This document shows positions 1-64,000 of a stretch of 64,000 bases of DNA, piece after piece. A model generated the notes under the pieces. That model saw only the letters and a program-made list of their open reading frames with translations. It did no database searches and had not been told where the DNA came from. The DNA comes from Balneola sp. (GTDB lineage Bacteria > Bacteroidota > Rhodothermia > Balneolales > Balneolaceae), in contig NZQV01000002.1 in NCBI GenBank assembly GCA_002696035.1, positions 62,001 to 126,000 on the forward strand, in the 5' to 3' direction. A program made the position numbers and the translations under genes. The number at the start of each line of letters is the position of its first letter. The first letter of the stretch is position 1.

Positions 1-1716
1 GAGATTGTTGAGAAATCGGAAGAAGAAGATCAGAAAAAACGGGAAATTGAGAAAAGTAAGAATGATTCCCTCGATACCCGTCAACGTGCTTCTTTAGAAA
101 AAGAAGAAGAGATCGATGATGAGGAAGACGACATAGAAGTTTCCGTATTTGTAGGTAAAGGCGAAGAAGAAGCTGACGCTAAAGACCTGGAGAAGAAAAA
201 CCGGGAGCAGGCGAAAGAAGACAAACCGGTCATAAAGTATAAGTTCCCGAAAGTTGACCTGCTGGATCCTCCGCCCAATGAAGGCAATGAAGTGGACCTG
301 GAGGAGATCAAAGAGAACAAACGCATCATCCTCGACAAGCTGAAGCGGCATAAGATCGAGATCGTGGGCATTAACGCCATCGTGGGACCTACGGTTACGC
401 TGTATGAACTGGAACCCGCTCCGGATGTGAAGATCTCCAAGATCGAGAGCTATTCTAATGACCTGAAAATGGCTACGGCCTCGAAAGGCTTACGGATGCT
501 TTCGCCGATTCCCGGAAAGTCTGCGGTTGGTATTGAAGTACCAAATAGTACACGCGAGACGGTTTTCATCAAGCAGGTTATAAACACCAAGAAATTTGTA
601 GAAACCAATTTTGTGCTGCCCATCGCATTTGGTAAAACGATCGAAAATGAGGTTTTCATGATCGATCTAACCAAGATGCCTCACTTGCTTATTGCCGGTG
701 CAACGGGTTCCGGTAAGTCGGTCGGTATCAATACAATCATTACCTGCTTGCTTTATAAGTGCCATCCCGATAATCTGAAATTTGTGATGATCGATCCAAA
801 GAAGATCGAGCTTTCTCTCTATCGTAATATTCAGAATCACTTTCTGGCTATGCTTCCCGACTCGGATGAGCCGATCATAACCGATACATCCAAAGCGCAG
901 GAGACCCTGGAAAGCCTGTGTAAGGAAATGGATGATCGCTACGATCTGCTCAAAATGGCCATGGTTCGCGACATCAAATCGTACAACGAGAAATATAAGA
1001 CCGGCGAGCTGGATGAGGATCTGGGACACCGACATCTTCCTTACATCGTAGTCATAATTGATGAGCTTGCAGATCTGATGATGACGGCCGGAAAACAAAT
1101 TGAGGAACCTATTGCCCGGCTTGCTCAGCTGGCTCGTGCCATCGGGATCCATTTGGTTGTAGCTACACAGCGACCTTCTGTGAACGTAATTACCGGTACT
1201 ATCAAAGCAAACTTCCCTGCACGAATCGCCTATCAGGTAGCGTCTAAAGTGGATTCCCGAACTATTCTCGATCAAGGCGGTGCCGATCAGCTCATAGGAA
1301 TGGGTGATATGTTGTTCAATAACGGAACCGGGCTGACCCGAATTCAAAATGCTTTTGTTTCTACGGAAGAAGTGGAACGTATAAATGAGTTCATTGGCAA
1401 GCAGGCCGGCTACAAACAACCGTTCCACCTGCCCATCATAAAAGAAGATACCACAGACATTCCTGACCCGTTAGATGACATAGACGAATACTTTGAGGCC
1501 GCTGCCAAGCTGGTGATATTGCATCAGCAGGGATCGGTTTCATTGTTGCAGCGTAAACTGAAGATCGGCTACAATCGCGCCGGACGAATTATAGATCAAT
1601 TATTTAATGCAGGCATTGTTGGACCATATCAAGGCAGTACGGCACGGGATGTGCTTATCGATGACGAAGATGAATTACAGGAACTTCTGGACAATCTGGA
1701 TGAGTATGAGGGATAA
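1..1716 (+). CDS. ftsK: DNA translocase FtsK/SpoIIIE, 5' truncated by window edge
   Basis: The frame is open from base 1, so the N-terminal membrane part lies outside the window. The first ~90 codons are a highly charged Glu/Lys linker. Then come the alpha and beta motor domains with a Walker A GATGSGKS (about 691-714), a Walker B IVVIIDEL (about 1048-1071) and ATQRPSVNVITG, followed by a C-terminal winged-helix gamma domain (QQGSVSLLQRKLKIGYNRAG, near 1528-1590) of the type that reads KOPS/SRS-like polar sequences. FtsK pumps DNA at the division septum and activates chromosome-dimer resolution. The next gene, a LolA-like protein, follows closely. Family assignment is secure. Confidence 0.97.
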   Translation, partial: EIVEKSEEEDQKKREIEKSKNDSLDTRQRASLEKEEEIDDEEDDIEVSVFVGKGEEEADAKDLEKKNREQAKEDKPVIKYKFPKVDLLDPPPNEGNEVDLEEIKENKRIILDKLKRHKIEIVGINAIVGPTVTLYELEPAPDVKISKIESYSNDLKMATASKGLRMLSPIPGKSAVGIEVPNSTRETVFIKQVINTKKFVETNFVLPIAFGKTIENEVFMIDLTKMPHLLIAGATGSGKSVGINTIITCLLYKCHPDNLKFVMIDPKKIELSLYRNIQNHFLAMLPDSDEPIITDTSKAQETLESLCKEMDDRYDLLKMAMVRDIKSYNEKYKTGELDEDLGHRHLPYIVVIIDELADLMMTAGKQIEEPIARLAQLARAIGIHLVVATQRPSVNVITGTIKANFPARIAYQVASKVDSRTILDQGGADQLIGMGDMLFNNGTGLTRIQNAFVSTEEVERINEFIGKQAGYKQPFHLPIIKEDTTDIPDPLDDIDEYFEAAAKLVILHQQGSVSLLQRKLKIGYNRAGRIIDQLFNAGIVGPYQGSTARDVLIDDEDELQELLDNLDEYEG

Positions 1717-1783
1717 GAGCTTTCAGCATTCAGACTTCAGCTCTCAGCGCACCAGAGCCCTCGTTCCGAGCGTCTCGTTCGGA

Positions 1784-2422
1784 ATGAATGGCGGAACCTC
1801 CGGTTCTAAGGTGTTTATCAGGGGAGTTTTCCTTGTATTAGGATTTCTATTACTCTCAACGAACCTCCTAGCTCAATCTTCAACTTTTGATCAACTCAAG
1901 CAACGCTTTGAATCTGGTGAAGTTTTTGTAGCTGATTTTGATCACATTTACACCGATTCCTATACCGAAGAATCTACCAGCAGTTCAGGCAAGATATGGA
2001 TCGATCAGGTGCGTTATAAGCTACAAAGTCAGGGGCAGACCATTGTTGTGGACGGCGAGACTTCCCGCGTATATGATGCCAATCGAAACCGGGTTATCAT
2101 AGATACCTACGATCCTGAAGACGATGACTTTGCCCCATCCCGAATGCTCAGCGGTATCGATACCACCTATTCTGTGTCCGAAGAAAAACTGGGTAATAAT
2201 CAGACGCTCATCACGCTCACCTCCAATGATGACTTTGCTGTATTTGTGGAAGTTGAGATCTTGCTGGACGCCCGGCTTCGTCCCCTTGAGATACGAACAT
2301 GGGATATCTCAGACAACGAAATTGTAACTACGTTCAACAACGGCCGCTTCTTAGAACCCCAGGACGGTTTATTTGAACTCGAGTATCCTAAAGATGCCGA
2401 AATTGTGGACATGCGATATTAG
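1784..2422 (+). CDS. LolA-like outer-membrane lipoprotein carrier protein
   Basis: A 212-aa secreted protein with a signal peptide (VFLVLGFLLLSTNLLAQ) and the LolA pattern: an early FDQLKQRFESGEVFVADF segment, then GKIWIDQVRYKLQSQGQTIV and a VYDANRNRVII strand, as in the half-barrel that ferries lipoproteins from LolCDE to the outer membrane. The ftsK-lolA order is common in Bacteroidota relatives, supporting the call. The start is uncertain: the frame is open back to 1607 inside ftsK, but the DNA between 1717 and 1783 is dispersed-repeat sequence, so ATG 1784 or GTG 1811, just before the signal peptide, are the sensible starts. Confidence 0.8.
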   Translation: MNGGTSGSKVFIRGVFLVLGFLLLSTNLLAQSSTFDQLKQRFESGEVFVADFDHIYTDSYTEESTSSSGKIWIDQVRYKLQSQGQTIVVDGETSRVYDANRNRVIIDTYDPEDDDFAPSRMLSGIDTTYSVSEEKLGNNQTLITLTSNDDFAVFVEVEILLDARLRPLEIRTWDISDNEIVTTFNNGRFLEPQDGLFELEYPKDAEIVDMRY

Positions 2423-2495
2423 TATGATTATTGGTTATTTGTTACTCGTCGATAAAGAAACAGCTACTCTTTCATTAACCAATAACAGTTAATAC

Positions 2496-3551
2496 ATGAA
2501 CGGAAAGAAAGTATTAAAGATCGCCGGAAGTGTATTATTGGGAATCATCTTTCTTTGGATCGCATTTCGTGGAGTGGAACTTTCTGAGATCAAAGCATCT
2601 ATGGAAGGCATGAGCTGGTGGTGGATCATTCCATTTACAGCAGCTACCCTTTTTGCACATTTTATACGTGCTTTACGTTGGGAGATGCTTTTCACCAACA
2701 AAGAAAGAACACCTTCAAAAATAACCTTGTACACCGGTGTTATGTTTGGCTACCTGGTGAATATTCCGTTGCCGAGAGTCGGAGAAGTCGCCCGCCCCGT
2801 CTATGTGGCTCAGCAGGTGGGGGAAAGCAATTCCAAGATCATCGGGACCATCGTACTCGAGCGCCTGGTAGATCTGATCGGGATGTTAATGCTGATGGCG
2901 TTTGTGGTCGTATTCCTCATAGCTGACCCACAAGTACTTTCGCGTTTATTTGGGATCGATATAACCAATCCTGGCACCCAGATCGACCTGTTGATTACAC
3001 TTGGAAAGTTTGGGCTGACAGGGATTGCAGGACTGGCACTCTTGTACTGGATCTTTAAACTGGCTAGTGAAAAGACGGAAGGAAAGATCTTTGAGATCGT
3101 CACCAGAATTCAAAAGATCATCAAAACTTTTGTGGATGGGATCTTAGCAATTCGGGAGCTCAAGAACTGGCCGCTTTTCATTTTTCACTCCGGACTGATC
3201 TGGGTGCTTTATATATTCATGACCTACGCCGGTTTCTGGATGTTTGACATGCATACCGAATTTGATCTCGGGGTCACTGAAGCCGTTGTGCTTACCGTTG
3301 TAAGCGCCGTTGGCATCTCCATTCCCACACCCGGTGGAATTGGCTCCTATCATCTTTTTATAACCAAAGCGCTTTTCATTTTTTACGGTGTACCGGAAGC
3401 AACCGGACTTGCTTATGCCACGATTTCTCACGCTGCTACACTTGTGATCATCTTCATTTCGTCCCCCGCTCTTTTAGCTATCGACAAGTTTTTGGGGATG
3501 AAACGGGAAGGAACGAACATCGAACATGGAACATCCGACGTTGAAGGGTGA
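2496..3551 (+). CDS. UPF0104 / LPG-synthase-TM family integral membrane protein
   Basis: A 351-aa protein with about eight hydrophobic segments and the hallmarks of the lysylphosphatidylglycerol-synthase transmembrane family (PF03706): an HFIRALRWEMLF-type segment after TM2, GYLVNIPLPRVGEVARP, and the terminal TPGGIGSYHLF loop. The soluble transferase domain of MprF is absent, so this is the stand-alone membrane half, thought to be flippase-like; its substrate is unknown. The last ~15 residues (after KFLGMKREG) are encoded by a degenerate 7-bp-period repeat (3512-3549), so the C-terminus looks rewritten by repeat insertion. Separated from the LolA-like gene by 73 bp. Confidence 0.85.
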   Translation: MNGKKVLKIAGSVLLGIIFLWIAFRGVELSEIKASMEGMSWWWIIPFTAATLFAHFIRALRWEMLFTNKERTPSKITLYTGVMFGYLVNIPLPRVGEVARPVYVAQQVGESNSKIIGTIVLERLVDLIGMLMLMAFVVVFLIADPQVLSRLFGIDITNPGTQIDLLITLGKFGLTGIAGLALLYWIFKLASEKTEGKIFEIVTRIQKIIKTFVDGILAIRELKNWPLFIFHSGLIWVLYIFMTYAGFWMFDMHTEFDLGVTEAVVLTVVSAVGISIPTPGGIGSYHLFITKALFIFYGVPEATGLAYATISHAATLVIIFISSPALLAIDKFLGMKREGTNIEHGTSDVEG

Positions 3552-3947
3552 ACTTCTTTCTTCACTGACTCGCTCCTGACGCACTGCGTCGGAGCGAATG
3601 AGGCAGGGAATTACTCAAGCATTTCCAATTTCCCCTTTGCAAGTCTGCAATCGCCGATCGAACATTCGAAGATCATGGCCCAATTTTCGGAAAGCGTAAT
3701 TCCCCACCAAGCATCCGGGCGAAAATTTTTCTTTGTTTCACTTCCCTTTTCGATAAACATATTGCTCCTACGGAGCAGGATTCCAATTGCTCTCGTTCCC
3801 AAGCTCCTGCTTCATACTCGTTTATGGCGATCTAAGACCTTTTCATAAAAACAGCTGATTGTATGGCAATAATTGGGTTACCGTCTGCACGGGAATGGCT
3901 CATCTGCATCATCAATGTTCAATTCCATAACTTTAATAAGCCACCAA
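3512..3947. repeat. Intergenic repeat mosaic 1
   Basis: No gene is seen between 3552 and 3947. The stretch opens with the heptamer-type repeat that also forms the end of the upstream gene, then a hairpin around 3566-3600 (GACGCACTGCGTC core), then a ~110-bp unit at about 3677-3790 (an AATTTTCG...CGAAAATT inverted pair followed by ATTGCTCCTACGGAGCA). The same 110-bp unit recurs near 12198-12303 and 15300-15402. Near 3878 is an ACCGTCTGCACGGGAATG piece related to the REP pair at 50436. Confidence 0.75.
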
Positions 3948-4298
3948 CTACAACAATGTAAACCCAAACCACATGGTGAGGATGGCAGCGATGGCGGAAA
4001 GAGCCAAACTGAAAGACTGCTGTTTCTTCGAGTCAGATTTCAGGAAGGCATAAAAGGCAAAGACCGCACTGATGAAGCTCATCCCCAAAAAGGTAATTGT
4101 GGTTCCAAATGGATCACGGATCGACTCCGGAAAATAGCTCATCAACTGCTGTACCTGCTCAAAATAGGTCAGCGAGTCATCCATTGAGATGGAGATCCAT
4201 AAGCCGAGATACAACACCGGGGCAATGATCAATAAAAGGCTGATACGAACAAGATTTCTGACTTTCTTCTTTCGCTGAAATTCTCTGGATGGATTCAT
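3948..4298 (-). CDS. Small membrane protein of unknown function, coupled to penicillin acylase
   Basis: A 116-aa protein with a basic N-terminus (REFQRKKKVRN) and three predicted transmembrane stretches (LLLIIAPVLYLGLWI, TITFLGMSFISAVFAFYAFL, LALSAIAAILTMWFGFTLL). I do not recognise the family. Its ATG overlaps the stop of the upstream penicillin-acylase gene by 4 bp (ATGA), so the two are probably translated together and may work together in the envelope. Confidence 0.75.
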   Translation of the reverse strand: MNPSREFQRKKKVRNLVRISLLLIIAPVLYLGLWISISMDDSLTYFEQVQQLMSYFPESIRDPFGTTITFLGMSFISAVFAFYAFLKSDSKKQQSFSLALSAIAAILTMWFGFTLL

Positions 4299-6709
4299 TC
4301 TTCCCCTTTCATTTCGATCTTATACAAATAATTTGTGGGTTCACTCCGCATAAAATTCAACTCAAACAGCTGACCGGTTCGCCACTCCTCAACCATATCA
4401 TCATAAGAGGAAGAGCCCGGATTTCCTGACTGTCCGCCGGGATACACGCCCCAGCCTTTCACCTGAGGTCCCAGTTCTACCACCATTCTCCAGGAAGGGC
4501 CATGCGTTCCCCGAACAGCATTGATGGCCTCAGCTGCTCCGCCCGTAAATAGATCCTGCATCCCAAAACCCGGAATATTGGCGAGGTGATTCAGGTCATT
4601 GTCAATATCGTAGCCCCATTTCCAGCTATCGAGATCCTCGCCGTAAAAATCTACCAGGTTGGCGATGGTTTCTTTGTAGGTCTTTGTAACTATTTCCTGC
4701 ACCGTTTCAACTTCGGCTGTATTGATGTCATCCACGAATGCCATCTTCGGTTCTTCCTTAATGATCTCCACAAAAATATCCCGGTCAGGATAGCGAAGAC
4801 CTGCCTCTGTGGCGTTATACTCATCATTAAAAATGGCTCTGTAAAACCGGTTTCTCCAATTCAGATACACCGTAGGCTCTATAAGTTCAGCCTCCATCAT
4901 GAAATCCCAATCGCGCATCATTTCAAGCACTTCCAATTCTTTGGTCGATAACTCTTCCGTATTGGTCCAGTCTATCATTTCGGGAATGATCGTAGAGGCA
5001 TTGTATGCGAAGTTATCCATCTGCATCCGCTGCATGTCCATTGGGGTGATGTTGTCCATCCTCTCAAGCAAGTCGTTGATGCGCCGGCCCCGTTCGTAGG
5101 GGGCAAAATCATCATCCAGGTAATAGGGATAATCGGGTGCAGCAGACTCCTGATTGGCCGAGCTCACAAACCCCCGTTCAGGATTTACGATATGGGGATT
5201 TTGTTCAGTGGGAATCCAGCCTTGCCAGTCGTACACCGGATCGGTTCCATCACTTACGGTTCGCCCCTGAAATTTCCATTTCTTGGGAAGTTTGCCGGAG
5301 ATCCAAAGTGCAATATCACCGGTGGTATCGGCAAACACAAAATTCTGAGCCGGCGCCACATAATGACTGACGGCTTCTTCATAATCTTCGTAATCCTGCA
5401 TTTTATTGAATCCATAAAACGTGAGCAGATCATTGGAATATTCGTGAGCAACCCACCTCAGCGCATGATATACCGGCTCGCCTTCTCCTGTTGCTGGTTC
5501 AACATCAAAAACAGGACCGTGATGCGTGTATATCACCGTATCCAGCACTGTTTCTTCGCCCCGGACTTTGATCTCTTCTACCCGCTGCGTGGTTGGCTTC
5601 CAGGTGCTATCGTGCCAGTATTCCTGTTTGGTTTCATCGCGGAATTTGATCTCGTACCAATCCATCACATCCGAACCTACGTTGGTAGTTCCCCAGGCCG
5701 TTTGCTCATTAAAGCCAATGATGATCGCGGGCGACCCTTGAAGTCCTACCCCGTACACATTAATTCCCGGAGCATGCAGCTGTGTCTCGTACCAGATAGA
5801 TGGAAGCGAGAGGCCAAGGTGCGGGTCGTTAGCCAGAATCGGATATCCCGATGCCGTCTTCTCGCCACTGACCACCCAATTGTTACTCCCAATTCCCTCC
5901 TGATGTGGAAACGGGTCGATCACCTCAGAAACAGCTGGAACAAAAAGGGAATCCGGACCTTCGGGAATATCCGCTTCAAAATCCCATTCTCGTGAAGGCG
6001 GAATGATGGGATCATTCAATTCCGGTTTTCGGGTGAAATACTTCTCCACAAAATCTTCTCCGAAATATTGCATGGTATTGCTGGTACGTACATCGTTATG
6101 GCGCCCAGCCAGCATACGCGTCATATTCTTTAATAAATAAGCAGTCTTGATCGGCTCCCATGGTTCCGGGGTGATGTCCAGGATCTTGTATTCCACGGGA
6201 TAATCACCCACCGAGAGTTCGCTGATATAGCTATTTACGCCCTTCGAATAGGCCTTTAAAATTCCTGATATCACGGAATCTTCAGAAATCGACTCCATTG
6301 CTTTTTCCGCACCGTATGCCATCCCCAAACGACGGGTATTCAGGTCTCTGGATAATGCCTGTGGTCCTGCTATTTCAGCCAACCGACCGCCAGCATCATA
6401 GGTTTGCATCTCCATCTGAAAAAGTCGATCGCGCGCTACGATGTATCCCTGCGCCATAAAGAGATCGTGCTCATTTTGGGCGAAAATATGCGGCACATTG
6501 CGTTCATCAAAATAGACGGTGACTTCATCCTGTAATTCCGGCAATTCAAGGGATAGGGATTCTGATTCTGAAGTCACAGCATTCGCCCAGAAACCGGCAT
6601 CAGGATCAAAAAACTTCCCCAGCGGCGGAACAGCTCCAAATTTGGTGTTGAGGGAGATGATTAAGGCAAGAAGGATAATTCCGGCAGAGAAGACCTTTAT
6701 AATTTTCAT
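4295..6709 (-). CDS. Penicillin acylase family protein (N-terminal nucleophile hydrolase, peptidase S45)
   Basis: An 804-aa exported protein with a single N-terminal hydrophobic signal. It follows the S45 plan: an alpha-subunit region, a spacer ending in GIG, then the autocatalytic beta-chain start SNNWVVSG (Ser275) with HG/ND residues typical of the active site (ILANDPHLGLSLPSIWYE). The family is made as one precursor that cuts itself to expose the serine nucleophile and hydrolyses amide bonds in acylated compounds; acyl-homoserine lactones and beta-lactams are known substrates, but the substrate here cannot be told. First gene of a two-gene minus-strand operon. Confidence 0.92.
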   Translation of the reverse strand: MKIIKVFSAGIILLALIISLNTKFGAVPPLGKFFDPDAGFWANAVTSESESLSLELPELQDEVTVYFDERNVPHIFAQNEHDLFMAQGYIVARDRLFQMEMQTYDAGGRLAEIAGPQALSRDLNTRRLGMAYGAEKAMESISEDSVISGILKAYSKGVNSYISELSVGDYPVEYKILDITPEPWEPIKTAYLLKNMTRMLAGRHNDVRTSNTMQYFGEDFVEKYFTRKPELNDPIIPPSREWDFEADIPEGPDSLFVPAVSEVIDPFPHQEGIGSNNWVVSGEKTASGYPILANDPHLGLSLPSIWYETQLHAPGINVYGVGLQGSPAIIIGFNEQTAWGTTNVGSDVMDWYEIKFRDETKQEYWHDSTWKPTTQRVEEIKVRGEETVLDTVIYTHHGPVFDVEPATGEGEPVYHALRWVAHEYSNDLLTFYGFNKMQDYEDYEEAVSHYVAPAQNFVFADTTGDIALWISGKLPKKWKFQGRTVSDGTDPVYDWQGWIPTEQNPHIVNPERGFVSSANQESAAPDYPYYLDDDFAPYERGRRINDLLERMDNITPMDMQRMQMDNFAYNASTIIPEMIDWTNTEELSTKELEVLEMMRDWDFMMEAELIEPTVYLNWRNRFYRAIFNDEYNATEAGLRYPDRDIFVEIIKEEPKMAFVDDINTAEVETVQEIVTKTYKETIANLVDFYGEDLDSWKWGYDIDNDLNHLANIPGFGMQDLFTGGAAEAINAVRGTHGPSWRMVVELGPQVKGWGVYPGGQSGNPGSSSYDDMVEEWRTGQLFELNFMRSEPTNYLYKIEMKGEE

Positions 6710-6721
6710 TGAAGAGAAATT

Positions 6722-6779
6722 TTAAATGCTAAATGCTAAGTGTTAAATGAACATACCCATTTAACACTTAACATTTAAA
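6722..6779. repeat. Heptamer-type inverted repeat (long hairpin)
   Basis: AAATGCTAAGTGTTAAATG is followed, after an 8-base loop, by CATTTAACACTTAACATTT: a 19-bp inverted repeat with one mismatch. The arms are made of a degenerate 7-bp unit (taaatgc, taagtgt). It lies between two minus-strand genes and may act as a terminator for the amidinotransferase-type gene, though no T-run is present. Confidence 0.7.
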
Positions 6780-6793
6780 AATACATTACTACA

Positions 6794-7690
6794 CTACCAC
6801 AACAACATCTTCATGCAGAATACGGAGCCGCCGCTTTTCAGGAATTCGTAGGTGCTGAATTCGTGCACTTTAAAACCGGCATCTTTCAGCTTATGATTTA
6901 CATCCACGCAACCCTGCTGTATGAACACATTCTTACCATCGGGACAGGTAGCATTACAGGCAAAAAACTTTTCCGCCTCATACTTGGTCGCCTCGATCAC
7001 ATTTGTGAATATAGACCGGATCAGTTCTAAACCCTCATCAGTAAAAGCAGCAGGATAGATAAGCACAGAATTTTCATCCAGCACACAAAAACAGGTGTCA
7101 AGATGATAGAATTTGGGTTTTGTAAGTTCAAGAGCGATCACTGGCGTATCGAACGTATCGGAGATAATTTCATACACATCTTTAGACGTCCTGAAACCAT
7201 ATCCGCCCCAAAGTAATCGTTTTTGATGATGCCAGATCGCGTCGCCCATGCCTTCAAAGCTATTGAACCGGCTGCTGTCGAGGTGAACGATGTCGTAGCT
7301 GCTTTCCTCATATACTTTCTGTATAAAAGGAACTTCCCCCTTTCGCTCATCGGCGTACATCACGCTCATCACTACCTGCTTTTCGCCCTCTTCGGTGATA
7401 TTAGGTAAACTCTGATTTGCACAAAAAACCATATCCGGATAGCCGCGCTGCCCTTCTTCCACGTGCACATACAAACCTAATTCTTCGTAAGCTGAACGCA
7501 GGTGCTCCCATTCGTTCTGAGCCTGAAGCTTATCCACATTGCCAACATGACCTTCCATATGCGGGTTGATCACGTATTCCACCGAAAAGAACGTCGGTTT
7601 AACCAGCAGCACCTTTTCGGGTACCGGCATAGATCTCAGGTCGCCAAAGCCAAAATCCAGTTCATTGACAGATGTGATAACTTTCGCCAT
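6794..7690 (-). CDS. Amidinotransferase-fold hydrolase (DDAH / arginine deiminase-related)
   Basis: A 298-aa protein of the guanidino-group-modifying fold. Visible catalytic features are PDMVFCANQ near the N-terminal third, the His motif FYHLDTCFCV, and the C-terminal nucleophile Cys in SGGSVFCMKM. Members hydrolyse or transfer from arginine derivatives (dimethylarginine, arginine, citrulline/ornithine routes); which reaction applies here is not resolved. I chose ATG 7690 (MAKVITSV) over the upstream in-frame ATG 7738 because the alignable family sequence begins there. The gene is bracketed by heptamer-type hairpins on both sides and is divergent from ddl. Confidence 0.85.
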   Translation of the reverse strand: MAKVITSVNELDFGFGDLRSMPVPEKVLLVKPTFFSVEYVINPHMEGHVGNVDKLQAQNEWEHLRSAYEELGLYVHVEEGQRGYPDMVFCANQSLPNITEEGEKQVVMSVMYADERKGEVPFIQKVYEESSYDIVHLDSSRFNSFEGMGDAIWHHQKRLLWGGYGFRTSKDVYEIISDTFDTPVIALELTKPKFYHLDTCFCVLDENSVLIYPAAFTDEGLELIRSIFTNVIEATKYEAEKFFACNATCPDGKNVFIQQGCVDVNHKLKDAGFKVHEFSTYEFLKSGGSVFCMKMLLW

Positions 7691-7774
7691 AGAATATAGT
7701 TTTAGGGGTTTAAATTGTGCTATTGGATAGCCCGGCAAATATTGAAAATATCAGAATGCGGAACAAGTTCAAAA

Positions 7775-7912
7775 AGGTATTAGGTGCAAGGTGTTAGGTT
7801 TTAGGTGCAAGGTGTTAGGTTTTAGGTTCAAGGGGTTAGTTTCAAGGTGCAAGTTTTTTTTCGGAAACTAACCCCTTGAACCTTGCGACTAAAACCTTGC
7901 AAACTATTAACA
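7775..7912. repeat. Degenerate 7-bp-period repeat tract with 19-bp inverted arms
   Basis: A run of heptamer variants (ttaggtg, caaggtg, ttaggtt, ttaggtg...) leads into AGGTTCAAGGGGTTAGTTT, whose reverse complement AAACTAACCCCTTGAACCT follows ~25 bases later, after a T8 run. It fills the divergent region between the amidinotransferase-fold gene and ddl and may hold or disturb their promoters. Confidence 0.75.
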
Positions 7913-7958
7913 ATTATCCCCAAACAATCCTATTTTCGTTGAAACCCAAAAACGATCT

Positions 7959-9152
7959 ATGTCTCAGAAAAACCTTATTGTGGCCTTTGGTGGCGTTTCG
8001 CCCGAACATGAAGTTTCCGTACTGACTGCCATTCAGGCTATTTCAGCACTTCAAGAATCTTCCTATAACTGCATTCCACTTTATGTGACCAAGTCGGGTC
8101 GCTGGCTTACCGGTGAGAAGCTGCTCGACCTTTCTAACTTCAAAGAACTCGATACCCTGCAAAAGGAATCTGTTTCCTGTGCTTTCGTGAAGGATGAAAC
8201 TGGAAAGACCTTCCTCAGGGAACAAGACGGTGGTGGTTTTTTCTCCAAGCCTAAATCTTATCCCGTGTATGCCGTATTGTGCGCCTTTCATGGAAGTGAA
8301 GGCGAAAATGGATCTTTTCAAGGCGTATGCGAGATGATGAATATTCCTTACACAGGAAGCGGTGTACTGGGTTCTTCGCTGGGAATGGATAAAGTGAAGG
8401 CCAAGCTGGTGGCCGCTGCCAACGGTATTCCCGTGACCAAAGCCGTTAATTTCTACGAAAACGACTGGACCGCCGAGCAGGAAGATATCATTACGGTAGC
8501 TGAAGGATATGACTATCCACTGATCGTTAAACCGGTGAGTTTGGGAAGCAGCATTGGCGTGGCGATCGCCAACAACCGGGAGGAGCTCATAGATGCGGTA
8601 GAAACGGCTTTCCGCTACGACGCCCACCTCCTCATCGAGGAAGCGGTGAACCCACTGATGGAGATCAACTGCTCGGTGATGGGAACGCCGGATGATTGCC
8701 GCCCCAGCGTATGTGAGAAACCACTTGGACAATCCGAAACACTTTCCTTTGAAGACAAATACCAAAGCGGTGGTGAGGGTGATAAAGGGATGGCCTCGGC
8801 CGACCGCATCATCCCTGCCGACATCTCCAGTGAACTCACCAAAAAGATACAGAGGCTGGCTACCAAAACATTCTCAGCATTAGATGCTTCAGGGCTTGCC
8901 CGGCTCGACTTCCTGGTGAATGCCAATACGGAGGAAGTCTATTTCAATGAAATTAATACCATTCCAGGCTCCTTCTCTTTTTATCTGTGGGAAAAATCAG
9001 ATCTGAGATTTGATGCTTTACTGGAAGAATTATTGGATATTGGGCTGAAACAACATCAAGCCAAAAACGGCCGGGTTCGCAGCTATGACACCAATCTGCT
9101 TAGCGAAAAGGCGTTAAAAGGAATTAAAGGACTGAAGGGAACCAAAAATTGA
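7959..9152 (+). CDS. ddl: D-alanine--D-alanine ligase
   Basis: A 397-aa ATP-grasp ligase that joins two D-Ala for the peptidoglycan stem peptide. N-terminal motif FGGVSPEHEVSVLTA, the substrate-loop region PYTGSGVLGSSLGMDKVKAK (about residues 129-149), the ATP-binding KPVSLGSSIGVAIA and the Mg-binding FNEINTIPGSFSFYLWE near 329 are all present. It is somewhat longer than the usual 310-370 aa, carrying a C-terminal tail after the LLDIGLKQH helix. ATG 7959 fits the family start. Confidence 0.95.
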   Translation: MSQKNLIVAFGGVSPEHEVSVLTAIQAISALQESSYNCIPLYVTKSGRWLTGEKLLDLSNFKELDTLQKESVSCAFVKDETGKTFLREQDGGGFFSKPKSYPVYAVLCAFHGSEGENGSFQGVCEMMNIPYTGSGVLGSSLGMDKVKAKLVAAANGIPVTKAVNFYENDWTAEQEDIITVAEGYDYPLIVKPVSLGSSIGVAIANNREELIDAVETAFRYDAHLLIEEAVNPLMEINCSVMGTPDDCRPSVCEKPLGQSETLSFEDKYQSGGEGDKGMASADRIIPADISSELTKKIQRLATKTFSALDASGLARLDFLVNANTEEVYFNEINTIPGSFSFYLWEKSDLRFDALLEELLDIGLKQHQAKNGRVRSYDTNLLSEKALKGIKGLKGTKN

Positions 9153-9223
9153 ACCTAAACGGATTGATTCCTGCATTTGTTGGATGGTTAGGTCACTCAA
9201 AAACTGGTAAATAAACTGATCTT

Positions 9224-10660
9224 ATGAAAAGAATCTCCATTTTTATTGTGCTACTGACGTTTGTGGTTTCCTGTGGACCCTCCCTCGAAACCACCACCGT
9301 CTCTTCCGATCCTGCTGAGTTATTGAGTATTGATACATCAAGGGTGGAAACTGAAACAGATGCCGCTGCCGATGATTTCGTTCATCTGAAACTCGGTGAG
9401 ATCTCCAAAATCCACTCTCTTGACCCGCTTTTTGCAGAGTCAAACAGTGAACACCGGGTACATAATCTGGTGTATGAACAACTAGTAGGTACCAATCAGC
9501 TTGGCAATCCTTCTCCGGAACTTGCCCACCGGTGGGATGTGAATAATGATTCCACACAATTCACGCTTCAGCTTCGCACCGATATCTATTTTCACGATTC
9601 GCCCGTTTTTGGCAGTGGCACAGGACGTCGATTTACGGCTCAGGATGTACGCTTTGCATTTGAACGAATGGCAATGAACGAAGTACCGGATTGGGCAGCA
9701 CAGCTTTTTTCCGATATCCGGGGTTTCAATGCCTTCCATAAGGAACAAACACTGATCAAAGATCCTGCTAAGCGCGTGATCGGGAGTATTGAGGGGCTTA
9801 AAGTCCGAAATGACTCAACCGTTATCTTCATCCTGAATGAAAGCTCTGACGATTTTCTGGAGCGACTTGCACATCCTTACGCTTCTATCTACCCACGTGA
9901 AAGCATTCCCGCTAAAGTTGGCCCCATCCAGCAGGCAGCCGGGACCGGACGGTTTAAGTTCATACAGAAAAACGACAACACCCACTTATTCACCACCAAC
10001 AAGAACTATCGTGGAGTGACGCCCCGCCTGAACCGGCTTGATATTGTTTCAGGATTAGATGAACGCGAATTATACCAGCGTTTTGCCCGAAAGGATCTGG
10101 ATGTCCTTATCGAAGTCAGTTTCCCAACCATACAAACCATCACCGACAGCAGCGGCACTTTACTCCCGCAATTCATCCCGATCTATAAGCTTCAGAATAG
10201 CGAAGTTGAGGCGGTTCATGCCGTATATTATAATGAGTCAGCCCGACAGGAAGCGCAAGTAAACAACCTGCTCGATTCCCTTTCTGCAACAGAGCTGATC
10301 GGCCAGCCTCGCTGGGGAGATGTTGAGTTTCTTCCTCTTGAATCGAATTCGGCTGCCGGGAATCAGGAAAACAGATCTTTAGTTTCAAGCAGAATACAGC
10401 ATCATAATGAGTGGGTTCTTTTCAATAATCTCGCTAATGCTGCAGCTGGCTATGGCTTCACCTTTACGGTAACGCCCTCCCTTGCACCGGCTACCTACAC
10501 CACCTTCACAACACTACCATTTGTGAATACCACTCCTGTCATTCGCTGGCGTGCGCCGGTTTTTGTACTCTCTCATGCTTCTGTTGAAGGACTGAATATT
10601 CAGCATTTTCCATGGGAGTTAAATCTAACATCGTTGCAACTTGTTGAGGCCGGCCAATGA
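9224..10660 (+). CDS. Lipoprotein, ABC-type peptide-binding (SBP family 5)
   Basis: A 478-aa lipoprotein (lipobox VVSC, Cys17). The mature part has the family-5 extracellular solute-binding pattern: EISKIHSLDPLFAESN, VYEQLVGTNQLGNPSPELA, RWDVNNDSTQFTLQLR, FTAQDVRFAFERM and a GTGRFKF-like turn. Such proteins bind oligopeptides, nickel or other ligands for ABC importers, but no permease or ATPase gene is adjacent. The stop overlaps the nadK start by 4 bp (ATGA), so the two genes are translationally coupled. Confidence 0.85.
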   Translation: MKRISIFIVLLTFVVSCGPSLETTTVSSDPAELLSIDTSRVETETDAAADDFVHLKLGEISKIHSLDPLFAESNSEHRVHNLVYEQLVGTNQLGNPSPELAHRWDVNNDSTQFTLQLRTDIYFHDSPVFGSGTGRRFTAQDVRFAFERMAMNEVPDWAAQLFSDIRGFNAFHKEQTLIKDPAKRVIGSIEGLKVRNDSTVIFILNESSDDFLERLAHPYASIYPRESIPAKVGPIQQAAGTGRFKFIQKNDNTHLFTTNKNYRGVTPRLNRLDIVSGLDERELYQRFARKDLDVLIEVSFPTIQTITDSSGTLLPQFIPIYKLQNSEVEAVHAVYYNESARQEAQVNNLLDSLSATELIGQPRWGDVEFLPLESNSAAGNQENRSLVSSRIQHHNEWVLFNNLANAAAGYGFTFTVTPSLAPATYTTFTTLPFVNTTPVIRWRAPVFVLSHASVEGLNIQHFPWELNLTSLQLVEAGQ

Positions 10661-11529
10661 AATTGAGCGTTGTTGCAAACCCCTCTAAATATGAAGTACG
10701 CGAAGTGCTTGCAAAGACCATTCAGTGGGCTGAACGGAAGAGCATCACGCTGTACATTCAGTCTCAAATTTGTGACGAGACGGGAGTAAGTGATTCGGAT
10801 GTCATTCAAAAAACAGATTCCGATGAAGAATCCATCGAAGCCTCTGATTATGTGTTGGTTATGGGCGGCGATGGCACTATTCTATACACTGCGCGAATCT
10901 CAAAAGACCTGAATAAACCCATTTTGGGGATCAACAGCGGGCGACTGGGCTTTATGGCTAACACGCAGATCGAGGATCTTGAACGGGCCCTGGAATGTCT
11001 GCTTAAGAATGATTTCACCCTTGATAAGCGATCTTTCCTGAAAGCAACGACTCAAACCGGCGAGTCTTTTCATGCCTTGAATGAATTTCTTTTTACCCGG
11101 AAAGACTCCATTTCTATGGTGAATGTGACCGCAGAATATGACGGAAGCCTCATCAATACGTATTGGGCTGACGGACTTATCGTGGCGTCCCCCACCGGCT
11201 CTACCGCCTACAGCCTGGCCTCGGGCGGACCTATAGTTGCGCCGGGCACTGAAGTCTTTCTGGTGACCCCCATCAATCCGCATACGCTTACCACACGACC
11301 TTTAGTGCTGAATTCAAATCATCCGCTGCGTGTCGTTATAGAAAAGCAGCAAAGCGAAGTGCTTTTTTCTTATGACGGTCAGGTTCATGAAATAAAGGAG
11401 TTCCCTTTTGAAGTGGAGATCCTGAAGTCTGATCTTACCTTTGACCTGATCCACCTGCCTGGTCAGGATTATTTTGAGACGCTCCGCAATAAGCTGATGT
11501 GGGGAATGGATTCGCGGCGTAGTTTATAG
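10657..11529 (+). CDS. nadK: NAD kinase
   Basis: A 290-aa NAD kinase, which phosphorylates NAD to NADP. It shows the GGDG motif (residues 70-73, within VMGGDGTIL), NSGRLGFM, and the second conserved block PTGSTAYSLASGGP (about 178-191). Length and motif spacing match the PpnK family. Coupled to the upstream solute-binding lipoprotein by a 4-bp overlap. The DNA right after the stop is heptamer-type dispersed repeat. Confidence 0.96.
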   Translation: MKLSVVANPSKYEVREVLAKTIQWAERKSITLYIQSQICDETGVSDSDVIQKTDSDEESIEASDYVLVMGGDGTILYTARISKDLNKPILGINSGRLGFMANTQIEDLERALECLLKNDFTLDKRSFLKATTQTGESFHALNEFLFTRKDSISMVNVTAEYDGSLINTYWADGLIVASPTGSTAYSLASGGPIVAPGTEVFLVTPINPHTLTTRPLVLNSNHPLRVVIEKQQSEVLFSYDGQVHEIKEFPFEVEILKSDLTFDLIHLPGQDYFETLRNKLMWGMDSRRSL

Positions 11530-12403
11530 GTTGAACATCGAACAAGGAACATCCAACTTTCAAGTTTGAACTTATCCAGTTCTCTTTAGGCCTCTTTCCG
11601 AAGGTCCACCTTCGGAATGCAATCCCTGAAGCCTGCCTGCCGGCAAAGGCAGGTTCCTGCTTCAAACTATGATTTCCTTGGCAATATGTTCCTTGTAATC
11701 CATGCTTTCCTCTTTCTTTTGTGCCGACAAAAGAAACAAAAACTCCCGGCTGCGAAAAAATGTTTCTGACCTCACTTAAGTAGATTTAGGACTAACAGGC
11801 TTATCAAAATGACCGTTTTCCTCGCTCATGGTTCATTTTTTACAGGAAACATGATCTTAGACAAAATATAGCCATGGTCATTCCCGTGAAGACGGCAATC
11901 CAATTATTACCAGAGTATACTTTGATGATAACAAAACATATTTCTCCTACGGAGCAGGGTTATTTTTCGGGATCATTCACTTACTATTTTTTATTTCGAT
12001 ATATTTTATTCCATCTTTCAATTGGTATTTACAGCTGCTCCAGAGGAGCATTATGTTGGTAACCCAGACAAGATGAAGCAAAGCGGAATCGCAGTCTGGT
12101 GACAGCAACAACCCCAACAAAAAACTCCGCCCCCCTTTCTTTTACAGGTGATATTAGCAGTCGGAGTTTGGGCAAGCATGTGACCATGGCGGATCTATTG
12201 GCCAATTTTCGATAAACCGTTTTCCCCACCAAGCATCCGGGCGAAAATTCTTCTTTTCTCTTTCTTCTTTTTTTGACAAACATATTGCTCCTACGGAGCA
12301 GGACTCGAATGGCTTTCGTCTCCAAGCTCCCTATCCATTTCATCCATGTTCTGCCCGGAGGTTTTATAGGAGTTCACTTCCCGGAGCACCAAACATCACC
12401 CAA
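11530..12403. repeat. Intergenic repeat mosaic 2
   Basis: About 870 bp with no gene. In order: heptamer repeat (gaacatc/gaacaag/gaacatc, 11533-11570); hairpins CCGAAGGTCCACCTTCGGA (about 11598) and CCTGCCTGCCGGCAAAGGCAGG (about 11632); TTCTTTTGTGCCGACAAAAGAA (about 11714); a CATTCCCGTGAAGACGGCAATCC unit (11879) shared with 15468, 20978 and 50437; three GCTCC..GGAGC hairpins; an AACTCCG...CGGAGTT inverted pair (about 12124-12165); and the 110-bp unit (12198-12303). Each piece recurs elsewhere in the window. Confidence 0.8.
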
Positions 12404-12404
12404 A

Positions 12405-12435
12405 CAAAAAAGGCGCACCCTTTTGGATGCGCCTT
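12405..12435 (-). terminator. Rho-independent terminator of the TonB receptor gene
   Basis: Read on the minus strand, AAGGCGCATCC-AAAA-GGGTGCGCCTT is a stable stem followed by a T-run. It lies 35 bp past the stop of the riboswitch-controlled receptor gene. Confidence 0.85.
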
Positions 12436-12469
12436 GATATCTGCTGAGATCAGAATTTTGAGTGTGTTT

Positions 12470-14923
12470 CTAAAACTTCCACGTTAGCTGAAACAGGAAG
12501 TTCGTTCCGGCCTGAGGGTAGTAATAATTGTAGTGAACCGGATCGCCGGCCTGAATCCACCCATAGGTATAGCCGTTGGTTTCATACTCATGATTGAAGA
12601 TGTTATTCACCTGAAGCGTGGCAGTGATTCCCTCTAACAACGGGACCTCTGAAAGCTCATAGCTCAGTCGCACATCATTTACAAAATATGGATCGATAGA
12701 ACGACTTTCGGTCTGGGTGTTATCCAGATACTGGCGGGATACATATTTGGAGATCAGCTCCGCATACAAACCACCTTTTTGGTATCCGATCACCCCATTC
12801 CCAATGAATGAAGGAGAGAAAGCAATGTCGGTATCTTCATATACCGTTTCCTGCTGACCAGCATAAGCAAAATTGGCATCGTACAGGTCGGTGTATTGGG
12901 TGTATTCCGTGATCTTATTCTGGCTGAAGGTGGCATTCGCCGAAAGACTCAGGTTGTTGGAAAGGCTATAACCGCCCTGCAGCTCAAGTCCGGCCCGGTA
13001 ACTTTCCGGTACATTTTCCCGAACGACCTCCCCAACATCATTGATCTGTCCGGTAGGCACCAGCTGATCGCGATAATACATGCCATATACATTCACCCCG
13101 AGATAAGACCTGGAGTAATCGCCACGGTAGCCGAGCTCCACGTTATACAGTTTCTCCGGATCGGGACGGCTATCGGGACTTGAATCCACATACTCATCAC
13201 GCGTGGGCTCCTTTCCTGCAACGGCAAAGGAAGCGTACAGACGCTGATCTTCCGGCAGCTGATATACGAAGCCAAACTTAGGATTGAAGAAGGTCAGGTT
13301 ATCGGTTTGCTGAAGGGCAACGAGGCTGTCGCGCACGTTACTTCCCGCACTGCGTACAAAGCCATTCCCCAGAAACGTATACTCCACACCACGAACCTGA
13401 AGATCCAGATAGGAACTTAGATTCTCGGTGAAATTATACTGCAGCTTTCCGTAGAAATTACCATCCTTTTTGATGCCATCGTTATCATAATAGCGATCTT
13501 CGATCTCGCTGTTGCCAGCATATCTGGCCCAGATAACTTCTCCAAAATGAGCACCGTCATAATAATTATAGCCACCGCCAAACGTCACGTTCCAGGTATC
13601 GGAGTGGGTGTATTTGGTGGAAAAGATGGTGCCATAAAAATCATTATCCAGCCAGCGGCGACGTACCAGGTCTGTCTCCGTGGGAGTGGAAGACAGCAAC
13701 GGCTCAATGTCATAATCGGAGAGCGGTTCACCGGCTTTATATTCTTCATAATAGCCAAAGCCCTTGGTGTAGAACGCCGAGATATTGGCATTCCAGTTAT
13801 CGGTCAGGTTATAGGAATAATGCAGCTGATAGTAATTCTGCTGATAGTTATCCACCTGATCTTCGTACGGCTCGCCGTCTTTTTCGGTTCCGGCCTCATT
13901 GAAGGTACGGTCGTTTTCAAGCACACTTTCCTCGATACCATACCATGCCTGATACGTTCGCTCTCGGCCTGAAAACACATCGGCCCGAAACAGGCTTCGT
14001 TCACCATGACGTGAAGCAGACAGGAAATAAGAATCCAGATCCGAACTGGCGCGGTCGATGAATCCATCCGAGTCAATTTTAGACAGGCGGCCTTCAAACT
14101 GCCAGCCATTTTCCATCAGGCCGGAGCCTAATTTCACATTATATTTTTGGGTGTTGAAGGAGCCAAAGCCCGTATTCACTTCCCCAAAAGGATCTACCCG
14201 TGAAGAGCTCGTCTGCAAATTCACGGTAGCACCAAAAGCAGCTGCTCCGTTGGTGGAGGTCCCCACACCGCGCTGTATCTGTATGTTTTGGGTTGATGAG
14301 GACAGGTCCGGTAAATTCACCCAGAATACGGCATGCGATTCGGCATCATTCACCGGGATCCCATTGATGGTCACGTTGATACGCGCCGGGTCCACACCAC
14401 GAATGCGAATGCCCGTGTAGCCGATGCCAGCGCCGGCATCAGAAGTGGTAGTGACCGAGGGCGTGCTTTGCAGCAGGTACGGCACATCCTGCCCCAGATT
14501 TCGCTTTTCGATCTCTTCCTGCTCTATGTTGGTGTAGGTAATGGGCGAGGATTCATCGGCCCGGGTAGCACTTACAAAAACATCGTCACCGATGTAGGTC
14601 TCCGGATACATGAAGATCTCCAGATCCTTTCTTTGAGCAGATACTTCTACCCGCTGATCTTTATAGCCCAGAAATGTAATGAGTAAGGCTTCTCTCCCAT
14701 TTTCTGAGAGTTGTATCTCAAAGGTACCGTCATCTTCGGTGACCACCCCGCGGGATGTGCCCTGCTGTTTTATGGCAGCTCCGGCCAGTGGCTCTTTGGA
14801 TTGAGCGTCAAGGACGGTTCCGGTGATGGTTTGGGCCTGAAGGGAGACTTCAGGAGTTAAGAGAAGCGGTATCGCTAACAAGAAAGCCGTAAAGAACGAC
14901 CTTCGGAATTTAGAATTGAACAT
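12470..14923 (-). CDS. TonB-dependent receptor under TPP riboswitch (probable thiamine/precursor importer)
   Basis: An 817-aa outer-membrane receptor: signal peptide, a carboxypeptidase-regulatory-like domain (ITGTVLDAQSKEPLAGA...), a plug domain (TNIEQEEIEKRNLGQDVPYL, RIRGVDPARINVTINGIP) and a long 22-strand barrel ending in aromatic F (FLFQLTWKF). The mRNA leader carries a clear TPP riboswitch, so the substrate is most likely thiamine, a phosphate ester or a precursor. I chose ATG 14923 over ATG 14935 because a GGAGG lies 6 bases ahead of it; ATG 14935 overlaps that same site. Downstream is a terminator; the gene seems to be transcribed alone. Confidence 0.93.
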   Translation of the reverse strand: MFNSKFRRSFFTAFLLAIPLLLTPEVSLQAQTITGTVLDAQSKEPLAGAAIKQQGTSRGVVTEDDGTFEIQLSENGREALLITFLGYKDQRVEVSAQRKDLEIFMYPETYIGDDVFVSATRADESSPITYTNIEQEEIEKRNLGQDVPYLLQSTPSVTTTSDAGAGIGYTGIRIRGVDPARINVTINGIPVNDAESHAVFWVNLPDLSSSTQNIQIQRGVGTSTNGAAAFGATVNLQTSSSRVDPFGEVNTGFGSFNTQKYNVKLGSGLMENGWQFEGRLSKIDSDGFIDRASSDLDSYFLSASRHGERSLFRADVFSGRERTYQAWYGIEESVLENDRTFNEAGTEKDGEPYEDQVDNYQQNYYQLHYSYNLTDNWNANISAFYTKGFGYYEEYKAGEPLSDYDIEPLLSSTPTETDLVRRRWLDNDFYGTIFSTKYTHSDTWNVTFGGGYNYYDGAHFGEVIWARYAGNSEIEDRYYDNDGIKKDGNFYGKLQYNFTENLSSYLDLQVRGVEYTFLGNGFVRSAGSNVRDSLVALQQTDNLTFFNPKFGFVYQLPEDQRLYASFAVAGKEPTRDEYVDSSPDSRPDPEKLYNVELGYRGDYSRSYLGVNVYGMYYRDQLVPTGQINDVGEVVRENVPESYRAGLELQGGYSLSNNLSLSANATFSQNKITEYTQYTDLYDANFAYAGQQETVYEDTDIAFSPSFIGNGVIGYQKGGLYAELISKYVSRQYLDNTQTESRSIDPYFVNDVRLSYELSEVPLLEGITATLQVNNIFNHEYETNGYTYGWIQAGDPVHYNYYYPQAGTNFLFQLTWKF

Positions 14924-14928
14924 GTGTT

Positions 14929-14958
14929 CCTCCATTTGAAACTTAGAATGAATGGAGG
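14929..14958 (-). promoter_or_regulatory. Shine-Dalgarno-sequestering hairpin (riboswitch expression platform)
   Basis: In the minus-strand RNA, CCTCCAT (14958-14952) can pair perfectly with ATGGAGG (14935-14929), which holds the GGAGG ribosome site of the receptor gene and an alternative ATG. The pairing would hide the site, suggesting translational control by the upstream TPP aptamer. The T-run needed for a terminator is missing. Pairing seen directly; function inferred. Confidence 0.65.
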
Positions 14959-14987
14959 AGGTTAACTTGCGTTACTGTGCGGTAAAC

Positions 14988-15064
14988 AGGTTTCCCTACG
15001 CCGGTATTATCCGGTTCAGGTATCAGGGTGTAATCTCAGCCCGCTATGCAAGCACCCCCAACCT
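14988..15064 (-). promoter_or_regulatory. TPP (thiamine pyrophosphate) riboswitch, THI box
   Basis: The minus-strand RNA has the near-consensus aptamer: GGGGGTGC, then GCTGAGATTACACCC, then ACCTGAACCGGATAATACC and GGCGTAGGGAAA, closed by an AGGTT...AACCT P1 stem. All universally conserved TPP-aptamer blocks are present in the right order. It sits 65 bp ahead of the receptor start. Confidence 0.96.
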
Positions 15065-15079
15065 TGGTTGTGAATCCCA

Positions 15080-15830
15080 AAGATACGGGGAAAGGGAGTG
15101 AACATCCAACATCGAACAAGGAATATTGAACTTTGAAGTGCTAAGCGGTTCGCTGAACCGCTTTTGTGAAGTCTGTTCTCAATCCCTTCGCAGATCTGCA
15201 ATCCCGTTCGATCATCCCCCTAGCGCAAGCGTCGCGCTTGTGCGGTGTTGGATTCCAAATGGATTTCCTTCAAAGACTGCTCCCTTGGCACTTTAGTAGC
15301 CCAATTTTCGGAAAGCAAATAGCCCCGCCTTTCATCCGGGCGAAAATTTCGCTTTTCCTCTCTCCTCTTTTCGATAAACATATTGCTCCTATGGAGCAGG
15401 ATCGTTTTCCTCGATCATAATTCATTTATTACAGCTAGTATAATCTTAGACAAAATATAGCCATGCTCATTCCCGTGAAGACGGGAATCCAATTATTGCC
15501 AGAGCATACTTTGGTGATAGCAAACCATAATGCTGCTACGGAGCAGGTTCATTTTATGGACCACAACCCTTCCTTCGTAATATCCCTTCGGTTCTAGCAG
15601 CCTTCTTTGCTCGAGAATAGTCCCTTTTGCTCTCGTTCCCAAGCTCCTGCTTGGCGAACGAATCATTTGAAGCTCCTGCTTCACACTTCCTTTTACGCCA
15701 TAAAATTTATCTAAACCAGCTTTCCGTCAAACCCTTCACAATTCGGTCATTCGAAAATCAAACAAACCTTGCAAAATCCTTTTCTTTTTCTTCAATTCTC
15801 CCATCGACAATAAAAAGAAAACACAGGGAT
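15080..15830. repeat. Intergenic repeat mosaic 3
   Basis: No gene between the riboswitch and the serine hydrolase. It holds heptamer repeats (15100-15140), an AGCGCAAGCGTCGCGCTTGTGCGG palindrome in pieces (15219-15243, also at 19747), the 110-bp unit (15300-15402), a CATTCCCGTGAAGACGGGAAT REP-like hairpin (15470) with its CAGAGCATACTTT tail, and TGCTCC/GGAGCA hairpins. The promoter of the next gene must lie after about 15700, where the sequence becomes AT-rich. Confidence 0.75.
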
Positions 15831-15843
15831 CATGGGCTATCAA

Positions 15844-17298
15844 ATGAAGGCTACATTATTAATTATACTTTTAACCGGGTTTTGTCACAGCGCCATCGCC
15901 CAGGATAAAGAAGAGGAAAAACCCGCAACAGATTACACCGAAGCCATCACCCTGGTGGAAGTGTGGCTGGATGCCATGCAAAAATACGATGAACTCCCTG
16001 GCATCAGTGCCATCGCGCTTGAAGATCAGGAAGTGATATGGAAAGGGGCTTTTGGGGAAGCGAATCCTGAAGAAGACATTCCGATGCAAACCAATACCAT
16101 CTGCAGCGTCTGCTCCATCTCGAAGTTATTTACTTCCGTATCCATCATGAATTTATATGAAGATGGAAAACTCCGGCTGGATGATGAAATTCAGGACCTG
16201 CTCCCGGAATACAACCTTCCACAGCAATACGAGCTCAGTGGACCCATCACCGTTCGAAACCTGTTAACCCATTCGGCGGGACTTCCAAGAGAAAATGCAT
16301 GGTCGCACTGGACCGACCCCAGCCTTGAGTTCCCCACCAAAGAACAGATCCTTGAAAAGCTGGAAGATCAGGAAACCCTCTACCCTTCCTCCACCTATTT
16401 TCAATACAGTAACCTGGCGATGACTTTATTGGGTTTTATAGTGGAAGAACTTTCCGGACAGAGCTATGAAGAATATGTGCAGGAACACATTTTAAGTCCA
16501 TTGGAGCTGAATGACACCCGTTCCGATATGCCGGAAGAACTTTGGGGTGATCAGCTGGCTGTGGGATATTCTTTCGAGACCATGGAAGGGGAACAGCTGA
16601 AACTGGATATGTTTGAACCGAATGGCGTTACGCCCGCCGCCGGCTTTTCATCTACGGTAGAAGACCTCGCCGCTTTTGCAGCCTGGCAATTTCGACTGTA
16701 TGAAGCAAATGAAGAAGAGATCCTCCAGCCATCTACCATCAAGAATATGCATAACATACACTGGATGGATAGCGATTTCGGGACCAGCTGGGGATTGGGA
16801 TTTGCCGTGTACAAAGGTCCGGATGGCAAAAAATGGGTCGGTCACGGCGGACACTGTCCCGGCTATAAGACCACCCTCGCGATGATCCCCGACACCAAGA
16901 TGGCCTACTCCGTGATGGTCAACAGCAGCAATGCGAATGCAGGAAAATACTCACGCGGCATTCACGCTATTCTTTCCAAAGCCGGTAAGATCGAAGCGGC
17001 CGAAGACGAAGCGCTGGCTGCTGAACTGCAGGAGTACGTCGGCTACTATCAGGGAGAAGTCATGAACTCCATCAGTTATGTAGGAACGTGGGGCGATAAA
17101 TTGGTGATGATGGGCGTACCAACCGACGCTCCCGGAGATTTAAGCACCTACCGTCGCGTAGAAAAAGATCACTTTGTACGCATACGCGATAATGGAGAAG
17201 ATGGGGAGAATGTATATTTTATCAGGAATGACGAAGGCGAGGTCGTGCAAAGGAAATATTTCAATAACTATATCTCAAGCAAGATCGAGGTGGATTAA
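15844..17298 (+). CDS. Exported serine hydrolase, beta-lactamase class C / PBP4 fold
   Basis: A 484-aa secreted protein (signal MKATLLIILLTGFCHSAIAQ, cut before DKEEE). It has the three penicillin-recognising motifs: SxxK as SISK (in CSVCSISKLF), YxN as YSN (FQYSNLAMTLLG) and an HGG triad motif (GHGGHCPGY). The ~120-residue C-terminal extension is a small beta domain often seen in esterase or D-aminopeptidase-like members. The activity could be esterase, DD-peptidase-like or amidase. ATG 15844 is preferred to ATG 15832 as it starts the signal peptide. Followed 55 bp later by an M24 peptidase, so perhaps a two-gene unit of envelope hydrolases. Confidence 0.9.
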   Translation: MKATLLIILLTGFCHSAIAQDKEEEKPATDYTEAITLVEVWLDAMQKYDELPGISAIALEDQEVIWKGAFGEANPEEDIPMQTNTICSVCSISKLFTSVSIMNLYEDGKLRLDDEIQDLLPEYNLPQQYELSGPITVRNLLTHSAGLPRENAWSHWTDPSLEFPTKEQILEKLEDQETLYPSSTYFQYSNLAMTLLGFIVEELSGQSYEEYVQEHILSPLELNDTRSDMPEELWGDQLAVGYSFETMEGEQLKLDMFEPNGVTPAAGFSSTVEDLAAFAAWQFRLYEANEEEILQPSTIKNMHNIHWMDSDFGTSWGLGFAVYKGPDGKKWVGHGGHCPGYKTTLAMIPDTKMAYSVMVNSSNANAGKYSRGIHAILSKAGKIEAAEDEALAAELQEYVGYYQGEVMNSISYVGTWGDKLVMMGVPTDAPGDLSTYRRVEKDHFVRIRDNGEDGENVYFIRNDEGEVVQRKYFNNYISSKIEVD

Positions 17299-17353
17299 AT
17301 AACTCCTTACCAAATTGCCCGACATTCCCACTTTCACTAACCCGATCTATGTT

Positions 17354-18652
17354 ATGCTCCGAACCCTGTTAGTTCTCTTGTTGATCACCACGGCTTGTAC
17401 TTCTGAATCTCAACCCCCCATCGAATGGGGAGCATCGCCCTGGCCGGAGATCCGAAAAGAGCGGATCAGCACCTTGTTGCCACAGGCCATGGAAGCCGCT
17501 GATGTGGATGCATGGATCGTCATCTGCCGGGAAAATGACAACGACCCGATCGCCGATCATATCGGTGGAGAAAATGCCGGAGGCACCGCTGCATTTCTGT
17601 TTTATCGGGATGCAGATGGATTTCACTCCCGCGTGTATTCACCTGTTGGAGAAGCAACCGCTCTCGATGAACTCGATATTCACGACCAGGTGATTCCGGT
17701 TGACCGGGGCCGTTCTGCCATGGAGCAGGCTGCGGATTACATTCGTCAGCAGGACTTTCAGAACATCGCCGTGAATTCATCAAATTCCAACGCCCAGGCC
17801 GACGGACTCAGTTTCACCCAGCGAAAAGCATTGGAAGAAGCACTGGGAACCGAGCTTTCCAGCCGACTGATCTCCTCCGAAGAATTGATCTATGAATGGC
17901 TTTCGGTCAAGACCGATCAGGAAGTGGAGATCATGACCCGGGCCGCAGCCTTAACGGCCCAGTGGCAGCTCGAAGCCTATGAAATCATAGAACCGGGCGT
18001 CACGACCGATGCCGATGTAGCGGCTTTTCTGGATGCAAAATTGGAAGAATACGACGTGGGCGAAGCCTGGAATCCGACGCAAAATCCAAACGTGAATTCC
18101 GGGGCCGACCGTGGTCACTCTCACGCCACCGACAAAGTGATCATGCCTGGCGATGTAATTCAAACGGATTTTGGCATCAAGCTGTATGACCGCTGGGTGA
18201 GTGACATCCAGCGCTTTGCCTATGTACTGAAACCCGGTGAGACCGAAGCTCCGGAAGACATTCAGTTTTACTGGGAATCAGCCAAAGCCGGAAACCGGGC
18301 GGCCTTCAATGCCATGAAACCCGGCGTTCGGGGTGAGGATGTAGATGCCGCCCAGCGCAAGCTCATGGAAGAAAACGGATCCGAATACGTGATGTGGAGT
18401 ACCGGTCACCCCGTGGGATATGTAGCCCACGACACCGGACCCAATTTAGGCGGCTCCCATATTCCCGGACAACGCGCCTCTGCCCAAAAGCTCCTGAAAC
18501 CCGGAATGGTCTTCGCCTTCGACGGCTTCCACAGCTGGCCCCTCACCGACAGCACCTACAAAACCATTTCCGTGGAAGAGATGGCCGTGATCACCGAAGA
18601 TGGCGCCGAGTTTTTGATTCCCCCGCAAGAGGAATGGATCCTGGTGGATTAG
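17354..18652 (+). CDS. Lipoprotein M24-family metallopeptidase (Xaa-Pro aminopeptidase-like)
   Basis: A 432-aa protein with a lipobox (LLLITTAC) followed by a creatinase-N-like domain and the pita-bread M24 catalytic domain. Metal-site blocks visible: VIQTDFGIKLYDRWVSDIQR (two Asp), STGHPVGYVAHDTG (His) and ISVEEMAVITEDG (Glu). At the position of the usual fourth ligand Glu (consensus GMVxxxEP) the sequence reads GMVFAFDGFH, an Asp. The start was set at ATG 17354, which opens the lipoprotein signal; an upstream in-frame TTG at 17315 is less likely. Confidence 0.88.
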   Translation: MLRTLLVLLLITTACTSESQPPIEWGASPWPEIRKERISTLLPQAMEAADVDAWIVICRENDNDPIADHIGGENAGGTAAFLFYRDADGFHSRVYSPVGEATALDELDIHDQVIPVDRGRSAMEQAADYIRQQDFQNIAVNSSNSNAQADGLSFTQRKALEEALGTELSSRLISSEELIYEWLSVKTDQEVEIMTRAAALTAQWQLEAYEIIEPGVTTDADVAAFLDAKLEEYDVGEAWNPTQNPNVNSGADRGHSHATDKVIMPGDVIQTDFGIKLYDRWVSDIQRFAYVLKPGETEAPEDIQFYWESAKAGNRAAFNAMKPGVRGEDVDAAQRKLMEENGSEYVMWSTGHPVGYVAHDTGPNLGGSHIPGQRASAQKLLKPGMVFAFDGFHSWPLTDSTYKTISVEEMAVITEDGAEFLIPPQEEWILVD

Positions 18653-19349
18653 TGGACTTTGAAATCCATCATTTCGCTCGTTTGAATGGGATGGGGTTGA
18701 ACTTCGAACATCGAACATCCAACATTCAACTTTGAAGTTTAACCTCGCTCCACACGCTCTGCCGCTCGCGCTTGTGCGGTGTTTGACTCGCAGTAAGTTG
18801 CCCATTACCGGCTTCCTGTTTTCTTTTATGGGAATTAAAATATCGTGTCCTTCGCCGTCCCTTGTTCATTTTGGCTTGCCCCCCGATGTTCGGGGCAGGC
18901 GCCTCACCAAAAGGTCAAGGCGGACGAAAAAAGAGCTAAAGCTGACTTCATTCAACTTTACACCTCGTTCCGAAGGTCCGTCTTCGGAATGCAGTCCGGG
19001 AAGCTCCAGCTTCAAGCTCTTTTTACCAGACAGTGAAACAGTATATCCTTGGTCGTTTCTGTATGTTCTTGAACCGGGATTTTGTATGAGCAAACGAAGT
19101 AAACCACCCACGAGTCATCCTGAATCCTTGAAGGATCTTCACCAGTTTACTTGATTTCATTGCTTTATTCGGACCCTCTATTTGTTTCTCACTACATTGC
19201 AGGGGAGAAGACGCTATACCCTCGCTCCACACGCTCTGCGTTGGAGCGAAAACAGGTGGAAATTTCCGGGTTTTATGAGACTGTCAGGCTGACAGGCTGC
19301 AAAAGTGCTCTGAGGCCTATTTTCCCATTAATCCAATAAAAGCCGGAAC
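18653..19349. repeat. Intergenic repeat mosaic 4
   Basis: No convincing gene. Holds the clearest heptamer tract (GAACATCGAACATCCAACAT at 18706-18725), a CGCTTGTGCGGTGTTTGACT unit (18769) repeated at 19763, CGTTCCGAAGGTCCGTCTTCGGAATG (as hairpin, 18965), and a TCATCCTGAATCC-TTGAAGGATCT unit (19115) that recurs at 20743, 21172 and 21474. Several open frames here are just these repeats read through. Confidence 0.7.
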
Positions 19350-19622
19350 TTGCGAGGATCCCTGCACGAGATGAGAGGATCCTCTCAACACTTCAACAGA
19401 TCCTCTCATGAGATAAACAGATCTCACCAACAGATGGAAGGATCCTTGCGAGAGCTGATAAGATCGTCCCAAGAGATGGCAAGAACCTCACGAGGCTTGG
19501 GCCGATCGTCCCGAGGCTTGAGACGTTCCTGTTAACAGCTGCACGGTACTCCACAAGGCTTGAACAGATCTTTGCAAGAGATAAACGGTTCTCACCAACA
19601 CTTTTAACGATTCGCTCTACAC
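19350..19622. repeat. 21-bp degenerate tandem array, 13 units
   Basis: Thirteen consecutive units of exactly 21 bp, roughly ATGAnnAGATCnTCnCnAGAG, start at 19350, 19371, 19392 and so on to 19602, with no indel; a weak fourteenth may follow to 19643. Copies differ at many positions. Because 21 is 7 x 3, both strands stay open over most of the array: the plus strand reads heptads like MRGSSQH-FNRSSHE-INRSHQQ up to 19535, the minus strand reads LGTIGPS-LVRFLPS-LGTILSA-LARILPS. Neither has a recognisable start context, so I list it as a repeat and not as a gene. Confidence 0.85.
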
Positions 19623-19679
19623 TTTTTGTCTCTGCCTTTATTGTCAGACTGACTGCAGCATAAACGTGTTTAGTCTCAT

Positions 19680-20010
19680 TTTGCAAGTTGATCCACTAAT
19701 TCCTCGCGGGTATAAAGTCGCTCGCCGATATGGACTTTATCCCCCCCCTAGCGCAAGCGTCGCGCTTGTGCGGTGTTTGACTCGCAATAAGTTGCATATT
19801 ACCGGCTTACTTGTTCATTTTTTCTTGATAAAAAACGAACCAAAAAATCAATAAAACACTAGATGTCATGCATCCCAATCTTTTAAACCTCTATCGCTCA
19901 CCCAAGATGATTTCCGTTGATAGAAATTTTCCCGGTGTTTTAGGAACTTTTGAAATCCATCATTTACACTCGTTCCACACGCTCTGCGTTGGGGCGAAAG
20001 TGCTCTGAGG
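19680..20010. repeat. Intergenic repeat mosaic 5
   Basis: About 330 bp with no gene. Includes the split palindrome GCGCAAGCGTCGCGCTTGTGC (19749), a unit TTCATTTTTTCTTGAT...AACGAACCAAAAAATCAA with inverted arms (19816-19852), followed by AAAACACTAGATGT; the same unit recurs at 21239-21313 with a different loop. The arms TTGATTTTTTGG/CCAAAAAATCAA-type pairing make a strong hairpin. Confidence 0.65.
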
Positions 20011-20015
20011 CCTAT

Positions 20016-20492
20016 TTATGTGGCGGAGCTGGAGACTTCTTCTTGTACGGCCAGTAATGTTTCCTTGTCATACAGTCGTTCGCCGATGTGGACTTTATTC
20101 TTCCCAAATTTCTCTGAGGCTTTTTGAAGCAATTCGAGTTCTTTCCCGGAGCTATCCGCGGACAGCACTCCTCCGGCAACGCCCTCATCCTTGTACATGA
20201 CAAGGAAGACCTTTTCCACCCGGTCCATGAAATCAAATTGTTTGCAGCAAAGCAAGATCCGCAGGACCAGGTCCGGATCGGGATCGTCGACTTCTCTTTT
20301 GGGGAAGGTCGCCAGGATGGTGACCTGACCGTTTTCAACCTCCACGACTTCCGCCCAGATGCCTCTGAACATGGCGATCCATTTTATGCCGGCGGACGTA
20401 AAAGAGGCATTCAGCTTTTTAAGTGCTTCCGCATCCAGGGAAATATTTCCGGAGCTGCTGTTTTCTTGTGATGTGTTTGTTGTAGTTGTCAT
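20016..20492 (-). CDS. Unknown protein, paralogue A of a duplicated pair
   Basis: A 158-aa soluble protein of no family I recognise, with a Ser/Thr-rich N-terminus. It shares a thin but consistent pattern with the 147-aa protein at 21523-21966: SL.E..K.LN (SLDAEALKKLN vs SLPEEFIKELN), F.GI (MFRGIW vs LFKGIF), E..nG.iT...T.P, then D.....v...vlDkV...ll. Both are on the minus strand, both are preceded by the same ~100-bp leader block, and both are downstream of dispersed repeats. No catalytic motif is visible. Confidence 0.7.
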   Translation of the reverse strand: MTTTTNTSQENSSSGNISLDAEALKKLNASFTSAGIKWIAMFRGIWAEVVEVENGQVTILATFPKREVDDPDPDLVLRILLCCKQFDFMDRVEKVFLVMYKDEGVAGGVLSADSSGKELELLQKASEKFGKNKVHIGERLYDKETLLAVQEEVSSSAT

Positions 20493-20665
20493 AATGATGT
20501 AACGGTTTGATTAAAAGGTATGGTTGATTCGTTACATCAAGATCAATGGAAAGATAGATGAGACTCGTAGTTTGAATGAAGATCCCACATCCTTGAACCA
20601 CCGTACCCGAGTTGGTCGGTTGGTAACCCGCCGAAGCGGATTTCTTGATGTCTTTTAGAAGATAA
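20493..20665 (-). promoter_or_regulatory. Conserved 5' leader, copy A
   Basis: The minus-strand leader contains a block (about 20590-20655) reading GGTTACCAACCGACCAACTC, GGGTACGGTGGTTCAAGGATG and TGGGAT that matches the leader of the paralogous gene at 21967-22130 with only a few changes, preceded in both by ACATCAAGAAAT. Between the block and the ATG the two leaders are much more diverged except for GATCTTGATGTAACG / GATCTTGGTGTAACG. This implies a copied promoter or RNA leader; its function is unknown. Confidence 0.55.
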
Positions 20666-21522
20666 AAAATTGAGCGATAACTTTTTGATCCATTCGGAAG
20701 GATTGAAATCCCTCGCTGGTCTACTGGATGACACCATTCGCCTTCATCCTGAATCCTTCAAAGATCTGCAATCCCCGGTCGATCATTCGAAGATCGATAC
20801 AGCAGTTCTATTTTATCTTACTCTGGAGGAGCAACATATTGGTAGACCATACAAGATGATGCATATCGGAATTGCAGTCTGGGTGATAGCAACATGCCAA
20901 ACAAAGAAAACTCCGGCCCTATATTTTTATGGGTGAAATTGTTGGTCGGAGTTTAATCCTGGACAAAATATAGCCATGGTCATTCCCGTGAAGACGGGAA
21001 TCCAATTATTGCCAGAGCATACTTTACTGATAGCAAGGTTATCTGTGAGAGCGGGATGATGTATAGATTCAGAGCTTGGAGTAGATCATGGAATTGAACC
21101 ATGATTTTTTGGATCTAAGGATGAACGGGATCTTTATGCGAGAGGACAAAGTAAACTAATACCACTCCGTGTCATCCTGAATCCCTGAAGGATCTGCGGG
21201 GTAGGATTCGAAGTTGATTGACCTTTCCTGCGCCACCCTGTTCATTTTTTCTTGATCCGTCAGCGGTCGGACTTGTTCCTAACGAACCAAAAAATCAAGA
21301 AAACACTAGATGTATAACTTCCGAATCTTTTAAGCTTCAATTGCTTACCCGAGAGGAATTCCGTTGATAGAAGTTTTCCCGGTGTTTTCGGACGGCTTTA
21401 AAACCTGAACTTTAGGATCTAAGGATTACCAAGATTTTTGTGTCAGAAGACAAATAAAACTAACACCACCCCGTGTCATCCTGAATCCCTGAAGGATCTT
21501 ACGTTTTGCACCGCTTCACACC
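20666..21522. repeat. Intergenic repeat mosaic 6
   Basis: About 850 bp with no supported gene. Contains three TCATCCTGAATCC...GAAGGATCT units, a GGAGGAGCAACATATTGGTAG unit with its ~80-bp tail ending in an ACTCCG...CGGAGTTTAAT pair (20828-20953, matching 12046-12170), the CATTCCCGTGAAGACGGGAAT hairpin (20979), and a second copy of the AACGAACCAAAAAATCAAGA unit (21284). The order of units echoes mosaics 2 and 3. Confidence 0.7.
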
Positions 21523-21966
21523 TCACCTGTACAAGTCGATCAGGAAATTGCGTTCAAAAATGGAGTCTTTGATCCTTTTCCGTTCTATAGACCCAAAAAG
21601 GATATCTTCTACGCGTTCATTTCTTTCCTGTTGGGTGTAGTAATCGAATTCAACATAACCCGGTTTGGCAGGACACTCGTATTCAAGTAACAAAAGCTCA
21701 TACACCTTATCCAAAACCGGCTTTCCCAGCACAAAGGCCATGACCATAAGAATGTAGTTACGGTCTCGTTCGTTTTCAGGAAGGCTTTCCGGATAGGTGA
21801 TCTCAAGGGTGATACAGCCATGCTTGATCTCCTTTAAGGAAGTAAATATCCCTTTAAATAGCCCATAATGATATAAGCCCAAGTCTTGCATTTCCTGATT
21901 TAGCTCTTTGATGAACTCCTCCGGCAGGCTTATGCCCTCACCTGTAGGGGTGTCAGGATAAATCAT
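21523..21966 (-). CDS. Unknown protein, paralogue B of a duplicated pair
   Basis: A 147-aa acidic protein, distant relative of the 20016-20492 product (see that entry for the shared positions). The C-terminal third is different: a Tyr/Glu-rich YVEFDYYTQQERNERVEDIL and a basic end. No known domain is seen. It has its own copy of the conserved leader and sits next to the nuclease cluster, so it may belong to that accessory island. Confidence 0.68.
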   Translation of the reverse strand: MIYPDTPTGEGISLPEEFIKELNQEMQDLGLYHYGLFKGIFTSLKEIKHGCITLEITYPESLPENERDRNYILMVMAFVLGKPVLDKVYELLLLEYECPAKPGYVEFDYYTQQERNERVEDILFGSIERKRIKDSIFERNFLIDLYR

Positions 21967-22135
21967 AGTGTATAATGTTTATGTTCAGATTTACCTACGT
22001 TACACCAAGATCATTAGATGGAGATTGGATTCACCATTTGGATTGCCAATCCCACATCCTTGAACCACCGTGCCCGAGTTGGTCGGTTGGTAATCCGCTG
22101 AACCGAATTTCTTGATGTTTTTCGAAGATAATAAA
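21967..22135 (-). promoter_or_regulatory. Conserved 5' leader, copy B
   Basis: Second copy of the leader block (about 22045-22120; GGATTACCAACCGACCAACT, CGGGCACGGTGGTTCAAGGA, TGTGGGAT). The changes between copies include G-to-A and T-to-C pairs that keep the GC-rich centre. The block is also the region between this gene and the divergent HNH gene at 22199, whose promoter must lie in the AT-rich 22130-22198. Confidence 0.5.
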
Positions 22136-22198
22136 CTTGTTCAAAATCAATTACTTTATATTTTACCAGCGATTCTTTTTAGATAAAATATTTAGTTG

Positions 22199-22900
22199 AT
22201 GACTTTTAAAAGATGGATAAACGTTACCGGCCTTTCCGAATCTTCGGCTAAAAAATATTCCAGTGCCGTATTCGGGTCTATTTCAGAATGGGCAAGAGAT
22301 GCGAATTTAATTGACTCTTCTTTAATTGAAATATCCGATCCTCAGGAATTCAAAAAGCTTGCTGTACAAATTCAACACCTTTCCATTTTCCGTGAACGGA
22401 ATGAGAAAGGAAATAACATGTATAGCAGTGCTCTGAATAAATATCATGAGTACTTAAAAGAGGCATCGGACGAATTAGAAGAGGATATCGAAAAAATTAT
22501 TACGGATCGTTCTTATACAGAAACTGATAAGTTGACACTGGTCAAATCCAGAATTGGGCAGGGAGATTTCAGAAGCGGTTTGGTAGGCTATTGGAATGGA
22601 TGTGCGGTCACGGGCTATAAAACTCCGTCTATGTTGATTGCCTCACACATAAAACCTTGGAGAGATTCGGATAATCTTGAACGTCTGGATACGTACAACG
22701 GACTTTTACTCACTCCAAATTTGGATAAAGCATTTGATTCCGGTTTTATTTCTTTTGATTCAAGGGGCAAAATTCTAATCTCCGAAGTTTTTGAAACGCC
22801 TAAAATGCTGGGTATTGAAGCCGATATGAAAATTAAGTTTGAAAGTGCTCATCTGAGGTATTTGGAGTATCATCGGGATGTGGTCTATTTGGATTATTAA
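22199..22900 (+). CDS. HNH endonuclease (restriction-type, HNH_2-like)
   Basis: A 233-aa protein whose second half is an HNH nuclease domain of the kind found in restriction endonucleases: GCAVTGYKTPSMLIASHIKP, then DNLERLDTYNGLLLTPNLD and KAFDSGFISFDSRGKILIS. The metal-site His is in ASHIKPW, the central Asn in YNGLLL, the last residue in NLDKAFD. The N-terminal half (FKRWINVTGLSESSAKKYSS) resembles the small helical DNA-recognition parts of such enzymes. No cognate DNA methyltransferase is adjacent in the same operon; it converges, 1 bp apart, on the methyltransferase-HIT gene. ATG 22199 follows an in-frame TTG. Confidence 0.87.
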   Translation: MTFKRWINVTGLSESSAKKYSSAVFGSISEWARDANLIDSSLIEISDPQEFKKLAVQIQHLSIFRERNEKGNNMYSSALNKYHEYLKEASDELEEDIEKIITDRSYTETDKLTLVKSRIGQGDFRSGLVGYWNGCAVTGYKTPSMLIASHIKPWRDSDNLERLDTYNGLLLTPNLDKAFDSGFISFDSRGKILISEVFETPKMLGIEADMKIKFESAHLRYLEYHRDVVYLDY

Positions 22901-22901
22901 A

Positions 22902-23753
22902 TCAATAACTTCCCATCCCCGGCATCACATTCCTTATCCCACCACGTGGATTTTCCACATCTCCCTCGTAGCGGGGAATGATATGAATGTGCGTGTGGAA
23001 TACGGTTTGTCCGGCAGCTTCATTCATGTTGAAGCCAATGTTGAAACCGTCGGGTTGGTATTTCTTTTCTAAGATCGTTTTCACTCGTTCCACCATAATT
23101 TGACAGGCGGTTTTTTCCTTGTCGGTCATTTCAAAATAGTTGCGCGATTTCCGCTTGGGGATCACCAGCGCATGGCCTTTGCTTACCGGGTATTTATCGT
23201 AAATGCTGTACACAGTAGCCAGTTCTGAAATGAGTTCGGCATCGGAAGATGGATTTTCAAAGATGCCTTCCTTACCGTTATCCACCTGAGTAAAATGCCG
23301 GTATTCATAGATCTCACAAAAAACATTCTTGAAGAAGGTTTTGTAGGGCAATTTCACATTGCATTGGTAGGTCCGCACTTTGTGGACATAATGTTTTCTG
23401 TATCCGGTTCTTTTCAAATCCCTGCGGACGGTGAAATAGGCTTTTCCCGATGGTTTTAGCAATTCACTAACCGACATCAATACTTCTGCCTGTTCTTCTG
23501 GCAACAACACATTCAGCACGTACTGGCAGAGAATGGTATCAAACTTCTTATCAGGATAATCGGGAGCGTGGTGAGGGTCATAATTGGTGCAAGAAATTCC
23601 TTTTGAGTTCAAGAACTCTGCATCTTTCCCAAATCCGGAGCCGAAATCGAGCACATCCCCTTCAATCGCTCCCATATTGTAGAGCTTGCGGGTGGGATAC
23701 GAAACTTTGTCCCGTTCCTTGGCTGTGAGATGTGCGTTTGGGTTTCCTTTCAT
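22902..23753 (-). CDS. Class I SAM methyltransferase fused to a HIT-family domain
   Basis: A 283-aa fusion. Residues ~1-150 are a Rossmann methyltransferase (motif I LDFGSGFGKD, then NYDPHHAPDYP and a FDTILCQYVLNVL motif IV region). Residues ~165-283 are a HIT domain (YDKYPVSKGHALVIPKR, GFNIGFNMNEAAGQTVFHTH and the His triad HTHIHIIPRY). HIT proteins are nucleotide hydrolases or transferases. Its ATG overlaps the stop of the upstream HNH gene (TGATG), so the two are coupled. The role is not known; tRNA or nucleotide modification and defence are both possible. Confidence 0.88.
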   Translation of the reverse strand: MKGNPNAHLTAKERDKVSYPTRKLYNMGAIEGDVLDFGSGFGKDAEFLNSKGISCTNYDPHHAPDYPDKKFDTILCQYVLNVLLPEEQAEVLMSVSELLKPSGKAYFTVRRDLKRTGYRKHYVHKVRTYQCNVKLPYKTFFKNVFCEIYEYRHFTQVDNGKEGIFENPSSDAELISELATVYSIYDKYPVSKGHALVIPKRKSRNYFEMTDKEKTACQIMVERVKTILEKKYQPDGFNIGFNMNEAAGQTVFHTHIHIIPRYEGDVENPRGGIRNVMPGMGSY

Positions 23754-24883
23754 CACAAATTAAAAGCTTCAAAACCACGGGTTTCTATTAAATACCGGCT
23801 TTTCTCTTTCAGCGACTCGAATGCAGAATTCTCCCAGTTATGCTGTTCAAAATCTTGCCGGGTGATGAGGTTCACATTCATTTCTTTTTCAAATCCGGCT
23901 TGCTCCACCTCCCGAATGATCTGCCAGTAGGAAATGATCTGGTCTTTACGGTTATCCAATAATTCCAGCGAGGGAATCTTGTCGCGCTTGCTGTTATTCA
24001 CAGTTGCCTTGGCCGGCAACAAATTCCAGAGATCATTATTTCGCCAAACCGAAAACGGGAGGACGTGATCAATATTCAAATCATTGGTAATCCGGCTGCC
24101 CGACCAAACGCATTCCAGTCCGCCATGCTTCTTTTTCAACGTCTTGAAGATCTTTTCGGACAACAACACATTCCGAGCTTCCTGCGGCGACTTCAACATG
24201 GTTTCCAGCACCTGGTTCATATTCAGGCTCTTGTCTTTATCCACAGTAAATTCCGCCCAGTTTATCAGAATGGAATGCATTCCAGTAATAAAACTTCCCA
24301 TCAGTTCCATCACTTTAAAATAATCGAGAGGAATGGAAAAACGGGTAAAGCTTTCGATCAAGAAGTTTGCATCCATTTTATCGGGTTGCATCAACCGGAT
24401 GTCGGTTTCTTCCCGATGATAGATGCTGTACTCAGTCCCGTTCACCGATTTCCCTATATATCGCATGGGCTGATCTTTGATGGTATCCCGGAGTTTCTTG
24501 CAAAGCTGAAAAACAGTGCCGTCGATTTCATCCGGTAGATTTCCCCGGATGAGTTCAGAATAAAAGACCGAAAGCCCGCCTCTCATTTTATAAAAGTCGG
24601 TTACCTCTTTGAAAAGCGAGCGAAAGGATAGCGTAAATGAATCAAGATCGTCGCCGTTTCTCTGGGGAAGTTCTTGTTCAATGATCGGGTAGTAATATTC
24701 CAGCAATTTCAGGATCAATAATCCCACTGGAAGAACTACACGATCCCCCTGAAATTTCTGATACGGCGACTTTTCTTGGATGACTTCTATCGTAGCCCGG
24801 AGCAAAGCAAATTTATAGGTGGTGTCTTTGCTATCCCGCTCAATGATCTGATTTATATTTTTTAGTACCTCGTATTCCATCAT
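23753..24883 (-). CDS. HNH endonuclease-domain protein, coupled to methyltransferase-HIT
   Basis: A 376-aa protein. The first ~250 residues are helical with no recognised domain (FALLRATIEVIQEKSPYQKF near the start). The C-terminal part is an HNH nuclease: CVWSGSRITNDLNIDHVLPF, SVWRNNDLWNLLPAKATVNN and SKRDKIPS, i.e. the His-Asp-His/Asn layout of HNH/DUF1524-type nucleases. The start is uncertain (ATG 24883 or 24880 fit best, the frame is open to 24925). It is the first gene of a two-gene unit with the methyltransferase-HIT fusion. Confidence 0.85.
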   Translation of the reverse strand: MMEYEVLKNINQIIERDSKDTTYKFALLRATIEVIQEKSPYQKFQGDRVVLPVGLLILKLLEYYYPIIEQELPQRNGDDLDSFTLSFRSLFKEVTDFYKMRGGLSVFYSELIRGNLPDEIDGTVFQLCKKLRDTIKDQPMRYIGKSVNGTEYSIYHREETDIRLMQPDKMDANFLIESFTRFSIPLDYFKVMELMGSFITGMHSILINWAEFTVDKDKSLNMNQVLETMLKSPQEARNVLLSEKIFKTLKKKHGGLECVWSGSRITNDLNIDHVLPFSVWRNNDLWNLLPAKATVNNSKRDKIPSLELLDNRKDQIISYWQIIREVEQAGFEKEMNVNLITRQDFEQHNWENSAFESLKEKSRYLIETRGFEAFNL

Positions 24884-25023
24884 CCCAAAACTAAACTTTA
24901 TTGCTGATAAAGCAAGGCGTTTCAACTCATTAGGTGAAAAAGAAGGGTTAGTAAAATTAGTTCACCCGAAAAAGGAAATCATAAAAAGCAGGTGCCTGTA
25001 CTCATTTAGGAACATCGGCCCTT

Positions 25024-25311
25024 TTACTTGATCAATTCAACCTCCAAATACTCCCCCACAAAATCGCCGAGCGATTCCACCTCCTCATCAAACTTCAACA
25101 CAATGTGTGAGGTGACAAGAGCCACCCACTCTTCGATGTCGGAAGTGGTTTCAAATGGATGGAGGAAATCCATGCAGGGGTTTTCCAGCGAAAAGTCATC
25201 GTTGAAAAAAAGACACAGATCGGGTTTAAAGGAATCCCTGTAATTTTGCGGTTCCCCGTTCAAGCAGGATGCAAGCGTCTGTATTTTTTCCCGGTGTGTC
25301 ATTCCGCCCAT
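25024..25311 (-). CDS. Small acidic protein of unknown function
   Basis: A 95-aa acidic ORF with coherent composition (FKPDLCLFFNDDFSLENPCM, HPFETTSDIEEWVALVTSHI) that looks coding and not repeat-derived. No motif is recognised. It lies 100+ bp upstream of the HNH operon in the same direction and may be its first member. A second ATG at 25302 is possible. Confidence 0.55.
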   Translation of the reverse strand: MGGMTHREKIQTLASCLNGEPQNYRDSFKPDLCLFFNDDFSLENPCMDFLHPFETTSDIEEWVALVTSHIVLKFDEEVESLGDFVGEYLEVELIK

Positions 25312-25376
25312 GCGTTTCGTTGAGTGATGGTATTTATTGAATTTAGCAGCAAAATGCTAAAACTAATCTGGGTGGT

Positions 25377-26200
25377 TTACAATCGTCGGGCGAAGTAATT
25401 GATGAGAACAATCTTAAAGCAAGAACTCGTCCGACCACTGAATCGAGAAACCGAAGTCCCAAGCTTTTGATATCCACCGAACAAGCAGCCTGAACAACCA
25501 AAAAGTGGTCCGACGAATGGAAAAGAGCACCATGTTTTCGGGGTTGCAGGAACAGTCTGGCTGGTATTCAATCGTCGGACGAGCTGTAGTCGTCGGACGA
25601 TAAACTGGCCTTTAATGACAAAGGAGTGAAGTGCTGCCACAAGTTTTAGCACCACCTTTGAATTATTAACAGCCATGTAAAACACGCGACTCTTGAGAGG
25701 CGCAGTACGACGTAAATCGACTCTCCAGAGTCGATAGTTATATTTTAAGGAAGAAGAGATTCTCTTAGTCTGCATCAAGACTTAAAATACCCCCTCTAAC
25801 AAGCAAGAACTCGTCCGACCACTGAAAGGGAAAAACTGTTTGCGCCAGCTTAGCTTCCCTACCGGGCAGGTTGTTTAACCAACACAGGAGTGGTCCGACG
25901 AATGGAAGACGAGATTTCCTGGTCTACATCAAAGCCGTAATACAACAATTTTAAGTCACCGCTCGACCGACAGTGGAATTTGAAGCATTCATATTACCTC
26001 GCTGAAGACTTAAAATATCCGGAGTGATTCGTCAGACGAATGCTTGCCTTTTATTATGGAGAGGGCTTCGGTGTAGAAAATGAAAGGCATAAAAATAGCC
26101 CGACCGGATTGCCTCCGTGGGCTTGTTTTTTTGAATAACTGCTCCAATATACGGCGGGATCGGCCCCTCGACCAAATCTGATTTGTTTTGTATAAGTAAT
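25377..26200 (+). repeat. RAYT-linked modular hairpin array A
   Basis: No gene. Modules in order: M2-like start (AATCGTCGGGCGA, 25380); M1 (CTCGTCCGACCACTGAA...AAGTGGTCCGACGAATGG, about 25426-25521); M2 (AATCGTCGGACGA-gctgtag-TCGTCGGACGAT, 25569-25602); M3 hairpin (GACTCTTGAGAG...CTCTCCAGAGTC, 25688-25732); M1 again (25807-25902); M4 (TTAAGTCACCGCTCG...CTCGCTGAAGACTTAA, 25951-26013); M5 (ATTCGTCAGACGAAT, about 26027-26041); M6 terminator-like unit (26083-26200). The same modules in the same order recur in arrays B-D. Confidence 0.85.
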
Positions 26201-26408
26201 AGAAACTAATAACAAGTCTATGCAGTCTCATCGACAATAAAAACTATTTGAAGAGGTATAATATGGCGACCATATCAGGTCGTTGCTGGCATTGGTGGAG
26301 CATCTAACGTCTGCTTTTGTGCGATATCGGTATTACGCCGGAATATTGTATTTCAATTTAGACGGCGTTTTTGCATTTTAATATAGTTCAGAACCAAATC
26401 CGTCTCCT

Positions 26409-28211
26409 ATGAAATCGATCCTTGTTACCCTTTTGCTTCTACTCCCTTCGGCACTGTCAATTCCGGTTATGGCTCAAAATTTTTATCCCGGAAATTACTT
26501 TTACATGGTGGCCGAAGATGATCAGTCTTTCTTTTTTGAACCTTCCGGCTTTTCGCCTCTGCAAACCGGGGTTTTTGAGGATATTGCGGTGTCCTTGTCT
26601 GACCACCCGCTGTCGGCGATCAATCGAAATCCGGCTAGTGTAAATCAATTTTCCGGCAAAGGGTATGCCTACCTCGATGTAAAGACCCTGCCCGAGGAAA
26701 ACGTCAGGAATTACTATGGCTGCGAGGTTTGTCTGATGAGTCAAATGGCGTATATCTATCTGCCGGAGCCTACACCGAAAAGAACACAAGAGCCGTTTTT
26801 ATCGACTGCGCTGTTCGTGAATCCCCTGGAAAATGAGCGGCTTATCCTTGGGGTCGCCTATCAGTTCATGCAGATGAAGGAGTCGTATTACCGGCGTGTT
26901 GGGTATCCGTATGGATTTACGCATCTGTCTGATCCGGGCTTGTTGAGTGTCGATCAGCAGCAGTCGTTTCTTGGTGGTGAGGATTTTTTCAATAAGTACG
27001 GACATTTCCCAACCGCCTATGCCGGCTATCGCTTTTCTGATGATATAAATGTGGCTTTGAAACTAAGTTATAACAACTATCAGGGGCGGGGTTCTATGCT
27101 GTCAGATAACTTTGGTCAGATGGATGTAGCACCCTATCCCCAAACCAATAACTTCGACAGAAGCCGCCATATCAATTATAGTCACTGGGATCTTTCGGCG
27201 GGATTACAGCTTCGGTTGAATAGCACAATGGATGCGGGTTTCACTGCGGGTTTTCTTACGGGAGATCAGGGTCAAACGGCACGGGAATATTATCAGCAGG
27301 AATATCTTAATGAGGCGCATCCCAATTACGATGACTATTATTACAATTATGATAGCAATTTCTCACAAAGAGATGGCTTTAACCGTACCGGACAGAGACT
27401 GTATGGCTCGCTGGAGTACAACTGGCAGCAGCATGAAAGCCGCGTTTTCCGCTTGACCTATCGCGCATCACGGGCGTTTCAGGATCTTGGATATGGGCTT
27501 ACTTCATCGAGTGCCGGAAGTTATGAGTCTCAAACATTTCGAAATTCTGATGAGGAGGTCTTCCGGATATCTGAGGACCTGCAGAGTACCTACAGCGATG
27601 GGGCTGGGGACTTCACGGAGTGGCGAAATCAGGGCGGATTTTTTCTGATCCAGGATCTTGGAAATAGTACACAGCTCAGAACCGGATTTCAGGTGTTGCA
27701 TGTGAGTGCAGAGGAAACGGTGTCGGAGGTCTACCAAAGACAGTATGAGGAGCACACCTTCGAGCGGGTTAATGACGGGCCACTTACGGAAAGCCGGTAT
27801 GACCGGGAACATATGCGGGAGCTGGATGTCACCCAAAACAAGTATGAGTTTACCGGGCATATTCCGCTGATCTTGAGGAGATCGTTTGGGGATCTGTTTT
27901 CTGTGGAAGCGGGTGTGTTGGGGACACATCAGCGTTTTATCCGTACCTACGACCAATATTTTCAGTATGAAAATGATTACGTGACTGTTCAGGAGGGCGT
28001 CATGGAAGCAGAACAAAACGAAAGTGATTACCGCGATAATGGCCGAGCGAGTGACAACTGGACGCACTTCAATCTGTATGGTTCTGTAGTCTACTCTCCT
28101 TTCGATCAGTTTCAACTTCGGCTCATGACTTTCTCGGATCGCCGGCAGATCAACACGGTCAGTAATATGGATGCTTTCCGTTTTCGTGTCTCTGCTGAGA
28201 TTGAGTTTTAG
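26409..28211 (+). CDS. Outer-membrane beta-barrel protein of unknown function
   Basis: A 600-aa secreted protein (signal peptide ending in PVMAQ, mature start NFYPGNYF). The rest alternates polar and hydrophobic residues in ~40 short strands with aromatic girdle residues (FLSTALFVNPLENERLILGV, FNLYGSVVYSPFDQFQLRLM) and ends in F (RFRVSAEIEF), as usual for outer-membrane barrels. No TonB plug is seen. Not assigned to a family. It stands alone between repeat arrays A and B. Confidence 0.75.
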   Translation: MKSILVTLLLLLPSALSIPVMAQNFYPGNYFYMVAEDDQSFFFEPSGFSPLQTGVFEDIAVSLSDHPLSAINRNPASVNQFSGKGYAYLDVKTLPEENVRNYYGCEVCLMSQMAYIYLPEPTPKRTQEPFLSTALFVNPLENERLILGVAYQFMQMKESYYRRVGYPYGFTHLSDPGLLSVDQQQSFLGGEDFFNKYGHFPTAYAGYRFSDDINVALKLSYNNYQGRGSMLSDNFGQMDVAPYPQTNNFDRSRHINYSHWDLSAGLQLRLNSTMDAGFTAGFLTGDQGQTAREYYQQEYLNEAHPNYDDYYYNYDSNFSQRDGFNRTGQRLYGSLEYNWQQHESRVFRLTYRASRAFQDLGYGLTSSSAGSYESQTFRNSDEEVFRISEDLQSTYSDGAGDFTEWRNQGGFFLIQDLGNSTQLRTGFQVLHVSAEETVSEVYQRQYEEHTFERVNDGPLTESRYDREHMRELDVTQNKYEFTGHIPLILRRSFGDLFSVEAGVLGTHQRFIRTYDQYFQYENDYVTVQEGVMEAEQNESDYRDNGRASDNWTHFNLYGSVVYSPFDQFQLRLMTFSDRRQINTVSNMDAFRFRVSAEIEF

Positions 28212-28261
28212 GGAAAGGTTTTTGGGTTGATGGAAGCCTGTTGGCAAATAGTTTGAATCAT

Positions 28262-28505
28262 GCATACTTCCTCGCTAAAGACTTAAAATACCCCTGTAAC
28301 AAGCAAGAACTCGTCCGACCACTGAAAGGGAAAAACTGTTTGTGCCAGCTTAGCTTCCCCACCGGGCAGGTTGGTTAACCAACACAGGAGTGGTCCGACG
28401 AATGGAAAAGGCAACCATGTTTTCGGGGTTGTAAAACCAGACTGACCAAGGGACAATCGTCGGACGAACTTGGAGTCGTCGGACGATGAACTGGTCTTAA
28501 TGGAC
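28262..28505 (+). repeat. RAYT-linked modular hairpin array B, left part
   Basis: Starts with an M4 right end (CCTCGCTAAAGACTTAAAAT), then M1 (28311-28406, with the perfect palindrome GTTGGTTAACCAAC inside) and M2 (28451-28485). The unit is cut off right before the transposase gene at 28574; sequence 28506-28573 is AT-rich and probably its promoter. Confidence 0.8.
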
Positions 28506-28573
28506 AATGGCGATAGTCAAAAATGTAAAGTGTAGAATTTTTAAAATTTATTCTTATTTATTAATCTCAAGTC

Positions 28574-29182
28574 ATGCAATTCCATCCGGGGTACACATAT
28601 CACGTTTATAATCAGGGAAACAACAGGCAGCAACTATTCTTTGAACTTGAGAATTACGTTTACTTTTTAGAAAAAATACGTAAAGGGTTTTTACCCCATT
28701 GCGATATATTGGCTTGGTGTTTAATGCCTAATCATTTTCACTTTTTGATTACGATTCATGAGAATTATGTACATGAAGATGCTATTCAGAATAAAGAGAA
28801 AATTGTAAATCCCTTAAACCGCCAAATTGGAATTATTCAAAGTTCATATACCAAAGCGATAAATAACCGATATGGAAGAAGCGGATCTTTATTTCGGCAA
28901 AACACGAAAGCAAAAAGTTTAACAGAACAGGATCGAGATAAAATAGATACGGGGGTAAACTGTTTCTTTTATATTCATCAGAATCCTCTTAAAGCAGGCT
29001 TAGTTAAAAAACTTGAAGACTGGGAATTTTCTTCTTTCAAAGATTATGCTGGCATGAGAAACGGTGACCTATGCAACAAAGATTTGGCAAAGGATTTGTT
29101 TAAACTTCCAAATGAACCAAGCAAATTTTATAATCTTTCCTACCAAACTATTCCAGAGGAGGTAGTAAAAAGGATAAACTAA
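28574..29182 (+). mobile_element. REP-associated tyrosine transposase (RAYT, Y1/HUH family), copy 1
   Basis: A 202-aa IS200-like HUH transposase: N-terminal YHVYNQGNNRQQLFFELENY, the HUH pair in NHFHFLI, and the tyrosine motif FYIHQNPLKAGLV near residue 138, with the ...DWEFSSFKDY end typical of RAYTs. It has none of the IS200/IS605 accessory genes or left/right ends. It sits directly inside the densest block of hairpin repeats in the window (arrays A-D), consistent with the known pairing of RAYTs with REP sequences, which they are thought to spread. CDS is intact. Confidence 0.9.
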
Positions 29183-29244
29183 AAAGGTATTCTTGCTTAG
29201 CTTCAGTAGCCAAACGAATACCTGCCAGAGTCAACCCACCCTTG

Positions 29245-30289
29245 TCCGACCACTGAAAGGCAAAAACTGTTTGCGCCAGCTTAGCTTCCCCACCGAGCAG
29301 GTTGTTTAACCAACACAGAAGTGGTCCGACGAATCTAAAAGGGCAACTCTGCTTTCGAGGTTGTAGAACCAATCTGGCTGGTCTTCAATCGTCGGACGAG
29401 TTTGGAGTCGTCGGACGATGAACTGGGTTTTATGACAAAGGAATGAAATACTGCCACAAGTTTTAACACCGCCCGGGAATTATTAACAGCCATGTAAAAC
29501 ACGCGACTCTGGAGAGGCGCAGTACGATGTAAATCGACTCTCCAGAGTCGATAGTCATATTTCAAGGAAGACAAGATTCTCTTAGTCTGCATCAAGACTT
29601 AAAATACCCCCTGTAACAAGCAAGAACTCGTCCGACCACTGAAAGGGAAAAACTGTTTGCACCAGCTTATCTTCCCCACCGTGCAGGTTGGTTGAGCAGT
29701 CATGAAGTGGTCCGACGAATAAGAAAGGCAACCATGTTTTCGGGGTTGTAAAACCAGACTGACCAAGGGACAATCGTCGGACGAACTTGGAGTCGTCGGA
29801 CGATAACTGGGTTTTATGACAAAGGAATGAAATACTGCCACAAGTTTTAACACCGCCCGGGAATTATTAGCAGCCATGTAAAACACGCGACTCTGGAGAG
29901 ACGCAGTACGATGTAAATCGACTCTCCAGAATCGATAGTCATATTTTAAGGAAGACGAGATTCTCTTAGTCTGCATCAAGACCGTAATACAACAATTTTA
30001 AGTCACCGCTCGATCGACAGTGGAATTTGAAGCATACATACTACCTCGCTGAAGACTTAAAATATCCGAAGGTTGGTTCAGGTATTGGAACCTTATAAAA
30101 TATTCGGGAGAGTGATTCGTCAGACGAATTCTTGCCTTTTATTATGGAGAGGGCTTCGGTGTAGAAACAGAAAGGCATAAAAATAGCCCGACCGGATTGC
30201 CTCCGTGGGCTTGTTTTTTTGAGTAACTGCTCCCAATATACGGCGGGATCGGTGCCTCGACCAAATCTGATTTGTTTTGTATAAGTAAT
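29245..30289 (+). repeat. RAYT-linked modular hairpin array B, right part
   Basis: Two and a half units: M1 (29247-29340), M2 (29388-29420), M3 (29505-29549), M1 (29628-29720), M2 (29771-29805), M3 (29889-29930), M4 (29998-30060), M5 (ATTCGTCAGACGAAT, 30115), M6 (30171-30289). The first ~380-bp unit repeats almost exactly. After the first M3, the sequence goes straight to AAGACTTAAAATACCCC; after the second it runs through a full M4 before reaching the same AAGACTTAAAATA. Confidence 0.85.
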
Positions 30290-30389
30290 AGAAAGTAATC
30301 TTTATTGAAGTTTATCCTAAAGCTTATAATAGTTGTTTAAGTAAATTTAATATGTGTGTCTCAGGACGGCATCTTTAAACTTTCAGCAA

Positions 30390-30436
30390 TCAGCTTTTAG
30401 CTTTTTTGTTCGGGAAGGCAAAAAAACTGAAAGCTG
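30390..30436. repeat. Inverted repeat, heptamer-type, upstream of M28 peptidase
   Basis: TCAGCTTTTAGCTTTTTTG faces CAAAAAAACTGAAAGCTGA (17 of 19 positions pair) in the region 30290-30527, which otherwise holds AT-rich leader sequence for the M28 peptidase gene. Related TTCAGC-type 7-bp repeats occur at 1720-1745. Confidence 0.6.
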
Positions 30437-30527
30437 AAGCCTGACGGCTGATAGCTTTAAACAGCATTCCATAACCGGCAGAATATTGTATCTTCCGGCA
30501 ACCGAAATTGTCATTTATCTTGTGATC

Positions 30528-31799
30528 ATGAAATTGCGTACTCTCCTTTTCTCTTCCGCTGCCTTTGCCTTGCTGATATCCTGTTCATCCACTGAAGACC
30601 CGGCCTCCACTTCCCCGGCTATTTTACCAAGCGATATCTCCACACACATTGATTTCCTTGCCAGCGATGCGATGAAAGGTCGTGAAGCAGGTACTGCTGA
30701 AGAGGCCAAAGCGGCTAACTACATTGCTGATCATTTCCGGAAATTTGGTCTTGACCCGGCCGGGACGGAGAATACTTATTTTCAGGAGTTTACGGTGAAT
30801 ATGTCGGTGCTGGAAAATCCACATGCTTCCGATTCCGGTTCTACCGCTGACAAACGACTGGCTAAAAACGTAGCAGCCTTACTTCAGGGAACCGGTGATT
30901 CTGAAGAAGTGATCATCATCGGGGCGCATTACGATCACCTGGGGATGGGTGAATTTGGCTCTCTCAGCAGCAGCGGGCCAAAGATCCATAACGGAGCAGA
31001 TGATAATGCATCGGGTACGTCGGGATTACTGGAACTGGCCGAGTATTTTTCTGAAAACCGTCCTGAAACCGATCTTTTGTTCCTTGCCTTTTCCGGGGAA
31101 GAAATGGGATTGCTAGGTTCTCAGTATTATGTAGAGAATCCAACCGTGGAACTGGATAATGCGCTGGCAATGATCAACATGGATATGATCGGCCGCATGA
31201 ATGAGAAGCGTCTGATGATCTTCGGAGTGGCTACTACCGACTCCTGGGAAAGCATCCTCACCGATGCCAACATCGATTCCCTGAACCTTGACCTGGTACC
31301 TGACGGAACCGGAGCAAGTGATCACACAAGTTTTTATTACAAAGACCTTCCTGTTCTTCATTATTTCACCGATACCCATGCCGACTACCACCGGCCTTCG
31401 GATGATCCAGAGTGGATCAATGCGGAAGGTCAGGCTTTTCTGCTTCAGCATGTAGCCCGGGTTATCGAGCAGCTGGATGCTATGGATAAGCCTGAGCTGA
31501 CTTTTAACGCAGCTCCTGGTCAACAGCGACAGTCTATGAGTATGGACGGCCCAACGCTTGGTGTCCTCCCGGATTACGGCTTTGACGGAGAAGGATTTCG
31601 CATCACCGGTGTGAGTGATGGCGGTCCGGCCAGCAAAGGCGGACTTGAAGGAGGCGATATCATCATCCGCATCGGCGATATGGAAGTGGCTGATATCTAC
31701 GCCTACATGGGCGCCCTGAATGAACTGGAGAAAGGACAATCGGTTGAGGTCGTTGTTCTGCGCGATGATGAAGAGATGACCTTTGAGCTGGAGCTGTAG
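30528..31799 (+). CDS. Lipoprotein M28-family metallopeptidase with C-terminal PDZ domain
   Basis: A 423-aa protein with lipobox LLISC. The zinc-peptidase domain shows all M28 ligands: GAHYDHLG (His), NGADDNASGT (bridging Asp), FSGEEMGLLG (Glu pair), NMDMIGR (Asp) and YFTDTHADYHRPSDDPEW (His). The last ~85 residues are a PDZ domain (GVLPDYGFDGEGFRITGVSD, GGPASKGGLEGGDIIIRIGD). The family includes aminopeptidases. ATG 30528 starts the lipoprotein signal; an upstream in-frame start at 30486 is not needed. It probably acts in the periplasm or at the surface. Confidence 0.93.
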   Translation: MKLRTLLFSSAAFALLISCSSTEDPASTSPAILPSDISTHIDFLASDAMKGREAGTAEEAKAANYIADHFRKFGLDPAGTENTYFQEFTVNMSVLENPHASDSGSTADKRLAKNVAALLQGTGDSEEVIIIGAHYDHLGMGEFGSLSSSGPKIHNGADDNASGTSGLLELAEYFSENRPETDLLFLAFSGEEMGLLGSQYYVENPTVELDNALAMINMDMIGRMNEKRLMIFGVATTDSWESILTDANIDSLNLDLVPDGTGASDHTSFYYKDLPVLHYFTDTHADYHRPSDDPEWINAEGQAFLLQHVARVIEQLDAMDKPELTFNAAPGQQRQSMSMDGPTLGVLPDYGFDGEGFRITGVSDGGPASKGGLEGGDIIIRIGDMEVADIYAYMGALNELEKGQSVEVVVLRDDEEMTFELEL

Positions 31800-31878
31800 G
31801 CAGATTAACTGCTCGTAGACCGGATAGCTTTGTCCGGCCAATTTAAAATTGAACATGAAGCTTGGGAGTACTTTTGTG

Positions 31879-31948
31879 GTCTTGGCCACAGGCACCCTCC
31901 GCCAGATTTCGCATCCGCTCACTCCGGCACCTCCCTTCCCGTATTCAC
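31879..31948. repeat. 70-bp direct repeat flanking the DUF559 gene, left copy
   Basis: Begins GTCTTGGCCACAGGCACCCT and ends CCCTTCCCGTATTCAC. 65 of 70 bases match the right copy at 32439-32508, in the same orientation. The region 31800-32029 holds nothing else recognised. Confidence 0.85.
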
Positions 31949-32029
31949 CAAATTCTCTTTTTTTCTAAAATAATTCTGTAAGGAATCCTCATCTCACCGC
32001 TCTTACAGTAAAAAAAGTAAAAGCAAATT

Positions 32030-32418
32030 ATGCCTCGTAACCTCATCATTCCTTACGACCAAAAAATGAGAGCGATTGCCCGCGAACTCAGAAAAAACAT
32101 GACCCTTTCGGAGATCCTGTTATGGAAACAGATCCGACGCAGAAAACTTGGGGTTCAATTTCACCGACAAATCCCGATGGATTCTTTTGTCGTGGATTTC
32201 TATTGCCACGAGATCATGCTGGCTGTCGAGATCGATGGAAACTCGCATGACAATCCTCAAAATGCTGCTTCCGATCTAGAACGGCAGCTGCGACTGGAGT
32301 CTTATGGCGTGCGGGTATTCGTATTCCAGACAATGAAGTGAGGCGAAATCTGGATGGGGTTGTCCAATATTTGAAGAGGAAAGTAGACGAGTTGGTGGAT
32401 TTAAAAAATAGAGATTGA
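32030..32418 (+). pseudogene. DUF559 (Vsr-like endonuclease fold) gene, frameshifted
   Basis: The first 103 codons (to 32341) give a DUF559 protein: MRAIARELRKNMTLSEILLW, KQIRRRKLGVQFHRQIP, and the nuclease core FVVDFYCHEIMLAVEIDGNS. The family normally ends ...GVRVLRIPNxEVxxNLxxVL. Here the first frame reads YGVRVFVFQTMK-stop, while the next frame continues RIPDNEVRRNLDGVVQYLKR and KVDELVD to a stop at 32418. A single lost base around 32316-32322 (GTATTCGTATTCC) explains it. The CDS is flanked by 70-bp direct repeats. It is either a recent pseudogene or a sequencing error. Confidence 0.85.
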
Positions 32419-32438
32419 GAAGTGGGATTATGTTTGAT

Positions 32439-32600
32439 GCCTTGGTCACAAGCACCCTCCGCCAGAGTTCGCATTCGCTCACTCCGGCACCTCCCTTCCC
32501 GTATTCACGGGAGAGGACTTTCCGATGTAGTAATTTAAAACTTAGTCTTTTCCTGCAAATATCTTGTATTCAATATCAGAAAGTCTCCTCTCGTGAATAG
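32439..32600. repeat. 70-bp direct repeat (right copy) plus inverted tail
   Basis: Direct repeat at 32439-32508, then TATTCACGGGAGAGGACTTTC (from 32501) whose near-reverse-complement GAAAGTCTCCTCTCGTGAAT follows at about 32578-32599. So the DUF559 gene is followed by an inverted pair as well as being flanked by direct repeats. Confidence 0.75.
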
Positions 32601-32641
32601 AAGCTTATAAACAAAAATTGAATCAATTCACCCAGAAAAAG

Positions 32642-33300
32642 AAAGGCATAAAAATAGCCCGACCGGATTGCCTCCGTGGGCTTGTTTTTTTGAGTAACTG
32701 CTCCCAATATACGGCAGGATCGGTGCCTCGACCAAATCTGATTTGTTTTGTATAAGTAATGATAGGCAATCAGTAATCAATCAATAATTATAGCTGATAA
32801 TTACTGAATGAAAGTCCCATAATATGCAGCTCTTTTTAAAATAAATTGTAGATAAGTTATCTAAAGAATAGCGGTTTTGAGTAATATTGACTTCAATTGT
32901 TATGATTAACTGCCATGTAGAACACGCGACTCTGGAGAGACGCAGTACGATGTAAATTGACTCTCCAGAGTCGAGAGTCATAAATAATACGCAAGACAAG
33001 ATTCGCCTGGCCAACATCAAATCCGCAATACATTAATTTTAAGTCACCGCTCGGCCAACAGTGGCATTTGAAGCATACATACTACCTCGCTGAAGACTTA
33101 AAATATCCCTAAAAACCTCGTCCGACCACTGAAAGGAAAAAACTGTTTGCACCAGCTTACCCTACCCACCGCGCAGGCTACTTGATCAACAACGAAGTGG
33201 TCCGACGAATAAGAAAGACAACGCTTTTTTTGAGGTTGTAAAAACAGTCTGGCTGGTATTCAATCGTCGGACGAGCTGTAGTCGTCGGACGATAAACTGG
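32642..33300 (+). repeat. RAYT-linked modular hairpin array C
   Basis: No gene in 32601-33365. Order: M6 terminator-like unit (32642-32760), ~150 bp of AT-rich filler, M3 (about 32928-32975), M4 (33039-33101), M1 (33118-33212), M2 (33261-33298). Here M6 comes first and M4 precedes M1, which is the same circular order as in arrays A and B, cut at another point. Confidence 0.82.
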
Positions 33301-33365
33301 GAAGAAAAACCGGTTGGGCCGAAACATGGATTATTTTAAGAGACGGACAGGCTGTCCGACCTACG

Positions 33366-34181
33366 TTAATTTAAATTCATGTCTGCCTGGGAAGAGCTGA
33401 AGGCGACGTCTTCGTCAAATTTTTGGCTGCCAAAGGATTCTTCCATCTCCGCACGTAGTTTCTGGATCGTGAGTCCACTGGTGAGCGATCCGTTTCGGGC
33501 AATGGAAATACGTCCTGTTTCTTCGGATACCACAAGCACAAATACATTATTGGATTCACTGATCCCTACTGCGGCACGGTGGCGGGTTCCAAATGAGGAG
33601 GAGATGTTGGGGTTTTGGGAAATGGGAAGATAACAACTTGCTGCTACGATCCTGTTGCCACGAATAACCACGGCTCCATCATGCAAAGGCGTTTCTTTTT
33701 TAAAGATAGTGATCAGCAATTCCGTCTTGATCTCGGCATCGATATTCACCCCGGCATCCACAAGGTCTTGCAATGAGGATGTTCGCGCAAATACAATAAG
33801 CGCTCCGATCTTATTCTTGGACATTTCTTTAACGGCTTCAATCACCTCATCTATGGTCTTATCCGAATTGGAAGTCGAAAAAAAGCGGTCGATACTCGTA
33901 TTGGTCCCCAGCCGATACAGCAGCTTTCTGATCTCTGGCTGAAACAGAATGATAAGCGCTATGATCCCTACATCAAGGATCTGACTTAGAATGGAATTAA
34001 TGGTGGAAAATCCCATCAACCCAATGATCACATTCACGATCACCACAAACAAGATTCCGAGTGCGGCCTGAATGGCAAAGGTGCCTTTCACCCATCGGTA
34101 TAGATATACCAAGACGAGCGCGATGATGAGCGTCTCGACGAAATCCTTTATTCCGAATTCAAGAAAACCTATGGGGAACAA
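33366..34181 (-). CDS. cdaA: Diadenylate cyclase CdaA
   Basis: A 271-aa membrane-anchored cyclase that makes c-di-AMP from two ATP. Three N-terminal transmembrane helices, then the DAC (DisA_N) domain with DGA (residues 168-170, in LHDGAVVIRG) and RHR (200-202, in GTRHRAAVG). c-di-AMP controls potassium, osmolyte and wall homeostasis. Starts at a TTG (34181), 15 bp after folP, so the two genes are co-transcribed, as is common in this group. Confidence 0.95.
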   Translation of the reverse strand: MFPIGFLEFGIKDFVETLIIALVLVYLYRWVKGTFAIQAALGILFVVIVNVIIGLMGFSTINSILSQILDVGIIALIILFQPEIRKLLYRLGTNTSIDRFFSTSNSDKTIDEVIEAVKEMSKNKIGALIVFARTSSLQDLVDAGVNIDAEIKTELLITIFKKETPLHDGAVVIRGNRIVAASCYLPISQNPNISSSFGTRHRAAVGISESNNVFVLVVSEETGRISIARNGSLTSGLTIQKLRAEMEESFGSQKFDEDVAFSSSQADMNLN

Positions 34182-34196
34182 AGCCGTGTGGTTAGG

Positions 34197-35024
34197 TTAT
34201 TGTTGGGATTGAACTGCGTTGAATATACGAATAGAATCGGAAGCTTCCTTCACATCATGTACGCGGAGTATATTAGCTCCTTTCATCAGTGCATGGTAAT
34301 GAAGTGCGATGGTACCTGTCAGGCGATCTTCTGCGGGCTGACCATCCAGTATCGTTCCTATCAACGATTTCCGGGAAGCTCCAACCAATACCGGAAATCC
34401 AAATTTCTGAAATTCTTCAAGATGAGCAATAAGCTTCAGGTTGTGCTCCAGCGTTTTCCCGAAACCTATACCGGGATCGAGGATCACTTTTTGTACGCCT
34501 CGTTCCTGCAGCAGGGTCAGTTTGTCACCAAAAAAAGAAAGCAGGTCACTTACCACATCATCATACTGCGGATCTTGCTGCATCGTTTTCGGATCTCCCT
34601 GAGAGTGCATCAAAATATAGGTGGCGTCATATTCTGCACAAAGATCAGCCAGTACGGGATCTTTTAAACCGCTTACATCATTCACAAAACTCACTCCCAG
34701 TTCCAGGGCCTCTTTGGCCACTTCCTGCTTGGTGGTATCAATAGAGAATTCAGCCTTATTAAATATTGGGATCCCCTTTTCCAGTACGGGCATCACCCTG
34801 TCTAATTCTTCCTGAACTGAAACGGGCTCAGCACCCGGCCGCGTAGATTCTCCCCCAACATCTATGATCTCCGCTCCATTTTTTTGCATGATGTGGATAC
34901 GGTCCATAGCCCGGTTCATATCGGTGTACCGACCGCCGTCGCTGAATGAATCGGGCGTAACATTCAAGATCCCCATTATTTTTGGGAATGTATCAGCACC
35001 CGATTTTGATCTTTTTTGCGACAA
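34197..35024 (-). CDS. folP: Dihydropteroate synthase
   Basis: A 275-aa TIM-barrel enzyme of folate synthesis that joins p-aminobenzoate to the pterin pyrophosphate. Signatures: ILNVTPDSFSDGGRY near the start, DVGGESTRPGAEPVS, and DPGIGFGKTLEHN. The final GASRKSLIG and RVHDV segments match the family ends. Upstream of cdaA in one transcript. Confidence 0.97.
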   Translation of the reverse strand: MSQKRSKSGADTFPKIMGILNVTPDSFSDGGRYTDMNRAMDRIHIMQKNGAEIIDVGGESTRPGAEPVSVQEELDRVMPVLEKGIPIFNKAEFSIDTTKQEVAKEALELGVSFVNDVSGLKDPVLADLCAEYDATYILMHSQGDPKTMQQDPQYDDVVSDLLSFFGDKLTLLQERGVQKVILDPGIGFGKTLEHNLKLIAHLEEFQKFGFPVLVGASRKSLIGTILDGQPAEDRLTGTIALHYHALMKGANILRVHDVKEASDSIRIFNAVQSQQ

Positions 35025-35138
35025 ATTGGAGAGATTGACTGTAGATAATTTTAATACGAGATCTGATGCAGCCTTTTTCTATAAAGACTAATATCCATAA
35101 GACGGATTAACCGTTAAATGGATCAATGGATCAGCATT

Positions 35139-35474
35139 CTACCAGGCTTCGATGAGGTCATCGCGTTTGTCTTCTTTGGAAGCCCATTCATCGGCATCAG
35201 GCAAAGCATCTTGTGTTTCGTTAATAATGCGATCTTCCCAGGCCTCAGAGAGACGCTCGTTCAGGTCGATGTAGTCTTCCCATTTTTCAGGAACTTCATC
35301 ATCCGGATAAATAGCTTCAACGGGGCATTCCGATACGCAAGCATCACAATCGATGCATTCCATAGGGTCGATAACCAGGAAATTGGGTCCTTCGCGGAAG
35401 GCATCAACCGGACAAACGGCTGCGCAGTTGGTGTATTTGCATTGAATGCAGGGTTCAGTAACAATGTAAGGCAT
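35139..35474 (-). CDS. fdxA: Seven-iron ferredoxin (FdxA type)
   Basis: A 111-aa ferredoxin with two clusters: C9-x2-C12-x4-C17-x3-CP and C40-x2-C43-x2-C46-x3-CP, the 3Fe-4S/4Fe-4S pattern ([20 protein letters not shown]). The C-terminal ~55 residues are acidic and helical, as is usual for FdxA-type proteins. It acts as a low-potential electron carrier. Monocistronic, 115 bp upstream of folP in the same direction. Confidence 0.95.
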
Positions 35475-35705
35475 AAAATAAATTGATTAGGGTTACAAAA
35501 TGAGTGAGTTTTGCAAGTCGGAATATCCCCTCACTTTTTGACAGATGCAATCTTAATAAGCAGTTGTAAGCGGTTTTAATTTATTTATTTGTACCATTGT
35601 CCATTTTCAGTGACCGAAGCCATCGATAATTCCGAGCCATCCCTCCTCGAATATTGAATATTGAAAAGAGGAATATTTAAGTGAAGATGATAAAAAAACC
35701 CCATA

Positions 35706-36140
35706 CCCGTCCGACCACTGAAAGGCTCAAACTGGTTACGCCAGCTTATCTTCCCCACCGCACAGGCTGACTGACTAATCCAGAAGTGGTCCGACGAATG
35801 GAAAGGGTAACCAATTTTTCAAGGTTGTAGAAACAATCTGACTGGCAGTCAATCGTCGGACGAGCTTTAGTCGTCGGACGATGAACTGTACTTTAAAAAC
35901 AATGGAATGAAATCCTGCCATGTAGAACACGCGACTCTGGAGAGACGCAGTACGATGTAAATTGACTCTCCAGAGTCGATAGTCATAAAATAATAAGGAG
36001 GGCAATATTCTCCCGGCCTATGTCAAAACCTTAATACAATAATTTTAAGTCACCGCTCGGCTGGGAGGGGTATTTGAAGCATACATATTAGCTCGCTGAA
36101 TACTTCAAATATCCCTGGGGATGAACTGGGTCTTAAAATA
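35706..36140 (+). repeat. RAYT-linked modular hairpin array D
   Basis: No gene in 35475-36192. Modules: M1 (35707-35800), M2 (35850-35884), M3 (about 35932-35980), and a decayed M4 (36044-36111; left end TTAAGTCACCGCTCGG intact, right end GCTGAATACTTCAAA mutated). The last stretch, 36165-36185, is a heptamer-type repeat (TTCAGTTTTGAATGTTGAAT) touching the end of the next gene. Confidence 0.82.
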
Positions 36141-36192
36141 TCTCTGGATGGATAATACCACACTTCAAAATTCAGTTTTGAATGTTGAATGT

Positions 36193-37449
36193 TCAGTGTT
36201 CTTTTAGCAGCACTTTCACGCTATCCAAACTTCCATCTGTATTTGCGGGTTGAACCTGAAGCAGGTGAGCCATGAGTTCGTAGAGATGCACGTTTTCAAA
36301 GGCTTTCATCCTGAAACCCTCTTTTAGATCGGGGCCCTTTGCAACAAATAGCGCATGCATTTCGCTGGCTTGGTTGTCGAAACCATGGGCGCCACCGGAT
36401 GGATAGTTTTCTCTGCTTTCAAAATATGCGCGCGTATTGATGGTATATCCAACATCGGCAACCATCAATAGATCCGGTACCCGGTAGTGATCCTTCAAGT
36501 GAAATCGGTCAGGAATATCTTCTTTTTTGTACACCTTGAAATGCTCTTCGTTTGCTTTGAGTGCATCATAGACCTCATCCATTTTCTGATCCCGGACATT
36601 CATCATTACAGACGGACTGTATTCGATCATCTCCACATCCTCCGGATCGATCATTTCATCCAGCACCACAATGCGTTCTCTGGAAACATCCGCCATTCCG
36701 TGATCCGAGACGATCAGCAAATTGGTGTTTGAGGTCAGCTTTTGTTCTTCCATCTTTTCCATCAAATACCCTATAAGGTCATCGGCTTTTTTGATGGCGG
36801 CTTTTACTTCTTCAGAATCGGTGCCGTAGCGATGTCCACGGCTATCTACAAAACTGAAGTACAGCGTTGACAGATCTACTTCCCTTTCATTTCCATAATT
36901 CAGCCATTTTATAACGGTATCGATGCGGGCGGAGTCGGGCATCGAGCCATCGTATGATTTCCAGTGTGTCGGTCGCATATTCTGAATAGGTGCTTCCGAG
37001 CCTACCCAAAACATGGTACCGGCTTTTTTACCTGCCTTTTCTACCGTATTCCAGATCGGCTCACCCCCATACCATTGCGGGTTTTCAACCTGATCGCGGT
37101 CGCCCATTGTGAAGCGGGCATTCATCGTGGAATCGTACATGGAGTTCCCGATGAAACCACTGTTTTCGGGATATAAACCGGTTGCTATGGCGTAATAATT
37201 GGGAAAGGTTTTGGAAGGAAAGATGGGAATAAGCCCTTCGCTGCTCACCCCTTTTTCAATCAGCTGATCAAAATTTGGGGTGTTGGTTTTAGAGAGGTAA
37301 TCGTGGCGAAAGCCATCGAAGGAAACCAAGAGCACTTTCTGGGCTTGGGGTTTCGGTACATCAACTCCCGGGCCTGAACAACCCAAGAACCCGATTCCTA
37401 CTGTTAATACAAGAATTAAATGGAACGGGGTTCTAAAGGATCTGCTCAT
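36193..37449 (-). CDS. Ectonucleotide pyrophosphatase/phosphodiesterase-type lipoprotein
   Basis: A 418-aa lipoprotein (lipobox GFLGC) of the alkaline-phosphatase superfamily. It has the NPP/ENPP pattern: VLLVSFDGFRHDYL (metal Asp), nucleophile Thr in FPSKTFPNYYAIATGLYPEN, FVDSRGHRYGTDSEE, LLIVSDHGMADVS and SGGAHGFDNQASEMH. These enzymes split nucleotide or phospholipid phosphodiesters. Last gene of the long minus-strand surface operon, 6 bp after the NHL gene. Confidence 0.92.
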   Translation of the reverse strand: MSRSFRTPFHLILVLTVGIGFLGCSGPGVDVPKPQAQKVLLVSFDGFRHDYLSKTNTPNFDQLIEKGVSSEGLIPIFPSKTFPNYYAIATGLYPENSGFIGNSMYDSTMNARFTMGDRDQVENPQWYGGEPIWNTVEKAGKKAGTMFWVGSEAPIQNMRPTHWKSYDGSMPDSARIDTVIKWLNYGNEREVDLSTLYFSFVDSRGHRYGTDSEEVKAAIKKADDLIGYLMEKMEEQKLTSNTNLLIVSDHGMADVSRERIVVLDEMIDPEDVEMIEYSPSVMMNVRDQKMDEVYDALKANEEHFKVYKKEDIPDRFHLKDHYRVPDLLMVADVGYTINTRAYFESRENYPSGGAHGFDNQASEMHALFVAKGPDLKEGFRMKAFENVHLYELMAHLLQVQPANTDGSLDSVKVLLKEH

Positions 37450-37455
37450 TCTTAT

Positions 37456-38730
37456 TTATTCAAAATCGGTAGTGAGTTTGTATCGGGCGATTCGGTTGTT
37501 ATCGGTGTCGGCCACTAACACGACCTCATCAAAATAAGCGACGCCCATGGGGTTGTTGAACTGGCGGGGACCGTTGCCGGTTCCTCCAAAAGAGACATTG
37601 ATGGCTTTTTCAGCGGTTGAGCCCGGTGGTGGGTTGATGCCCTCAAATCCATTTGACTGGAACATATACAAGCTGTCAGTTTCTGCATCCACTATGAAGA
37701 TATGGCCCCGTGCATCTGCAGAAAAGGCGATCCCGGTTGGATTCTTGAATTTATACTCATCATACAAAAAAGATTCTGCCCGCGACGTATCCCTGTCTAA
37801 CAGAGATGAATTCGGGCGATACTCGATCCCATCAATGGTTTCCACTGCATTAACCCAAAGGGTTCTAAAGGGAATATCCTGTTCAGGGGCGCCCTGTGTG
37901 ATCAGGAAACTAATGTCTTCTGACATGTTTTCGCGCTGTGGAGGGCCAATAAAGGAAGAGATATCCGTAATGGAAATGCCACTTAAAAAAGAAGGATTAT
38001 TAGGATTGAGAGCACGAACCTGTGCGATGTTTCTCAATTTACCATCAGAGTTTTCTGTATATCGCAACACGGTGTTATCGGGCGCAATGGCTTCTCCCGT
38101 TCGGTTTCTTGGACCTCTTCGGGAAACATAAATATCATTATTGGCGAGGACGGTTACGCCGGTTAGTTCTACAAATTCTTCGTTGTCGCTTCGGTCACGG
38201 TCCAAACGAAATTGTTGTGTATTCGTGTTTGCACGGCTATTGTCCATAAAGGGGTGAACCAGCGTATCCACAAATTGTACCGGCCCTGATCCGTTGGCAT
38301 TCGCGATCTTGTAAACGGCAGGAAGATTCCATGTGATGTCAGGATCAACGGCAGTGATCACGGTATCGTAACGGGCGGTTACATACAAATTCAGTAAACG
38401 ATCTTGCGTGACCGATGTGGCTCCGCCTTCAATTTCAATTAGATCATATTTGTTGCCGGCACGATCCAGCACATGCACGCCCTGAGCATCGGTTACATAC
38501 ACGAGCTCGTCGTATCCAACATACACATCGGTTGGAGCGTCAAAGCCTGTCCAGAAAGGAACCAAAGCTGCATAGGCAACTTCATCTACAATAGTGGATG
38601 GGTCCTGCCGACCTTGTTCAAAGATTTCATCGGTGGTGGAATCTCCTTTGGTACCCAGAATTTCATCACAGCTGTAAAGGCCTGCAAAGGAAATGACAAA
38701 TAATAAGAAAACGGCTAATACTCTTTTCAT
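37456..38730 (-). CDS. NHL-repeat (six-bladed propeller) lipoprotein
   Basis: A 424-aa lipoprotein (signal with GLYSC). The body has NHL-like repeats: FDAPTDVYVGYDELVYVTDA, FKNPTGIAFSADARGHIFIV, FGGTGNGPRQFNNPMGVAYF, VVLVADTDNNRIARYKL. Such propellers are usually binding scaffolds. Its place between a PorV-like protein and a phosphodiesterase suggests a surface role. Function unknown. Confidence 0.88.
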   Translation of the reverse strand: MKRVLAVFLLFVISFAGLYSCDEILGTKGDSTTDEIFEQGRQDPSTIVDEVAYAALVPFWTGFDAPTDVYVGYDELVYVTDAQGVHVLDRAGNKYDLIEIEGGATSVTQDRLLNLYVTARYDTVITAVDPDITWNLPAVYKIANANGSGPVQFVDTLVHPFMDNSRANTNTQQFRLDRDRSDNEEFVELTGVTVLANNDIYVSRRGPRNRTGEAIAPDNTVLRYTENSDGKLRNIAQVRALNPNNPSFLSGISITDISSFIGPPQRENMSEDISFLITQGAPEQDIPFRTLWVNAVETIDGIEYRPNSSLLDRDTSRAESFLYDEYKFKNPTGIAFSADARGHIFIVDAETDSLYMFQSNGFEGINPPPGSTAEKAINVSFGGTGNGPRQFNNPMGVAYFDEVVLVADTDNNRIARYKLTTDFE

Positions 38731-38745
38731 GACTCTAAGTTAATC

Positions 38746-39774
38746 TCACAAATTGAATTTAAGTGTGAACCGGTGGATGGAGCCCAATCGATCCCGGGCG
38801 GTGAAACCATAGTCGATGGCAATTGAATTGTCCAGAAATGGGACAAAGAACCCGACTCCTGCGGTTGGTAGTTTGGCCTCATCCACGCCAAATTCATAAC
38901 CGGCTCGTACAAAAAACTGATCTAAGTAGGTAAGTTCAGACCCAAGGCTAAAACGTTCAGAATTATCACTTGGATTGGTTAGCTGACCCGTTACCAACAC
39001 TTTGATATTGTCGGTTTCATAGGCATCATAGGCCGCACCAATACGGAAAACAGATGGAGGCGACACGTCTTCAAATTCCGTCTCTGTTTCAGGTCCGTTT
39101 TGTGTGGGACGCGTTGTTTCTCCGGATGGGCTTGCGTCTAATCCAAAGTTATTCAACCCAACAGCAAAACGAAGACCGGTTTCACCGACCCGATAGAAGA
39201 ACCCAATATCTACCACTGCTGACTGAGACTGAATTTCCTCGATCTTTTCTTCCACATATTTTGCAGTTACACCATAACTGAACAGTTCCGAAAGCTCTTG
39301 TGCAAAAGAAAGTCCTGCTGCCATGTGCACCGTACGGAACGTCCGCCCGGTACCAAGAGGATTGAATTCGTTGGTTTCTTCCATCTCACCGGAATCGAGA
39401 TACATAAGCGATCCCCCCAAAGCAATGCTGCCGAGTTTTTGCGTATAACTGGCATAGTTGTGGGCAATATCAGCGAAGTAGGCTGTATGCGACAGATATA
39501 CCTGAGAATTGTCCATTTGAGCCGCAAGGGCAGGATTGAAATATAGGGCTGATCCATCCATAGCATCTGCTACGTTCGATCCTCCTAAAGCTGATGAACG
39601 GGCATCCACATTGATCTTCAGAAACTGAAAACCTGATGTTCCCGAGCGAGAACCTCCCAAACTGGGGAAAACGCCCTGTGCATTAGTTACTTCTGGTTGA
39701 CTCATTACCAGCAAAGCTCCGATAAAGAAAGCTTTTGTCAGTACTCTTAAAATATTATTTGAATTCAACTGCAT
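38746..39774 (-). CDS. PorV/PorQ family outer-membrane protein (UPF0164)
   Basis: A 342-aa barrel with signal peptide. Family signature: FLKINVDARSSALGGSNVAD, then SALYFNPALAA, and a C-terminal YGFTARDRLGSIHRFTLKFN. PorV-type proteins act with the type 9 secretion system as shuttle/attachment factors for sorting-domain cargo; the neighbourhood (two T9SS cargo-type genes, TonB receptor) supports a link, though this copy could be one of several paralogues. It is 11 bp from the TonB receptor gene. Confidence 0.92.
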   Translation of the reverse strand: MQLNSNNILRVLTKAFFIGALLVMSQPEVTNAQGVFPSLGGSRSGTSGFQFLKINVDARSSALGGSNVADAMDGSALYFNPALAAQMDNSQVYLSHTAYFADIAHNYASYTQKLGSIALGGSLMYLDSGEMEETNEFNPLGTGRTFRTVHMAAGLSFAQELSELFSYGVTAKYVEEKIEEIQSQSAVVDIGFFYRVGETGLRFAVGLNNFGLDASPSGETTRPTQNGPETETEFEDVSPPSVFRIGAAYDAYETDNIKVLVTGQLTNPSDNSERFSLGSELTYLDQFFVRAGYEFGVDEAKLPTAGVGFFVPFLDNSIAIDYGFTARDRLGSIHRFTLKFNL

Positions 39775-39785
39775 ATTTACTTTGA

Positions 39786-42722
39786 TCAGAAATTAATTGC
39801 TAACCCAAACATGATATGTCGCTGCTCTAAGAAATTAGCAGGGTTTGCATATGCCGGAATGTTATTGTCTCTTGGATCTTGATAACGCGGATCTCTCACA
39901 TTGATAGGAACATCGTATGCGGAATTCCCTCGCAGTGTGGTTGGATCAGCCGGATAATCTGTTTTATAAGCTCCGCCGGTAACCGGGTTAATGATGGCCG
40001 GGTTGTCTGCATTAAATAAGTTTGTGATCTCCAGGGTGGCTTCAATACGGGTCCCTTTCACTTCGAACCATTTCGAGAGGTTAAGGTCAAACATCAGCCA
40101 TGGCTCTCCAATTTCGGAATAGCGTTTTGTAGGATCGGGATCCTGTTCGTAGATCGGTCTCCAGTTTTCCCGCCCTGTAACCGGGTTACGTTCTTGTCCG
40201 CGATAGATCATTGGCGTATAACGCAATCCGCTTCGGAAAGTACCTGAGAGATACGCTCTGAATTGATTCAGCGCCTTCACACCAAACAGGCCATTGTCTC
40301 TGTCCCATGTAAAGATCATGCTTCCCTTGATGTCAAAAGGACGATCCCAGGCCAGCGGCGTTTCAATGTTGTTTCCGATATCCTGACCGCCGGAGATGAT
40401 ATCTGAGAGTGCATCGTTGGATGTAGAACTCAGACCTTCAGCTCGCGAATAAGTTGCACTAATATTCCCCTGGAGGAAATGGCTATATCGTTTGATGTAG
40501 GAGATCTCAAGTCCCCGAACCCTGGCAAAGTCACCATTCACACGGAAGGTTCGTTCGGTGTCACGTCCGGTTGCATCGGGAACAATAATTCGTTCAGCGG
40601 TAATGAAGTCATATTTATCACTCCAGAATGCGTTGATGTTAAGGGCATCGTTGGAAGTTAGCTGGTAGCGGAAACCGAGCTCATAGGAAATATCTACTTC
40701 CGGATCCAAATTCGGGTTCCCCAGATCTGACAGGAACGAACGATCCTGATAGAATGGATCAAGTCCGGCATATAAATAGGTTGGATGAGGAAGCTTGGTC
40801 TTGTGCGTATAGTTGAAATACATCACCATGTTTTCACGAACCGGGAACGACACATTTATACGCGGCAACAAGCGCATCTTAAATCGATTACCGAATAGCT
40901 TGTAGGTACTTTCTTTGTAATCTTCGCGAACGGCGTTGGGAATCGGTGAAAGCGGATCATCCACAAAGTTATCTACATAGGCGCCCGGGAACCAATATTC
41001 GTAACGAAGTCCCAGGTTGGCGATGAGTCCCTGATAACGGATCTGATCACTTATATACAGTGCTCCGCGAGATGGACTCACATTCCAGATGTCAGAGCTT
41101 GAACCTAAACGGGAAGATTCTGTGAATTCACCTTCGCCTACTTCGATCGGAGCTCCTACCCATGGACGTGTTATATCGATCCACTGGTATTCCATGAATT
41201 TCATTTCAAGTCCGGCACGCAAGCGGTTGGTTTCACTGGCAAAAAAGGTGGTGAAATTGGACCTCAGCGTATATTCTTCAGCATAATGATCGTGCCACAG
41301 CGAGGCGATACCTCCGTTATTTGCTAGTCCGGGGCCGGGCAATACATAAGTAAAGTCATCCGATGCATAAAAGGGGCTTACCGGATATTCCACAATACTT
41401 TCAGCATCAAATTCGCCGTCCACTCGATCTGGGCGCCAGTCGCGACCGTTGGCATCTGCTCTCAATCGTGTAAACAAGCGGCTGATCTGTACATCATAAA
41501 AAGTTCGTCCAGAAAGGGCATGCGTCCATTTCAGGTAAGCAAGTTTACTATCGTGAGCATAGGTATTGGCGTTATCCAGATCTCGTTCAAAAAAGAACTG
41601 ATAGCCGGGCCGGATCTGCGCGTTATCTCCAATGATCTGAAGCATACGCGTGTTTTGGTTGATGGTCAGCGATCGCTGATACGCTCCTTCCAGCCGCATT
41701 CCTGATTTGATCTTGTAGGTCAGCTTGAACATCCCATTCCAGCGATTGTCCTGCCGGGGTGAGAAAAATGTATTATCAACCAGGGAAGACTGGACCTGAT
41801 CGGCTGCATTTCGGGTAAATTCATTAGAAAAACTGGCCTGACCGGTCATAAAGAAGTACAGGTTTCCAGGTATATCAACCCCTAAGGCCGGAAGCAGATC
41901 GTTGGTGATCGGCATGGGACCGCCAAGCGTAAATTCGTAGGTATCGGCAAAGAAGTTTTGGGAAGCTGATGTCATGGTACCGGGATTGTCACGACGGTGC
42001 GCAAAGGTCCCTGAATAATTATCACCACCATCCTGGGTTTGCACGGTTACCACACCTGAAGTCAGGTTTCCGTGTTCTACATCAACACCACCGGTGGTTA
42101 CCTCAACACTCGAATACGCATTAGCTCCGAGGTCTAACCCAAAACCGGTTCCCGCCAAAGGATCCTGAGCAGAAACACCATCCACCACATACCCGGTTTC
42201 GTTGGCGCGACCACCACGGATATACAAACCCGTTGGATCTTTGAAAACCCCTGCTGTTTGTCCTACAATATCTTCTACTTTCTGAACCGGAGCTGCATCG
42301 ATCTCTTCGCGACTTACCCGAGTGGACGTAGAAGATTGCTCTACATCAAAAATGGGAGCTTCACCAACAACGGTTATTTCCTCGTCTGAAGAAATGGCCT
42401 GCATATTCATTTCCACATCAAGCTCAGTGGTTTCGCCGGCTTTGATCTCGATTCCGGTAAACAGCATCGTCTGATATCCTACATACCGGTATTCAATGGA
42501 ATATTCGCCCGGACGTATGTTATTGATCGTGTATTCCCCGTCCAAATTGGTGGCGGTACCGAAAGAGGTTCCGCGAACGATCACGTTCACACCAATAAGC
42601 GGAAGTTCATCATCTTTATCGATGACTGTACCACTTAAGGAGCCGTTTTGGGCAAATGCAAAAGTGGTACTAAATACTGTTAACAGAGCTAATAATAAGC
42701 TGGTTTTCTTTAAATATATCAT
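39786..42722 (-). CDS. TonB-dependent receptor with carboxypeptidase-like domain
   Basis: A 978-aa outer-membrane receptor. Signal peptide to FAFAQ, carboxypeptidase-like beta-sandwich (GSLSGTVIDKDDELPLIGVN), plug domain (VEDIVGQTAGVFKDPTGLYI, RGGRANETGYVVDGVSAQDP), and barrel closing in INF. In this phylum similar 'CarboxypepD-plug-barrel' receptors with PorV neighbours are part of surface export/uptake sets. Its ATG overlaps the stop of the upstream lipoprotein gene (ATGA). Confidence 0.93.
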   Translation of the reverse strand: MIYLKKTSLLLALLTVFSTTFAFAQNGSLSGTVIDKDDELPLIGVNVIVRGTSFGTATNLDGEYTINNIRPGEYSIEYRYVGYQTMLFTGIEIKAGETTELDVEMNMQAISSDEEITVVGEAPIFDVEQSSTSTRVSREEIDAAPVQKVEDIVGQTAGVFKDPTGLYIRGGRANETGYVVDGVSAQDPLAGTGFGLDLGANAYSSVEVTTGGVDVEHGNLTSGVVTVQTQDGGDNYSGTFAHRRDNPGTMTSASQNFFADTYEFTLGGPMPITNDLLPALGVDIPGNLYFFMTGQASFSNEFTRNAADQVQSSLVDNTFFSPRQDNRWNGMFKLTYKIKSGMRLEGAYQRSLTINQNTRMLQIIGDNAQIRPGYQFFFERDLDNANTYAHDSKLAYLKWTHALSGRTFYDVQISRLFTRLRADANGRDWRPDRVDGEFDAESIVEYPVSPFYASDDFTYVLPGPGLANNGGIASLWHDHYAEEYTLRSNFTTFFASETNRLRAGLEMKFMEYQWIDITRPWVGAPIEVGEGEFTESSRLGSSSDIWNVSPSRGALYISDQIRYQGLIANLGLRYEYWFPGAYVDNFVDDPLSPIPNAVREDYKESTYKLFGNRFKMRLLPRINVSFPVRENMVMYFNYTHKTKLPHPTYLYAGLDPFYQDRSFLSDLGNPNLDPEVDISYELGFRYQLTSNDALNINAFWSDKYDFITAERIIVPDATGRDTERTFRVNGDFARVRGLEISYIKRYSHFLQGNISATYSRAEGLSSTSNDALSDIISGGQDIGNNIETPLAWDRPFDIKGSMIFTWDRDNGLFGVKALNQFRAYLSGTFRSGLRYTPMIYRGQERNPVTGRENWRPIYEQDPDPTKRYSEIGEPWLMFDLNLSKWFEVKGTRIEATLEITNLFNADNPAIINPVTGGAYKTDYPADPTTLRGNSAYDVPINVRDPRYQDPRDNNIPAYANPANFLEQRHIMFGLAINF

Positions 42723-44302
42723 TGTTCAAAACCCAGGGTTTCAATGGTCAAAAATTCTATCAGGCCAGATAGGTCGCTTGGAGGATAATATTGAGGATTC
42801 TCATCCGTGCTTTCAGGTGTTTCACAGGAATTGTTATCCTCAGTTGTGAATTCATCAATGTCTATTCCGAAATACACGATAGACTGATCTGGATTCATGG
42901 TCGAGATCAATTCATTACCGTCATATTCCTCAATTGCGTTCGGATTTCTTAGAAATAAACTAAAATCAGCCCTAAATAAGTTGATTGATTCACTAAACGG
43001 AACAACGGAATAGGCAGGAAATTCAGAACCGTCAAATCTTAGATTTGGTGTGTAATCAATTTCTGAAGTGGCACTTACTTCGGTACAGTTATTAATAATA
43101 AACTGCGGATTTCTACCCGGTTCAGAGTACGAAGCCTGCTGCACGCCTTGAAATGGCAGGAACTGGAACAGGGAATTTCGCTCAGCAAGATATTCGATCG
43201 GAATGTTGATGAACATCTTTCCGCCTTCTTCAAAAAACTGATCTGTGATCTCGAGGGCATAGCCAATATTACGGTCCAGGTCATCTGAGATCCAGTAAAT
43301 GTAATCCCATTCTGCCAGCATCATATTGATGGTAGGCTCAGCCAACGCTCTGTTGGGCAGAGCTGAGGTAAAGGGCACTCGTGTACCTCCCAGTGACTGT
43401 CCGTCCGAAATATCGATATAGTCAACCTGATCAATCCCTACATCTTCAAGCAATCCCAAATGCAGGTCTCTGCGATCATTCGTGTTTGTCCCATAATAAT
43501 CGTTCAAAAACAGAATACGCGACGTCTGTTTCTTCACATACCAATTGTGGATAGCCACATTACTGACAGCAGCTGCGTTGTCTATAGCGCGTACATAAAA
43601 CTCGTTCTCGCCATTTACATTAACATTATCAAAAACGATGTCCGACTCAATGGCTGAGCGACCTAAAAGCACAGAAGCAGTAGGCTCGGCCTGCGTATCA
43701 TCAATTCTTAGGGTGAGGAAATCCACGTCCAGCGAAAGCTCTCTCCAACTTGCTTCGGAAGAAGTGTCGTTGAGGGCAATTTCAATGCGATTCAGGTTCG
43801 CATCGCCATCAGGGTCATTGGGATTAAACCCAAAGCTTGCAATTCTGAAAGTGGTATCAGGAGGGGTTTCGTTGATGGCAAAACTTACGGTTGGCTCAGT
43901 ATTTCTGATCGGGAAAGTCAGCGATGGAGGCTCAGGGTCTTTGGCCCCGTCATTATCAACGGCCCGTACATTAAATTGGACATTGGCATCAGTGCTGCCT
44001 TCCGGAATAGGTAAAATAAAGGTGCTGTCGGTGTTTTGGGTGAAGCTCCAGTCATCTTCGGCAGCCTCAGCTGGGTCCCCAATATAAAATTCATATCCGG
44101 CTACAAAACCATCCGGATCATCTCCCCACCATGAAATATTTACCTGACTCACCAATCGCTCGCCTTCCGGCAGATTGATCTCGTTTAGGGTCAGTGAAGT
44201 TTTAGGGGGCAGATTTTCATTTAAATCTCCTTGTAGTCCACTATCGCAGGAGACTACGAGGACGTTTAAAAGAAGTATGAATAAAAGAGGATATAAACGC
44301 AT
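42719..44302 (-). CDS. Large lipoprotein with fibronectin/Ig-like repeats, unknown function
   Basis: A 527-aa lipoprotein (lipobox VVSC). The first half has two to three Ig/fibronectin-like modules (VNISWWGDDPDGFVAGYEFY, FNVRAVDNDGAKDPEPPSLT, FYVRAIDNAAAVSNVAIHNW). The second half (TSRILFLNDYYGTNTNDRRD and after) looks like a separate alpha/beta domain. Not recognised as a named family. Coupled by a 4-bp overlap with the TonB receptor, so probably its lipoprotein partner, as SusD is to SusC but without SusD similarity. Confidence 0.82.
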   Translation of the reverse strand: MRLYPLLFILLLNVLVVSCDSGLQGDLNENLPPKTSLTLNEINLPEGERLVSQVNISWWGDDPDGFVAGYEFYIGDPAEAAEDDWSFTQNTDSTFILPIPEGSTDANVQFNVRAVDNDGAKDPEPPSLTFPIRNTEPTVSFAINETPPDTTFRIASFGFNPNDPDGDANLNRIEIALNDTSSEASWRELSLDVDFLTLRIDDTQAEPTASVLLGRSAIESDIVFDNVNVNGENEFYVRAIDNAAAVSNVAIHNWYVKKQTSRILFLNDYYGTNTNDRRDLHLGLLEDVGIDQVDYIDISDGQSLGGTRVPFTSALPNRALAEPTINMMLAEWDYIYWISDDLDRNIGYALEITDQFFEEGGKMFINIPIEYLAERNSLFQFLPFQGVQQASYSEPGRNPQFIINNCTEVSATSEIDYTPNLRFDGSEFPAYSVVPFSESINLFRADFSLFLRNPNAIEEYDGNELISTMNPDQSIVYFGIDIDEFTTEDNNSCETPESTDENPQYYPPSDLSGLIEFLTIETLGFEQ

Positions 44303-44326
44303 GTTAGTTTTTCTAAAAATAAAAAG

Positions 44327-44355
44327 GTGAGAAGCAGATCAGATCTGCTTCTCAC
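44327..44355 (-). terminator. Strong rho-independent terminator
   Basis: A perfect 14-bp inverted pair GTGAGAAGCAGATC / GATCTGCTTCTCAC with a 1-base centre; on the minus strand it is followed by CCTTTTTATTTTT. It ends the two-gene cargo unit (46909-48987 and 44379-46874), separating it from the lipoprotein/TonB operon. Confidence 0.9.
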
Positions 44356-44378
44356 AATATTTAATTAATCAGGCGGTG

Positions 44379-46874
44379 TTACTTGATCAACATCATTTTT
44401 TTGATGGAGCTAAAGTCGCCTGCTTCAATTCGGTAGAAATAAGTTCCACTACTCAGGTTTCTTGCATTGAAGTTCACGGTATAAGCTCCGGGAGCCTGAA
44501 CTTCGTTTACAAGGGTTGCTACTCTTCTACCCAGTACGTCAAATACTTGCAGCTGTACGTTAGAAACGTCGGCTACAGAATACTGAATAACCGTAGTTGG
44601 GTTGAAAGGGTTTGGATAGTTTTGCTCTAAGGCAAACTTCTCTGGCATTTCATCCAGTTCGTTAGAAACGGACAGACCTAAGTCTGCAGAAGTACGGGCA
44701 ATCAATTGCAGAGTACCGTTGTAACCACCCACAATTGCTGTCAGTGTGAAAGCCTCTTCAGGGATAGCTTCACCGATGTAATCAGACTCACCAAAGTTGG
44801 TTCGGAAGATTACTGTTTCACCTTCCAGAGAAGGATCAGTAATAGTGTAATCAGTGCTTCCTTCAAACGCACCTGTTTCTTCGAAGGTCACATTTTCGAC
44901 GGTTACCAACATTGATTCGTGCTGAGCAAGATCAATATCTGCAAGTGTAACTGATGCAGGTGTAACATCTGCTGTTGTAGCAGGTGCACCGGGATCAGAA
45001 AGAGGAAGAAGCTGAGAAATTCCACCAAAGCCGCCAAGCTCGCCGGAAACTTCAGTCATTACATCGCCAATAGCATAGCTTGATGCAATTACATCATCAG
45101 AGTCATCGATCAGAAGTCCACCGGACTCATCCATCAAATAGATCTGATTTCTTCCAGATTCAGGTCGTGCATATGTAACAACAGCACTTCCGGTGTATGT
45201 ATAAATATCACCTTGTGTACCTGTTCTGATCGTTGAAAGAGTAGCTGTTTCAGTTGCATCTACTTCAACATTGTAAGTACGCTCGTTGATCGGACTGTCA
45301 TCCATACCATCTGCAACTGCAATTGCTTTAATGGTAGTAGTACCTTGCAAAGTGATAGCACTTGAGTACTCATCTGAATCTGTTGTTGGATCACTTCCAT
45401 CAGTTGTGTAGTAGATAGTAGCGTTAGGAGTTGCAGTACTCAACTCTACATCCACCGTGTTAGAATATGTAGCACTTGCTGATGGTGAAAAAGCAACCGG
45501 AGCTACTTGGGTTTCACTTTCAATCTGGAAGCTACCTTCCTGACGGGCATTGGTAACAACGCCGTCTGGGGTTTCTGCTGTTGCAGTGATCATATAATCT
45601 ACAACGGTGAAATCTTCATATGAATCGAATGTAAAGGTGTATGTATCTCCACTACCAGTCATAGTAGCAGTAGTAGTGTCACCTGATTCTTCGGAATATG
45701 CATAAGAAGAATATTCGATCTCAACACTGTTCAGCGTGTAATCTTCTTCAGGAAGAAGTACATCGACACTCACTTGCACCTGATCATCAGAAGCTACACC
45801 TGAATCAGGAGTAACCGTAAACTGATCTAATAACGGAGCAAAACCCTGAACTACAAGGTCATTGGGAATACCGTCTGTAACTCTGTTTTCAGTGTCAGTT
45901 CCATCTTCGGTCCAGCGAATACCATCTTCCCATGGAGCAATTCGGAATGTTCTTTCTGTGCTATTAATATCGAAAGGCACAAACTCATAAGCATCCATTA
46001 CCAGGAATCCAGAAATATCAACCACAGAACCTGCTGCAGGTGGAGTATAAGGACCATCTAAAGATTCGTCTAAGCGACGGTAGTTATAGTCCAGACTCAA
46101 TACGGTATCAACAGTTCCACCGTCATCCTGAGTTAAGAAAGCATAAGTACCGCGATCATTTCTGTAACGAAGAGACGCATCACGCGTAGCTATTACGGTG
46201 TTTCCGTCAGAAACCAACATGTTTGGCCGGCCCTGATCTGCAATAAAGTTATCAAGAACTTCAACACCGGTAAATTTCACATAGCTGTTCACATAATCAG
46301 AATAATTTTCCTGTACCCAGCTGTGTAAATCGGTTCCTTCTACAGATTGGTTTACTTCTGTAAGGTCGATCTCCCATGGCTCAAGAAGTGGAGCAAGGTC
46401 TGCATACTCAGAGTTTAACTCAACATTTCCTAAGAAATCAGCAGATGAAGCATTAAACTGACCAGTTGAACCAAAGAAAGTAAGCTCACCAACAAGGCGA
46501 ACTACATCTCCGCGATCTAAACCTTCCAAAGTTGTTTGCTGTGCGCCTGCAACTACTAGTTGCATAGACATGCCTTCACGTCCTTCGTCAATTGCATTTA
46601 CGTCAGTTACAAATAAATGGATTCGTCCCGGTGCAGCACCAGACTCACCATCGTCAGCAGTAGCAAGACCTGAGTTTCTTGGGTAGGCCACTACCACGGC
46701 ATCAAAAGTCACTTCTTCGCCAACCAATGGGTGGTCAGCAAGATCAGCCTGACTTTCAGGCATCACATCGTAGGTATTTAACTCTCGTACCGTAACCTCT
46801 TGCTGAGCCATAGCCGACTCAACCGTAAGTAACGATACCAGCACAAATGATAATAGAAAGTATATATGTTTCAT
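44379..46874 (-). CDS. T9SS cargo protein with chitobiase-type and DUF5689-like domains
   Basis: An 831-aa secreted protein. Signal peptide to ESAMAQ; two OB-like nucleic-acid-type beta domains (LVGEEVTFDAVVVAYP, GDVVRLVGEL); a chitobiase/HEX C-terminal-type domain (ATIYYTTDGSDPTTDSDEYS); a second OB/DUF5689-like region (VMTEVSGELGGFGG); and the type A sorting domain (EQNYPNPFNPTTVIQYSV ... GTYFYRIEAGDFSSIKK) that directs export through T9SS. Probably surface-bound or released. Enzyme activity is not seen. Confidence 0.92.
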   Translation of the reverse strand: MKHIYFLLSFVLVSLLTVESAMAQQEVTVRELNTYDVMPESQADLADHPLVGEEVTFDAVVVAYPRNSGLATADDGESGAAPGRIHLFVTDVNAIDEGREGMSMQLVVAGAQQTTLEGLDRGDVVRLVGELTFFGSTGQFNASSADFLGNVELNSEYADLAPLLEPWEIDLTEVNQSVEGTDLHSWVQENYSDYVNSYVKFTGVEVLDNFIADQGRPNMLVSDGNTVIATRDASLRYRNDRGTYAFLTQDDGGTVDTVLSLDYNYRRLDESLDGPYTPPAAGSVVDISGFLVMDAYEFVPFDINSTERTFRIAPWEDGIRWTEDGTDTENRVTDGIPNDLVVQGFAPLLDQFTVTPDSGVASDDQVQVSVDVLLPEEDYTLNSVEIEYSSYAYSEESGDTTTATMTGSGDTYTFTFDSYEDFTVVDYMITATAETPDGVVTNARQEGSFQIESETQVAPVAFSPSASATYSNTVDVELSTATPNATIYYTTDGSDPTTDSDEYSSAITLQGTTTIKAIAVADGMDDSPINERTYNVEVDATETATLSTIRTGTQGDIYTYTGSAVVTYARPESGRNQIYLMDESGGLLIDDSDDVIASSYAIGDVMTEVSGELGGFGGISQLLPLSDPGAPATTADVTPASVTLADIDLAQHESMLVTVENVTFEETGAFEGSTDYTITDPSLEGETVIFRTNFGESDYIGEAIPEEAFTLTAIVGGYNGTLQLIARTSADLGLSVSNELDEMPEKFALEQNYPNPFNPTTVIQYSVADVSNVQLQVFDVLGRRVATLVNEVQAPGAYTVNFNARNLSSGTYFYRIEAGDFSSIKKMMLIK

Positions 46875-46908
46875 AAGTATTTGTTTTGGTTTTGGTTAAT
46901 GAAGCAGA

Positions 46909-48987
46909 TTATTTAATTACAGCAAATTTACCCTGCTGTACCTCTCCTGTGTCTTTGTCCCGCACTGTAAACAAATACAGGCCGGTTGTTAAATTCTGAT
47001 TGGCCGCGCTGAGCAGGTCCCAAGCATGTTCGCCACCGGGCATAATTCGGTTATCGCTGCTAAAATCGTTGAACCAGCGGGACTCCCCATTATAGGTTGC
47101 GGCATCGTGATCCAAAGTTGCCACGATCTCGCCAGCCAGGGTGTACACACGCACTTCTGCCCTTGCGGGGAGGTTGAAGAACATCAATTTTCGGGTATAG
47201 GGTGTGTTCCCATCCCAGGCCGCATTGACCCGATATGGATTTGGGTATACTCCCACCTGATATTCTTCCTCATCACTTGCAAAATTGTCATTCGTCGGTG
47301 TTCCAGGGAACACACGAACAGCATTTGCATTCACACTTGTCTCTAAAGGCGGAGTCCGGTCATCTCCCTGATCAAATGCAGACACGGAAAACAAATACTG
47401 CCATCCGCTCAACATGCCTGAAACTTCATATCGGTAATTATATTCTGTCTCGTCTCCGGGAAATGTAGCCGGCTCATCTAATCTGATCTCATCAAAACCG
47501 GTTTCAAATCCGGTATCATCCCCTCGTACATCCCACTCCCGAAGTACTTTTGCGCTGGACCCGATGGAACCCTCCAGGTCATCACCCAACTGAGTTCGGT
47601 ATAATTTATAGCCGGCAAAATCTTCTTCTTCAGTAACCGGATCTACAGAATCCTCGGAACGGTCATCCCAGTAAATAACAGCCGCACCTTCTTCCAGCTC
47701 AACGCGCATATTTGGTGTCAGCGGGGGCTCCGGAACTAAGAACCGGGTTCTGGAACCGTCTTCATTTTCCTGACCGTCGAACAACCGATAGGCCCAACCA
47801 ATATTCTCCACCAGGTTGGCTCTTGATTCAACATTATCCAACTGGTCAGCATCACTAACCTGGGCCGGCACTAAGCTTTGATAAGGCTCTGGCATCAACG
47901 CAGCCACAAAAGAAACATACACCGTCACCGTTTCGCCAGCTTCAATTTCGGGAAACGGACCAATGGTATTGAGCTGAATAAAGTTACCTGCAGAATTAGC
48001 TCCATCCTCCCTCAAACGTTCTCTGTTTTGCTCAAGTGGCCATTCAGAAGACATACGCGTATAGCGTTCAAGATCATCACTTGGTCGAGAAAACTCACCG
48101 GCTCCACTGCCAAACAACCAGAAATCAGGCCTTACATCAGGAACGGGAAGTCCTGCTTCCTGCACTTCCTCTGCTCTTCTGGGGTGAAATTCAACGTCGC
48201 GATATTCTGATCCAAGGATCACACTGGCTGAATAGGTGTTCTGCTTTTCGTCTGCAGAACCACGATCAAATACGTAAAGCGTACTCAAGCTATCGATCCA
48301 GCCCATCCCCCCTTTGTTGAAAAAGTTGGAACCACCCTCAAGTGTGGTATTTACATTTCGCACCACCATATCAGAATACATACTGAAGTAAAAGTCACGC
48401 CACGTAGAATTACTGTTATTGGTGATCTCATATTTAATAATGGTCAGCGCCTCAGCAAAACCGAAGTTCCAGTTGTAACTCTCCATTTGTATATCGGCAA
48501 AAAGCGGATTGTCGTGTCCGGCAATAGGTACATTCCCAACAGACGTATTTCGGTCCGTAAATTCTGCGATCAGGTCTTCGTGACTTACAGCCACAGGTGA
48601 GAAATTTTCAGATGTATTTAAAGAAGAGCGAACATTAAAAGGAAGGCCATCATTGGTAAACTCAAAACCGGCAGCACCTGTCTGATATCCAGCCGCATTG
48701 GTAACGGCAGAACTCGAAACCCGAACCTGTCCATCTACCCGGGCACCCAGCCAAATACCGGCCTCAAAGAGATGCTCGTTCCCGGAATCTTTGGGATATT
48801 CCAGACTCGGAATACCAGTTGGAACACTGCTGATATTGGGATTCCCGATGGTACCAACATTGGTAAAGGAGACTCCCAGATTGCTTACAGTTACTTGTTT
48901 ACGTTCAAAAACTTGTTGTGCATTCAGATTTGCCGCAAAAAAAACAACAAATAGCGAGATAGCTAAACCTGCTCGAATAATTCTCAT
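46909..48987 (-). CDS. T9SS cargo-type surface protein, unknown function
   Basis: A 692-aa secreted protein, signal peptide to ANLNAQ. The body is beta-rich with no enzyme motif; a fibronectin-like part near PNMRVELEEGAAVIYWDD; the C-terminus has a sorting-like domain (YQVGVYPNPYRVNAAWDG ... GLYLFTVRDKDTGEVQQGKF). This is a variant of the T9SS type A tail. It is the first gene of the minus-strand surface block; 34 bp separate it from the next cargo gene. Confidence 0.87.
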   Translation of the reverse strand: MRIIRAGLAISLFVVFFAANLNAQQVFERKQVTVSNLGVSFTNVGTIGNPNISSVPTGIPSLEYPKDSGNEHLFEAGIWLGARVDGQVRVSSSAVTNAAGYQTGAAGFEFTNDGLPFNVRSSLNTSENFSPVAVSHEDLIAEFTDRNTSVGNVPIAGHDNPLFADIQMESYNWNFGFAEALTIIKYEITNNSNSTWRDFYFSMYSDMVVRNVNTTLEGGSNFFNKGGMGWIDSLSTLYVFDRGSADEKQNTYSASVILGSEYRDVEFHPRRAEEVQEAGLPVPDVRPDFWLFGSGAGEFSRPSDDLERYTRMSSEWPLEQNRERLREDGANSAGNFIQLNTIGPFPEIEAGETVTVYVSFVAALMPEPYQSLVPAQVSDADQLDNVESRANLVENIGWAYRLFDGQENEDGSRTRFLVPEPPLTPNMRVELEEGAAVIYWDDRSEDSVDPVTEEEDFAGYKLYRTQLGDDLEGSIGSSAKVLREWDVRGDDTGFETGFDEIRLDEPATFPGDETEYNYRYEVSGMLSGWQYLFSVSAFDQGDDRTPPLETSVNANAVRVFPGTPTNDNFASDEEEYQVGVYPNPYRVNAAWDGNTPYTRKLMFFNLPARAEVRVYTLAGEIVATLDHDAATYNGESRWFNDFSSDNRIMPGGEHAWDLLSAANQNLTTGLYLFTVRDKDTGEVQQGKFAVIK

Positions 48988-49018
48988 ATAAACTACTAAC
49001 GGGGTTTAATGGGGCCGA

Positions 49019-49026
49019 CAAAGATA
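49019..49026 (-). promoter_or_regulatory. Possible Bacteroidota-type -7 promoter box
   Basis: On the minus strand TATCTTTG matches the Bacteroidota -7 consensus TAnnTTTG, 31 bases upstream of the 46909-48987 ATG. A clear -33 TTG is not visible at the usual spacing, so this is tentative. Confidence 0.35.
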
Positions 49027-49075
49027 GTAATTCTTAAGCTGAACTTTTGAAGATAGTACACCATTTAACACTATC

Positions 49076-49771
49076 TTAATCTGACTCTCCACTCATAAAC
49101 GTTTTATAAAAATGTGCTAATACCTCTTGGCTTATATCCATATAAAAGAGGACTACTATAATAGCAAAAATCAGCTGCAATCTGAAGACTCCAAATCGTT
49201 GATATTTCCTAGCCGAGGTAACAACCTGCTTTTTCATTACACAAAATTGTGCGTGCTTCTTCAGGCGGGTTACCACTTCCTGATCTTCCATCACCAACAA
49301 TTTTTCATCGAAACCGCCAGCTTTATGGAAAAGCGCTTTTTCCACAAATAAACTCTGATCGCCAAAACGAAAAGCATCCCAGTCTAAACGGGTAAACCAA
49401 CAATATATTTTTAACACCGGATGGGAATCATCAAAACTTAAGCGGTAGCATCCACACTTATATCCGTGTTCAATTTTCCGGCGTATATCCTGCATGAATG
49501 TAGCGGGCGGATACGTATCGGCATGCAGAAAATATAGTACCTTTCCCTCCGCAACTTCTGCTCCATAATTCATTTGATTAGCGCGACCTTTTTTGGGTGA
49601 GCATACTACACGAGCCCCTTCACGTTCAGCCACTTTTATCGTTTGATCGGAACTACCTCCATCCACCACTATAATTTCCTGTTCATAACCATCTGCATGT
49701 GCTGATAGATAGGAAACCAATGCGCCGATCTGCTTCTCTTCATTATAGGCAGGAATAACAATGCTGATCAA
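49076..49771 (-). CDS. Family 2 glycosyltransferase of arsenosugar cluster (TIGR04283 type)
   Basis: A 232-aa GT-A glycosyltransferase: ISIVIPAYNEEKQIGALVSY at the start, IIVVDGGSSDQT, GRANQMNYGAEVAEGKVLYF, LHAD metal motif, then MEDQEVVTRLKKH and a C-terminal hydrophobic anchor. This subfamily (TIGR04283) goes with ArsS. I prefer the TTG start at 49771, which has AAAGGAG eight bases ahead and overlaps the stop of the upstream gene by TTGA; the longer form from TTG 49795 would overlap by 28 bp. Confidence 0.9.
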   Translation of the reverse strand: MISIVIPAYNEEKQIGALVSYLSAHADGYEQEIIVVDGGSSDQTIKVAEREGARVVCSPKKGRANQMNYGAEVAEGKVLYFLHADTYPPATFMQDIRRKIEHGYKCGCYRLSFDDSHPVLKIYCWFTRLDWDAFRFGDQSLFVEKALFHKAGGFDEKLLVMEDQEVVTRLKKHAQFCVMKKQVVTSARKYQRFGVFRLQLIFAIIVVLFYMDISQEVLAHFYKTFMSGESD

Positions 49772-50367
49772 AATTTCTCCTTTACTCTTTCCCAATCCTC
49801 AATAGTATCCACGTCATTCAGTTTTTCCAGCTGATGAACTGGTCTCCCTGCTTCCTTCATCTTAGCAAGTGTTTTCTCCAATACCGATCCAGTACTCCAT
49901 TCAATATCCCCGAATATCTCCGGATGAAAATTCTTCATTCCCAACAGGTAATACCCGCCGTCTTCGGCCGGACCCACTACAAACTCAGCATCATCCAAAG
50001 CCTCAAACGCCTGTCCCATAATTGCAGATGTCAGCTCACCACAATCACTCCCAATGATCACTGCCTTTTGGGCACCATCCTCAAACGATAATTGAAACGC
50101 GTTACTCATTCTTTGTCCCAGATCTTCACCCATCTGCACTTTTTTATTGAAGTTGCCGTCGCTCCATAAATCGTTTTCCGGAATGAACCGCGAGTACCAC
50201 ACTTCCTTTTTGGCTTTCAGGGGTGATGTTATGTTCGCCGTGTAAGCCAGCAGTTTACGGTACACCTCCAGTGCTATATCATCTCCCACAGATTTCGCGA
50301 GTCGGGTCTTAACCTTCCCGGCCTCTTCGTTCTTCACAAATATTATGAGCGTGTTTTGTTGATTCAT
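49768..50367 (-). CDS. Glycosyltransferase of arsenosugar cluster (TIGR04282/DUF2064 type)
   Basis: A 199-aa nucleotidyl/glycosyl-transferase-fold protein: LIIFVKNEEAGKVKTRLAKS, then IIGSDCGELTSAIM (metal motif DC) and FVVGPAEDGGYYLLGM. The family (TIGR04282) is regularly fused or next to the TIGR04283 enzyme and both are linked with ArsS in the arsenosugar cluster. The pair is translationally coupled here. Confidence 0.92.
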   Translation of the reverse strand: MNQQNTLIIFVKNEEAGKVKTRLAKSVGDDIALEVYRKLLAYTANITSPLKAKKEVWYSRFIPENDLWSDGNFNKKVQMGEDLGQRMSNAFQLSFEDGAQKAVIIGSDCGELTSAIMGQAFEALDDAEFVVGPAEDGGYYLLGMKNFHPEIFGDIEWSTGSVLEKTLAKMKEAGRPVHQLEKLNDVDTIEDWERVKEKF

Positions 50368-50435
50368 AGAAACTGTTTTAACTGCTTAACATGAATTCGA
50401 TAGTAATTACTCAGAATTAAGAAACTAGCTATTCC

Positions 50436-50528
50436 GTCATTCCCGCGAAGACGGGAATCCAGATATAGCCATCGGACATATAGTGAAAATTGTCTAAACT
50501 ACTAGATCCCCGTCTGCACGGGGATGAC
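50436..50528. repeat. REPIN-like REP doublet
   Basis: GTCATTCCCGCGAAGACGGG and, inverted 65 bp away, CCCCGTCTGCACGGGGATGAC. Each arm is itself a palindrome (TTCCCG..CGGGAA; ATCCCCGT..ACGGGGAT), the layout of a REPIN. Single REP copies of the same type are at 11879, 15470 and 20979. Confidence 0.82.
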
Positions 50529-50585
50529 GGTTTGTGGTCAAAAATTTTACCTCTTGGCAAATTTATCTAACAAGCCTTACCCAAC

Positions 50586-50606
50586 AAAAACGGCTCAGCG
50601 AGCCGT
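50586..50606 (-). terminator. Rho-independent terminator of arsS
   Basis: On the minus strand ACGGCTC-GCT-GAGCCGT followed by TTTTTGTTGG. It lies 40 bp after the arsS stop. Together with the REPIN it separates arsS from the two glycosyltransferase genes. The remaining 50529-50585 and 50607-50644 hold AT-rich DNA and a heptamer-type repeat next to the arsS stop. Confidence 0.8.
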
Positions 50607-50644
50607 TCTACATACTTCAATATTCGATGTTCTTTGTTGTATGT

Positions 50645-51691
50645 TCACACAGTTGCACCTCCACAGCTGCTGCCCGCGCCGGCGGTACACCCAAAACAAT
50701 GCTGATCGATCTTGATCTCCCGGTCATTCAGCGAAGCCAGGTCAAAGTCTTGTATATGCTGAGAAGTATTTTCATCAGTCTCCATTTCCAGCATCTGATT
50801 GAAATCACAATCAAAAAGGCGGCCATCCCAGCCAATCGAAATGGTATTCCGGCACATTACGCCCTGAGCCGCACCAGGATTAAAAGAGGTGATCAGCTTT
50901 TCCATGTAGTCTTCCAGGTTTCCGCTCATCAGCAGAAATTTCAGAAACCGGGAGATCGGCAGGTTGGTGATCGTAAACAGGTCATTGAATTCGATTCCAT
51001 GTTTACGACCCAGTTCCCGCTTAAATTGCTGCTTCAGTTGTTCCTGATCGCCGGGCAAAAAAGCACCCACTGGATTGTATACAAGATTCAGTATCAAGCC
51101 GGAGTCTTCTTTGCCATACCCAAGCTCATTCAATCGTTTCAAGGCAGTAATAGATTTATCATAAGTCCCCTCACCGCGCTGTTTATCCGTTCTGAATTTA
51201 CTATAAAATGGCAGTGAGCATGTCACCTCAACCCCATGCTCTTTAAAAAACTCAGGCAGGTCGCTGAATTTATTCGTCGTCAAAATAGTGAGATTGGAAC
51301 GCACAATGACGTGCTTGCCCAGCTTCGAGACTTCCTCCACAAACCATCGAAAGTGAGGGTTCATTTCAGGAGCCCCGCCAGTCAGATCTACGGTATGGAT
51401 CTCCGTCCCGCGTAGAGCGTCCAGGCAATACTCAAATGTTTCTTTGGTCATGATCTCCTGCCGATCGGGACCGGCATCCACATGACAATGTTTGCAGGTC
51501 ATGTTACACATGTAGCCCACGTTCATCTGAAAAATTTCAATTCCTGTAGGCTTAAGCGGATACAGGTCGATCTCTTTTAGCTTTTCTCCGAACTTCGGGA
51601 GTTTTTCAATGGTGGGATTATGCGAATTAATGATATCGAGCTGCACTTCCGGTTTGGAGAGGGCATGTGCTTCGGCTTGCAAACTTTTCAT
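50645..51691 (-). CDS. arsS: Arsenosugar biosynthesis radical SAM protein ArsS
   Basis: A 348-aa radical SAM enzyme. The cluster motif CNMTCKHCHVDAGPDRQ (Cx3Cx2C) is near residue 60, with VDLTGGAPEMNPHFRW as the GGE-like SAM motif. The C-terminal tail HCFGCTAGAGSSCGGA is the family's Cys-rich end; all of these are Cys codons, so this copy is not a selenoprotein. ArsS moves the 5'-deoxyadenosyl group onto dimethylarsenic. ATG 51691 is chosen over GTG 51724. The arsenic methyltransferase ArsM is not seen in the window. Confidence 0.95.
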   Translation of the reverse strand: MKSLQAEAHALSKPEVQLDIINSHNPTIEKLPKFGEKLKEIDLYPLKPTGIEIFQMNVGYMCNMTCKHCHVDAGPDRQEIMTKETFEYCLDALRGTEIHTVDLTGGAPEMNPHFRWFVEEVSKLGKHVIVRSNLTILTTNKFSDLPEFFKEHGVEVTCSLPFYSKFRTDKQRGEGTYDKSITALKRLNELGYGKEDSGLILNLVYNPVGAFLPGDQEQLKQQFKRELGRKHGIEFNDLFTITNLPISRFLKFLLMSGNLEDYMEKLITSFNPGAAQGVMCRNTISIGWDGRLFDCDFNQMLEMETDENTSQHIQDFDLASLNDREIKIDQHCFGCTAGAGSSCGGATV

Positions 51692-51783
51692 AATAATATT
51701 GGTTGACCGGGCTGTGGTTAACACCAGCCCGGTTACTTAGAATTCAAAAAATACTTTTCTCTTATTTAACTACAGACCTGACT

Positions 51784-52119
51784 TCACATCGACAGATCCT
51801 TTACTTTATTCATCATTTGCACGCCATGAACTAACGAGGACCCCCCGCGAATAGCTGCAGCCACATGTACGGCCTCCATCATCTGCTCTTCACTTACGCC
51901 ATTTTCCAGGCTTTCTGTGGTATAAGCATCAATACAATAAGGGCACTGAACGGTATGAGATACTGCCAGCGCTATCAGGGCTTTTTCTCTTTTTGTGAGT
52001 GCGCCTTCTTCAAAAACCTCTCCATAGTAATCAAAGAATTTTTTGCCCAGGTTTTCCTGAAATTCTGTAATGTCGCCAAACTTTTTAAGGTCTTTCGGAT
52101 TATAATATGAATCTTCCAT
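51784..52119 (-). CDS. Arsenosugar-cluster peroxidase-like protein (CMD/AhpD fold)
   Basis: A 111-aa carboxymuconolactone-decarboxylase-fold protein with the CxxC redox pair VQCPYCIDAYT followed by HVAAAIRGGSSLVHGVQMMN. The start is MEDSYYNPKDLKKFGDITEF. This small form is the subfamily (TIGR04169) found with ArsS. First gene of the arsenosugar block, 92 bp ahead of arsS. Confidence 0.93.
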   Translation of the reverse strand: MEDSYYNPKDLKKFGDITEFQENLGKKFFDYYGEVFEEGALTKREKALIALAVSHTVQCPYCIDAYTTESLENGVSEEQMMEAVHVAAAIRGGSSLVHGVQMMNKVKDLSM

Positions 52120-52318
52120 AGTCTATTTTATTAATAATTTAAGTGGTCACTAACTAGTTTTAGTATCGGCGGTATCTTTTACTGATGCCTTCAATAATTA
52201 CATTGTGCGCTTTTGGAACGGTAATATGTTAAGAACTCCATTTTTTTCGAAAAAAATGAAACATTTTCAGCTTAATTACTCTTTATACTAACATAACCGT
52301 TAACAAATTCTTATTTAT

Positions 52319-52798
52319 ATGAACTTATCGAAACTTTTTTTAATGATATCTGTAATTGCAGGCTTTTTATTGCTCACCCCTGATACCGCCAAGGCTCAGG
52401 TTAATGGACAAGGGGGCGATGTTGGCCTTGGTGTCATGCTTGGTGAACCCACCGGTATTTCTGCCAAGATCTGGAATAACGAACGTTCTGCTTTTGCCCT
52501 TGGTGCCGCTTGGTCTTTTGGCCGGTATGATGCTATTCATTTACATGGAGATTACATCCTTCACAGCTGGTTCAGCGAAGTAGAGCAAGGCAGTCTGGCT
52601 TTTTACTACGGCATTGGTGCTCGTCTGGCTTTAGGCGATCCTGACACTCATATTGGTGTACGTGTACCATTAGGACTTAATTATATCGTTCCCGATTCTC
52701 AGATCGGTTTATTTGTAGAGGCGGTTCCCGTCCTGGATCTTACCCCAAGCACCGACTTTGACGGAAATGGTGCTTTAGGAATCAGGTATTATTTCTAA
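52319..52798 (+). CDS. Small outer-membrane beta-barrel protein
   Basis: A 159-aa exported protein (signal ending AKAQ). GLGVMLGEPTGISAKIW, LHGDYILHSW, LAFYYGIGARLALG and the terminal NGALGIRYYF are typical of an 8-stranded barrel with C-terminal F. Members of this type are common in Bacteroidota; function unknown. Stands alone, with its own terminator. Confidence 0.82.
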   Translation: MNLSKLFLMISVIAGFLLLTPDTAKAQVNGQGGDVGLGVMLGEPTGISAKIWNNERSAFALGAAWSFGRYDAIHLHGDYILHSWFSEVEQGSLAFYYGIGARLALGDPDTHIGVRVPLGLNYIVPDSQIGLFVEAVPVLDLTPSTDFDGNGALGIRYYF

Positions 52799-52819
52799 CA
52801 GCAAAGACAAGCTTAAGAT

Positions 52820-52852
52820 AAAAAGCCGTGAGCCTGTTGCTTGCGGCTTTTC
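52820..52852 (+). terminator. Rho-independent terminator
   Basis: AAAAGCCGTGAGCCTGTTGC-TTGCGGCTTTTCT: a short GC stem (AAAGCCG / CGGCTTT) ending in T's, 21 bp after the barrel-protein stop. Confidence 0.7.
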
Positions 52853-52869
52853 TATTCAACAAAGGTTTT

Positions 52870-53745
52870 CTAAGAAGGAATTGTATAGCTAAGTGTTATT
52901 TTCTGGCCTTCTTTTGCAAGTGCCAACACCTCAAAGTGATCTGCTCCAAGAGCATTAATTTCTTGCTCACGGACATCCAGTGTATCATCATTACTATCAG
53001 GGTCGTGATGGGTGAAATACAGCTGCTTTACACCTGCATTTCTTGCAACCTCAATGACTTCCTCCCAAGCTGAATGCCCCCAACCCGCTCTCGAGCTATA
53101 TTGTTTACGGTCATATTGGCCATCATGGATCAGGATATCAGCGTTTTTAATGAAATCATTGAATTGCTCTTTAAATGCTTTTGCCTCCTCGTGATCTTCA
53201 GGAACCAATTCATTGTCCGGGGCAAAGACAACCACCTTATCCCCAAAAGTAAGCTTGAAAACAGCCGTAGGCACGGTATGGGATGCCCACATATATTCTA
53301 TAGAGTATCCTTCAAAATGCTTTGAACCGGGTTCAAAGATTTCACAATCCAGATCTGCTTCCAGCATATCCATGGATACCGGGAAAAAAGTACTCGACAT
53401 ATGGCCCTGTAAAATTTCCTTACATCCGATTCCCCCCTGAGGCGGCATATACATCCTAAACCAATTCTTACCATCATAAAACGGTTTAAAAAAAGGAAAG
53501 CCCTGCAGATGATCCCAGTGAGGGTGTGTTATAAATATTCTTCCCCGAATAGGGTCTTCCGTTTCATCCAGTATATTGCCCAGGTTCCTGAAACCCGTAC
53601 CGCAATCTAAAATAAGCAACTCATCCTGTCCCGCTATCTCCACTTGCAGGCATGTTGTATTACCACCGTAGCGCATATTTTCTTCGTTAGCACATGGTGT
53701 GGAGCCTCTCACTCCCCAAAACTTTATGTTCAATGAGTTCTTCAA
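52870..53745 (-). CDS. Metallo-beta-lactamase-fold hydrolase
   Basis: A 291-aa MBL-fold protein: KFWGVRGSTPCANEENMRYG at the start (typical of this subgroup, where VRGSTP precedes the domain), GGNTTCLQVEI, the zinc motif THPHWDHLQGFPFF, WASHTVPTAVF, and IHDGQYDRKQYSSRAGWGHS. Subgroup members include cyclic-nucleotide-phosphodiesterase-like enzymes and RNase Z relatives; substrate unknown. The start codon is TTG (53745). No partner gene is adjacent. Confidence 0.9.
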   Translation of the reverse strand: MKNSLNIKFWGVRGSTPCANEENMRYGGNTTCLQVEIAGQDELLILDCGTGFRNLGNILDETEDPIRGRIFITHPHWDHLQGFPFFKPFYDGKNWFRMYMPPQGGIGCKEILQGHMSSTFFPVSMDMLEADLDCEIFEPGSKHFEGYSIEYMWASHTVPTAVFKLTFGDKVVVFAPDNELVPEDHEEAKAFKEQFNDFIKNADILIHDGQYDRKQYSSRAGWGHSAWEEVIEVARNAGVKQLYFTHHDPDSNDDTLDVREQEINALGADHFEVLALAKEGQKITLSYTIPS

Positions 53746-53907
53746 ATATACTTCACTTAATTCCCTTTCAGTGCATCACTATATAATTATGACCCGTGGT
53801 ATCTTTTAGCAATAGCAGTTAAATAACCTCAAAGGCGTTGCTTCTTTCCCTCTAAGATATATGAGAATTAGAGTGTAAAAAAATATTAATTAAACTCTAA
53901 TAATCAC

Positions 53908-55959
53908 CTATTCCTCTTCATCACTCTGTTCGTCATCAGCATTGCTTCGCTTTAACTGATCGATCTGTTTCCGGAGTTCTGCATACCGATCCTGTTTATC
54001 ATCGATCTTGTTTTCAGCTTTTTCAATTTTTTCCTGAAGCTCATCCAAGAGTTTATTTCCACGATTGGTTGGCTTGAAGTATGTTTTGGCTTCCTGCCAC
54101 TGGATCACGTCACTTTCGAGACTGGAAATTTCTTTCTTCAGCTTGTCGCGTTCTTTCTGGAATTTGATGATATCCTTGCGGGTATCCGGGTCGATGCCCT
54201 GATTCGCAAGCTTTTTCTCCATGCCAAGATCAGAACCCAATGCACGGTAGCGATCATAGATCACATCGCATGCCTCACGATATTGTTTCCAGATCTTGTT
54301 CTTCATCTTAATGGGAACGTACCCAATATTCTTAAACTCTTCCTGAAGCTCCTTGGCTTCCTGCACGGCCAATGCAGGGTCTTCGTGACTCCCAAGCTCT
54401 TTTAGCTTCTCCAGGATCTCTTCCTTTTTTTCAAGATTTTCTTTTTGATCTTTGCGCTCGTCCTTAAAAGCCTCGCGCCGGCGATCGTAAAACTCATCCA
54501 TCGCCCCTTTAAACTGCTTCCAGATCTTGGACGATTTTTTACGGGGAACCGGACCAATATTCTTCCATTTGCTCATCAGACTCTGCATAGTTTGATGGCC
54601 TTTTTCAAAATCTTCAGTGCCCTTGATCTCGTTGGCTTCCTCAATCAGTTTATATTTTTTCTCAAGGTTGGCCTCTTCCTGCTCCCGAAGCTTGTCGATG
54701 TTTTCAGACTTCTTATCATTAAAAGCATCTGTGGCAGCTTTGAATTTATCCCACATTTCATTCTCGTCTTTCTGCGGGAGATTGCCGGCTTTTTTCCAGG
54801 CCTTGTGAAGTTTATTTACCTTGCGGGCTGCTTGTGCAATATTCTCCTGATCCACCAATGCTTCGGCTTCTTTAACCAGCTTTTTCTTCTTCTCGAGAGC
54901 TTTCTCGATCACTTTCCGGTATTCCTTGTCAACCTTGAAACGCACATCGTTGAAGGTATCCTGAACAGCATTGAAACGATCCCAAAGCGCCTGGTTCTTC
55001 TCAGAGGGAACACGCCCCACTTTTCTCCACTGGGAGATCAATTTATTGAACTGATCTTCAAGGTCTTCAAAGTCCGGAGTATCTTCTTCCAGCTTTTTAA
55101 CCAACGCATCCATTTTATCCAGCAACAGAAGCTTCAGCTCCAGGTTTTCTTCTTCTTTCTGAAGTTTTTTAACCAGCCGGTCTACTTTATGATCCTCAAA
55201 CTCATCCATCAGAGACTTAAAGCGTTTCTCCAGATCCTCAGCTTCATCTTTGGGGAGCAGCTTTATGGATTCCCACTGCCCTTTGATCTTGCCCACCTCT
55301 TTGGTGGCCGTCCAGTTTTCTTCACTTACAATATCAGAAAGTTGCTTCAGCAGGTCTTTTTTCCTGGCAAGGTTTTCTTCCTTTTTCTGATTCTGTTCTT
55401 CGTAATGCTTGCGCTTTTTCTCTTCAAAGTTCTCACGAAGTTCTTCAAATTCACTGATCAGTTCTTTTGTCTTCTCACTGACTGATTCCGGTCCCTCTGC
55501 AACGTTCTGAGCCATATTTGCCAATTCCGTTGTCACAAAAGCCCAGTCGGTTTGAACCACCAATTCCTTCGCACGGTCTACGATTTCAGTATAGAACGCC
55601 TCGGCATCTTCATCTGATTCTTCAGAGGTATCTTCCTCGCTCTCATCACTGGCAACAGCAGCCTCTGATGTTTCTTCTGTCTCTTTGGGTGAATCTTTCT
55701 CTTCACCAGCTTCAGTCTCAGGCTCTTCAGTTTCAGACTTTTCTTCGGGAGACTCAGCCTCGTCTAAAACTTCTTTCTCAGATGCTTCAGCAGTTTCATC
55801 TGCTTCCTCAGAAACAGGTTCCTTTTCAGCCTCTTCCTGTTTTTCAGCTATCTCTTCTGATGCTTTTTCGTGTTCGTCTTTCTTAATGTCCTTCTTTTCA
55901 GAATCGATATTGTTTTGCTCCAGGTTTTCCACTCTAACCTTCCTTTCCTCGTGGTTCAT
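53908..55959 (-). CDS. DUF349 repeat protein with acidic N-terminal tail
   Basis: A 683-aa protein: residues ~1-125 are a low-complexity acidic Glu/Ser tail, then five DUF349 units. They can be read from the repeats GQWESIKLLPKDEAE, SQWRKVGRVPSEKNQ, KAWKKAGNLPQKDENE, SKWKNIGPVPRKKSS and EEFKNIGYVPIKMKN, each followed by a W..F...D.F motif. The end is coiled coil. Homologues are widespread in Bacteroidota and function is poorly known. Likely cytoplasmic. Monocistronic. Confidence 0.93.
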   Translation of the reverse strand: MNHEERKVRVENLEQNNIDSEKKDIKKDEHEKASEEIAEKQEEAEKEPVSEEADETAEASEKEVLDEAESPEEKSETEEPETEAGEEKDSPKETEETSEAAVASDESEEDTSEESDEDAEAFYTEIVDRAKELVVQTDWAFVTTELANMAQNVAEGPESVSEKTKELISEFEELRENFEEKKRKHYEEQNQKKEENLARKKDLLKQLSDIVSEENWTATKEVGKIKGQWESIKLLPKDEAEDLEKRFKSLMDEFEDHKVDRLVKKLQKEEENLELKLLLLDKMDALVKKLEEDTPDFEDLEDQFNKLISQWRKVGRVPSEKNQALWDRFNAVQDTFNDVRFKVDKEYRKVIEKALEKKKKLVKEAEALVDQENIAQAARKVNKLHKAWKKAGNLPQKDENEMWDKFKAATDAFNDKKSENIDKLREQEEANLEKKYKLIEEANEIKGTEDFEKGHQTMQSLMSKWKNIGPVPRKKSSKIWKQFKGAMDEFYDRRREAFKDERKDQKENLEKKEEILEKLKELGSHEDPALAVQEAKELQEEFKNIGYVPIKMKNKIWKQYREACDVIYDRYRALGSDLGMEKKLANQGIDPDTRKDIIKFQKERDKLKKEISSLESDVIQWQEAKTYFKPTNRGNKLLDELQEKIEKAENKIDDKQDRYAELRKQIDQLKRSNADDEQSDEEE

Positions 55960-56123
55960 AAGTTAACGGCTCTAAGCCTTCTTTGATTTAGATTAGTTAA
56001 GATAATATATCTGCCCAATCTTTGGCAATCGAAAGCTAAAGTTCACCAAAACATTTCAGATCAACAGGATAGGGATTTTTTCACCGTATATTTTCGAACA
56101 TCAGCAAGACCACCGGATATCTT

Positions 56124-56369
56124 ATGTCTACGGCGAGCCCAAAAACAGACCTCGATGACAGTATCATTCATATCACTCAAGTCTGAAGACTTGCCCCGCT
56201 ACCACTTTTCAGTCACCGCATTCGCTCAAGACTGAAAAGATCCCAAAATGATTGCTGAAATCAGAGGAGATATCTTAAGTCTTCAGCGAGGTAAAAATTC
56301 CTAATTCGGGTTAACATGTCTTCCGAGCGGTGACTTAAGATCCATAGCAAAACAAGTCTTCAGACTTGA
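56124..56369. repeat. RAYT-2 hairpin repeats, left flank
   Basis: No gene in 55960-56399. Three hairpins: CAAGTC-TGAA-GACTTG (56179-56192); CTTTTCAGTCACCGCATTCG with arm AGACTGAAAAG (56205-56240); TCTTAAGTCTTCAGCGAGG...CCGAGCGGTGACTTAAGA (56274-56341, 68 bp, reverse orientation of module M4 in the first repeat family). Then CAAGTCTTCAGACTTG at about 56352. Confidence 0.85.
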
Positions 56370-56399
56370 ATAAAAAACCTCGTCTATTATCTTTAAAAC

Positions 56400-56951
56400 A
56401 TGCCGGGGTTTAAAATTCATAATCATCAACAAGCTCATTTTATCACCTGTACAGCAGTCGACTGGATAGATGTATTTACTCGCCCGGTTTATAAAGAAAT
56501 TATCATTGATAGTCTGAAACACTGCCAGAAAAACAAAGGTCTGCGAATTCATGGTTGGTGTTTAATGACAAATCACATTCATTTAATGATAAGTGCAAAG
56601 GAAGGCTATAACCTTTCTTCAATAATCAGAGATTTTAAAAAATTCACTTCCTATACAATTTTAGAGGATCTTCAAATAAATCCCCGGGAAAGCAGAAGAT
56701 CCTGGATGCTATGGATGTTTCGAAGAGCCGGACAACAGAACTCCAATAACAAAAACTTTCAGCTTTGGCAGCAGAATAATCGGCCGATGGAAGTAACCTC
56801 AAATAAATTTTACACTCAGAAAATGAATTACATCCACTACAATCCTGTGAAAGAAGGCTTTTGCAAAAAACCCGAAGACTATCCCTACAGCAGTGCACAG
56901 TGGTATATTGATAAAACCGGACTTATTTCTATAGATGAAATATTGATCTAA
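56400..56951 (+). mobile_element. REP-associated tyrosine transposase (RAYT), copy 2
   Basis: A 183-aa Y1/HUH transposase of the RAYT type: HFITCTAVDWIDVFTRPVYK at the start, the HUH motif NHIHLMI, and the tyrosine region NYIHYNPVKEGFCKKPEDYP with the SSAQWY end. It is from another RAYT subgroup than copy 1. It is bracketed by two 68-bp direct copies of the same hairpin repeat, 56274-56341 and 57107-57174. CDS is intact. Confidence 0.92.
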
Positions 56952-56999
56952 CTTGCTCATCCTATATCTATCACACCCAAGAATCACTTACCTACTTAC

Positions 57000-57204
57000 T
57001 CAAGTCTAAAGACTTGCTTCACTGATACTTTTCAGTCTCCGCATTCGCTCAAGACTGAAAAGATCTTAAACTAGAAATCGGAAAATTGACAGGATAACTT
57101 GGTATATCTTAAGTCTTCAGCGAGGTAAAAATTCCTAACTCGGGTTAACATGTCTTCCGAGCGGTGACTTAAGATCCAAAGTAAAACAAGTCTTCAGCCT
57201 TGAA
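57000..57204. repeat. RAYT-2 hairpin repeats, right flank
   Basis: Same set and orientation as on the left: CAAGTC-TAAA-GACTTG (57001), CTTTTCAGTCTCCGCATTCG with arm AGACTGAAAAG (57028-57062), and TCTTAAGTC...GACTTAAGA (57107-57174). The 68-bp unit is nearly identical to the left one. Apart from this and the terminator, 56952-57269 holds nothing. Confidence 0.85.
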
Positions 57205-57205
57205 C

Positions 57206-57239
57206 AAAAAAAAGGCATCCAATTATGGACGCCTTTTTA
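57206..57239 (-). terminator. Rho-independent terminator of mscS-type gene
   Basis: AAAGGCATCCAATTATGGACGCCTTT: an 11-base stem of AAAGGCGTCCA / TGGATGCCTTT (minus strand) with an A/T-rich flank on both sides, so it may stop transcription from either direction. Thirty bp after the MscS-type stop. Confidence 0.85.
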
Positions 57240-57269
57240 AAATCTTTGACTTCGAATTTAATTCCGAAA

Positions 57270-58088
57270 CTAATCTTCCTTTATCAAATGAACATCGCGT
57301 TGTGGGAATGGGATTTCGACACCGGCTTTATCCAGTTCTTCTTTCATCTTTTCCAGGTTATCCCAGAAATATCCCCAGTAATCGCCGGTGTTGGTCCAGG
57401 CCCGTACCGACAGGTCCAATGAACTGTCTCCAAGGTTTGTCATAACAACCATAGGCGCAGGTTCAGGAAGTGTTCGTTCATCATTATTCAATACTTCAAG
57501 CATAACTTCACGGGCTTTTTTCACATCAGAGGTATATCCAATTCCAACCGGGAAAACAGCTCTGCGGGTTTCTTTGGCAGAATAATTTACTACCGGAGAA
57601 TTAGCCAGCTGTCCGTTTGGAACCACGATAAGCTGATTATTTGGCGTCTGAAGGTGAGTATGCAGAATATCAATTTTCTCGACAGTTCCAGACTCATTTC
57701 CTCTCTCAATAAAATCACCGACTTTAAATGGCTTAAAGAACAGGATCAACACGCCGCCTGCAAAGTTGGCAAGGCTTCCCTGTAAAGCCAGGCCTACCGC
57801 TAAACCCGCGGCACCTAATACAGCAATAAAGGAGGTCATCTCAATACCCAGCATCCCAAGAGCTGAAATGTACACCATCACTTTTAACAGAATGGAAACA
57901 AGACTCTTCAGGAAGCTTTTCAGGGCATCATCAACGTTACTCTTATTAAGCCCTTTACCTACTCCGCTTACTACTAATTTCACGATCCATAAACCAATTA
58001 CCAGCGTAGCAACAGCGGCGAGCAATTTTGGACCAAATGTGGTCACAAAACTCATCATCTCTTCCGGCGAAATACTAAAATTCTCCAT
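57270..58088 (-). CDS. Small-conductance mechanosensitive channel (MscS family)
   Basis: A 272-aa channel. Three transmembrane helices; TM3 pore helix with ALGMLGIEMTSFIAVLGAAG and LAVGLALQGSLANFAGGVLI; beta domain FKPFKVGDFIERGNESGTVE, then PNGQLANSPVVNYS; C-terminal RAWTNTGDYWGYFWD. Family protects cells from osmotic downshock. Short MscS type. Confidence 0.95.
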   Translation of the reverse strand: MENFSISPEEMMSFVTTFGPKLLAAVATLVIGLWIVKLVVSGVGKGLNKSNVDDALKSFLKSLVSILLKVMVYISALGMLGIEMTSFIAVLGAAGLAVGLALQGSLANFAGGVLILFFKPFKVGDFIERGNESGTVEKIDILHTHLQTPNNQLIVVPNGQLANSPVVNYSAKETRRAVFPVGIGYTSDVKKAREVMLEVLNNDERTLPEPAPMVVMTNLGDSSLDLSVRAWTNTGDYWGYFWDNLEKMKEELDKAGVEIPFPQRDVHLIKED

Positions 58089-58231
58089 ACAAAACTCCTG
58101 TTAATTATTGTGTTTCTTGAATATCTAAAGATACAGCTTAGATTCGTTCTTTCTTAATTTTGAATGAATTTAATAGAGAGCTGCTTTCTTAGAATATCTT
58201 TATCACTAATAATAAAAGGCAGCAACGGAAT

Positions 58232-59503
58232 TTAATTCCAATACAGGATATTGGGGGACCCGCTTTCAGTCTTAATTTCCGGCATTTCTGTGGTGTTATC
58301 TTCCTCAAAAGTTACAGTAGAAGCTCCCGTAGCAGAGAATGTATTTGAGACTATTGACCCCCGCACACTTCCTGAACCGGTAAGCTCAACACTGGCATTA
58401 GGGGCATAAATTACCCGGGAAATCGCTTCAGCTGCACCCGTGATCTCTACATTATTGCCCCCGGTGATGACATGACCTTGAAGTCCTCCGGAACCGGCCA
58501 GTTTTATATTCGCCGTTTCAGCATAAAAGTTGGATTTAAAGGTGGTAGCCCCTGCAAAATCAACCTCATTATCTCCCCGGTAATAGGTCATTACTTTTTC
58601 GGAGAAGCTGTTATCATTGATCGTACTGCTCCCATTCAGCGTGATATTATCTTCAACCAGCAAAGTAACCTCTCCATCTCCCAAGAATTTGATATGGCCC
58701 TGTTGCACATTCAGATCGCCTACATGCAGCGTTACATCGTTTCCTTCCGTATCTATAGTAAGCGTGTTATCTCCTGAAATATTGATGGCCGGGATATAGG
58801 AACTGCCAATACTTGACGCCTTGATGATACTGCTGGTTCCACCTGACAAGGATATGGAGCCTCCGGGATTCGTCTGTGGCGGAAAGTCCACAAAAGGAGG
58901 GAGTTCAAATTGAAACGCCTGACTTGCACTGCTCACTCCCCCACTAACCCAGGAGTCTGTCCCTTTCCAGCTGGGAGCGTTTAACACTTCTTCCGGGTCG
59001 CCGCCGGGGCCAACTACAAGTCCACCTGTAATCTGTGGATTTCCTGTAAAAGTGATAGCATTGGCTGTAATGGCATTGGTTCCTACATCACCGATAATAC
59101 TGGCACTTCCCGACATATTCATAGAACTTCCGGCAAATACGGCATGTGTTATATCAGGCGTCCATATAGGATCAGAGACCGCTAATTTCACTTCAACCAG
59201 GTATTCATTCCCTTCAAATAATCCGGTAGATCGTACATACATTGTATCTGCTACTTGCACTATTTCCACATCGTAAGAGCCGCCCATTTCTTCCCAGGTT
59301 CCGCTTATGGGACTTTCATCTCCCTGTCCCACCTGCCGGACTTTTATCATGGCTGCACTTTGTGCAATATTCTGGGCCTGGGTAAGCGTATAGCCGTTTG
59401 TAACCTCAAGGTGGGAGGAAAGCATTACACTCTTCAGCGTATGATTGTAAGTAATCAACGCAAAGGTTAATCCGAATACGACAAACAATGCAAATCTTCC
59501 CAT
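58232..59503 (-). CDS. Membrane-anchored protein of pilin-like operon, beta-helical (polymer-forming-like)
   Basis: A 423-aa protein with one N-terminal hydrophobic helix (LFVVFGLTFALITYN) like a type IV/Tad pilus minor component. The rest is a series of short repeated strands of the polymer-forming/bactofilin-like or DUF7305 type (FAGSSMNMSGSASIIGDVGT, LTGSGSVRGSIVSNTFSATG). Probably a surface-exposed component of a pilus-like structure. The sequence is followed by two other small proteins of the same style. Confidence 0.7.
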   Translation of the reverse strand: MGRFALFVVFGLTFALITYNHTLKSVMLSSHLEVTNGYTLTQAQNIAQSAAMIKVRQVGQGDESPISGTWEEMGGSYDVEIVQVADTMYVRSTGLFEGNEYLVEVKLAVSDPIWTPDITHAVFAGSSMNMSGSASIIGDVGTNAITANAITFTGNPQITGGLVVGPGGDPEEVLNAPSWKGTDSWVSGGVSSASQAFQFELPPFVDFPPQTNPGGSISLSGGTSSIIKASSIGSSYIPAINISGDNTLTIDTEGNDVTLHVGDLNVQQGHIKFLGDGEVTLLVEDNITLNGSSTINDNSFSEKVMTYYRGDNEVDFAGATTFKSNFYAETANIKLAGSGGLQGHVITGGNNVEITGAAEAISRVIYAPNASVELTGSGSVRGSIVSNTFSATGASTVTFEEDNTTEMPEIKTESGSPNILYWN

Positions 59504-59531
59504 GATGGCCTCCTTTAATGATTAAGCTGCG

Positions 59532-60017
59532 CTAGCAGGGGTTATTGGAATAGGCTATATTTCTCATGAAGATCTGCTTTTCAGCGTATGCCCTAACGCG
59601 GTTTCCATCATCCTCTCCTGCCTCTTGCTCGGCTCTGCTTTCCATAAAAACCTGCATTCTCAAACGCGAACCATCCCGAATAAAATGGAGGCTGTCTAAA
59701 TTTCCTGTGTACTCATCGGTGTTTACCACCGGACTGTTTTGCCTGATCAACAGCTTCCGGCCTTGCTGATAGATCTCAAATTCTTCGCATTTGGTAGTCA
59801 CAAACCTGAGCCGGTTTGGAGTCACTACGTCTACCTCCACGGCAGGGCGTAATACATCTTGCAGTAAAATAATGCTGGCATCCGCTATCGTCTGCATCTG
59901 ATAGTTAAGCTGATTGTCTACCGAGGTTTCCATCATAAAAGAATTGATCCGTAAAACAATGATGATGATGAAGCCAAAGATTACGGGCGGAATAATAAGA
60001 TCGAATTGAACATTCAT
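59532..60017 (-). CDS. Pilin-like membrane-anchored protein
   Basis: A 161-aa protein with a single N-terminal transmembrane segment (DLIIPPVIFGFIIIIVLRIN) followed by a QLNYQMQTIADASIILLQDV helix, as in TadE/minor-pilin-type proteins. The rest is small, polar, with Cys at the end (IAYSNNPC). No processing site of the GFTLxE type is clear. It sits 28 bp ahead of the 423-aa gene and 6 bp after the next gene, so it belongs to that operon. Confidence 0.7.
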   Translation of the reverse strand: MNVQFDLIIPPVIFGFIIIIVLRINSFMMETSVDNQLNYQMQTIADASIILLQDVLRPAVEVDVVTPNRLRFVTTKCEEFEIYQQGRKLLIRQNSPVVNTDEYTGNLDSLHFIRDGSRLRMQVFMESRAEQEAGEDDGNRVRAYAEKQIFMRNIAYSNNPC

Positions 60018-60023
60018 TGCTTC

Positions 60024-60440
60024 TTAATTTGTAGGAATGCGGGTGATCGCAGCATTAAATTGAGCTACGAATTCATCCTGGTCTGCGTCAGGATCATCAA
60101 AAATTGATATCGTAGCCAGGGTATCTGCTATCGGGGAATCTTGAAGAGTGACGATAGCATATAGTGTAAAGCCCAATTCCGTTTCATGAACCAGATCTAC
60201 ACAGGAATTATTTACGGCTTCACAATCTCCGTAGAAATTATCCAGGGTTGGATAAACAGCTTCCGGCGAATAGGAATACAATAGCTCCGAAAGCGATTGA
60301 CCATAACTGATCACTTCAATATCTCTTTGAATATCTACACGGTCTTTAACCGAGCTCACATACATCCGGTTTACATTCAGCGATGTATATGAAAGCAAAA
60401 CAATTGCTCCCAGGGTAAGAAATGTTTGTCCGGTTGACAT
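60024..60440 (-). CDS. Pilin-like membrane-anchored protein
   Basis: A 138-aa protein with an N-terminal transmembrane segment (TFLTLGAIVLLSYTSLNVNR) and a helical continuation (DIEVISYGQSLSELLYSYSP), then a small domain with two Cys (GDCEAVNNSCVD) that could form a disulphide, and a strand region. The same plan as its two neighbours. First of the three-gene set. Confidence 0.68.
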   Translation of the reverse strand: MSTGQTFLTLGAIVLLSYTSLNVNRMYVSSVKDRVDIQRDIEVISYGQSLSELLYSYSPEAVYPTLDNFYGDCEAVNNSCVDLVHETELGFTLYAIVTLQDSPIADTLATISIFDDPDADQDEFVAQFNAAITRIPTN

Positions 60441-60621
60441 GATCTAACTTTTGTAACTGTTCTTGTGTAAAGCATTTACTAACATACTACTTACAAGAGT
60501 GTTCAGGCTGAAAATGTTACAATTTTAATGAAACCAGACTTTAGAATAGCGGTACTGCCCCTACAAAATGCGCAAATTTATTTCACACATTTAAACTGTT
60601 ATTATTGAATTTAACCCATAA

Positions 60622-60651
60622 AAAAATGGAAGACCATCACGGCCTTCCATT
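60622..60651 (-). terminator. Rho-independent terminator of csbD gene
   Basis: On the minus strand, AATGGAAGGCCGTGATGGTC and TTCCATTTTTTTA form a stem (AATGGAAG / CTTCCATT) with a T-run. It lies about 30 bp past the CsbD stop. Confidence 0.85.
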
Positions 60652-60678
60652 AAATAAAACTAATCTTGCGACAGACGA

Positions 60679-60864
60679 TTAAAGCTCTGCAAGCTCTTTT
60701 TTGATCTCATCTTTGGTCTTGCCCAGCTTTTTCTGCAGGCGACCAAATAGCTCATCTTCTTTGCCTTCTGTGAAGGCGACATCATCGTCAGTGAGCTCAG
60801 AGTATTTCTGCTTTAATTTACCTTTCAGTTCGTTCCAGTTTCCTTTTATTGTTAAGTCATTCAT
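60679..60864 (-). CDS. CsbD family stress-response protein
   Basis: A 61-aa protein with the CsbD core: [20 protein letters not shown] and [20 protein letters not shown]. CsbD proteins are small, abundant, stress-induced and have no known biochemical role. Next to Dps in the same direction, which fits a shared stress response, though the 48-bp gap has room for a promoter. Confidence 0.95.
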
Positions 60865-60912
60865 AACTTCTCTCCGTTTTAGTTAATGGAAATGTCGTTT
60901 TTAGTTGCTTAC

Positions 60913-61416
60913 CTAATCTTCCAGGTGACTACGCAACATCCACGCTGTTTTGGAGTGAACCGTGAGTCGTTCGGTCAACAGGTCGATGGTAGCTTCATCT
61001 TCAGCGGCGTTGGCCGGTTTCAGTGCCTCACGGGCTGTTCGGATTACCTGCTCGTTTGATTGAGTGAGCCGCTTCACCATTTCCATGGCTTTGGGCTGAT
61101 CGGTATCCTCTTCGATGGAGGTGATTTCTTTGAATTCATTAAATGTGCCCGGAGCGCGAAAACCAAGTGCACGAATGCGTTCGGCGATCACATCAATAGC
61201 TTCGGCCAATTCTGTGTACTGCTCTTCAAACTGCTCATGCAGCTGATGAAACAATTCACCGGTTACATTCCAATGATAGTTGTGCGTTTTCAGATAGAGC
61301 AAATAAGAGTCGGCCAATACTTTGGACAGGCCTTTTGCGATCTTTTCTCTGTGCTCTTCGCTAATTCCAATGTTTACTTCCATAGCGTTAACTCCGTTTA
61401 GGGTTTCAATACTCAT
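60913..61416 (-). CDS. dps: Dps-family DNA-binding ferritin-like protein
   Basis: A 167-aa four-helix ferritin-like protein: LKTHNYHWNVTGELFHQLHE and EEQYTELAEAIDVIAERIRA carry the ferroxidase ligands at the dimer interface (H, D, E). Dps protects DNA in starvation and oxidative stress by storing iron. The start may be at ATG 61416 or M12 (61383). Confidence 0.94.
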   Translation of the reverse strand: MSIETLNGVNAMEVNIGISEEHREKIAKGLSKVLADSYLLYLKTHNYHWNVTGELFHQLHEQFEEQYTELAEAIDVIAERIRALGFRAPGTFNEFKEITSIEEDTDQPKAMEMVKRLTQSNEQVIRTAREALKPANAAEDEATIDLLTERLTVHSKTAWMLRSHLED

Positions 61417-61599
61417 ATCAGTATTTCTTTTTTTCTTGATTGTTCACTTTGTTAAACAATACAGAGGCGCTACGGTTCCATCATGTAAGTGATTATTTAA
61501 AAGGATTTACAATCAGTGCGATTGAGAGTATTTATCACCAAAAGATCAGGTTTTTGAAAACAGAGAAGCCTCGAGAAAAAGTCAACGAACCAACAAATG

Positions 61600-61765
61600 A
61601 TCTCTTAAATCTTCAGCGAGCCCAAAGGCGCTATTCCCAAAAAATACCATCCGAGCGGTGACTTAAGAATTTTGCCCAAAGCATCCACTTCAACCTCACT
61701 CAAGCCTGAAGACTTGACCTGCTATTTACTTTTCAGTCTCCACTTCGTTCAAGACTGAAAAGATC
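61600..61765. repeat. RAYT-2-type hairpin repeats, third site
   Basis: No gene in 61417-61857. A diverged 66-bp hairpin TCTTAAATCTTCAGCGAGCC...ATCCGAGCGGTGACTTAAGA (about 61602-61668), CAAGCCTGAAGACTTG (about 61700-61715) and CTTTTCAGTCTCCACTTCGT with arm AGACTGAAAAG (61729-61761), in the same order as the RAYT-2 flanks in a spot with no transposase. Confidence 0.8.
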
Positions 61766-61794
61766 TCCTTGAGGAGATTGGGACTATCAAACAT

Positions 61795-61830
61795 AAAAAA
61801 ATCCCGCTGGTTGCCCGGCGGGATTTTAAT
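61795..61830 (-). terminator. Rho-independent terminator
   Basis: On the minus strand, AAATCCCGCCGGGCAACCAG then CGGGATTTTTTT: stem AAATCCCGC / GCGGGATTT plus T-run, 28 bp past the stop of the BNR lipoprotein gene. Confidence 0.9.
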
Positions 61831-61857
61831 TTCATCCATTTAATTGCCACGTAATTT

Positions 61858-62937
61858 TTACTCAAATGTAAGTGAATACACTCCTTTATTCGTCCCAAAG
61901 TATATTGTCTCATTTCCATTTACTTCGGCTACAACCATGTCATTGGTTTGAATATTACCCGGGCTTTCTTCATACCTTTCAACTTCCCATGATTCACCAT
62001 AATCATCTGATATAGCTACAAATAACTGCCCATCTTGAGAACGACCAGAGGCGTAAACTTTATTGGATTGAGCCTCGCTGTTTTTTAAGACACGGATATT
62101 ATATCCTTCCAGCACAGTAGTCCATGTATCTCCACCATCTTCTGATTTGCGAATTACATTAGCTGATTCTACTGCACCTCCCAGTCCTAATAAAACAGTT
62201 TCATCATTTTCAGGGTCAACAACTGCACCGTATACGTTTGCATCCGAATTGAAATAAATTTCTTGATTTAAATCTGCCCATGTTTTTCCACCATCTTCTG
62301 ATTTGACTAAATAGGGTGAAAAAATGTTGTTCCAACCTCCGGTCCATATTTGGTTAGGATGATCTTTGCTTACGTATAAAAATTCTGAAAATCCTACTAA
62401 TTCACGATCAATTTGGTTAAACCAGGTTTCACCATTATTTGTTGATGTAAATATAAGACTTCCTGCATCCGCAAATAAATCATTACTGCTCTTTTGTTCA
62501 GCTATTCGGGTTAAAACAAATGGTTTTTCCATATCAGTCAATTCAATAGCAATTGATTCCCAACTTCGTCCGGCATCTTCGCTTCTATACAATGACACAT
62601 AATTTTCTGGCAACTCATGATAATCAGTTGTATTCCTAACTACTGCAAATACACCATAATTAGTAAATAGCACATCACGAAATTCTGAATTTTCAGAGTT
62701 TATTTCGATATTCGGTTCTAACCATTCTTCGGTATCTGTTGAGATGTCCTTCCTAAAAATTTGCTCTTCACCTGCTACAAGCAAATAAGTTTCAAAATGA
62801 TCCAAAGCAGTTATATGTTGGCCATCAAGTCCCCTTTCTTCCCATATTTCTTTCCAATTTTCTGGATCAGAATCTGTTCCACAACTTATAATTACAGCAC
62901 CAATAACTAAGGTCAATATTAACTTTAAATAAGTCAT
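61858..62937 (-). CDS. BNR/sialidase-fold lipoprotein
   Basis: A 359-aa lipoprotein (lipobox VIISC). It carries four to five BNR/Asp-box repeats, SxDxGxTW: RSEDAGRSWESI, TSTNNGETWFNQ, KSEDGGKTWADL, KSEDGGDTWTTV, SDDYGESWEVE. Such beta-propellers include sialidases and Ycf48-like proteins. No catalytic Arg triad can be assigned, so function is unknown. Divergent from the subtilase, sharing the 62938-63047 region. Confidence 0.87.
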   Translation of the reverse strand: MTYLKLILTLVIGAVIISCGTDSDPENWKEIWEERGLDGQHITALDHFETYLLVAGEEQIFRKDISTDTEEWLEPNIEINSENSEFRDVLFTNYGVFAVVRNTTDYHELPENYVSLYRSEDAGRSWESIAIELTDMEKPFVLTRIAEQKSSNDLFADAGSLIFTSTNNGETWFNQIDRELVGFSEFLYVSKDHPNQIWTGGWNNIFSPYLVKSEDGGKTWADLNQEIYFNSDANVYGAVVDPENDETVLLGLGGAVESANVIRKSEDGGDTWTTVLEGYNIRVLKNSEAQSNKVYASGRSQDGQLFVAISDDYGESWEVERYEESPGNIQTNDMVVAEVNGNETIYFGTNKGVYSLTFE

Positions 62938-63047
62938 AAGAAATTATTTTGTAACATTTAAGGGGTTAGATACTCTTGATTATGTATAGAGAGTTGGGAA
63001 GTACAAATAACTCTCCACTTTTAAGTCTAATAAAACAAGGAAAAATC

Positions 63048-64000
63048 ATGAAATCATTTAAAATAATATTCTCTTGTTTGATCATTAGTTCCATGTTGGT
63101 TTGGAACAGTTGCGATCAGGCAACGAGCAGTCAAGATAACGCCCCCCCCACCCAATAGTCAAACGCAAGATAATAATACACTTGCAAAGGCAAATAAAGA
63201 AGACCCGGAATTAGTACCCGGACGCTACATAGTAGTTTACAAAGATCAGGGTAATGGCCAAATTTCCGAACAAGCCGCTGAAGTTGCCAGACAACGTACG
63301 GATGCAATTTTCTCAGATCTAAGATTAAAGAAGGATTCACTCATCCATCAATACAGTTATGCCTTGAAGGGCTTTGCAGCTAATTTAAGCACAAAACAAG
63401 TTAAGGCTTTGGAAGGAGACAGCAGAGTAGAAACTGTTGTACAAGATGTGAAGTTCAAAGCGATACAAATGATGCCTTCTTCATCCAGCAACGTTAACAA
63501 TACATTAATGTCACAATCCACACCCTGGGGTATAACCCGAGTTGGTGCCCCCTTGAATGGAACTGGGAAAAAGGCCTGGGTGCTTGATACCGGTATTGAC
63601 CTAGACCACCCTGACCTAAATGTGGATTACGGCAGCAGTGCCTCTTTTGTAGCCGGAGAAAGCGCTGATGATGGACATGGACATGGTACTCATGTAGCTG
63701 GCACTATTGCAGCCAAAGATAATTCTACTGGAGTTGTCGGAGTTGCCGCTGATGCTGATGTTGTTGCGGTAAAAGTTTGCGATAGTAGCGGGCAATGTTA
63801 CACCAGCGATCTAGATGCCGGGATTGATTACATCGTATCTAACTATTCTTCCGGAGATGTGGCCAATATTAGTTTAGGGTGGCCTATAACTGGTAACTCA
63901 CGTGTTGATCTAGCTTTATCGGTCTTGGAAAACACTATTAAAACCGCTGCTGACGATGGTTTAATGTTTGCTATAGCAGCTGGCAATGAAAGTCAAGACG
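63048..64000 (+). CDS. Lipoprotein subtilase (S8 family), frame broken at a C8 run, 3' cut by window
   Basis: ATG 63048 opens a lipoprotein signal (CLIISSMLVWNSC) but the frame stops at 63158 (TAG). A second frame starting at 63151 continues PNSQTQDNN and carries the S8 pattern: a propeptide inhibitor I9 (GRYIVVYKDQGNGQISEQAA, ALKGFAANLSTKQVKALEGD), Asp-motif VLDTGIDLDHPDL, His-motif GHGHGTHVAGTIA, and NISLGWPI. The catalytic Ser is beyond the window. The two frames join at 63142-63149, eight C: seven would keep one frame. It is frameshifted in this sequence, or phase-variable, or a sequencing slip. Confidence 0.88.

Follow-up and report, generated by a model that had tools for sequence, protein, structure and literature searches.

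Four arrays of hairpin repeats, lying between positions 25377 and 36140 of a 64,000-nucleotide stretch of a Balneola sp. genome (hereafter the window), surround a gene for a RAYT transposase, and raise the question of whether they are one composite mobile element, a structured RNA, or an accumulation of separate repeats. They are very probably repeats of the REP/REPIN type, belonging to three RAYT (TnpA_REP) systems of one Balneolaceae genome, named here alpha, beta and gamma, which have been stacked into an (alpha-beta-gamma) tandem mosaic. As such, the arrays look like an unusually elaborate case within a known class of repeats, rather than a new kind of element.

Layout of the arrays

The initial annotation described modules M1 to M6 as recurring in four arrays, in one orientation and the same cyclic order, and both a pattern scan and the module positions confirm this. 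Across the window, the scan found seven copies of the M1 3' arm, 12 M2 boxes (six pairs), five M3, four M4 left arms and five right arms (the surplus being one half-copy at 28272), two M5 and three M6, with the scanned patterns on the + strand throughout and none on the - strand. Alpha corresponds to M1 and M2, beta to M3 and gamma to M4, giving the following orders:

Array A: alpha, beta, (gamma missing), alpha H1 only, gamma, M5, M6
Array B: gamma half, alpha, RAYT, alpha, beta, (gamma missing), alpha, beta, gamma, M5, M6
Array C: M6, beta, gamma, alpha
Array D: alpha, beta, gamma

Within 25377-36140, 47 distinct 14-mers are seen at least four times, against a maximum of 0 in 100 first-order Markov samples. 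Array units aligned locally to one another are 79-97% identical, and the inter-unit alignments continue across spacers (357 bp at 89%, 289 bp at 88%). The gamma gaps in arrays A and B are flanked by AAGAC repeats. The four blocks occupy different intergenic gaps, and the empty sites envisaged earlier were found for array D, which is absent between its two neighbour genes in all seven relatives where both genes were found; the gap measures 718 bp here and about 120-135 bp in six of the seven.

The alpha repeat and its RAYT

The RAYT at 28574-29182 has alpha as its repeat doublet, a unit of about 185 bp that stands on either side of the gene:

28574-29182, +, RAYT alpha (P0001), 202 aa, HUH-type Y1 transposase with NHFH at residue 53 and YIHQNP at 133
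25428-25612, +, alpha unit (M1+M2), array A
25812-25902, +, alpha hairpin H1 (M1) alone, array A
28310-28491, +, alpha unit, left side of the RAYT, array B
29243-29425, +, alpha unit, right side of the RAYT, array B
29628-29808, +, alpha unit, array B
33118-33298, +, alpha unit, array C
35707-35888, +, alpha unit, array D

Both the HUH and the tyrosine motifs are present in the RAYT alpha open reading frame. It scores 24.5 bits against Pfam Y1_Tnp (cut-off 23) and 60.3 bits against NF047646 REP_Tyr_transpos, under the cut-off of 80, and its residues 132-156 match TnpArep of 4ER8 (E 4.6e-5). The gene is single-copy in the genome, the next best protein by score being 38% identical; an IS200/IS605 insertion sequence, in which the transposase gene would travel together with its ends and several near-identical copies would be expected, was rejected on this count.

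The beta and gamma repeats and their RAYTs

Two further RAYTs of the genome own the other modules: one on contig C20 is paired with M3 (beta), and one at 56400-56951, the second RAYT of the window, with M4 (gamma). Each repeat flanks its own RAYT, with alpha absent there.

25684-25738, +, beta unit (M3), array A
29501-29556, +, beta unit, array B
29885-29940, +, second beta unit, array B
32924-32979, +, beta unit, array C
35929-35984, +, beta unit, array D
25948-26019, +, gamma stem-loop (M4), array A
28262-28290, +, gamma 3' half only, array B
29995-30066, +, gamma stem-loop, array B
33036-33107, +, gamma stem-loop, array C
36042-36113, +, gamma stem-loop, array D
56400-56951, +, RAYT gamma, 183 aa, beyond the interval of the initial annotation
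56175-56380, strand not given, gamma units left of RAYT gamma (approximate bounds)
57000-57205, strand not given, gamma units right of RAYT gamma (approximate bounds)

RAYT gamma scores 41.6 bits against Y1_Tnp and 106.4 bits against NF047646, over the cut-off of 80, and the beta RAYT scores under the cut-off of this NCBIfam REP-transposase model. The arrays had been proposed as a RAYT-linked composite of about 380 bp; the linkage to the RAYT at 28574 holds for M1 and M2, but since M3 and M4 sit beside RAYTs of their own elsewhere in the genome, the composite is best read as a mosaic.

M5 and M6 complete the arrays:

26027-26041, +, M5 palindrome ATTCGTCAGACGAAT
30115-30129, +, second M5 copy
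26074-26200, -, M6, array A, duplicated conserved intergenic segment with a small-RNA-like gene
30160-30300, -, M6, array B
32634-32760, -, M6, array C

By eye, M5 resembles a minimal alpha palindrome. M6, which carries a terminator-like hairpin, is a duplicated host intergenic segment, with its original at C3:156485 and an opposite strand that looks like an RNA gene of ~50 nt.

Dispersal through the genome

A whole-genome search for the modules found, as the initial proposal required, further copies both in this genome and in its relatives. Distinct loci number 22 for alpha, 31 for beta and 18 for gamma, of which 17, 27 and 14, respectively, lie outside the window arrays. Pattern matches in the genome, counted on both strands with palindromic sites counted twice, came to 76 for alpha, 61 for beta and 19 for gamma, against 6, 2 and 0 for the reversed pattern used as a control.

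A second family lies within 800 bp at 16 of the 58 alpha, beta and gamma loci outside the window arrays, compared with a null mean of 0.9 when loci are placed anywhere in the genome, and with about 8 (P 0.03) or about 5 (P 0.0015) expected when they are confined to 10% or 15% of the genome; as both fractions are assumed, the comparison carries little weight. Same-orientation alpha-then-beta or alpha-then-gamma also occurs at C1:22.4-22.7k, C1:25.1-25.8k, C3:452.4-453.1k, C27:4.1-4.2k and C3:334.0-334.1k, and in such distant pairs the nearest alpha and beta boxes are spaced by about 50 to about 620 bp. As a check for strand bias with respect to the replication fork, the orientation of alpha relative to local GC skew, judged by eye in 20 stretches of 16-20 kb and the window, had no consistent sign, this skew being confounded by gene direction.

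Matching of repeats to RAYTs in relatives

The flanks of 45 RAYT loci (41 distinct genes) were surveyed in ten genomes of the genus, leaving out the alpha RAYT of the window. Only the beta RAYT has beta boxes in its 500-nt flanks, and beta pattern matches number 0-1 in each of nine relatives. Six of the surveyed RAYTs share 70% identity or more with gamma; gamma boxes adjoin three of them (100, 77 and 76%) and no other locus of the 45, and the remaining three, at 70-73%, lack one in their vicinity. Alpha boxes lay beside none of these 45 RAYTs. The congeneric G028 has a RAYT 63% identical to P0001 with a differently spelt doublet, the box of which adjoins, among the surveyed loci, this alpha-clade RAYT alone; the doublet has 86 matches in G028 (0 in the control), and 0-4 in the other nine genomes, including four in G025 and three in G026, which have no close alpha RAYT.

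Modules just as frequent in the absence of a RAYT were to count against the link, and on this the families differ: beta occurs almost only with its RAYT and gamma mostly so, but alpha is also present in G022, where 26 matches (control 6) include full M1+M2 units, with no beta. The best P0001 match there is just 37% identical, leaving no close alpha RAYT, which may have been lost or left unassembled, since contigs C8 and C16 break off no more than 300 bases from some alpha sites.

Among more distant relatives of the RAYT, one in a Saprospiraceae MAG (L098, 51%) has exact TCGTCCGACGA hairpins on both flanks, and one in a Bacteroidales MAG (L142, 45%) is flanked by one exact TCGTCCGACGA box and several one-mismatch boxes. 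Hairpins lie within 300 nt of the RAYT in 65 of 80 kept relatives, against 13 of 80 control stretches taken 1.2-1.8 kb off and holding 1.7 times more bases. The alpha cluster is absent at 78 of the 80 loci, with seven showing 1-4 scattered one-mismatch matches. As many alpha-less loci carry other hairpins, the hairpin layout is more widely common than the spelling.

Folding and the stem-centre mismatch

Relative to shuffled sequences, folding energies gave z values of -5.4 for M3, -3.4 for M2, -2.5 for M5, and -1.5 and -2.0 for M4. Values of -0.9 for M1 and -1.6 for the whole alpha unit mean that neither folds clearly above shuffles. The 12-bp perfect stem attributed to M3 is indeed its minimum-energy fold, but all 12 pairs are perfect in just three of the five copies.

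The M1 and M2 stems have one mid-stem mismatch each. Across 44 parsed hairpins, the alpha stem centre has no Watson-Crick pair: in H1 it is pyrimidine.pyrimidine in 28/28, mostly C.C, and in H2 (n=16) it is G.G in ten, A.G in three and G.T in three. H1 and H2 are complementary to each other in their arm cores, right through the mismatch position; H1 closes a ~65-nt loop and H2 one of 6-7 nt, and the M1 loop is highly variable among dispersed copies. Matched mismatch pairs occur in some relatives (T.T with A.A, or A.A with T.T), and several RAYT relatives have perfect stems, so the central mismatch is not universal. A speculative reading, to which only a low probability is attached, is that a matched mismatch code across the doublet is read by the RAYT as a mark of the correct strand and fold and changes together with the RAYT between species, and that doublets of several RAYTs have fused into one mobile block able to carry a host small-RNA gene.

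Alternative explanations

Mobilisation of alpha, beta and gamma (and M5/M6) together by the RAYT at 28574, as one new composite element, is quite unlikely. It would account for the constant cyclic order and orientation across the four arrays, the unit alignments that run through the spacers, the placing of the blocks in different intergenic gaps, and the recurrence of alpha-then-beta/gamma in the same orientation at five distant sites on C1, C3 and C27. What weakens it is that beta and gamma each have a separate RAYT, beside which they stand without alpha, and also scatter alone; one family occurs by itself at most loci, the alpha-beta spacing of distant pairs is variable, and G022 has alpha doublets without beta. 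That M1-M4 are domains of one structured RNA transcript, also raised in the initial annotation, is scarcely credible, despite the several hairpins in fixed order, the folding of M3 and M2 above shuffles and the terminator-like hairpin in M6. The arrays gave no Rfam match at gathering scores (in the window, such a search returned just a TPP and two SAM-I/IV riboswitches, outside the arrays), seven relatives lack array D between the corresponding genes, and single modules are dispersed through the genome. In addition, the central stem mismatch is retained, the opposite of pairing conservation, and the M1 loop varies strongly between dispersed copies.

It is also improbable that these are relic repeats spread passively, by recombination and replication slippage alone, with no active role for a RAYT. 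Several features fit such a process: the alpha-beta-gamma block recurs in tandem with cyclic permutation, gamma is missing between AAGAC repeats in arrays A and B, as slippage would leave it, and G022, G025 and G026 hold orphan copies. Set against this are the 17, 27 and 14 loci to which alpha, beta and gamma have spread beyond the arrays, a repeat spelling that tracks RAYT lineage, and a RAYT alpha reading frame that keeps its HUH and tyrosine motifs; dispersal, together with the match of spelling to lineage, argues for RAYT action at least in the past.

Proposed origin and significance

For the preferred reading of a mosaic of three RAYT systems, a course of events can be proposed by analogy with the enzyme family. 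For each RAYT, as an HUH Y1 enzyme, the target would be the cognate hairpin doublet in single-stranded form; the enzyme would cleave next to it and insert copies into intergenic regions. Beta (from the RAYT on C20) and gamma (from that at 56400) may have landed next to alpha, after which the alpha-beta-gamma block, about 385 bp per unit, would have multiplied in tandem and its pieces ended up between neighbouring genes, whether by RAYT action or by recombination. On this reading M6 is a passenger, a copy of a host intergenic segment. The sequence comparisons contain no instance of excision, cleavage or new insertion.

These systems provide worked examples of repeat-to-RAYT pairing in the Bacteroidetes, a phylum whose RAYT repeats are termed 'atypical secondary structures' in PMC6006769. 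In one RAYT lineage among them, the repeat spelling differs between congeneric species, and RAYT recognition is therefore testable via partner swaps. The arrays also indicate that repeats of separate mobile systems can pile into one ordered array, taking in a host regulatory segment.

Comparison with known systems

In the RAYT/REP/BIME and small-RNA literature, subscription papers being mostly outside its scope, no mention was found of these repeats or of an M6-like RNA in Balneolaceae. The repeats share with the REPINs and BIMEs of RAYT systems their inverted hairpin doublets, many copies and flanking of an HUH Y1 gene, as well as several REP families per genome and tandem BIME copies (PMC8266576, PMC6006769; see also PMC3116915). 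They are short hairpin palindromes in inverted doublets (M1 alone being no better than shuffles), dispersed in multiple copies (22/31/18 loci), and alpha, beta and gamma each stand on both sides of a RAYT. The 20-40 bp unit is exceeded by the alpha doublet, with its ~65-nt H1 loop, while single hairpins of H2, beta and M5 measure about 15-30 nt. Alpha differs further in having no GTAG foot, its feet being mostly GAAY or GTTC/GTAC, and those of beta GTAA/GTAC/GTAG (by eye); such a foot does not define all RAYT repeats, as those of subclass 2.6 are described without GT[AG]G (PMC6006769). The interleaving of three RAYT families in one tandem array is a further departure. Stem mismatches are required for the activity of E. 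coli TnpA_REP (PMC8266576).

TnpA_Y1 subclass 2.6, equivalent to RAYT group 5, is likewise from Bacteroidetes, has the YIH[QN]NP motif and is flanked by atypical structures with copies elsewhere in the genome. In contrast to its NH[LIV]H, P0001 has NHFH and no WQ; subclass 2.4, with NHFH and an insert after it, also fits P0001 on a comparison by motif alone (subclass motifs from PMC6006769).

A CGTC-tagged REP, with an unpaired CGTC end, an 8-9 bp stem and a 4-5 nt loop, was considered for alpha and rejected: the alpha CGTC lies within a paired stem arm, and the loops are ~65 and 6-7 nt, whereas the Neisseria CGTC is an unpaired end (PMC3733652). The large mosaic intergenic regions of Neisseria CGTC-1 have REP-like repeats interleaved with other repeat families, as here, and mosaics as such are thus already known. 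For the Neisseria CGTC repeats, no adjoining transposase is recorded (PMC3733652); in the present arrays, every family has a RAYT.

Three repeat families in and beyond the arrays

The initial annotation described modules M1-M6 in a single orientation, and a pattern scan of the window bears this out, with all six found in the arrays and every copy on the + strand.

Modules and landmarks of the window
M1: 7 copies, + strand
M2: 6 pairs, + strand
M3: 5 copies, + strand
M4: 4 full copies and 1 half, + strand
M5: 2 copies, + strand
M6: 3 copies, + strand
25377-26200: array A
28262-30289: array B
28574-29182, + strand: P0001, RAYT alpha, 202 aa
32642-33300: array C
35706-36140: array D
56400-56951, + strand: RAYT gamma

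The interval 25377-36140 contains 47 different 14-mers present at least four times, against none in 100 Markov samples. Modules M1-M4 are three repeat families: alpha (the M1+M2 doublet, with hairpins H1 and H2), beta (M3) and gamma (M4). Ten genomes of the genus were scanned on both strands for the box pattern of each family; the reversed pattern served as control, and palindromic sites count twice. The Balneola sp. genome itself (3.97 Mb, the 64-kb window sitting on its contig C6) gave 76 matches for alpha (control 6), 61 for beta (control 2) and 19 for gamma (control 0). Merged at 400 bp, these form 22, 31 and 18 distinct loci, of which 17, 27 and 14, respectively, lie beyond the arrays. 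Beta, with 0-1 matches per genome in the nine relatives, is essentially private to this genome among the ten. Gamma is shared with G022 (11 matches, control 0) and has 0-2 matches in each of the remaining eight genomes; alpha is also shared with G022 (26 matches, control 6), its count in the other eight not rising above the reversed-pattern control.

The window holds further elements. A 104-bp direct repeat (31845-31948 and 32405-32508, 83% identical) on either side of a DUF559 reading frame is separate from alpha, beta and gamma. Two SAM-I/IV riboswitches lie about 1.5 kb apart on the - strand (20558-20656 and 22027-22123), and a TPP riboswitch is found at 14976-15069.

RAYT genes and their repeats

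Each family has its own RAYT. P0001 has alpha on either side, with beta and gamma farther out, while RAYT gamma has gamma on either side. The comparison covered 45 RAYT loci of the genus, which represent 41 distinct genes and do not include P0001; one extra locus was fetched without a tblastn match. Of these RAYTs, the beta RAYT alone has beta boxes within 500 nt. Gamma boxes adjoin three of the six RAYTs that share 70% identity or more with gamma, and no other RAYT of the set; no alpha box occurs at any of these 45. Alpha-like clusters are found at two of 80 loci of RAYT relatives: in a Saprospiraceae MAG (L098) exact alpha-core hairpins flank the gene (4819-5001 and in the flank after 5570), and in L142, a Bacteroidales MAG, the flanking alpha boxes are one exact copy and several with a single mismatch (443-560 and after 1138).

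A profile built from five RAYTs gives ten matches in the Balneola sp. genome, eight strong, two of these with an internal stop, and two weak. Besides the alpha, beta and gamma RAYTs, two RAYT genes of this genome, G000:C8:59311 and G000:C8:36578, one with an internal stop, are flanked by palindromes that by eye differ again (GAAGCAGGAGCTTC... and GGGCAAGCTGCCCG...). The genome thus seems to house five or more RAYT/repeat pairs.

The closest congeneric homologue of P0001 (63% identical), in G028, is flanked by two-hairpin units whose spelling is unlike alpha. A 13-base pattern from this unit has 86 matches in G028 (control 0) and 0-4 in each of the nine other genomes, the alpha pattern has none in G028, and among the 45 loci the G028-type box stands beside the G028 RAYT only. 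By a 120-base identity test, the G028 RAYT region is that of a Gracilimonas MAG contig (L082), which places the Balneolaceae host of the window in Gracilimonas or close beside it. Downstream of disA, array C is present in the window and a G028-type doublet in G025. P0001 and its G028 homologue are a natural case of changed repeat spelling.

RAYT-driven movement of the repeats is predicted. Some cases tell against a strict coupling of RAYT and repeat: G022 has alpha doublets and no close alpha RAYT was found there, a few copies of the G028 type occur in G025 and G026, where no close RAYT of that type was found, and three gamma-like RAYTs have no gamma boxes nearby. These cases fit orphan relics or assembly gaps, and a loose coupling would produce them too.

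Mismatches in the hairpin stems

An alpha profile search of fetched stretches of this genome and its relatives gave 36 distinct matches, from which 28 H1 and 16 H2 hairpins were parsed by pattern. The H1 stem centre is pyrimidine.pyrimidine in all 28 (C.C in 18), and that of H2 is G.G in 10, A.G in three and G.T in three. Within the genome, the kept mismatch may in part reflect mutation bias, because C-to-T changes alone yield no Watson-Crick pair here. The between-species result is stronger, with few species behind it: by eye, the H1 and H2 centres are T.T and A.A, respectively, in L083, L084 and L087 and the other way round in L082 and L086, a scripted parse agreeing for L083, L084 (T.T and A.A) and L086 (A.A) and missing L087 and L082. 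Not all relatives have the mismatch: L090, L093 and several others show perfect stems. Of 80 RAYT relatives kept from 434 found, 65 have a hairpin no more than 300 nt from the gene, against 13 of 80 more distant stretches; for hairpins with a same-base central mismatch the counts are 22 and 2.

Origin of the arrays

The cyclic module order recorded in the initial annotation holds, and arrays A-D are read as fragments of a tandem (alpha-beta-gamma)n: an alpha-beta-gamma block would have multiplied in tandem, an origin that would account for the order. Repeat units B2 and B3 of array B are 89% identical across 357 bp, spacers included, and A and B2 are 88% identical across 289 bp. Both A (~25775-25795) and B2 (~29592-29612) lack gamma between two AAGAC direct repeats, with CATCAAGACTTAAAATACCCC remaining, a scar resembling excision or slippage, for which we infer the direction of change.

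The genes bordering array D encode a ferredoxin and a phosphodiesterase and stand 718 bp apart here. These genes are side by side in seven of nine relatives, with a gap of ~120-135 bp in six and ~530 bp of other sequence in the seventh, G028; in G027 the contig ended, and in G022 the fetched stretch did not show the second gene. Given the short or different gap in relatives, array D most likely arrived in the lineage of this genome, possibly via RAYT-driven copying or recombination.

The tail module M6

A search of 92 genomes of the family, scoring at most six candidates per genome, found M6 in 23, this one included. Of the 22 relatives among them, 14 have one match each, and some hold several copies. 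By eye, it lies upstream of a small HTH-protein gene in 16 of the 21 loci listed.

M6 copies of the window, read on the opposite strand
26074-26200, - strand
30160-30300, - strand
32634-32760, - strand

On this strand, a promoter-like TTTGG...TATATTGG is common to 33 distinct copies, these three among them. Nearly all 33 have a close variant of CAGTTAnTCAAAAA at the 5' end of the predicted RNA, and most then carry a hairpin, its stem variable between species, and a T run (exceptions L067 and L072). Rfam gave no match to M6, either in the window or at the loci of six relatives. It is a candidate ~50-nt small RNA gene of Balneolaceae, predicted to have been duplicated into the arrays, the likely original being G000:C3:156485 (L035).

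Relationship to known systems

P0001 narrowly passes the Pfam Y1_Tnp cut-off (24.5 bits against 23) and falls under that of the NCBIfam REP-transposase model (60.3 bits against 80). Among solved structures, E. coli TnpA_REP (4ER8; E 4.6e-5 over 25 residues) is the one clear relative. Its motifs, compared with those in PMC6006769, point to a place somewhere between TnpA_Y1 subclasses 2.6 and 2.4 for P0001. In E. coli, according to PMC8266576, repairing REP stem mismatches severely affects TnpA_REP activity, and by analogy a part for the central mismatch in RAYT recognition is plausible here. With repeats on both sides, a single gene copy and dispersed doublets, P0001 is arranged like a REPtron.
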